From positions 461 through 23,311 of the IMG/VR virus record IMGVR_UViG_3300005253_000083: DNA of 22,851 bases, one strand, 5' to 3'. The translations under genes were made by a program, and so were the position numbers. The DNA is from a virus. This document shows positions 1-22,851 of the stretch, one piece after another. How positions within the stretch are numbered: the stretch's first letter is position 1; the number at the start of each line of letters is the position of its first letter. The notes beneath the pieces were generated by a model, which worked only from the letters and a program-made list of their open reading frames with translations, did no database searches and was not told the DNA's origin.

Positions 1-1
1 T

Positions 2-1090
2 AATAAATATGGAGTACATTGGGTATATTTAGAAGCTGATGATGACGACGTTGCAGTAGTGTATGGTACTGGCAATTATACACTAGCAGAAGCAGAAGAT
101 GCACAACCACCGTCTGCTGTGCCGTTAGTTGTTGAAGCGGGGGGCATTCTTGCTGGAAAAATTATTATTAAAAAGAGTGCTGTTGCGTTTACACAAGTTG
201 AATCCGCATTTCAAACCAAGTTTGCTGGGTCTCTTGCAACGGATCATGCAGATTTAGTGAGCCTCGATTTTGCTTCTACGGGACACATAGGATTTCTGGC
301 TGAAGATGGCTCAGTTGCTTTAGCAGGAGCTTGGGACATGGGTTCTCAGATTCTCACCAACGTCAATATTGATAGTGGTGTAATTACAGGGATAACAGAC
401 CTAGCAATTGCAGACGGCGGTACAGGAGAAGGATCAGCGCAAGCAGCAATAGATTCTCTTTCTGCTGTGTCTGGTGCAACTAATGAGCATGTATTGACGA
501 AAGACACGGGCACTGGAAATGCAATTTTCAAGGTAGCCACGGGTGGAGATAATGATAAAGTAGGTATAGACTCCGGGGCTACCCCTGATTATATAGGTGC
601 TGCATCTAGTGATGGTGTGCTGCGGACAGGGGCTGGTATTATTTATACTGATGGTGGTAATTTTGTTACATTGTCGTCCGATTTGGTTGGAGACAATACA
701 GCCGGTAGAGTGATTAGATCGGTTCGTTTAACAATCCAGAATGGCACGAATGCAAATACTTTGAAATGCAGTCTGGTAGATACATGGAATGGTGATACTA
801 TTGGCGAAGTTGATAATATTGCCAAAGGAGCTACAACGAGTGGTTGGACTTTGAACGCAGGCGGGACAGTATTAACCATAGAAGCTGCTGGTTTGTCTGG
901 AAACGTACTTGCTGTGCTTGGGAGTATCCAAATAAATGCCAGTGGGAATAATACGCTACAGGTGGATTTCAGAATAACAGCTAATGATATAGTATTATCA
1001 ATGTATGATGGTACTAATGCACAAGATTTTACAATTCTTGTGGATACGGGATTGGTTGCATTTAATGTAATTTATATTACAGACGCATAA
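2..1090 (+). CDS. Tail fibre protein, 3' part (copy A, 5' end outside window)
   Basis: The frame is open from base 2 to the stop at 1088-1090 (362 residues visible); the real start lies upstream of the window. From its first codons it aligns with residue ~301 onward of the fibre gene that ends the window (shared NKYGVHWVYL, AQPPSA, AFTQVESAFQTKF and VGDNTAGRVIRS). Between the shared blocks it has roughly 75 extra residues, including ADGGTGEGSAQAAIDSL, a motif often seen in phage fibre stalks. The last ~130 residues, rich in Thr, Asn, Gly and Val, look like a beta-rich receptor-binding or trimerisation tip; that role is inferred. The stop is immediately followed by the gpL-like start at 1091, so fibre and tail-tip genes are probably co-transcribed. 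Confidence 0.75.
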   Translation, partial: NKYGVHWVYLEADDDDVAVVYGTGNYTLAEAEDAQPPSAVPLVVEAGGILAGKIIIKKSAVAFTQVESAFQTKFAGSLATDHADLVSLDFASTGHIGFLAEDGSVALAGAWDMGSQILTNVNIDSGVITGITDLAIADGGTGEGSAQAAIDSLSAVSGATNEHVLTKDTGTGNAIFKVATGGDNDKVGIDSGATPDYIGAASSDGVLRTGAGIIYTDGGNFVTLSSDLVGDNTAGRVIRSVRLTIQNGTNANTLKCSLVDTWNGDTIGEVDNIAKGATTSGWTLNAGGTVLTIEAAGLSGNVLAVLGSIQINASGNNTLQVDFRITANDIVLSMYDGTNAQDFTILVDTGLVAFNVIYITDA

Positions 1091-2146
1091 ATGATACATC
1101 AATGGAACGACACATCTGGTGTTATTTGGAAGAATACAAGTGGAGTCCGTTGGGCAGGCATAACAGCGGGGATTGCTTTTGGTAGTTATGAATTCGTGGC
1201 TACTGCTGTTGCGAAAAACTTTCAACTTGCTTCAGCCGCAGCCGCCTATGAATTTGTGGCGACAGCTAATGCCTTAAACCTGGCCCTCGCATCGGCTCAA
1301 GGTTCCTATGAATTTGCGGCAACATCCGCAGGCAGAATATTCTGTTTCGCTTCTGCATCCGGGTCTTACGAATTTGTGGCCATTGTTTCAGCGGAAAATT
1401 ACCAGTTTGCTTCGGCTCAAGGTTCATACGAATTCATAGCCTCTGCTTCCGCCCATAATTATCAATTAGCCTCTACCACAGGTGCTTATGAATTCGTGAC
1501 AACTGCTATTGCTGGAATTGGAATCCAGTTGATGCCACCGGAACTTCACGCATCAATCGTTGACCCTTACGCAGGTGGTGCCTGGATGTGGTTGGTAAGG
1601 ATACGCATCCCCGGCTATACTTCGTTGTACTATGCAAGGAACACTGAAAATATCACCTACGGGGGCAAGGTGTATATCAAGAACAATTTCAATGTCGGAC
1701 TTGCTGCATTGGTTGGTGATGGCTCTGTGCCTAGGTCGGGGCTTGTGATTACCCAGGACGCGGCCCATACTCTTGAAGATATAATCAATGCCACAGAAGG
1801 GGCTGGAACAGGTACAGTCAAAGTCATCAGAGCGCACGAAGATTTCCTGGATAAGTTCATCGTTGAGTTGGAACAGGAAAACCAAATATTAACAGGAAGC
1901 AGTGACGCTGACAAGGTTACATTTCAATTAGGGATGCCTAATCCATTATTGAGAAAAATCCCCTTGCGAAGATATTCAAGTAAGGTTTGTCCTTATGCGT
2001 TGCCTAGTTTGTTCAAGGGTGCTGAATGTCAGTACACGGGCCTGGACCCCACTTGCACTGGTAAGTTTGAAGATTGTTTCACCAAAGGCAATACTGTGAA
2101 TTGGGGTGGTGAGATCGGTCTTGACCCTGCGACCGCTAGATCATAA
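1091..2146 (+). CDS. Minor tail protein L-like (tail tip, predicted Fe-S site) with N-terminal repeat domain
   Basis: 351 residues. The C-terminal ~200 residues resemble lambda gpL, a tail-tip protein whose family binds an iron-sulfur cluster through four C-terminal cysteines. Four are present here: C300, C313, C322 and C329 (contexts KVCPYAL, GAECQY, PTCTGK, EDCFT). Lambda gpL is about 232 residues; the extra length is an N-terminal block (residues ~31-150) of five to six 20-residue repeats beginning (G/A)(S/A)YEF(V/A/I). The ATG directly follows the fibre stop. A J-like gene starts 11 nt downstream. In lambda, K and I lie between L and J; neither is seen here. The family call rests on the Cys pattern and gene order; the function of the repeats is unknown. 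Confidence 0.8.
   Translation: MIHQWNDTSGVIWKNTSGVRWAGITAGIAFGSYEFVATAVAKNFQLASAAAAYEFVATANALNLALASAQGSYEFAATSAGRIFCFASASGSYEFVAIVSAENYQFASAQGSYEFIASASAHNYQLASTTGAYEFVTTAIAGIGIQLMPPELHASIVDPYAGGAWMWLVRIRIPGYTSLYYARNTENITYGGKVYIKNNFNVGLAALVGDGSVPRSGLVITQDAAHTLEDIINATEGAGTGTVKVIRAHEDFLDKFIVELEQENQILTGSSDADKVTFQLGMPNPLLRKIPLRRYSSKVCPYALPSLFKGAECQYTGLDPTCTGKFEDCFTKGNTVNWGGEIGLDPATARS
1181..1540 (+). repeat. Tandem 60-bp coding repeats (20-residue YEF units) in gpL-like gene
   Basis: Six in-frame units start at 1181, 1241, 1301, 1361, 1421 and 1481, exactly 60 bases apart. Each begins with a form of GGTTCTTATGAATTYGTGGC, giving (G/A)(S/A)YEF(V/A/I)A followed by a looser Ala/Ser-rich half (typically NFQLAS or NYQFAS). 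The sixth unit keeps the YEFV start and then diverges into the gpL domain. Third-codon positions differ among units while the YEF core is kept, so the array appears old and under protein-level selection rather than freshly duplicated. Confidence 0.9.
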
Positions 2147-2157
2147 TAGGAGTAATT

Positions 2158-4995
2158 ATGTGGGCATTATTGTGGTTCCTATTTCTCTATGTTGTTGTAC
2201 CTGTCGGTTTGGGTTATCTCGGGGGAATGCTTTTAGCACCTGATGAACCTAAATCAATAGAACCGGCAGAAGGTACGGCTCAGAGTACCTCGTGGAACCC
2301 CCGCACAACTCAAAGTGAAGGATTGGCACGACCACGGGCCTACGGAAAGAATCTCCATCACGGTAACATTGTATCCAAGTGGACGGACGTGGATGGCAAT
2401 GATCGTGAAATCTTATACATGGTTGTCGAACATGGAGATGGTCCCACTATAGGAATAGGTTCAAATATCGTTTATCTGAACGACCAACCTGCGAGTAACT
2501 TTGGTGACGTGAACATACAAGAACGATTGGGTACGATGGACCAGACTGTGATGACCGGGTTTGAGAAAACCAAGTTGCAGTATAATATTGGAACTGAATT
2601 GGTTTACAATGAGGCTCAGACGTTCACTACCCCTAATGACTTTTTTGATGATATTGAATATATGGTGAGTTTCCCCAACGGGATATATAAGCGTCAAAAG
2701 GATGGCGACCGAAGATCAGCCCGTGTTGATTTACAAGTTCGGGTCCGGCCTGTGGGTGGAGCATGGAGTGATGAATCACCCCCTTCATTCGACCCTTACA
2801 ACACCGTAGAGCCGCTCTACTTCAATTTTAAGTTGTCCGATTATATGACCATCACCAAAGGTGTCCAGTATGAAATTGAGTTTACAAAGACAACCGTAGG
2901 TGGTGATCGGTACACCACTACCATGTCCTTGAGAAGCGTTCGGGAAATAGTTAATGTAGCTTTTGCCAGACCAGGCAAAGCACTAATTGGAATTAAAGCT
3001 GTTGCCACCGCTCAGTTGAGTGGTAATATTGATGTTAAGGTTATTAGAGAAGATAGAATTGTTAATGTCTTCAACGGGGCAACATGGAGTCTGGAATATT
3101 CCAACAACAGGGCCTGGGTAGCGTGGGACATTCTCACACAACCATCCATCTCAGGTAACGGCGGTGGTACGCCTTACGCTATCGAGCGATATGATGGGAT
3201 TGATCCGGCCTATATGGACGTGAATTTCTTTTATGCCTGGTCGTTGTTCGTTGAGGAAGAAATCTTAGACGGTTACGGGGGCACCGAAGCTCGTGCGGCT
3301 TGCAATATAATCGTTGACCAGTTCACAGATACATACTCGTTAGCCCAAAAAATTGCAACAGTGGGTCGGGCAAACATTTATTGGGCTGGGGACAAATTAA
3401 CCGGGTGGATCGACACTGTCGTCACAACACCCATAGACCTGGTCACGATGGACTCGATAATATTCAAGTCTTGGAAGAACAATTGGGCCGTCGTTTCTGA
3501 ATTAGTGGGGGTGGTTGAGATACTTTATCAAGATTCCCTACAGGGATATGAGAAAACCCCGGCAGAGTGGTCAAATGAAGATGCCGGGGGCTTCCGAAAT
3601 ATCTCCTCTTTGGAAGGAACGGGCATCAAGACTCGGGGGCCTGCGGTTCACTACGCCAAATATCTAATCACCCGTAATGAACTTATCAGAAACACAAATG
3701 AATTCAAAGTGGCCAAGGATGGATTTCGCTATTCTCTGGGCGACGTAATACGACTTCAATCTCGACCTGCTAATTGGGGCAAAGCATACCGCGTTATGTC
3801 TTCTACCGCCGACACCATCACGGTTGATCGTGATGTGACTGGCGACGTGACTGCCGGGGATGTCCTACATATCAGGAGTTATGATACTATTGCTGAACAG
3901 GTCATTACCGATACTTATGAAGTGGACTCCGTAGCAGGCAGTGTAATCACGGCGACCGTTGCTTGGGACGTAACACCTGTTAAAGGAAATCTGGTGGCTA
4001 CAGGCTCGGCAGGAGATGTGAAGCTGCGAAGAATAATCAAGTTACAAGCCACTACAGACAACTTCTTCAAGGTCACTGTCGAAACATACGACGCGAATTT
4101 GTTTAACGCAGATGATATTGATCCTAGTAATCCCAATGTGAATTATATCTGGCCAGGTGCTATACCGGGCATAGGCGATCCAGTTACGCGTGCCGACTTA
4201 GACGATCTTGTGGCCCAAATACTTCCTCCGCAACCAGATATTAACGTCCCGTGGCCTAGCAACCTCACATGGGCGGGGAGTGGAGGAGATACAGTAACCT
4301 GGTCTAAGACCGATGCAGATGATGACATCACGTTCCGATATGCTGGCACCACAAATATAATTGCTGCAGATTCAACAACAGATACTTATATTTATTGGAA
4401 TCCGTCAAGCCCAACAGTATTCTTAACTACCAATCTATTATCGACGGCTACATCGGCTGGTAACTGGTTGATGGCAATAAATGAAGCTGGTGTAGTATCA
4501 ACCCCTAACCCCCATCAAGTGATGCACGCTGGACTCTTGCAGGCAGGGACAATCACCGCAGCGTTTGCACAAATAGCTGATGCCGCAATTGTGACCGCGA
4601 AGATAAAAGACTTGGCAGTGGAGACACTGAAGATAAAAGATAACGCGGTTAACATCCCGGTTGGTGCCTATACAGAGAGCAACATAAATATTGTTACTGA
4701 TACAACTGTTCAGCAAATATCCATCACAACTGTTGGGGCATTTGTCTCTATTTGGTTTGGGGCAGTGGGCTACAATAATGGTGGGGCAACCAGTTACTCT
4801 GTGAAAATAGTGAGAGACACCACCACCATATATACTTCAGGGAGTGTCCCTTTCATTGCTGGGTCACCTTTTTCTTCTTTAATTACAGATTCCCCAGGAT
4901 CAGGTGCTCATACCTATTATCTAAAATTCACGAGAAATGCTGGTGACGCTTATGTTCGGAATCGATCTATGGTAGTCATGGAGGTTATAAAATGA
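2158..4995 (+). CDS. Tail tip attachment / host-specificity protein J-like
   Basis: 945 residues (lambda gpJ is 1132). The start is preceded by AGGAG at good spacing. The N-terminus has a hydrophobic stretch (residues ~1-27, LLWFLFLYVVVPVGLGYLGG) and then a Pro/Gly-containing block with RPRAYGKNLHHGNIV, the short 'proposed path' segment typical of J/TipJ proteins. The middle (~70-650) is consistent with hub domains. Residues ~780-830 carry TITAAFAQIADAAIVTAKIK, a stalk motif common in J C-termini. The final ~120 residues are probably a small beta-domain for receptor contact. From about 4300 the DNA becomes visibly more AT-rich, as expected for a swapped receptor-binding end. Its stop overlaps the next start (ATGA). 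Confidence 0.85.
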   Translation: MWALLWFLFLYVVVPVGLGYLGGMLLAPDEPKSIEPAEGTAQSTSWNPRTTQSEGLARPRAYGKNLHHGNIVSKWTDVDGNDREILYMVVEHGDGPTIGIGSNIVYLNDQPASNFGDVNIQERLGTMDQTVMTGFEKTKLQYNIGTELVYNEAQTFTTPNDFFDDIEYMVSFPNGIYKRQKDGDRRSARVDLQVRVRPVGGAWSDESPPSFDPYNTVEPLYFNFKLSDYMTITKGVQYEIEFTKTTVGGDRYTTTMSLRSVREIVNVAFARPGKALIGIKAVATAQLSGNIDVKVIREDRIVNVFNGATWSLEYSNNRAWVAWDILTQPSISGNGGGTPYAIERYDGIDPAYMDVNFFYAWSLFVEEEILDGYGGTEARAACNIIVDQFTDTYSLAQKIATVGRANIYWAGDKLTGWIDTVVTTPIDLVTMDSIIFKSWKNNWAVVSELVGVVEILYQDSLQGYEKTPAEWSNEDAGGFRNISSLEGTGIKTRGPAVHYAKYLITRNELIRNTNEFKVAKDGFRYSLGDVIRLQSRPANWGKAYRVMSSTADTITVDRDVTGDVTAGDVLHIRSYDTIAEQVITDTYEVDSVAGSVITATVAWDVTPVKGNLVATGSAGDVKLRRIIKLQATTDNFFKVTVETYDANLFNADDIDPSNPNVNYIWPGAIPGIGDPVTRADLDDLVAQILPPQPDINVPWPSNLTWAGSGGDTVTWSKTDADDDITFRYAGTTNIIAADSTTDTYIYWNPSSPTVFLTTNLLSTATSAGNWLMAINEAGVVSTPNPHQVMHAGLLQAGTITAAFAQIADAAIVTAKIKDLAVETLKIKDNAVNIPVGAYTESNINIVTDTTVQQISITTVGAFVSIWFGAVGYNNGGATSYSVKIVRDTTTIYTSGSVPFIAGSPFSSLITDSPGSGAHTYYLKFTRNAGDAYVRNRSMVVMEVIK

Positions 4996-5276
4996 AATTG
5001 ATTATACACGATGCCCAAGGCGCCATACTCAGGATTGTTACGTGCCCCGCGTCGATGGCTGATATTCAGGCTGGCACTGGAGAGTTTATATTAGAAGGTG
5101 ATGCTGACGACTTAAAGCATAAAATTATTAGGGGTCAAATTGTCAATAAAACATCAGAAGAGATTGAGCGTAATAATCCTGCACCCGCAACCGTGCTTGA
5201 TGAAGATAGACCGGCAAACATCACAAACAAACAGCTTCAAGGAATCCTTGATCGGCTAAATGAATTGGAGAAATAA
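4992..5276 (+). CDS. Hypothetical protein downstream of J (94 aa)
   Basis: Family not recognised. The ATG overlaps the J stop as ATGA, implying translational coupling. The first half has a small beta-rich pattern (MKLIIHD, ILRIVT, EFILEGD) and the end (residues ~78-94, NKQLQGILDRLNELEK) is an amphipathic, possibly coiled-coil helix. Small proteins directly after a tail-tip gene are often tail-associated or fibre-assembly factors, but nothing in the sequence decides this. The next gene overlaps its stop (TAATG), so J, this gene and the holin-like gene form one unit. Confidence 0.7.
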   Translation: MKLIIHDAQGAILRIVTCPASMADIQAGTGEFILEGDADDLKHKIIRGQIVNKTSEEIERNNPAPATVLDEDRPANITNKQLQGILDRLNELEK

Positions 5277-5455
5277 TGAGCAATGGATCAACACTTCGTG
5301 AGAGGATGGCCCGACTTGAAACCCTGGTAGAAGCACTCATCGAACATAATAAAGTCAAAGACCGTTGGATGCTGCGGATCGTCGGGAGCCTCGTCGTAGG
5401 AGTCATAATGTTGGCTTTGCCAGGCTGTATTCACCTATTTACCGGAACTGGGTAA
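5276..5455 (+). CDS. XhlA-like membrane protein, holin candidate (59 aa)
   Basis: The ATG overlaps the upstream stop (TAATG), with GGAG at 5267-5270. The protein starts with an amphipathic, charged helix (residues ~7-30, LRERMARLETLVEALIE), then a Lys/Arg-Trp junction (KDRWMLR) and one hydrophobic segment (residues ~34-55, IVGSLVVGVIMLALPG). This helix-plus-C-terminal-TM layout matches the haemolysin XhlA group of small phage membrane proteins, which assist or act as holins. Position after the tail genes also fits lysis. No endolysin is seen next to it. Similarity is by architecture only, so 'holin' is an inference. Confidence 0.65.
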   Translation: MSNGSTLRERMARLETLVEALIEHNKVKDRWMLRIVGSLVVGVIMLALPGCIHLFTGTG

Positions 5456-5684
5456 ACGGTTTATCGTCCCCGAGACCACCCTCAATAACAGGCCAAAAAC
5501 GCATGGGGTCCCATATCAAGGAAAATTTTAGGTGTAAAATAATATTTATTTTTTGGTTACCCCCTATTTATGAGTCAGGAATGAAGGTTGGGAGTTGTGT
5601 TGGGAGACCATTCCATGTTATATAGAGGACACTGTGTAGTTTTCTTATAGATTTTTCAAAGTTAAGGTTAAAGGAGATTAAACA
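5456..5684 (+). other. 229-bp non-coding gap, probable promoter region for the small-gene/replication block
   Basis: No convincing gene is seen. The middle is AT-rich (around 5520-5560). A weak sigma70-like pair is possible, TTGTGT at 5595-5600 and TATATA at 5619-5624, with an 18-nt spacer. The end holds a good ribosome site (AAGGAG, about 5670) for the next gene. The gap separates the tail/lysis genes from the small HTH genes, so a new transcript beginning here is plausible but unproven. Confidence 0.35.
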
Positions 5685-5876
5685 ATGGGTAATTTATTTA
5701 CGACAGGCCAAATTGCAGATGTGTTAAAGGAGCCACCTGACAGAATAATATATATCATTCGGCGAGACCGGATCAAGCCTGTTGACCGGATTGGTATATA
5801 TCGGCTTTTCAGTGCTATACAGGTGACTGAAATCAGGAAAGCGATGTACAACATCAGAATCCACAGACCAAGATAA
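5685..5876 (+). CDS. Small helix-turn-helix protein, MerR/excisionase-like (63 aa)
   Basis: AAGGAG precedes the ATG. The sequence reads as a compact winged-helix unit: LFTTGQIADVLKEPPDRIIYIIRRDRIKPV (written here across residues 4-33) pairs an N-terminal 'tool-box' helix, as in MerR/Xis-type proteins, with a basic recognition region, and IYRLFSAIQVTEIRKAM completes the wing and last helix. Such proteins act as transcription or recombination-directionality factors. No integrase is present in the window, so a regulatory role in the following small-gene/replication cluster seems more likely than excision. Target and partner are unknown. Confidence 0.7.
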   Translation: MGNLFTTGQIADVLKEPPDRIIYIIRRDRIKPVDRIGIYRLFSAIQVTEIRKAMYNIRIHRPR

Positions 5877-5887
5877 GGAGTCCTATA

Positions 5888-6013
5888 ATGACATCCACAC
5901 CGACACCATTACCTAAAAAGCCAGATAATTACACAGTGACTGAAATCCTCGTTGTCATAGTCGTCCTCTTCATCTTAGCGGCGATTATAATCCCTCAGTT
6001 TACCGAAGTATAA
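5888..6013 (+). CDS. Prepilin-N-terminus-like micro-protein (41 aa)
   Basis: A short ORF with a strong ribosome site (AAGGAG at 5875-5880, 7 nt before ATG). Residues 1-14 are polar with two Lys (K10, K11). Residue 15 onward reads YTVTEILVVIVVLFILAA, then IIIPQF, closely resembling the start of mature type IV pilins and type II secretion pseudopilins (FTLIE then a hydrophobic helix ending in AAIxIPxF). Counting Y15 as +1, the conserved Glu is at +5 (E19). The usual -1 Gly is Asn (N14) here, so processing by a prepilin peptidase is uncertain. The ORF stops right after the hydrophobic helix, with no pilin head domain. Role unknown; decoy, pilus interference or a plain membrane peptide are all possible. 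Confidence 0.7.
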   Translation: MTSTPTPLPKKPDNYTVTEILVVIVVLFILAAIIIPQFTEV

Positions 6014-6025
6014 GGAGCCCTTATA

Positions 6026-6283
6026 ATGGCAAATAATCACCGATCAGACAACCTGCCCGACACCAGAGGCATCTTATCAGGCCGTAGTAAACTCTCAGAA
6101 GAAGAGGTACTGGAGATTCGCCTCTTGTATGAGGTTGGGTCGTACACTCAACGTCAGCTTGCCCGTCTCTATGGTGTAACCCAAAAAATGATATGGGCCA
6201 TTGTCAACAAAAGAGCATGGGCACACCTGTGGGACGATTATGTTGAACCTGCGTGGCATTCGAGAAAGAAGGGGGCTGTATGA
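6026..6283 (+). CDS. Helix-turn-helix DNA-binding protein (85 aa)
   Basis: AAGGAG at the upstream stop (TAAGGAG, 6011-6017) serves this ATG. Residues ~22-66 (SKLSEEEVLEIRLLYEVG, TQRQLARLYGVTQKMIWAIV, NKRAW) form the HTH seen in small phage proteins and in domains attached to HNH endonucleases: a 'K-L-S/T-E-E' helix, 'Y-T-Q-R-Q-L-A' helix and a recognition helix after 'GVTQ'. No nuclease domain follows, so this is a stand-alone DNA-binding protein. The spacer before it (TAAGGAG-CCCT-TATAATG) nearly repeats the one before the previous gene. The stop overlaps the next start (ATGA). Confidence 0.75.
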   Translation: MANNHRSDNLPDTRGILSGRSKLSEEEVLEIRLLYEVGSYTQRQLARLYGVTQKMIWAIVNKRAWAHLWDDYVEPAWHSRKKGAV

Positions 6284-6390
6284 GAAAACCACAACGACGA
6301 CGCCCAAGGCGATCAAAGTGGGCCGCAAGCCGGGGCCACACAGAAGAGCGACCAGATACACCCTCCAAACGATCCTATCGGAGAGTATGA
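6280..6390 (+). CDS. Arg-rich micro-protein translationally coupled to primase (36 aa)
   Basis: An ORF that exactly fills the gap between the HTH gene and the primase gene. Its ATG overlaps the upstream stop (ATGA, 6280-6283) and its TGA overlaps the primase start (ATGA, 6387-6390). The peptide is very basic (opens MRKPQRRRPRRSK) with a second polar, charged half ending RSYRRV. The double ATGA overlap is strong evidence for real translation or at least for ribosome hand-off to the primase. It could bind nucleic acid or be a leader peptide; neither is shown. Confidence 0.5.
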   Translation: MRKPQRRRPRRSKWAASRGHTEERPDTPSKRSYRRV

Positions 6391-8306
6391 TGATAACTAA
6401 AGCATCGAAACAAGAAATAGCCGCCTGGCAGAGGAAATACATCACCCATCCCAGCGTTCCGCACCCATTGGCAGTGGTTCTGGAAGTAGCCGGGGAACAC
6501 AAGAAGCTCGGGGAATACGAGTATAAGGTCATTTGCCCGTGTCACACCGATACAAAACCCAGTCTGTGCCTCAAATACGATGTGAAGACCAAGAATGTCT
6601 TCGCCAACTGCTTTGTCTGCAAAGGTACTGGTATGAGCCAGATCGACCTCTGGAGCGGTTGTCTGAAGGCGTGGGGCCTAACCCTCGATGATCTCATAGA
6701 GGTATCCCCCAGGCACGAGGTCGCGGCGTATCCGTATTTTGACAAAGACGGGAATCTCCTTTATCACAAAGTCCGATATGAACCCAAAGACTTCCGGTAT
6801 CGTCTACCAAATGGTCACCTGGGCCTCAACGGTCAGACCAAGACGCTGTATGCCCTACCAGGGCTCCTCACAGACCCGTTAACCACGGCATACATTGTCG
6901 AGGGTGAGAAAGACGTTGATACACTCACAGCCCGTGGCCGGGTAGCAACGACTGCTGGTGGGCTTAATGACTGGCGTTCCGAGTTCAACCAATACTTTAC
7001 GAACCGTGATGTGGTGATTATCGCAGACAACCACCCGGATGGTCGTGCGTGTGCCGACAACACAGCGGCTGAGTTGTGGCCCGTAGCAGCCAGTGTGAAG
7101 GTCGTAACCCTTCTCGACAAGGATAAGGGCGATACTACCGATTTCTTCGATCAAGGCGGCACTGAGGAGCAGTTCGACCGGATCACAGCCGAGTCACCCA
7201 CATTGACTGAGGCTCCGAAAGTGGTGAAGGTGAAACCAAGCAAAAATAAACAGGTTATTCTTGAGAGGATCAGCGACATGGAACACAAAGAAATACATTG
7301 GCTTTGGCCAAATAGGATACCATCTGGAACATATTCCCTGTTGGTTGGAAACCAGGATGTTGGTAAATCTGTGTTATCCTTGTCTATGGCTGCTGTAGTG
7401 TCTACTGGTGGGTCGTGGCCGGATGCTCCCGACGAAGTGGTTGAGCGGGGGTCTGTAATCATCATGTCAACCGAAGATGATGTCGCCCGGACTATAAAAC
7501 CCAGGTTGCTCGCGGCAGGGGCGGATTGTAGCAAGGTTGTTTACATTAGTTCCTTCACGGAACAGGTAAAAGGTGAGACGGAAACACGGAACCTATTCAA
7601 TTTAACGACAGACCTTGATGTATTGGTTGACGCCATAGACCAATTGGGTGATGTCCGTTTGGTTATTATTGACCCGGTCACAGCATTTGCTGGAGGTAAG
7701 AAAGAGAACTCGAACGCGGAAGTCCGGGCTTATTTGAACCCCCTGATAGCACTTGCAGAGGAGAAAAACCTAACCATCGTGGGGTTGAACCACCTGAACA
7801 AGGACGAAACCAAAGGTGCAACCCACCGCACCCTCGGTTCGGTCGCGTGGACATCTGCGGCACGAGCCGTGTGGCTGGTGGGGTTTGACCCTCAAAATAA
7901 GGATGACGACGAACGTAGACTGTTCTTACCGATCAAAAACAACCTCTCCAAGGTCCGAACTGGGTTGGCATTCACGCTGGTTAACACCCAAGTTTTGATA
8001 AATGGGAATCAACACGGACACCCCGCATGTAAATTTGAGTCGGGTGCGGTCGAAATGTCGGCGGATGATGCGTTGGACACAGAAGGTCGAAAAAGATCGG
8101 CAAAGAAAGTCGATGAGGCTGTCGAATGGCTGGAAGAATTTTTGGAGAATGGACCCCAGATGTCTGTAGATATTTTCGAGGCTGGGAAGCAGAATAGCCT
8201 GTCTAAATACGCCATAACACGCGCCAAAATAAAACTGAGCATAAAACCGATCCAATTCCGGGAATTAGGCAAAATCATCGGTTGGCAATGGGCATTATCA
8301 GCCTAA
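6387..8306 (+). CDS. DNA primase-helicase (CHC2-like zinc site, Toprim, RepA/AAA_25-type ATPase)
   Basis: 639 residues from the ATG at 6387, preferred over the in-frame ATG at 6201 because it has GGAGAG just upstream, shares an ATGA overlap with the preceding ORF and avoids overlap with the HTH gene. Domains in order: zinc site ~50-79 (C50, H53, C75, C78, CPCH...CFVC); Toprim ~168-245 with VEGEKD (171-176) and ADNHPDG; ATPase with Walker A GNQDVGKS (321-328), a STEDD segment (361-365), Walker B VRLVIIDP (~423-430) and GLNHLNK (~466-472); a C-terminal winged-helix-like segment ~560-639. It would prime and unwind phage DNA. It is the only replication enzyme in the window. Confidence 0.9.
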   Translation: MMITKASKQEIAAWQRKYITHPSVPHPLAVVLEVAGEHKKLGEYEYKVICPCHTDTKPSLCLKYDVKTKNVFANCFVCKGTGMSQIDLWSGCLKAWGLTLDDLIEVSPRHEVAAYPYFDKDGNLLYHKVRYEPKDFRYRLPNGHLGLNGQTKTLYALPGLLTDPLTTAYIVEGEKDVDTLTARGRVATTAGGLNDWRSEFNQYFTNRDVVIIADNHPDGRACADNTAAELWPVAASVKVVTLLDKDKGDTTDFFDQGGTEEQFDRITAESPTLTEAPKVVKVKPSKNKQVILERISDMEHKEIHWLWPNRIPSGTYSLLVGNQDVGKSVLSLSMAAVVSTGGSWPDAPDEVVERGSVIIMSTEDDVARTIKPRLLAAGADCSKVVYISSFTEQVKGETETRNLFNLTTDLDVLVDAIDQLGDVRLVIIDPVTAFAGGKKENSNAEVRAYLNPLIALAEEKNLTIVGLNHLNKDETKGATHRTLGSVAWTSAARAVWLVGFDPQNKDDDERRLFLPIKNNLSKVRTGLAFTLVNTQVLINGNQHGHPACKFESGAVEMSADDALDTEGRKRSAKKVDEAVEWLEEFLENGPQMSVDIFEAGKQNSLSKYAITRAKIKLSIKPIQFRELGKIIGWQWALSA

Positions 8307-8307
8307 A

Positions 8308-8453
8308 AATCAACAATCACGACAATCACCCTATACATAGAATGAGAGTTTGTTGATTTCTTGACTTCTTGATTATTTAAGCCAAAAATCAAGAAGTCAA
8401 GAAATCAAGAAAGCTACTTTATATGTATGGGGTACACTGCGTGATTGTTGGTT
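8308..8453 (+). repeat. 146-nt nested palindrome with one centre (structured RNA or origin candidate)
   Basis: The element begins two bases after the primase stop. All arms share one centre between 8380 and 8381. Perfect 22-bp inner arms are 8353-8374 and 8387-8408 around a 12-nt loop; a second arm pair is 8328-8339 with 8422-8433 (11 Watson-Crick plus one G-T); an outer perfect 11-bp pair is 8311-8321 with 8440-8450. The inner arm is itself built of octamers TTGATTTC and TTGACTTC. Mismatched positions lie between arms as internal loops. The three wobble pairs (8310/8451, 8332/8429, 8346/8415) pair only when the + strand is RNA, favouring a transcribed structure. No T-run follows, so it is not an ordinary terminator. 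Confidence 0.85.
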
Positions 8454-8521
8454 ATTGAGTCAAAAACAAGGGTTCACTCCAAAAACACGAAAAACACGAA
8501 ATAGAGGGTAAGAGGGACAAA
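8454..8521 (+). other. Leader of the sigma-like gene
   Basis: Short A-rich stretch between the palindrome and the next gene. It contains a direct duplication of AAAAACACGA (about 8481-8499) and ends with a purine-rich ribosome site (GAGGGA, about 8511-8516). No promoter is clear. Confidence 0.35.
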
Positions 8522-8923
8522 ATGATCCAACATATTCGATATATCAGTAAACTCCAAGAGCAAATATACCGCGCCTGTCACCATGAACATAAGGGCATGA
8601 GTGTGGAAGAAGCCTCAGATGTTTATGCAATTCCTGAGCCAACGATAGAGCGGATATTAGCCGAGGTGGAAGACATCGCACCTCAATTGTTCCCGATTCT
8701 CTCGGCAAGCGACTGGGGCCTCTGGCAGGGATGGCTCAGGGGTGATACTGTCAAGGCCCTCACATTAAGGGGATCGTGCAGTGAGCGGACTGTTAGCCGT
8801 CGTATCGCGGACGTTAAGAAACAGTTGAACTATGCCAGAACACCCACAAGAGTTCGGTCCTTGAACAGCTTGGAACCATACGCCTGTGATCGGATTTTAG
8901 CGTTTAGAGAAGACGGAGAGTAA
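8522..8923 (+). CDS. Sigma-70-region-4-like / HTH regulatory protein (133 aa)
   Basis: Two helix-turn-helix-like stretches are visible: residues ~20-50 (GMSVEEASDVYAIPEPTIER, then ILAEVE) and ~70-98 (WLRGDTVKALTLRG, SERTVSRRIADVKKQL). The second is a clear 'recognition helix after a turn' pattern. The spacing and acidic/hydrophobic composition resemble small sigma-factor or RinA/ArpU-type phage late activators. It is the last gene before an intrinsic terminator and the packaging operon, the place where late-gene activators commonly sit. An activator role for the terminase-head-tail operon is therefore a reasonable inference, not shown directly. Confidence 0.65.
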   Translation: MIQHIRYISKLQEQIYRACHHEHKGMSVEEASDVYAIPEPTIERILAEVEDIAPQLFPILSASDWGLWQGWLRGDTVKALTLRGSCSERTVSRRIADVKKQLNYARTPTRVRSLNSLEPYACDRILAFREDGE

Positions 8924-9060
8924 ATCGAGGATAACCGATAATAGGGATTACAGTGGTTGTAGAGATTATGAACCTACCCCAAATAAAAATAAAAAAATAA
9001 TAGTGCCTTTAATACCATAAAACACTGATTCATGTCCTAATTCTGGTTATATCTGTTACG

Positions 9061-9106
9061 AAGGTGTCGTATATCCCTAAGATAGGGAGGGCGACACCTT
9101 TTTTAT
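9061..9106 (+). terminator. Intrinsic transcription terminator ending the replication/regulation block
   Basis: AAGGTGTCG at 9061-9069 pairs perfectly with CGACACCTT at 9092-9100, enclosing a second stem TCCCTA/TAGGGA (9074-9079 with 9083-9088), and is followed directly by TTTTATTTG. The hairpin plus U-tract on the + strand is a classic rho-independent form. It separates the sigma-like gene from the packaging genes, implying a separate late promoter just downstream (9107-9159). No strong sigma70 pair is visible there, consistent with use of a phage activator. The flanking 8924-9060 is A/T-rich with no gene. Confidence 0.8.
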
Positions 9107-9159
9107 TTGTGTCGGTTATAGTGGTTGTATGGAGAAATCAGGTAATACTGATTTTGCAG

Positions 9160-9513
9160 ATGGACGGTGGAAAATTCAAACCTGGACCAGATACACGTAG
9201 AAACACCAAGGGCCGACCGGCTTGTGGAAGGTCTAAGGCCCTGGCTCTGGTTGACGTGATCTGTAAGAAGCCTAAGAACCTTATGACACTGAAAGAAGCC
9301 CTCCAAGTCCACTTCGATAAAGACCCTGTTACGTTTTTCCAGACTATCATCGTGCCTCTCACACCCAAGGAATCGTACAACGCTATGGCAGCTAAGTCTA
9401 GTGAATGGGCAACTAAGACTCCTATGGAGATTGCTAAAGATATGACAGCACGTACAATAGGAGAGCTTCCGGGTCCAAGCGAGCCAGAGCCTACAGGGGA
9501 GTTAGATGGTTAA
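9160..9513 (+). CDS. DUF5681-like protein, candidate small terminase subunit (117 aa)
   Basis: The start at ATG 9160 is chosen because any upstream start in this frame would run into the terminator hairpin at 9061-9100; its ribosome site is weak, so the exact start is uncertain. The N-terminus (GGKFKPGPDTRRNTKGRP) matches the 'FKPGxSGNPKGRP' opening of DUF5681 proteins, which commonly sit next to phage terminases. The rest is helical with KEALQVHFDKDP and a Pro/Glu-rich tail. It overlaps the large terminase start by 8 nt. A DNA-recognition role in packaging is inferred from family context and position. Confidence 0.7.
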   Translation: MDGGKFKPGPDTRRNTKGRPACGRSKALALVDVICKKPKNLMTLKEALQVHFDKDPVTFFQTIIVPLTPKESYNAMAAKSSEWATKTPMEIAKDMTARTIGELPGPSEPEPTGELDG

Positions 9514-10798
9514 CGAAGTGGCTTGGCCCAGATTAAAATATCACAAGGATCAAACAGCCTACTGGTGTAGCAAGGCTCGGTTCAACTTTCTTCCTTGTGG
9601 TCGTCAATCTGGTAAGACGGAATTGGCTATAAGAAAGCTCGTTGCACACTTGCCTGTGATTAAGCCTTGGTCAGACCCTCGGTATTTCTTTGGGTCTCCC
9701 ACGTATCGGCAGTGTAAGAAGGTGGTGTGGAGCCGGGTATTGAGCTTGATTCCACCTCACTGGATAGCATCAACGTCAGTAAGTGAGTTGTCGATTAAGA
9801 CCACGTTCGGTTCCGAGCTTTTTCTGGTGGGTCTCGATGCCCCTCAACGTATTGAAGGGCTTATCCTGGATGGCGGTGTCATAGACGAGAATAGTGACAT
9901 TAAGCCCGGGGTGTTCGATCTGAGTATCCTACCGACACTTGTGTGGCGGGATGGTTGGACAGACTTCATTGGTGTACCGAAACGCTTTGGGATAGGTGCC
10001 GTAGAGTACAGAGAGAAATGCGAGAAAGCTGCTTCTGGTGGTCTCCCGGATGCCGCCTTATTTCATTGGGCGAGTGAGGGTATTGTGCCTGCTGAGTTCC
10101 TTGAAATGTGCCGCGAGACAATGGATGCCCGAGACTTCGATGAGCAGTTCAACGCTTCGTGGTTGAGTGCCAGTGGTGGAATATTCCACGCGTTCGATAG
10201 AGAGTTCAATGTCCGGCCTTGTCAGTACCTCGACACCCAGCCCATAATTGTGGGGATGGACTTCAACGTCGATCCGATGGCGTGGGTGTTGTGTCACGAT
10301 AAGGGCGGAGTGCTTGAATGCTTCGATGAGATATGGCTGCGAAATACGAATACATCAGCAGCACTCAATGTTCTGACTGGCCGGTATCCCAACCACAAAG
10401 GTGGGTGGCTGTTCTATGGGGATGCCAGTAGCCGGGCAAGAGAAACCAGTGCCTACTCTACTGATTTCATTCAAATAGCCGAAAACGATCTTATCAAAGC
10501 AATGGGGAGAACCCTTCATTTCGATACATCTAATCCACCTGTGGCGGATCGCTTTGCGGCAACAAACGCTCATATCTGCACTGGTGTTGGTGTACGACGA
10601 TTATTTGTTTCTCCCTCTTGCCCGAACTTGATACGTGATCTTGAAACCAGGTCATACAAACCAGGCACAAGGGACACAGATGATACCGGCGATCAAGGGC
10701 ATATCACCGACGCTTTGGGGTACATTATCCACAAGCGATGGCCTTTGCAATTGGTAATCCAAAATAGTCAAATAATCACTTTACATACAGGAGTATAA
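9506..10798 (+). CDS. terL: Terminase large subunit
   Basis: 430 residues, normal for TerL. ATPase: Walker A CGRQSGKT (residues 31-38) and Walker B region LILDGGVIDE (~119-128). Nuclease: IIVGMDFNVDP (~247-257, D252), an acidic site near ECFDEIW (~271-277), YGDASS (~304-309, D306), and HITDALGYII near residue 400. It pumps DNA into proheads and cuts the concatemer, docking at the portal encoded downstream. The ATG lies inside the end of the previous gene. The stop overlaps the next ATG (TAATG). Confidence 0.95.
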   Translation: MVNEVAWPRLKYHKDQTAYWCSKARFNFLPCGRQSGKTELAIRKLVAHLPVIKPWSDPRYFFGSPTYRQCKKVVWSRVLSLIPPHWIASTSVSELSIKTTFGSELFLVGLDAPQRIEGLILDGGVIDENSDIKPGVFDLSILPTLVWRDGWTDFIGVPKRFGIGAVEYREKCEKAASGGLPDAALFHWASEGIVPAEFLEMCRETMDARDFDEQFNASWLSASGGIFHAFDREFNVRPCQYLDTQPIIVGMDFNVDPMAWVLCHDKGGVLECFDEIWLRNTNTSAALNVLTGRYPNHKGGWLFYGDASSRARETSAYSTDFIQIAENDLIKAMGRTLHFDTSNPPVADRFAATNAHICTGVGVRRLFVSPSCPNLIRDLETRSYKPGTRDTDDTGDQGHITDALGYIIHKRWPLQLVIQNSQIITLHTGV

Positions 10799-11025
10799 TG
10801 ATGTTGGAATTTCTAAGAAAGCAGGAACCCCCGCAGAGAAAAGACCTTCAACTGGAAACAGAGGCCGAAGTGATCGATGATCCGGCATCTGCTGTGGCAG
10901 ACCGGGAAAACGAGGATGACAAACCGGAACTATGTAAGCACGTCGTTGATGACGTATGTCAAATGCACGGGCTTTCAGTGAACCCTGCAAATCCAGTAGC
11001 ATGTAATTCTTCTTGTGCTAAATAA
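10798..11025 (+). CDS. Small acidic protein with C-terminal Cys/His motif (75 aa)
   Basis: Family not recognised. The ATG (doubled, ATGATG) overlaps the terL stop, with AGGAG a few bases upstream. The first 40 residues are charged and probably flexible; the end holds C46, H48, C54, H57, C69 and C73 (LCKHVV, DVCQMHG, ACNSSC), a spacing that could bind one zinc ion. It sits between large terminase and portal. A packaging accessory or a cargo-type early protein are both possible; nothing settles it. Confidence 0.65.
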   Translation: MMLEFLRKQEPPQRKDLQLETEAEVIDDPASAVADRENEDDKPELCKHVVDDVCQMHGLSVNPANPVACNSSCAK

Positions 11026-11036
11026 GGAGTTCATTG

Positions 11037-11294
11037 ATGTTGACTTTAGAAGAGCACAAGGAGATCGCAGCAACATTACACACGGTAAGGGACAGTGTTT
11101 CGGAAGTCTACGACACATTGTGTGGTGGTTACGGCTGGAGAACGAGGCAGACCAATATGGCCATTAACATGTTCGAGCCGCTTGACCGTTTACGAGGTTT
11201 GTTGGAATGTGCTTTGCGTGATGAACACAGAGGGGACTTTGATGTTCGTATCTATTTTCCTGAGAGGGCACAAGATGGCCAAACAAACACATAA
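11037..11294 (+). CDS. Hypothetical protein upstream of portal (85 aa)
   Basis: The start at ATG 11037 is preferred over TTG 11034 because AAGGAG (11024-11029) is correctly spaced to it. The protein is mostly helical (LEEHKEIAATLHTVRDSV, LDRLRGLLECALRDEH) with a Gly/Trp turn in between and a short beta-like end (DVRIYFPE). Family not recognised. It overlaps the portal start by 20 nt in another frame. Its location in the packaging operon suggests a structural or packaging accessory, unproven. Confidence 0.6.
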   Translation: MLTLEEHKEIAATLHTVRDSVSEVYDTLCGGYGWRTRQTNMAINMFEPLDRLRGLLECALRDEHRGDFDVRIYFPERAQDGQTNT

Positions 11295-12595
11295 ACGTAA
11301 ACGAAAGATCGAACGCGAAGTTTCAGGAAAGCAAACTATTTCCTACAGCTTCGGTGACGGTCTTCTGGCTCGGCCAGCGTATGCTGCCTCTGGCACACTC
11401 GCCCAGTTGCGACTCGTCCGAAAGGACCCAACAGTTTCTAGTACGGTCTCGTGGGCTCGGAGATGTGTATAAGAGACAGGCTCGCCGCTTGTTGGTGAGT
11501 TCAATCCAGGCGGGGTCGTGGAACATCGAGGCTGACGAGGGCGTACCGGAGGAAATTGTTGAGTATATGGAGCATGTTCTTCCATTGCGGGATTGGCTTG
11601 TTTACAACAGTGTGGCGTTTGGACAAGTGGATTATGGTTGGCAGGGGTTTGAGAAGATATTCAAAGTGCGTGAAGACGGTAGGTTAGTTATTGACAAATT
11701 GAAACCGTTGCTTCACGACATAACAACCATTTTGGTTACACCGAAGGGTATGTTTGACGGCTATCGGCAGAGGCCGCTTTCCGGGGACAAGGTTGACGTG
11801 CCTGCTCGGAAGTGTCTGCATACAGCCTTTGAGGTAGAAGCAGGGAACTTATATGGGGTCCCTCTGCTTGAACACGTAAGAGCCACGATGGATTCATGGA
11901 CAGAGTGCAACGACGGGGCGAAAAGATATGATACAAAACTGGCCGGGTCTCATTGGGTTGTTTACTATCCCCCTGGAACCAGCATCATAGACGATGTGAG
12001 TACGGATAATGGGGAAGTGGCCGCGTTGGTTCTGGCTGCTATGGAAAGTAGCGGCAGTGCCGCGATCCCCACAACTTCGGCAACTGTTCTACAAGAAATT
12101 CTCAATCAATCTATTGCCGATCTGTATGCCTGGAAAGTGGAGTTGATTTCGGAGCAGAAGGGCAAGCAGTCCAGTTTTAATGATCGGTTGAATTATCTCG
12201 ACAAACAAAAGGTCCGAGGTTTGGGCCTGCCCGAGCGAGCTATTCTTGAGGGTAACTTCGGTACAAAAGCCGAATCTGAAATACAAGGCAATTGGGCCAC
12301 TCTTAATCTGGAAGCTACTGATCGAAATATAGCTACAATGTTCAATGTGCAGGTAACTGACCAACTTGTTGAGTTGAACTTCGGGCCTAAAAATGTGGGT
12401 AAGGTGAGGGTAGTCGCCTTGCCGTTGGTTGATGTCCAAGTGACCTTCCTGCGAAAAGTTTATGAAACGTTGTCCGATCAAAATCTTGATGTTGAAGTTC
12501 TTCGCAATCGGCTTGATTTGCCTACAAAGGAAGGCGGAAACCTCACACCAAAACCAGAATCCAATAAATCAGCGGAGGAAAACGATGAAGAGTAA
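11275..12595 (+). CDS. Portal protein (DUF935-like), frame broken by embedded sequencing adapter
   Basis: The portal forms the dodecameric DNA gate of the capsid. It starts at ATG 11275 (GAGAGG upstream; MAKQTHKRKRK) and runs to residue 55 at 11439. Bases 11440-11479 are adapter. The frame resumes at 11480 (ARRLLVSSIQAGSWNIEAD) and continues to the stop at 12593-12595. Without those 40 bases the frame is continuous and gives 426 residues, a normal portal size, with LRLVRKDPTVSARRLL reading smoothly across the join as in DUF935/Mu gp29-like portals. Later blocks include QVDYGWQGFEKIFKV and VPLLEHVRATMDSW. The exact bases lost or duplicated at the join cannot be known from this sequence. Confidence 0.8.
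11438..11479 (+). other. Embedded Illumina Nextera i7-side adapter (assembly artefact)
   Basis: 11446-11460 is GTCTCGTGGGCTCGG and 11461-11479 is the 19-base Tn5 mosaic end AGATGTGTATAAGAGACAG; together they are the Nextera read-2 transposase adapter, 34 of 34 bases. Directly before it, 11438-11445 is CTAGTACG, the i7 index bases of Nextera N702. The order index-adapter-genome is that of a library molecule end, so the genomic fragment begins at 11480. Left of the index the P7 sequence is missing and genomic portal sequence stands instead, so the assembler bridged two fragments. This is not phage DNA. Confidence 0.97.
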
Positions 12596-12755
12596 AGAAG
12601 CGAAGGGCTTTACAAAGCCCCCAATTAAACCCGATGCGTATTTAGAGGCTTTAGGTAATCTGACAGAAGCAAAGAAGGCAGTCACTAACGCAGTTGAACA
12701 CGCAAGGAAGATGTCCCTTGCGGTAGTAAAAGCAAAGGAGGCCAAGAAAAGATAA
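12585..12755 (+). CDS. Small Lys/Ala-rich helical protein (56 aa)
   Basis: The ATG at 12585 has GGAGGA just upstream (12574-12579) and overlaps the portal end by 11 nt. The peptide is highly basic and helix-prone (YLEALGNLTEAKKAV, HARKMSLAVVKAKEAKKR) with a short KPPIKP linker. It sits between portal and the Mu I-like protease, in an operon of head genes, so a minor head or scaffold-related role is possible. Family not recognised. Its TAA overlaps the next ATG. Confidence 0.6.
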   Translation: MKSKEAKGFTKPPIKPDAYLEALGNLTEAKKAVTNAVEHARKMSLAVVKAKEAKKR

Positions 12756-13687
12756 TGAAACCCCAGATGGTTTTAGAATTACAAACGTTTCCGGCCAGTC
12801 ATGTTGGACTAAACAAATATAGAAAGGAGATTCTGAGGGTTGGTCACTATATCAAGGATTCTACTGGCCAGGAGTTTGATATTACTCGCAAAACCCTAGA
12901 GCATTTGATTGAGACTTTTGGCGTATGGGTGGGGAACGGTAACAAGGTCAGTGTACCTCTCGGACATGAGAGAGCCGGTTTGCCGGAAGCCAACAAAGGT
13001 TGGGTCGAGAGTTTGTTTCGAGAGGGGGACTCTTTGTTTGCTATTATGGAACTTAGTGATCCTGAGTTGGCTCTGACAACCGATGTATCTGTTTGCATTG
13101 TTTCAGAGTTTGTTGACGGCAAGGGGATCAAATATAAGAACGTATTGACTCATGTTGCCCTGACTACATCACCTGTGGTTGGTGGCTTGGATAATTTTAT
13201 GAAACTATCGTTAAGCATTGGAGAAACAAGCATGGACTTTTTGAAGAAACTTGCCGAAAAGTTGGGACTGGCGAAGGATACCGAGCCGACAGAGGATGCT
13301 ATTATAATGGCCCTCGAAGCCCACAAGAAAGTCGAGAAAGTAGTAACAAAGTCTGCGGAGGTCATTGATCCTCTGGTGAAGCTGGTCAGTGAGGGCCGGG
13401 CTTTGAAACTGGCTCAGTTGGTTAAGGCCGGGCTACTCACTCCCGCAGTCAAGGAAGTTATTGAGACTAAGTTTGTCAAGATCGATGTGGTGGCGTTGTC
13501 TCTGGCCAACAAAGTAGACGACGGCTTTGATATTCTATGTGAAATATTAGTCTCAAATCGTCCCGCAAAGCTGGGGGAAGTGACTGGTATTCAGTCTGTG
13601 GAGTTGGCAAACAAGGGCCTCGAAACTCCCAACGCTATGGAACTTTCCGTTGCAAAGGCCCGCAAGGAAGCTGGCTTGAAGGACTAA
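12755..13687 (+). CDS. Head maturation protease / scaffold, Mu gpI-like
   Basis: 310 residues. The N-terminal ~150 residues match the phage I-like (Mu gpI) pattern: VSVPLGHERAG (H71), PEANKGWVESLF, then DVSVCIVSEFVDGKG (Ser residues 112 and 117) and HVALTTSPVVGGLDNF, the order expected for a His/Ser-based prohead protease. Residues ~155-310 are charged and helical (LKKLAEKLGLAKDTEPTED) and probably act as internal scaffold, as in Mu where protease and scaffold share one reading frame. An internal start for a scaffold-only product, such as M158 or the Met at 13231, is possible. It cleaves or templates the capsid encoded downstream. Confidence 0.8.
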   Translation: MKPQMVLELQTFPASHVGLNKYRKEILRVGHYIKDSTGQEFDITRKTLEHLIETFGVWVGNGNKVSVPLGHERAGLPEANKGWVESLFREGDSLFAIMELSDPELALTTDVSVCIVSEFVDGKGIKYKNVLTHVALTTSPVVGGLDNFMKLSLSIGETSMDFLKKLAEKLGLAKDTEPTEDAIIMALEAHKKVEKVVTKSAEVIDPLVKLVSEGRALKLAQLVKAGLLTPAVKEVIETKFVKIDVVALSLANKVDDGFDILCEILVSNRPAKLGEVTGIQSVELANKGLETPNAMELSVAKARKEAGLKD

Positions 13688-13735
13688 CAAACGGACTAAC
13701 GAAACAAAAACAAATAAGTATTTGGAGAAATAACT

Positions 13736-14458
13736 ATGAGTACACAAACGAAAGAAACCGTCCTCGGTGACGTGGTGAAATGGGAGCAGCCTCACGAGTA
13801 TTGCCGTTCCAACCTGGTCATCAGCCGTAATCTCACTGCTACAGTGGGTTTGGCAGTTGGTGAATGCCTTGAGCCTGACACAGCCGTTGCTCAGATTCAT
13901 ACTACCGCCAATGTCGCTGGTGCCCCCACCGCAGACGGTGGAACCTACAGGCTCGGCTACAAGGGCCAGTGGACTACGGCTCTGGCATGGAATGCTACCC
14001 TGGCAACGGCCAAGACAGCATTCGAGTTACTCAGCACGGTCACAGATACAGTGACCTTCAGTGCGGCCCCTGCCGTTACAGGCACGACTTGCACCTGGGC
14101 AACTGCTGGTCCCAAGGATGAGATCGAAGTTGATTCTCGTCTGTTGCTTGATGGTGTTGTTGTTATGACCATGACTACCGCAGTCAGCACTATCGGTTCG
14201 TTGGTCGCATCCAGGGTCATTATTGCCACCGGAAGTAACGCTACAAGCATTCTACTTGAGAAGGTAACGGTAGCCGAACTGAACGATGGTAATAACATCG
14301 AACGTGCCTGTCTGGTGCGTGGTGCGGCTATTGTTGACAGCGATCAGTTGGCTGTTCTGGCTGCACAAAAGGCTGCTGCTTTGACTGCGTTGATCGCATT
14401 GGGGATACAGTTCCGAACTGAGCCGACAATCTATCAGAGTGGCCCACCGACAGCATAA
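13736..14458 (+). CDS. Head decoration protein with central insertion
   Basis: 240 residues, about twice the ~115-140 usual for lambda D-type or related decoration proteins. The start (VLGDVVKWEQPHEYCRSN) and end (ERACLVRGAAIVDSD ... IALGIQFR) match the head-decoration family, which stabilises the capsid lattice. Between them residues ~58-125 form a Thr/Ala-rich insert (GGTYRLGYKGQWTT, VTDTVTFSAAP, TTCTWATAGP) that looks like a separate beta-domain displayed on the capsid surface. GGAG precedes the ATG; the 48-nt leader is A-rich and shares AACGAAACAA with the capsid leader. Confidence 0.7.
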   Translation: MSTQTKETVLGDVVKWEQPHEYCRSNLVISRNLTATVGLAVGECLEPDTAVAQIHTTANVAGAPTADGGTYRLGYKGQWTTALAWNATLATAKTAFELLSTVTDTVTFSAAPAVTGTTCTWATAGPKDEIEVDSRLLLDGVVVMTMTTAVSTIGSLVASRVIIATGSNATSILLEKVTVAELNDGNNIERACLVRGAAIVDSDQLAVLAAQKAAALTALIALGIQFRTEPTIYQSGPPTA

Positions 14459-14493
14459 CAAACGAAACAATTAACTATTTGAAAGGATAAAAT

Positions 14494-15516
14494 ATGTCAG
14501 TTTTAGATGTCTTCACAGGCAACGCATTCAATGTTACATCATTGACCGATGCCATAAATAAAATCCCCCATAAGCCGGGCAGGATTGGTCAATTGGGCCT
14601 GTTTTCAAACAAGGGCGTGACCAGTCGTTCGGTTATATTGGAGGAACGAGATGGGGTTATACAGTTGCTGGTATCCAAACCTTATGGTGCCCCGGCTGAT
14701 GTCCAAAAACCCCAGGACCGTAGGGCTCGTAACTTCGTCGTTCCCCACTTCCCGTTGGACGATACTGTCCTTGCGGAGGAGGTTCAGGGTATCCGAGCTT
14801 TCGGTAGTCAGTCGGAGACCGAAGGTGTTGCTCAGGTCGTCACTCAAAAGATCGCTTCTATGCGACAATCTCACGAAGTGACTTTAGAGTGGCTTCGGAT
14901 GGGTGCTATTAAGGGCGTAGTGTTCGATGGTGACACCACAACGGTTTTGCATAACCTCTTCAACGAATTTGGGGTTAGCAAACAGGCCGATCAGGATTGG
15001 GATATGCACACCGTTGGTACTGAGCAGGCTCCCAAGTGTACCACCGCGATTCGTTTGATCGAAGAGGCCCTCGGTGCTATGCCTTACGACCATATCCATT
15101 GTCTTATGGGCGATGACGTATGGGATAAGTTTATCGTCAATACCTCTGTCAAGACAGCCTACGAACGTTGGGCCGGTGGACTTGATGGACAGCCTGGGGG
15201 ATTCCTTCGTAGTGATATGCGTCTGGGGTTCTTCTTCGGTGGTATCTATTTCGAGAACTATCGCGGTAAGGTCGGATCGACCAGTTTCGTTGCCGCTACA
15301 GAAGGCCGGGTTTTCCCGGTTGGGGCACCTGGTTTGTTCCAGACCATCAACGCTCCAGCAGATTACATTGAAACCGTGAATACGGTTGGTTTGCCGTTCT
15401 ATGCAAAGCAAGAGCGGATGGCCTTCGATAGGGGTATCAACATCAACACCCAGTCGAACCCGTTAAACATCTGCACTCAGCCTAGAACCCTCATCAGGAT
15501 TTACGGATCGGCTTAA
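14494..15516 (+). CDS. Major capsid protein, lambda gpE-like
   Basis: 340 residues, the usual size of the gpE (Phage_cap_E) family. Typical features: DVFTGNAFNVTSLTDAIN near the start, an FVVPHFPLDD segment (~residues 82-91), AIKGVVFDGD (~147-156), and a C-terminal FYAKQERMAFDRGININTQS region followed by RTLIRIY. It builds the icosahedral shell together with the decoration protein just upstream. AAGGA stands 6 nt before the ATG, behind an A-rich 35-nt leader. Confidence 0.92.
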   Translation: MSVLDVFTGNAFNVTSLTDAINKIPHKPGRIGQLGLFSNKGVTSRSVILEERDGVIQLLVSKPYGAPADVQKPQDRRARNFVVPHFPLDDTVLAEEVQGIRAFGSQSETEGVAQVVTQKIASMRQSHEVTLEWLRMGAIKGVVFDGDTTTVLHNLFNEFGVSKQADQDWDMHTVGTEQAPKCTTAIRLIEEALGAMPYDHIHCLMGDDVWDKFIVNTSVKTAYERWAGGLDGQPGGFLRSDMRLGFFFGGIYFENYRGKVGSTSFVAATEGRVFPVGAPGLFQTINAPADYIETVNTVGLPFYAKQERMAFDRGININTQSNPLNICTQPRTLIRIYGSA

Positions 15517-15518
15517 CC

Positions 15519-15899
15519 ATGAGTGGTTACACTATTATTGTTGGTGACAGTGAAATAACGGCTACGTCCAGCACTCCGGGCGTAGCCGTTTATAACCTCA
15601 CAGTGGATGTAGTCCGGGCCGCAAAGACTGTTACATCACGCGGCCAGACTGAGGTGTTGACAACCGTGGTTACTGCTATGCAGGGTGACATCGTATGGCT
15701 TAAAGGTAAAGAGGCCCTTAAATTCAACAAAGAGACACACATGTTGGATGGTGTTCTCCATTGCCGGGTGCCTGCGGGTGTTACTATTGTTGAGTCTGAT
15801 CGGATCGTGTATAATGGTGACACCTATCAGATCGTTGATGTCGAGGATGTCCGAAATCTTGGGGTATTGTTAAAGATCACGATCAAGAAAGATAGTTGA
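15519..15899 (+). CDS. Head-tail connector / head completion protein (126 aa)
   Basis: The ATG lies 2 nt after the capsid stop without a strong ribosome site, implying coupling. The C-terminal half (ITESDRIVYNGDTYQIVDVED-type pattern, seen as VESDRIVYNGDTYQIVDVED) is the small beta-barrel signature of SPP1 gp16/HK97 gp7-type stopper proteins that close the capsid after packaging. The first ~75 residues are a beta-rich domain. Position directly after the capsid and before an HK97 gp10-like gene supports the neck role. Confidence 0.65.
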   Translation: MSGYTIIVGDSEITATSSTPGVAVYNLTVDVVRAAKTVTSRGQTEVLTTVVTAMQGDIVWLKGKEALKFNKETHMLDGVLHCRVPAGVTIVESDRIVYNGDTYQIVDVEDVRNLGVLLKITIKKDS

Positions 15900-16207
15900 T
15901 GGTAAAGATCACAAACAACTCAGACGCCTTACAGAAAGCCGTGATAGAGCGTGCCGAGAGTATCTTGACCTCAGCAGTAATCCTGGTGAAGAGTTCGGCC
16001 CGTCTGCTGGTGCCTGTAGATACTGGTGATTTGCTAAACTCCATCGACACCAAGCAGGGGGGCCTAACTGCAAAAGTAGGTTCGGATATTCACTACGCCG
16101 CGTATGTGGAAGCTGGGACACCTAAAATGGCTGCACAGCCTTACCTCCGCCCCGCGTTGATGGAAAACATTGGTAATATCAAACGGCTTATCAGGAAACT
16201 CTTATGA
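15899..16207 (+). CDS. Neck protein, HK97 gp10-like (102 aa)
   Basis: The start at ATG 15899 (overlapping the previous stop, TGATG) is preferred over the TTG at 15896. The segment LLVPVDTGDLLNSID followed by KVGSDIHYAAYVEAGT and QPYLRPAL is the hallmark of the HK97 gp10 family: 'P-x-D-T-G-x-L' then 'Y-A-x-Y-x-E-x-G-T', then 'P-F/Y-L-x-P-A'. These proteins sit at the head-tail joint. The next gene starts with an ATGA overlap. Confidence 0.88.
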   Translation: MVKITNNSDALQKAVIERAESILTSAVILVKSSARLLVPVDTGDLLNSIDTKQGGLTAKVGSDIHYAAYVEAGTPKMAAQPYLRPALMENIGNIKRLIRKLL

Positions 16208-16578
16208 ACGTGTTATTTGATGCCATATTCACAAGGTGGACTGCTACAATGGCGGGTAGAACTCTGTATAACACCGAGGGCGATGATGAAGCCGTGTTTC
16301 CTTACGCCACCGTGTCGATTGTTGGGGGTGTAGCAGATTGGACGTTCACTGAAGACTTTGAGGATGTGTTGATACAGTTCAACCTGTTCTCTGAGACTCC
16401 GGCCTGTACAGAAGTGGGTGCCGCCTTTACGGCATTGAAGGTAGCGTTTGATAAACACGATCTGACTATTGTGGGATACGAGACCGTGAGTTTTGAACGA
16501 GGTAATGCCAACCTCATTCGTGTAGACAAAAAGTGGCAGTATATTGTTACGTACATGATTAACATTCAGAAAGATTAA
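16204..16578 (+). CDS. Tail terminator-like protein, gp17/DUF3168-type (124 aa)
   Basis: Its ATGA overlaps the gp10-like stop. The protein has an early helix (LFDAIFTRWTAT), a 'FPYATVSIVGG' strand, a WTFTEDFEDVLIQFNLFS core, a helix with 'TALKVAFD', and ends in WQYIVTYMINIQ, the layout of small alpha/beta tail terminators that cap the tail tube. Position between gp10-like and tail-tube genes is canonical. The match is by pattern and order. Confidence 0.7.
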   Translation: MNVLFDAIFTRWTATMAGRTLYNTEGDDEAVFPYATVSIVGGVADWTFTEDFEDVLIQFNLFSETPACTEVGAAFTALKVAFDKHDLTIVGYETVSFERGNANLIRVDKKWQYIVTYMINIQKD

Positions 16579-16590
16579 GGAGTTTTTATT

Positions 16591-17322
16591 ATGGCAGTTC
16601 CAAAAGCAGGTTATTTAGCCGCCGCATACTACGGGGCAATCAAGATTTCCGGGATAGGAACCTGGACATTTAGCGGGGAGACCCGCAATATGGGGGACAT
16701 TGACGAGTTCCTTGACCCTATTGTCAAACAGGTTCCATTGCAGATTGTTGGGGGTGATGTCAATGTTACCGGCCATTACAAGTTGGACACAGACGCCGGG
16801 CAGAAGGCTCTCAAGACTGCCTTCGATGCAGCTACAGAGATCACTGATTTGAAGCTGTACACTGATTTTGCCAACAGCATTTATATGACTCCGAAAGCCG
16901 GGAGTCATGTCATAGTGACAAATGTAAACAACGTCGGCGTTGATAAAGCTGGTGTTGGCACCTATACTGCTACATTCCATGTCAATGGGGAACTGGAGCA
17001 GATCGGTAGTACTACGGCTGTCGCTGTTGCCACTCTTGGAGAAGTTGATATTGCTGCAACTACTGTCACAATGTGGGGAGAATTGCTCCATCGTGGCGGG
17101 GAAGCCGGTGCTCTCGACTGTTACTTCGAGTATGGCGAGACTGAGAGTTTCGGTACTGACAGTAAGGTTGACGAAACAGTCTTCACTACGCCGAATGTGG
17201 GCACGTATGATGTGGAAGAGACTCTCTTGACCACAGCAACGCTCTATTACTACCGTGCAGTCTGTGAACTCCCCGACACCAGTAAAGTTTATGGTGTTAC
17301 GAAGAGTTTCACGACTCTGTAA
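16591..17322 (+). CDS. Major tail (tube) protein with C-terminal Ig/FN3-like domain
   Basis: 243 residues behind AAGGAG. Residues ~1-150 are the tube domain (YYGAIKISGIGTWTFSGET, FLDPIVKQVPLQIVGGDVNV, GVGTYTATFHVNGELEQIG). Residues ~152-243 form a separate beta-sandwich (GEVDIAATTVTMWGELLH, CYFEYGETESFGTD, TLYYYRAVCELPD, YGVTKSFTTL) with the tyrosine-rich 'YYRAV' strand typical of fibronectin-III-like domains. Such C-terminal domains decorate the outside of tail tubes. It should be the most abundant tail protein. Confidence 0.85.
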   Translation: MAVPKAGYLAAAYYGAIKISGIGTWTFSGETRNMGDIDEFLDPIVKQVPLQIVGGDVNVTGHYKLDTDAGQKALKTAFDAATEITDLKLYTDFANSIYMTPKAGSHVIVTNVNNVGVDKAGVGTYTATFHVNGELEQIGSTTAVAVATLGEVDIAATTVTMWGELLHRGGEAGALDCYFEYGETESFGTDSKVDETVFTTPNVGTYDVEETLLTTATLYYYRAVCELPDTSKVYGVTKSFTTL

Positions 17323-17338
17323 CCATGAGACAATGACA

Positions 17339-17368
17339 ACCCCTGCCGGAAAATGGTTCGGTAGGGGT
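17339..17368 (+). promoter_or_regulatory. GC-rich hairpin between tail tube and chaperone genes
   Basis: ACCCCTGCCG at 17339-17348 pairs with CGGTAGGGGT at 17359-17368 (one G-T) around a 10-nt loop. No U-tract follows, so it is more likely a partial terminator, RNA processing site or 3'-end protector that lets the tail-tube message exceed the chaperone message. Confidence 0.6.
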
Positions 17369-17390
17369 ATAACATTCAAGGAGATTCGAC

Positions 17391-17816
17391 ATGATTAGTT
17401 TTGAAAACAAAAATGAAGGCACCTGGTTTTATGCTGTCAAGGATGATAAGGAGTCTGGTGGTATCTGTTTACGAGTCTTGTCTATTGAACAGTACCTCAG
17501 TATTGAGAAGATAACGACCAAGGTCAAAAAGAAGGTCAAAAAGGGCGTGGCTTATGATGAGATCACGACTGATGAAACTCTTGCCAGTAAGCTGCGTTGG
17601 CGTGATTGTATTGTTGACTGGAATAATCTTCAACTCAATGGCGTGGAGGTTCCCTGTGACAACGCCAATAAGGTTGAAATGTGTAAGAGTATGGAGTTCC
17701 TGAGTTGGGTAGCTGATTGCCTGGAAGAACTCACTGAAAAGACCTCTGCTCTGGATGAGGCTCGACTGGGAAACTCAAAAGGTTTATCAAATGGAAGTGT
17801 GGAACCGACAAAGTAA
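17391..17816 (+). CDS. Tail assembly chaperone, gpG-like (0-frame product, 141 aa)
   Basis: Ribosome site AAGGAG stands before the ATG. The protein is helical and basic in the middle (TTKVKKKVKKG) with a C-terminal helix WVADCLEELTEK. Its position between tail tube and tape measure is where lambda G and GT are encoded; these chaperones coat the tape measure while the tube assembles. Near its end lies a canonical slippery heptamer that produces the longer G-T form. Most ribosomes should end at 17814-17816. Confidence 0.8.
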   Translation: MISFENKNEGTWFYAVKDDKESGGICLRVLSIEQYLSIEKITTKVKKKVKKGVAYDEITTDETLASKLRWRDCIVDWNNLQLNGVEVPCDNANKVEMCKSMEFLSWVADCLEELTEKTSALDEARLGNSKGLSNGSVEPTK

Positions 17817-18082
17817 ATTGTGAAACCTGTATCTCGTGTCAACCTATTGGGGTAGACCCTCCTTGCAAGGAATGTCATGTCGAACTTGACACAGAGAATT
17901 ATACAACATGGAGGTTGTACTCTCTGTGCCGGGGACAGGTGTTGCGGACCGGAATGGACGGCACAATTGTCGGCCTGGACTGTAAAGCTGTGATCGAGAT
18001 ATTGAAGTTGTATGGAGAGTATAATACAAAGATGTTTGAAGAGATTTTGTTCTGTTGGTCTATTGAACAGGGAGATGAGTAA
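17391..18082 (+). CDS. G-T fusion made by -1 ribosomal frameshift (230 aa)
   Basis: After codon AAC at 17772-17774 a -1 slip reads CTC at 17774 and continues to TAA at 18080-18082, adding 102 residues to the first 128 of G. The T part starts LKRFIKWKCGTDKVNCETC and is open only in the -1 frame; it has no start of its own with a ribosome site. Its second half (NYTTWRLYSLCRGQ, IVGLDCKAVIEILKLYG, MFEEILFCWSIE) resembles small DUF1799-type tail proteins found at this site. Its first half has Cys at fusion residues 137, 144, 147, 150, 159 and 162 (CETCISC, CKEC), a likely zinc site. The stop overlaps the tape-measure ATG. Confidence 0.8.
17768..17774 (+). promoter_or_regulatory. -1 frameshift slippery site GGGAAAC
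   Basis: G-GGA-AAC in the G reading frame is an X-XXY-YYZ heptamer; lambda uses the near-identical GGGAAAG for G/GT. Slipping pairs the tRNAs with GGG and AAA. It is 40 nt before the 0-frame stop, and the -1 frame is open on to 18082. Confidence 0.88.
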
Positions 18083-20586
18083 TGGCCCTTAATTTTATGA
18101 CGGCAGAGGTCACGATCAAGATGACCTTGGTTGAGAAGGATCGAATACGGGTTGAAAAACTTGCTCTAAAATCTGTCAAAAAGATCGAGGTCGCTGAGAA
18201 ACAAGCCTATGCCCACAGGGACCGCAACAGGAAGATTTTCGATATGGCTCATGGGCGAGCCATCGAAGACAACAAGAACCGGGCAATCAAGGCTGCGAAG
18301 GCTTCAGCTAAGGCGACAATGCTTGCCCATAAGCGGATGGTCGCTGCAATCAAACGCAACTACAAGAGTATGACCCGTATTGTTACAGGGGCTTTCAAGG
18401 TGATGAGCCGGGCCGCACATAGTGCATTCAGGACTGTCACCCGTGTTGCAAAATTAGCTGCTGCTGCCATTGTCGCAGTCGGTGTCGCGTCTATCAAGAT
18501 GGCTATGGATGCTGAAGAAAGCGAAAACCTATTTGAGGTCTCAATGGGTAATATGGCTGCTGCAACCCGAGCGTGGTCTGATGATATGTCAGACGCTTTG
18601 GGTTTGAACGCATTTGAAGTTAGGAAGACCGTGGGTACTTTCAATGTCATGTTCACTTCAATGGGTCTTAATGCCAAAGGTGCCCGTGACATGGCTCAAG
18701 GGCTGACTACGCTGACGCAGGATATGGCGTCGTTCTTCAACCTTAAACCTGCGGAGGCTTTCCAGAAATTACAGGCCGGTATCACCGGGGAATCAGAGCC
18801 TTTGAAGCGGTTGGGTATTCTGGTCAACGAAACGACCACTAAAATGTTTGCCCTGAAAAACGGTATCGGTGATGCCACGGGCAAGCTAACGGAGCAGGAG
18901 AAAGTTCTGGCCCGGTATGGTCTAATTATGCAGCAAACCACAATGGCCCAGGGTGATATGGCCCGGACGCTCGATTCCACTACTAACGTGTTCAGGTCAC
19001 TGTGGAGTCGTATTCAGGAAGTCGCTATCGGTATTGGTAACAAACTACTCCCAGCTGTGACTAAAGTTGCTATTAAGATGCGGGATTGGTTGAAAGATAA
19101 TCAGGAGGAAATAGAGGAGTGGTCTAAAACCATAATTGACAAGATTGAATTTGTTATCGAGAAGATGGGTGACTTGTGGGCAGTGTTTCGGGATGAAGGG
19201 TTCAGGGAGGGGTTTGGTGTCATAAAGAAGGAACTGTTGTTGCTCGTCACACCCCTTATTGATACATTTATGATCTTGGGTATACAGGCTGCTAAATCCT
19301 TCTGGGATGGTTTTATTAATCGGATTGATTTCTTCGGTAAGAATCGTGTAAACATAAAGGCTAAGTATAAGGCGTTGGGTGGGGAAGGACAAATTCTTGG
19401 TGGCGGCATGGTAGCCCCAGTATGGGTGCCAAAAGATGAAGTTCTTTGGGAAAAAGCAGCCCTACAAGTTACCAGCGAAAGAGTCAGAGAGCTAACTAAA
19501 GAAGCCAGCGTACTAGAACTAATAACTATGGCGTGGAAGGGTATAGGAACCGCTATGGCAAAAGCTATTCCTAACGACACGAGTTTGTTTCTAAGAAAAC
19601 CCGATCCTGTTCATGCTTTTATTGGTGGACCTACTGTAAGTCCTAGACAGGGGCAAGAGAATCAACGTCTTGCAGATCAACTTGTTAAACAAAAAAGTAT
19701 GATGGATACTCATCTTGAAAATATGCAACGTTCAATAATGGCTGGTGAAGGAGATACACTTGCAGCTATGGAGTTTAGGCATGTTGAAGAAGCAAAATTT
19801 GCCGAAGAGTCGTTAGAATTAGCAAAGAAACTTGTGATAGACCAAAAGGCTCTTGCAAAGAACCATATCAATTTTGTGAGACAACAAAATTGGTTGACAC
19901 TTGAAGAAAAGATTTCCGCTATTGATAATGAGATGGCCCGAAAACGAGAGGCGTGGAGTGAAGAATCTGATGCTATGGAAGCCCTGAATGATGAACGTCA
20001 GAGTTATATGGATTTAAGAATCTCTGGTTGGGAAGCTCTGCGTAGAACGGTCAGTACCTATTTCAACGATGCAATGAACTGGGGTAAAAACCTTGGAGAT
20101 GTCTTGACCAGTTCGTTTGACCGGGCTGCTGATTCATTCGCTGATATGCTCATGCAGCAAAAGGTTGATTGGAAAGCCTTCGGTGCGATGTTCATCAAAG
20201 AGCTTCTGTCAATGATAATGAAACTGTACATTGCGGTCGCCTTGAAATCTATTCTCGGTGGGGTAGGTGGGAGTGCATCACAAGCCGGGAACGTCGGTAT
20301 TTCTGGTTCTTCCTTCGCTAATCCGCAAGCAGTGTTCGGTGCCCCAGCACTCTCTACAGGCTTCGCATCGGGTGGGCACGTATTGGAAACAGGCATTGCC
20401 AAGGTACACAAGGGGGAAAACATCCTCCCGGAAGGTAGTGGTGGCACAACAGTGAACGTAATTAACAATGCCCAAGTCTCCGTGGATGTTGAAGAAAATC
20501 CAGATGAAAGAACTGTCAACGTAGTCATCAATGCTTTAACGGGTGATGGACCACTTAGAAGAGCAGTGAATTCAGTGAGAGGTTAA
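18082..20586 (+). CDS. Tape measure protein
   Basis: 834 residues; at roughly 1.5 Angstrom per residue a tail near 125 nm is expected. The N-terminal ~110 residues are Lys/Arg/Ala-rich helix (DRIRVEKLALKSVKK, KAAKASAKATMLAHK). A hydrophobic stretch follows (~125-145, AAAAIVAVGVASIKMAM), then the conserved TMP region with MGLNAKGARDMAQGLTTLTQ, FFNLKPAEAFQKLQAGITGE and LARYGLIMQQT. Further hydrophobic segments occur near residues 388-402 and 713-735. The C-terminus (GFASGGHVLETGIAKVHKGE, NVINNAQ) is typical of lambda H-like proteins. DNA from roughly 19430 to 19930 is more A-rich in codon choice than its flanks, suggesting a swapped segment. Confidence 0.92.
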   Translation: MALNFMTAEVTIKMTLVEKDRIRVEKLALKSVKKIEVAEKQAYAHRDRNRKIFDMAHGRAIEDNKNRAIKAAKASAKATMLAHKRMVAAIKRNYKSMTRIVTGAFKVMSRAAHSAFRTVTRVAKLAAAAIVAVGVASIKMAMDAEESENLFEVSMGNMAAATRAWSDDMSDALGLNAFEVRKTVGTFNVMFTSMGLNAKGARDMAQGLTTLTQDMASFFNLKPAEAFQKLQAGITGESEPLKRLGILVNETTTKMFALKNGIGDATGKLTEQEKVLARYGLIMQQTTMAQGDMARTLDSTTNVFRSLWSRIQEVAIGIGNKLLPAVTKVAIKMRDWLKDNQEEIEEWSKTIIDKIEFVIEKMGDLWAVFRDEGFREGFGVIKKELLLLVTPLIDTFMILGIQAAKSFWDGFINRIDFFGKNRVNIKAKYKALGGEGQILGGGMVAPVWVPKDEVLWEKAALQVTSERVRELTKEASVLELITMAWKGIGTAMAKAIPNDTSLFLRKPDPVHAFIGGPTVSPRQGQENQRLADQLVKQKSMMDTHLENMQRSIMAGEGDTLAAMEFRHVEEAKFAEESLELAKKLVIDQKALAKNHINFVRQQNWLTLEEKISAIDNEMARKREAWSEESDAMEALNDERQSYMDLRISGWEALRRTVSTYFNDAMNWGKNLGDVLTSSFDRAADSFADMLMQQKVDWKAFGAMFIKELLSMIMKLYIAVALKSILGGVGGSASQAGNVGISGSSFANPQAVFGAPALSTGFASGGHVLETGIAKVHKGENILPEGSGGTTVNVINNAQVSVDVEENPDERTVNVVINALTGDGPLRRAVNSVRG

Positions 20587-20587
20587 C

Positions 20588-20950
20588 ATGGCCACTTTCC
20601 CGACACTTACACGTAAGGGTAGTAAATCCGGTTGGTTGCAGACTCCCAACAAAAATGCGGTCAAGGTGGCAAGTGCGGCGTCTGGTCTGCCAGTGGTCAA
20701 CAAACTGTTTACATTTGACGGACCAACCTGGAAGTATGTTTTGAAATTAGTAACCTCCACAGATAAAGACACCCTAGAGACATTTTATGGGAACAATAAG
20801 GACGTGCCTTTTGACTGGCTTAATCCACAGGACAGCAACACGTATGAAGTTATCTTTGCTTCTCCGCCCCGATACACCTGCGGAGGTTCTGACGGTACAA
20901 ATTTCTATTGGAACATCACGTTAGTGATTACACAATATAGTCCTCTTTAA
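20588..20950 (+). CDS. Minor tail protein, lambda gpM-like (120 aa)
   Basis: Starts 1 nt after the tape-measure stop. The pattern FPTLTRKGSKSGW, WKYVLKLVTSTDKDTLETFY, VPFDWLNPQDSNTYEVIF and FYWNITLVIT follows lambda gpM, which with L and others forms the distal tail end. About 110 residues is normal for gpM. Order H-M matches lambda; however the next genes here are fibre-like rather than L. Confidence 0.75.
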   Translation: MATFPTLTRKGSKSGWLQTPNKNAVKVASAASGLPVVNKLFTFDGPTWKYVLKLVTSTDKDTLETFYGNNKDVPFDWLNPQDSNTYEVIFASPPRYTCGGSDGTNFYWNITLVITQYSPL

Positions 20951-20960
20951 GGAATGAATC

Positions 20961-21362
20961 ATGGCTTCAAATTTAGCATTGTATGCAGAGAACAAAACTC
21001 TTGAACTGTTGGTTGGTAAAACTGCCTTCGCCACACCTACCACTTATATTGGCTTGTTCACCGTAATACCCGATGAAGATGGTGCAGGTGGGACAGAGGC
21101 TTCTCTCGGCAACTATGCACGCATTATAACTGCTGGGGCTGATTGGGAAGCTGCTGCTGCTGGAGCGATCCAGAATGGAAACGACCTTACCTTTGCCGAG
21201 GCAACGGGTGCCGCATGGGGCCTGATCGTAGGTATTGGTATTTGGGATGCTATTAGTGGTGGCAATATGATCTTCTGGATGCCCCTGGATAGCAACAAAC
21301 AGGTCGATGTCGGTGATACGTTTAGACTTGAAGCCGGTGAGATAGACATAACTGCTGCATAA
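20961..21362 (+). CDS. Fibre-associated structural protein, gp80-like family (133 aa)
   Basis: Residues ~10-35 (LELLVGKTAFATPTTYIGLF) and the rest (YARI, NGNDLTFAEATGAAWG, GIGIWDAISGGNMIFW, VDVGDTFRLEAGE) match a small beta-rich phage protein family found beside tail-fibre genes, with the characteristic 'F-x-x-A-T-G-x-x-W-G-x-I-x-x-x-G-I-x-D' line. It probably adopts a jelly-roll-like structural fold. The next fibre gene follows 14 nt later with its own GGAG. Role at the tail tip is inferred from context. Confidence 0.65.
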   Translation: MASNLALYAENKTLELLVGKTAFATPTTYIGLFTVIPDEDGAGGTEASLGNYARIITAGADWEAAAAGAIQNGNDLTFAEATGAAWGLIVGIGIWDAISGGNMIFWMPLDSNKQVDVGDTFRLEAGEIDITAA

Positions 21363-21376
21363 GAACGGAGAATAAT

Positions 21377-22851
21377 ATGGCTAAGAACTTCTATGGAGCT
21401 TTAGGTTTAACGGGTGGTGTTGACGGCGATCTTGATTTTATAGATGGGGCCGGACTTGCTGATGGTGACGGTGCTTTTGTTGTTACATCAGGAAAGAGTT
21501 ATACTTACACTCTCAATGATTCTTCTGGTGCTTCTGAGTCCATACCCGACGTAATTTCACCTGACACCAATCCAGGCACTAAGCGTTGGATTCTTGTGCC
21601 GCCTGAAACAGTGTTGGCTAGAGTAGCTGGCTCTACTTATTCCACAGTGCAGCACCTTCAGGATATATTTCATTCAGCAGGATGGGTATCGGGTGGTGCA
21701 GTCACAGACGATGGTGATGGTACTATTACAGTTGCTTTAGGCACTGGCCTTATCAGGGCAACTGACACTGCCGTGGCTGAAATATTGTTTATGGACTGGG
21801 CTGCCGAGTCGGGCACCAACGTTGCTGTTGCTGATAACGACATTAGCTATGTTTATGTGGAATACTTCGCTGGTAGTCCGAGAGCGATTGCAACAATAAC
21901 AGAACGCACCGATTTCAATACGAATGTGCTGCTTGCAGTCGTGAGCCGAGAAGGCACTGATATACATATCAATCAGACAGATCAACACACTGTTGGCGAC
22001 CACGCCAATTCCATGATCCGAAGATTGAAGGGAACCATGCCTTATGGCCATGTTTCTGGTGGAATTCTTAGTGAGACTGGTACTAGGAATATTGACCTTA
22101 CTGCCGGATCGTTCTGGCGAGGACTAACACCATTTGCTACGTCCGCCGTGAATACAAGCGGTGCCCCGACGTTTGATTATTATTACAACAATGGTAGCTG
22201 GCAGAAGGTGGCTGCTCAGTCCACCATTCATCAGACTAATTGGAATGACTTCGGAACCGGATTGGACACGCTATCAAATAATAAATATGGCGTTCATTGG
22301 GTTTATCTTCAAGCCGATGATGAACGTGTTTCAGTTGTTTATGGGATAGGTGACTACACATTATCTCAAGCCGAGAACGCACAACCACCTTCAGCATTAC
22401 CACAACATCTTCAAATGGTGGGAATACTTGCAGGCAAGATCATCATCAAAGAAAGTGCCGTTGCTTTTACTCAAGTAGAGTCTGCATTCCAAACAAAGTT
22501 TGTAGGTGCTGTTGCCACCGAACATAATAATACATCAGGACTACAGGGTGGAACCACAGATGAATATTATCATCTTACAGAGGCCGAACATACGGGGGTT
22601 GGTGGTGGTGACGAGAAAGTCGGAATAGATGCAGCAGCAGCACCCGGCTATCTTGGTGTTGCTTCCGGTGACGGGGTACTGCGAACCGGAGCAGGAATGA
22701 CCTATACAGATGGTGGAGATTTTGTCACCTTAAAACCGGATTTGGTTGGGGACAACACGGCTGGTAGAGTGATTAGATCGGTTCGCTTAACTATTCAGAA
22801 TGGCACGAATGCAAATACTTTGAAATGCAGTCTGGTAGATACATGGAATGG
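21377..22851 (+). CDS. Tail fibre protein, 5' part (copy B, 3' end outside window)
   Basis: GGAG (21367-21370) precedes the ATG; the frame stays open to the window edge (491 codons). N-terminal residues ~1-75 (MAKNFYGALGLTGGVDGDLD, PDTNPGTKRWILVPPE) look like a tail-attachment domain. The middle is beta-rich with WGxx-type repeats absent, and residues ~405-420 have SGLQGGTTDEYYHLTEAEH, a motif common in phage fibre stalks. From residue ~301 it parallels the fibre part that opens the window, and its last 56 bases are identical to 737-792. If joined there, it would give an intact 590-residue protein ending at 1090. Confidence 0.8.
   Translation, partial: MAKNFYGALGLTGGVDGDLDFIDGAGLADGDGAFVVTSGKSYTYTLNDSSGASESIPDVISPDTNPGTKRWILVPPETVLARVAGSTYSTVQHLQDIFHSAGWVSGGAVTDDGDGTITVALGTGLIRATDTAVAEILFMDWAAESGTNVAVADNDISYVYVEYFAGSPRAIATITERTDFNTNVLLAVVSREGTDIHINQTDQHTVGDHANSMIRRLKGTMPYGHVSGGILSETGTRNIDLTAGSFWRGLTPFATSAVNTSGAPTFDYYYNNGSWQKVAAQSTIHQTNWNDFGTGLDTLSNNKYGVHWVYLQADDERVSVVYGIGDYTLSQAENAQPPSALPQHLQMVGILAGKIIIKESAVAFTQVESAFQTKFVGAVATEHNNTSGLQGGTTDEYYHLTEAEHTGVGGGDEKVGIDAAAAPGYLGVASGDGVLRTGAGMTYTDGGDFVTLKPDLVGDNTAGRVIRSVRLTIQNGTNANTLKCSLVDTWN
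22796..22851 (+). repeat. 56-bp exact repeat of 737-792 at the right edge
   Basis: From CAGAATGGCACG to the last base the sequence is identical to 737-792 and in the same codon phase; the base before it differs (T versus C). Upstream similarity continues at a lower level. This is either the conserved 3' domain of two fibre paralogues or the overlap expected where a circular genome was cut. Confidence 0.9.

Follow-up and report, generated by a model that had tools for sequence, protein, structure and literature searches.

Phage proteins that shut off type IV pili are known to act by binding the pilus motor or the platform protein. PfsE of the filamentous phage Pf4 is a 30-residue inner-membrane protein with its N-terminus inside, which binds PilC and blocks pili (PMC8764522). 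Aqs1 and Tip, from the Pseudomonas phages DMS3 and D3112, inhibit type IV pili by binding the cytoplasmic ATPase PilB (PMC8764522), and they are not pilin mimics. Headless pilins are also already known, in Geobacter PilA and the Tad pilins, as are phage proteins with a pilin-like N-terminus, which are found in six PHROGs.

In type IV pilins and pseudopilins, a hydrophilic leader of 6-26 residues precedes the N-terminal helix (PMC4471445). The N-terminal motif alone suffices for insertion of a pilin into the inner membrane with the leader inside, and the Gly at -1 is "absolutely critical" for cleavage whereas Glu5 is not (PMC4471445). Neighbouring subunits are linked by a salt bridge from Glu5 of one to the free Phe1 amine of the other, and the stretch of helix from Gly14 to Pro22 melts as a subunit is incorporated into the filament (PMC5059446).

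The window, the whole stretch of 22,851 nucleotides analysed here, is part of a linear 23.3-kb IMG/VR record and comes from an unclassified tailed bacteriophage. Its siphovirus-like gene set includes a J-like tail tip (2158-4995), a primase-helicase with an AAA_25 domain that marks the replication module (6393-8306, plus strand; AAA_25 E=7.2e-34, phrog_239 E=3e-33), a terminase, a Mu-like portal, a Mu-like protease, the major capsid protein (major capsid E, 14494-15516), a tape measure and fibres. The window contains no Rfam RNA or tRNA.

The gene pil41 (5888-6013, plus strand), recognised from its ORF translation and its pilin similarity, encodes a pilin-helix microprotein of 41 residues, MTSTPTPLPKKPDNYTVTEILVVIVVLFILAAIIIPQFTEV. 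It begins 11 nt after the stop of the upstream gene, with a Shine-Dalgarno sequence AAGGAG (5875-5880, plus strand) 7 nt 5' of its ATG, and its TAA stop overlaps the AAGGAG of the downstream gene p85 (6011-6017, plus strand), a tight packing with no trace of a lost head domain. The ORF looks real; codon usage is uninformative either way and cannot decide, and the ORF is judged to be coding because it combines a protein-level match with these translation signals. The original prediction of a 41-residue ORF with a strong ribosome site is exact.

The pil41 leader of 14 residues (5888-5929, plus strand) falls within the range for pilins (PMC4471445) and is net positive, with K10 and K11 versus D13. 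Its last residue, at -1, is Asn14 (codon 5927-5929), a position occupied in pilins by Gly and rarely by Ala or Ser. The following 27 residues form a pilin-type helix (5930-6010, plus strand) according to sequence comparison and single-sequence AF2 prediction. In pilin numbering, Y15 is +1, T16 is +2, E19 is +5 (5942-5944), F28 is +14 (5969-5971) and P36 is +22 (5993-5995). The hydrophobic tract, about 21 residues in class III signal peptides, spans residues 20-35 and is followed by P36-Q37-F38 and, at the end, V41 and the stop. Thr+2, Glu+5, Val+9, Leu+16, Ala17-Ala18 (within ILAA) and Pro+22 are kept, and the small residue (Gly) expected at +14 is a Phe. The Lys-containing leader, Y15, E19, hydrophobic helix and PQF ending had been predicted exactly as they are found. 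AlphaFold without an alignment gives one helix over residues 14-40 (mean pLDDT 83.7), a result that is compatible with this anatomy and does not discriminate.

A pilin-helix profile built from 79 pilin N-termini gives pil41 30.3 bits, versus 13.2 bits for the best of 20,000 shuffles of its 27 helix residues and 9.5 bits for the best other ORF among ~36,600 stop-to-stop ORFs from ~185 other phage and prophage loci. By this measure the pilin resemblance lies far beyond chance or composition. All 18 matches at E<=10 in a PDB sequence search are pilins or pseudopilins, the top match being a head-poor Geobacter pilin, and the three alignments printed place Y15 on mature residue 1, which is the pilin register. 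Almost all matches from the first three bacterial genomes searched are pilin-sized frames, and those inspected have the pilin motif. The five best NCBIfam models are all pilin or pseudopilin models, GspG first (E=1.8e-4), but the Pfam N_methyl score is 8.3 bits versus a curated cut-off of 21.2. The GspG score is likewise 21.5 bits versus 88.85, a cut-off that a headless protein could hardly reach on a model of 134 positions. Because Gly-1, a small +14 residue and the curated cut-offs are all missing, pil41 is not classed among the type IV pilins, and it may still function like one, or like PfsE. At the level of sequence, its anatomy and these matches establish pilin ancestry or mimicry.

How far pil41 departs from pilins was assessed by scanning IMG/VR with a back-translated pilin helix, in which positions -1, +4, +11, +14 and +20 were left free and either Phe or Tyr was accepted at +1. 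The comparison set holds at least 119 stretches and at least 126 pilin-type helices; many of its contigs may be prophages or host-derived, so that it describes pilins generally more than phage pilins, and several residues kept in pil41 were demanded by the pattern, so that their frequency in the set is uninformative. Among the 126 helices listed, the -1 residue is Gly in 107, Ala in 17, Ser in 1 and Asn in 1, the last being in a 180-residue protein (L258) and the sole Asn-1 helix among the matches listed. The +1 residue, Tyr in pil41, is Phe in all 126. The headless pilin-type helix with an uncleavable-looking Asn at -1, the core of the original prediction, is supported, and a second departure can be added to it, since the residue at +14 is Gly, Ala, Ser, Cys or Thr in 126/126 of the helices listed and Phe in pil41. 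From +1 to the stop pil41 has 27 residues; the shortest of the 110 complete frames listed has 41 (L231), and the next-shortest have 53, 63 and 69. None of the matches listed is as short as pil41 or combines departures at -1 and +14 as it does. The strict headless pattern ILAAIxIPQFxxx-stop has no match in IMG/VR, and neither the viral contigs nor the literature searched yielded a phage with a lone uncleavable pilin helix.

The best PDB matches are Geobacter-type PilA proteins (Geopilin domain 1 protein; PDB 2m7g, 6vk9, 7tgg and 9egp; E=0.0011-0.013), which resemble pil41 in having no globular domain, the same register, Glu5, Pro22 and ILAAI.IPQF. Geobacter PilA, however, is a 61-residue mature protein with Gly-1 and Gly14 that is processed and polymerised, whereas pil41 has 27 residues, Asn-1 and Phe14. 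Tad/Flp pilins (PMC11067988) are also headless and helical, with 45 mature residues, a 14-residue leader and Glu at mature position 5, but they are processed and have a conserved Glu-Tyr pair, where pil41 has Glu-Ile and a type IVa/GspG-like helix. The six PHROGs that match pil41 (phrog_11263, 10597, 13280, 27437, 11596 and 3433; E 5e-4 to 1.4e-2) also match genuine pilin helices taken from viral contigs. Phrog_3433 is annotated "pilin" and the other five have no assigned function. They span 59-187 positions, of which the N-terminal ~27 match pil41, and every one continues past the helix into a C-terminal part. PfsE is likewise a tiny phage inner-membrane protein with its N-terminus inside that acts in pilus block and superinfection exclusion, a role that is only proposed for pil41; PilC binding is demonstrated for PfsE only. 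PfsE has a YXWGW motif (PMC8764522) and is not described as pilin-like, whereas pil41 resembles a pilin helix and has no Trp among its 41 residues. Without the YXWGW motif, pil41 was rejected as a PfsE homologue.

The residues needed for insertion and docking are kept in pil41, and those needed for cleavage and melting are changed, at positions (-1 and +14) that the search pattern left free. We tentatively suggest that pil41 serves the phage as an accessory protein, imitating a type IV pilin or type II secretion pseudopilin of the host as it occurs in the inner membrane and disturbing the machinery concerned, a reading that is possible and that we favour with some reserve. We infer its topology, lack of cleavage, target and benefit as follows. 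The peptide would insert by itself, N-terminus in and C-terminus out, and would escape the prepilin peptidase and thus retain its leader. Having kept Glu+5, it could attach to a host subunit through that subunit's free N-terminal amine; alternatively, its target may be the platform protein (PilC/GspF) or the peptidase, which it would occupy. With no free amine at +1 and no Gly14 hinge, pil41 would allow no further subunit to be added and filament growth would stall, and the Phe at +14 may make it resist melting there. A more specific version of this proposal, which we consider unlikely as it stands, is chain termination proper: the helix, uncleavable and headless, would dock through Glu+5 at the base of the growing pilus or pseudopilus and, offering neither free amine nor hinge, bring assembly to a stop. 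Such a terminator would be a substrate mimic of the pilin itself, a strategy unlike the binding of PilB or PilC. The phage may benefit by excluding pilus-using phages or by remodelling the envelope during infection.

A somewhat unlikely alternative is that the pilin helix has been reused as a plain membrane anchor or small effector, such as a holin, an antiholin, a membrane-depolarising or another inner-membrane peptide, and that its pilin features reflect ancestry only. The single, strongly hydrophobic transmembrane segment (Kyte-Doolittle 3.24 over 19 residues) fits such a peptide, none of the scanned proteins was recognised as an endolysin or holin, and p59, a small membrane protein that is XhlA-like on a weak phrog_937 match (E=0.15), is encoded just upstream. 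However, a plain transmembrane anchor would seldom start its helix with residues such as Glu+5 and Thr+2, which are typical of pilins, the pilin match covers the whole helix including PQF, and a holin needs no pilin origin.

It is quite unlikely that pil41 is a functionless, decaying fragment of an acquired pilin gene. The missing head, the changes at -1 and +14 and the absence from relatives would all be expected of such a fragment, Asn-1 and Phe+14 could equally be drift after loss of function, and codon usage offers no guidance. The start, Shine-Dalgarno sequence and stop are nevertheless intact, the stop overlaps the Shine-Dalgarno sequence of the next gene, no head-domain remnant is seen in the 12 nt before p85, and junk is rarely kept in dense phage gene clusters.

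That pil41 is a genuine, very short minor pilin, a phage-encoded auxiliary subunit that enters and alters host filaments, is less probable still. Phage families with pilin N-termini exist (the six PHROGs), a 47-residue headless pilin-like ORF is present in another viral contig (L231), and head-poor pilins can form filaments, as do Geobacter PilA with 61 residues (PMC5059446) and the Tad pilin with 45 (PMC11067988). Asn at -1, however, should block processing (PMC4471445), and no other short viral example among the matches listed departs at both -1 and +14. A chance likeness of a hydrophobic peptide to a pilin helix, to which the missed Pfam and NCBIfam cut-offs might point, is highly improbable, since none of the 20,000 shuffles or ~36,600 other ORFs comes near the pil41 score and every PDB match is a pilin or pseudopilin, in register.

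If the proposed interference with host pilin or pseudopilin assembly is correct, a copy of the pilin helix would be a new way to jam type IV filaments. It would provide a natural inhibitor scaffold of 27 residues for the machines common to pili, secretion and DNA uptake, and a clean test of Glu5 and the free N-terminus as drivers of filament growth. Even as no more than an accessory membrane peptide with pilin ancestry, pil41 would illustrate how far a captured pilin can shrink.

The gene upstream of pil41, p63 (5685-5876, plus strand), encodes a small, excisionase-like DNA-binding protein of 63 residues that resembles HTH_17 (Pfam E=0.019, below cut-off), and this protein has no relative in phages. 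The downstream gene, p85 (6026-6283, plus strand), encodes an HTH protein of 85 residues (phrog_20467 E=7.2e-8; HTH_7 E=2.4e-4; L002, L003) and is followed by the primase-helicase. The p85 protein, which lacks a nuclease domain, resembles the C-terminal tail of HNH endonucleases from phages and is possibly a domesticated DNA-binding remnant. Used as bait, it recovers only HNH-endonuclease tails and no relatives of this phage. Two flanking HTH genes had been predicted; both neighbours do match HTH families, but at sub-threshold values. An early cluster, adjoining the primase-helicase, is plausible. The genes pil41 and p85 share a reading frame, and a pilin-HTH fusion split by one stop was considered and rejected, since p85 starts with a Shine-Dalgarno sequence and an ATG of its own and since it would make no sense for an HTH to lie on the outer side of the inner membrane. 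Near-identical flanks, ATAAGGAG-YCC-TATAATG, precede pil41 (5870-5890) and p85 (6008-6028), and this motif puts TATAAT over the start codon. The duplicated translation-start flanks look as if pil41 may have arrived as a module.

Relatives whose capsid is 71-86% identical are present (L004-L009), most of them fragments that do not extend to the pil41 region. One of them, L007, extended as L094 (L094/G001), matches through p94 and p59 and then diverges, with no HTH genes or pilin in the 617 nt past p59, and L335 has none in the ~7 kb past its J gene. Conservation in related phages, the test attached to the original prediction, thus failed, as the gene is absent from the two nearest relatives that continue past the J gene. 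For this reason pil41 looks accessory within its phage group, as far as can be seen, although records very close to the window may have escaped these searches and absence falls short of proof. Purifying selection, whether on E19 or on the changed residues, is not apparent from these data. No copy is present in the other related viral loci examined, and no pilin-like ORF occurs in prophage regions with a related capsid among 80 bacterial genome loci. The DNA of the three-gene stretch has no match in phages, the primase as bait finds no relative in viral contigs, and tblastn of the 41-mer gives no match in phages, a result given no weight because the low-complexity filter probably masks the helix. 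One capsid relative belongs to the Desulfuromonadales, and among 297 genomes of its phylum no recent host donor was recognised, the top pilins being 44-57% identical over ~30 residues. The capsid itself is 44-45% identical to the capsid of Wolbachia phage WO and 44% identical to that of a prophage in a Desulfuromonadales MAG.

Both contig ends carry paralogous tail-fibre genes (1-1090 and 21377-22849) that are ~64-80% identical in their overlap. In the relative L007, matches to both end fibre genes lie together in a single stretch flanked by p133b and p351. Either circular permutation of the genome or a break in the assembly within a variable fibre region could account for this. Within the portal ORF, positions 11446-11479 read GTCTCGTGGGCTCGGAGATGTGTATAAGAGACAG, which we take to be the Nextera (Tn5) read-2 transposase adapter. 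Translation of the adapter region accounts for two odd peptides in this ORF, LLYTSPSPRD and SYTHLRAHET, and a chimeric join may lie between the terminase and the portal in this contig.

The headless ORF in L231 (4813-4956, minus strand) has Gly-1 and Gly14 and lies in a 345-kb viral contig. A rare Thr at +4 is common to pil41, this ORF and a short bacterial pilin-like ORF in L204. Four further viral contigs (L226, L293, L213 and L316) encode small proteins that consist of a pilin N-terminus and a short tail with a C..GY/F.F....QI..NG.G(V/I).C-like ending, and these may constitute a family, as yet unnamed, of short phage pilin-like proteins.

Follow-up and report, generated by a model that had tools for sequence, protein, structure and literature searches.

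The crenarchaeal plasmid pRN1 has a 100-nt stem-loop downstream of its primase-helicase-winged-helix gene, and this element is required for replication (PMC4234260). The stem-loop remains functional after relocation, differs in sequence from one relative to the next and has no iteron structure; in Bordetella phage BIP-1 a similar hairpin after the gene is a proposed origin (PMC4234260). In SaPI islands and in SCCmec, the helicases Rep and Cch2 each recognise repeats that come right behind the gene encoding them, and in SCCmec it is the direct repeats, not the inverted repeats, that are needed for binding (PMC7581432). The oriV of RSF1010 combines iterons with stem-loops (ssiA/ssiB) and involves RepA, RepB' and RepC (PMC4234260). 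Among phage proteins, P4 alpha binds repeats at its origin.

The DNA considered here (the window) is a stretch of 22.9 kb from a 23.3-kb IMG/VR record of an uncultivated tailed phage, with capsid protein E family, Mu-type portal and terminase genes. To our knowledge, the origins of most uncultured phages are unknown. Where might this one start to replicate? The initial annotation pointed to a nested palindrome directly after the primase-helicase gene and offered four possible roles for it. Our analysis suggests that the phage probably starts replication at the palindrome and that the product of the adjacent upstream gene recognises it.

The primase-helicase gene and its palindrome

The features on which the argument turns are the following (strand is given where one applies).

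6201..8306, + strand: primase-helicase gene, a 701-aa ORF with an AAA_25 (RepA-type) helicase core
8082..8303, + strand: C-terminal winged-helix domain (AlphaFold2 model), proposed repeat reader
8305..8456: whole palindrome, proposed replication origin (mirror scores, RNA fold, shuffles)
8308..8321: outer left arm, pairing with 8440-8453 over 14 positions, one G-T (mirror alignment)
8328..8339: middle left arm, pairing with 8422-8433 over 12 positions, one G-T (mirror alignment)
8353..8374: inner left arm, TTGATTTC-TTGACTTC-TTGATT octamer repeats (perfect 22-bp inverted repeat)
8377..8390, + strand: central element TTAAGCCAAAAATC, comprising the loop and the right inner arm as far as its fourth base (identical to L003 40-53)
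8387..8408: inner right arm, inverted octamers (perfect inverted repeat with 8353-8374)
8422..8433: middle right arm (mirror alignment)
8440..8453: outer right arm (mirror alignment)

What kind of protein is encoded next to the palindrome? The ORF matches Pfam AAA_25 (8.8e-34) and the PHROG primase/helicase family (3.8e-33); two further matches, to Zn_ribbon_DnaG (0.0012) and Toprim_3 (0.0025), are collinear, weak and below the curated cut-offs. The top Foldseek matches of the helicase model are 1olo/1nlf, RSF1010 RepA (E 3e-11), a protein that is also reached by sequence profile (1g8y, E 2e-4). The C-terminal domain is modelled with a pLDDT of 90.7 as helix-helix-helix-strand-strand, and Foldseek places it next to winged-helix proteins (PadR/LmrR/MarR, Rpa2 WH) with a best E of 0.08 and a probability of 0.97. 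Helicase and primase-like regions share the one ORF, and the early ORFs examined include no other recognisable replication gene and no separate repB/repC-like gene.

The palindrome is real and strongly non-random. Around the single centre proposed by the initial annotation, 8380.5, 56 of 76 mirror pairs are Watson-Crick (3 G-T, 4 A-C, 13 other); the second-best independent centre in the window reaches 37, and when the window is shuffled 20 times the top centre scores 34-38. These values come from mirror alignment, used instead of stem counts by sliding-window folding, which flagged hairpins everywhere. The core arms lie within 8308-8453, as first described, and the palindrome reaches slightly further, to 152 nt, beginning at the stop codon of the primase-helicase gene (8304-8306). 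The arm pairs had been put at 11, 12 and 22 bp: the inner pair is indeed a perfect 22-bp inverted repeat and the middle one has 12 positions with one G-T, whereas the outer one measures 14. The RNA fold of 8300-8460, a check proposed at the outset, has an energy of -73.5 kcal/mol (z -13.9), equalled by 0 of 200 shuffles. TTGAYTTC octamers build the inner arms, with two copies per arm and just two more in the rest of the window, and the left arm has three copies of TTTCTTGA (0/100 shuffles). It had also been claimed that wobble pairs exist for the + strand only. This holds for the three arm pairs, where two G-T pairs against no A-C are the whole basis, and fails over the whole span, where A-C and G-T are about equal in number; the better-folding strand, moreover, varies among relatives.

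Could such a structure be an artefact? An assembly error or fold-back chimera is unlikely: the arms are only about 77% complementary overall, so that roughly one position in four is mismatched, and an independent metagenome contains a hairpin whose loop is the same (L003, below). A protelomerase target site was considered and dropped, the centre itself being non-palindromic. In searches for the palindrome elsewhere, blastn of the region against phages gave no DNA similarity, and the exact 22-nt inner arm, suggested as a possible repeat in other genomes, occurs once in the searched IMG/VR records, within an unrelated gene. GC skew, another suggested check, gave no origin signal. TTGAYTTC was also considered as a phage-wide iteron and rejected, octamers in three copies being rare, scattered (3 viral contigs, an Agrobacterium plasmid repeat, a coding repeat in L083) and non-homologous. 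Two Agrobacterium vitis plasmids carry this same octamer repeat, of the AATCAAGAAGTCAAGAAA type, in many copies (L086:3001-3027, L087:3001-3027), apparently unrelated to the phage palindrome.

Some other features of the record deserve mention. A Nextera sequencing adapter (GTCTCGTGGGCTCGGAGATGTGTATAAGAGACAG) lies in the portal gene at 11446-11479, 3 kb from the palindrome, and is a library or assembly artefact; similarity to the portal proteins of relatives sets in immediately after the adapter, and before it, in another frame, lies a portal-like N-terminal part. Paralogous tail-fibre-like genes occupy both contig ends (1-792 and 22279-22851, with stretches 72-79% identical), which may be why the assembly stopped there, and the record could be a close to complete, permuted genome. 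The ORF at 1091-2146 encodes a 20-codon repeat (YEFVATA...) in about six copies, 60 nt apart, at 1181-1512.

The centre conserved in a close relative

Scans with the terminase protein gave L003 along with more distant relatives. L003, whose terminase is 70% and capsid 86% identical to those of the window, is the closest relative reaching the palindrome site and the sole close relative to cover it. The presence of the palindrome in close relatives had been set as a check, and L003 does start with a hairpin, the centre of which, TTAAGCCAAAAATC, matches the window in 14 of 14 bases. In both sequences the hairpin lies about 1.1 kb upstream of terL, and the genes in between have no convincing similarity. 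What of the arms? Aligned on the loop, they are identical at 8/38 and 10/40 positions, which is chance. The inner 9-bp stem of L003 is clearly non-random (6/2000 arm shuffles reach it); its outer stem (138/500 shuffles) is explicable by C-rich and G-rich arms, and the z of the whole fold is -3.2. A conserved centre between unconserved arms suggests a recognised site between complementary arms rather than an inherited repeat. A miniature inverted element, another of the roles first offered, fits poorly with this pattern: the palindrome is present in a single copy in the record, and it is the loop rather than the arms that is conserved, in a syntenic place.

The loop motif was dismissed as a general element, being common to the window and L003 only. 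A scan with the 14-mer gave at least 119 stretches, and in the 120 sites examined a strong stem leaving the 14-mer in its loop was found, among the matches listed, in the window and L003 only. At other helicase loci the motif does not exceed shuffles; the exception is L277, where the match is interrupted (uncorrected p about 0.007). A possible TATTTCGCT motif common to L256, L258 and L003, seen by eye, is a lead. In a terminase relative (L208:1695-2112, 62%), a small HTH_36 protein apparently takes the place of the replication gene, and its gene is directly followed, at the corresponding place of the genome, by a palindromic array of ATCGATGACCCC repeats.

Palindromes after AAA_25 helicase genes

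Is the palindrome a property of this phage or of the gene that precedes it? The full-length primase-helicase, used as a first query, found no viral relatives, and an alignment of distant helicases gave 27 viral loci. In many of these, the strongest palindrome anywhere in the locus comes immediately behind the helicase stop (L256/L257, L264, L277, L259, L265, L272, L273, L275, L276, L279): it spans 154 nt in L256/L257, where the helicase is 45% identical, 151 nt in L264 and 214 nt in L277. Taking the stops of every ORF of at least 150 codons as controls, palindromes of at least 30 bits follow 17 of 30 helicase stops and 27 of 270 other stops before clustering (p = 1e-8). With one locus per cluster at 55% identity, palindromes of at least 35 bits are found in 13/24 lineages compared with 14/234 control stops (Fisher p = 1e-8), and in 12/23 lineages when the window is left out (p = 5e-8); the 35-bit threshold was picked after seeing the data, and the result also holds at 30, 45 and 55 bits. 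The control stops are unmatched for intergenic length and operon ends; since terminators are to be expected at operon ends, they may account for part of the excess. In 7 of the 24 lineages there is little or no palindrome after the helicase.

Plasmids and L291 were added after the idea had formed and constitute a partly independent check. In the Corynebacterium glutamicum plasmid pCG2 (L294:2374-2633) an AAA ATPase gene is followed by a 260-nt palindrome rich in ACATAC/GTATGT repeats, a likely origin in a host amenable to laboratory work, and in the Streptomyces NEAU-sy36 plasmid the helicase gene is followed by one of 231 nt; both plasmids lack phage genes of the window's kind. Shorter palindromes follow the helicase gene in S. 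chartreusis (52 nt) and in a TnpW element of Campylobacter, Subdoligranulum and Pusillibacter (72 nt). It is the helicase gene, not the phage, that predicts the palindrome.

The arms are unrelated between lineages. They contain direct repeats in the window, L259, L277, L291 and pCG2, and the arm repeat test is not significant at several other loci. L258 has no single long palindrome and carries TTGGCGGT five times (2/100 shuffles); its helicase belongs to the same cluster as that of L256, and downstream of both helicases (L256, 5055-5230; L258, 5110-5350) lies a common TTGGCGGTCTT, while the palindrome architecture differs. Which strand folds better varies by locus, and hence DNA rather than RNA seems to be the selected object.

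Could the palindrome simply end a transcript? That it terminates transcription or acts at the 3' end of the mRNA (stability, RNase III), ending or protecting the primase-helicase transcript before the late genes, is unlikely, though this reading leads the alternatives. An intergenic gap does follow the primase-helicase gene, at whose stop codon the palindrome sits, its RNA fold is strong, and in several relatives the palindrome is short, compact and G+C-rich, much like a terminator (L263, L278, L297); some of these short ones may be terminators. However, no terminator-like site was found in 8200-9200, in agreement with the initial annotation, which had seen no U-tract: there is no T-tract, the loop is an A+T-rich 12 nt and the whole is 152 nt long. 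Neither strand is consistently better folded among relatives, direct repeats in the arms would be needless for a terminator, and a conserved loop between unrelated arms would not be expected.

Somewhat less probable again is an operator, at which a regulator (the HTH protein of 8522-8923 or the primase-helicase itself) would bind the repeats and control downstream genes without any origin being involved. Inverted repeats are typical of operators, the ORF that follows the palindrome at 8522-8923 is HTH-like (a weak HTH_23 match), and weak promoter-like matches overlap the inner arms, although shuffles give as many. Against this, replicons with a palindrome behind the helicase gene vary in what comes next, which makes the upstream gene the constant partner, and the downstream gene of L003 is unrelated. 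It is very improbable that the palindrome, with the terminase genes nearby, serves packaging (pac/cos) or recombination: the spacing to terL common to the window and L003, despite the unrelated genes between, speaks for it, but palindromes of this type also follow the helicase in plasmids and mobile elements with no terminase nearby, and most terminase relatives have no such palindrome upstream of terL. The poorest candidate is a functional non-coding RNA from the + strand, which has a very stable fold and a loop identical in L003, yet Rfam gave no match at curated thresholds over the whole window (below them, both strands match generic hairpins of the microRNA kind) and relatives have no consistent strand preference, so that the structured RNA or RNase III site first suggested gains no support. 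Among the four roles offered by the initial annotation, an origin with repeated initiator sites is the one that the comparative evidence supports.

Proposed mechanism and comparison with described origins

How would an origin of this kind work? We infer binding by the predicted reader, and origin activity of the palindrome, from its structure, its position after this type of gene in unrelated replicons, the lineage-specific arms together with the identical L003 loop, and the predicted folds. The C-terminal winged helix of the zinc finger-TOPRIM-RepA-type primase-helicase would bind the arm octamers directly downstream of its own gene. As the repeats face each other, two assemblies would be placed, one on each side of the A+T-rich centre. 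The centre TTAAGCCAAAAATC would then be opened, either into a bubble or by extrusion of a hairpin with the centre in its loop, the helicase would load there, the TOPRIM primase would start at the centre and host proteins would take over after priming. Since the SCCmec inverted repeats are dispensable for binding, the repeats, not the hairpin, may be the functional core, and the hairpin itself may be secondary to them.

A wider reading is conceivable and is offered tentatively: zinc-finger/TOPRIM-RepA-type-winged-helix genes of phages, plasmids and mobile elements, each followed by private inverted repeats that fold around an A+T-rich centre, might form a widespread class in which arms and reader co-diversify and set replicon specificity, while the centre, as start site, is conserved within a lineage. 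No description of a class of origins after RepA-type primase-helicases was found in the literature searched (open-access papers). Should AAA_25 primase-helicase genes as a rule be followed by a stem-loop or an array of inverted repeats, the sequence of a phage, plasmid or mobile element would suffice to locate both origin and reader, and the pRN1 type of stem-loop origin would extend to an unrelated enzyme class. The prediction is that the winged-helix tail reads the repeats beside its own gene.

Most likely, the locus is of a known type, a stem-loop/iteron origin after the initiator gene, and the variant with a RepA-type primase-helicase is new. As in pRN1 and BIP-1, a large stem-loop (at least 100 nt) lies directly downstream of a primase-helicase-winged-helix gene, in the window starting at the stop codon. 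The likeness to pRN1 extends to a stem whose sequence varies while the structure is kept (between the window and L003 the arms differ and the inner stem is retained) and, judging from the model, to a C-terminal winged helix on the replication protein. The enzymes are different, pRN1 and BIP-1 having an archaeo-eukaryotic primase with an SF3 helicase and the window a DnaG-like TOPRIM primase, by weak matches, with a RecA/RepA-type AAA_25 helicase, and unlike pRN1 the window has octamer repeats in its arms. These repeats recall SaPI Rep and SCCmec Cch2: direct repeats come immediately after the helicase gene (in the window, three copies of TTTCTTGA; also in L258, L259, L277, L291 and pCG2), the helicase is proposed to read short repeats behind its own gene and, as in SCCmec, inverted repeats are present at the site. 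Rep and Cch2 are, however, other helicase types. Phage P4 alpha likewise unites TOPRIM primase, helicase and winged helix in one protein (PMC4234260); the helicase core of the window differs in being of the RepA/AAA_25 type by fold, and descriptions of the P4 origin do not present it as a single long palindrome immediately behind the gene. RSF1010 (IncQ) has the RepA-fold replicative helicase that is the top structural match of the model, and repeats plus a stem-loop occur at its origin as at the one proposed here. Its ssi hairpins are short, unlike the palindrome of the window, and separate repA, repB and repC genes are absent from the early ORFs examined. In RSF1010 iteron binding, unwinding and priming are split over three proteins, whereas the one protein of the window appears to combine them.
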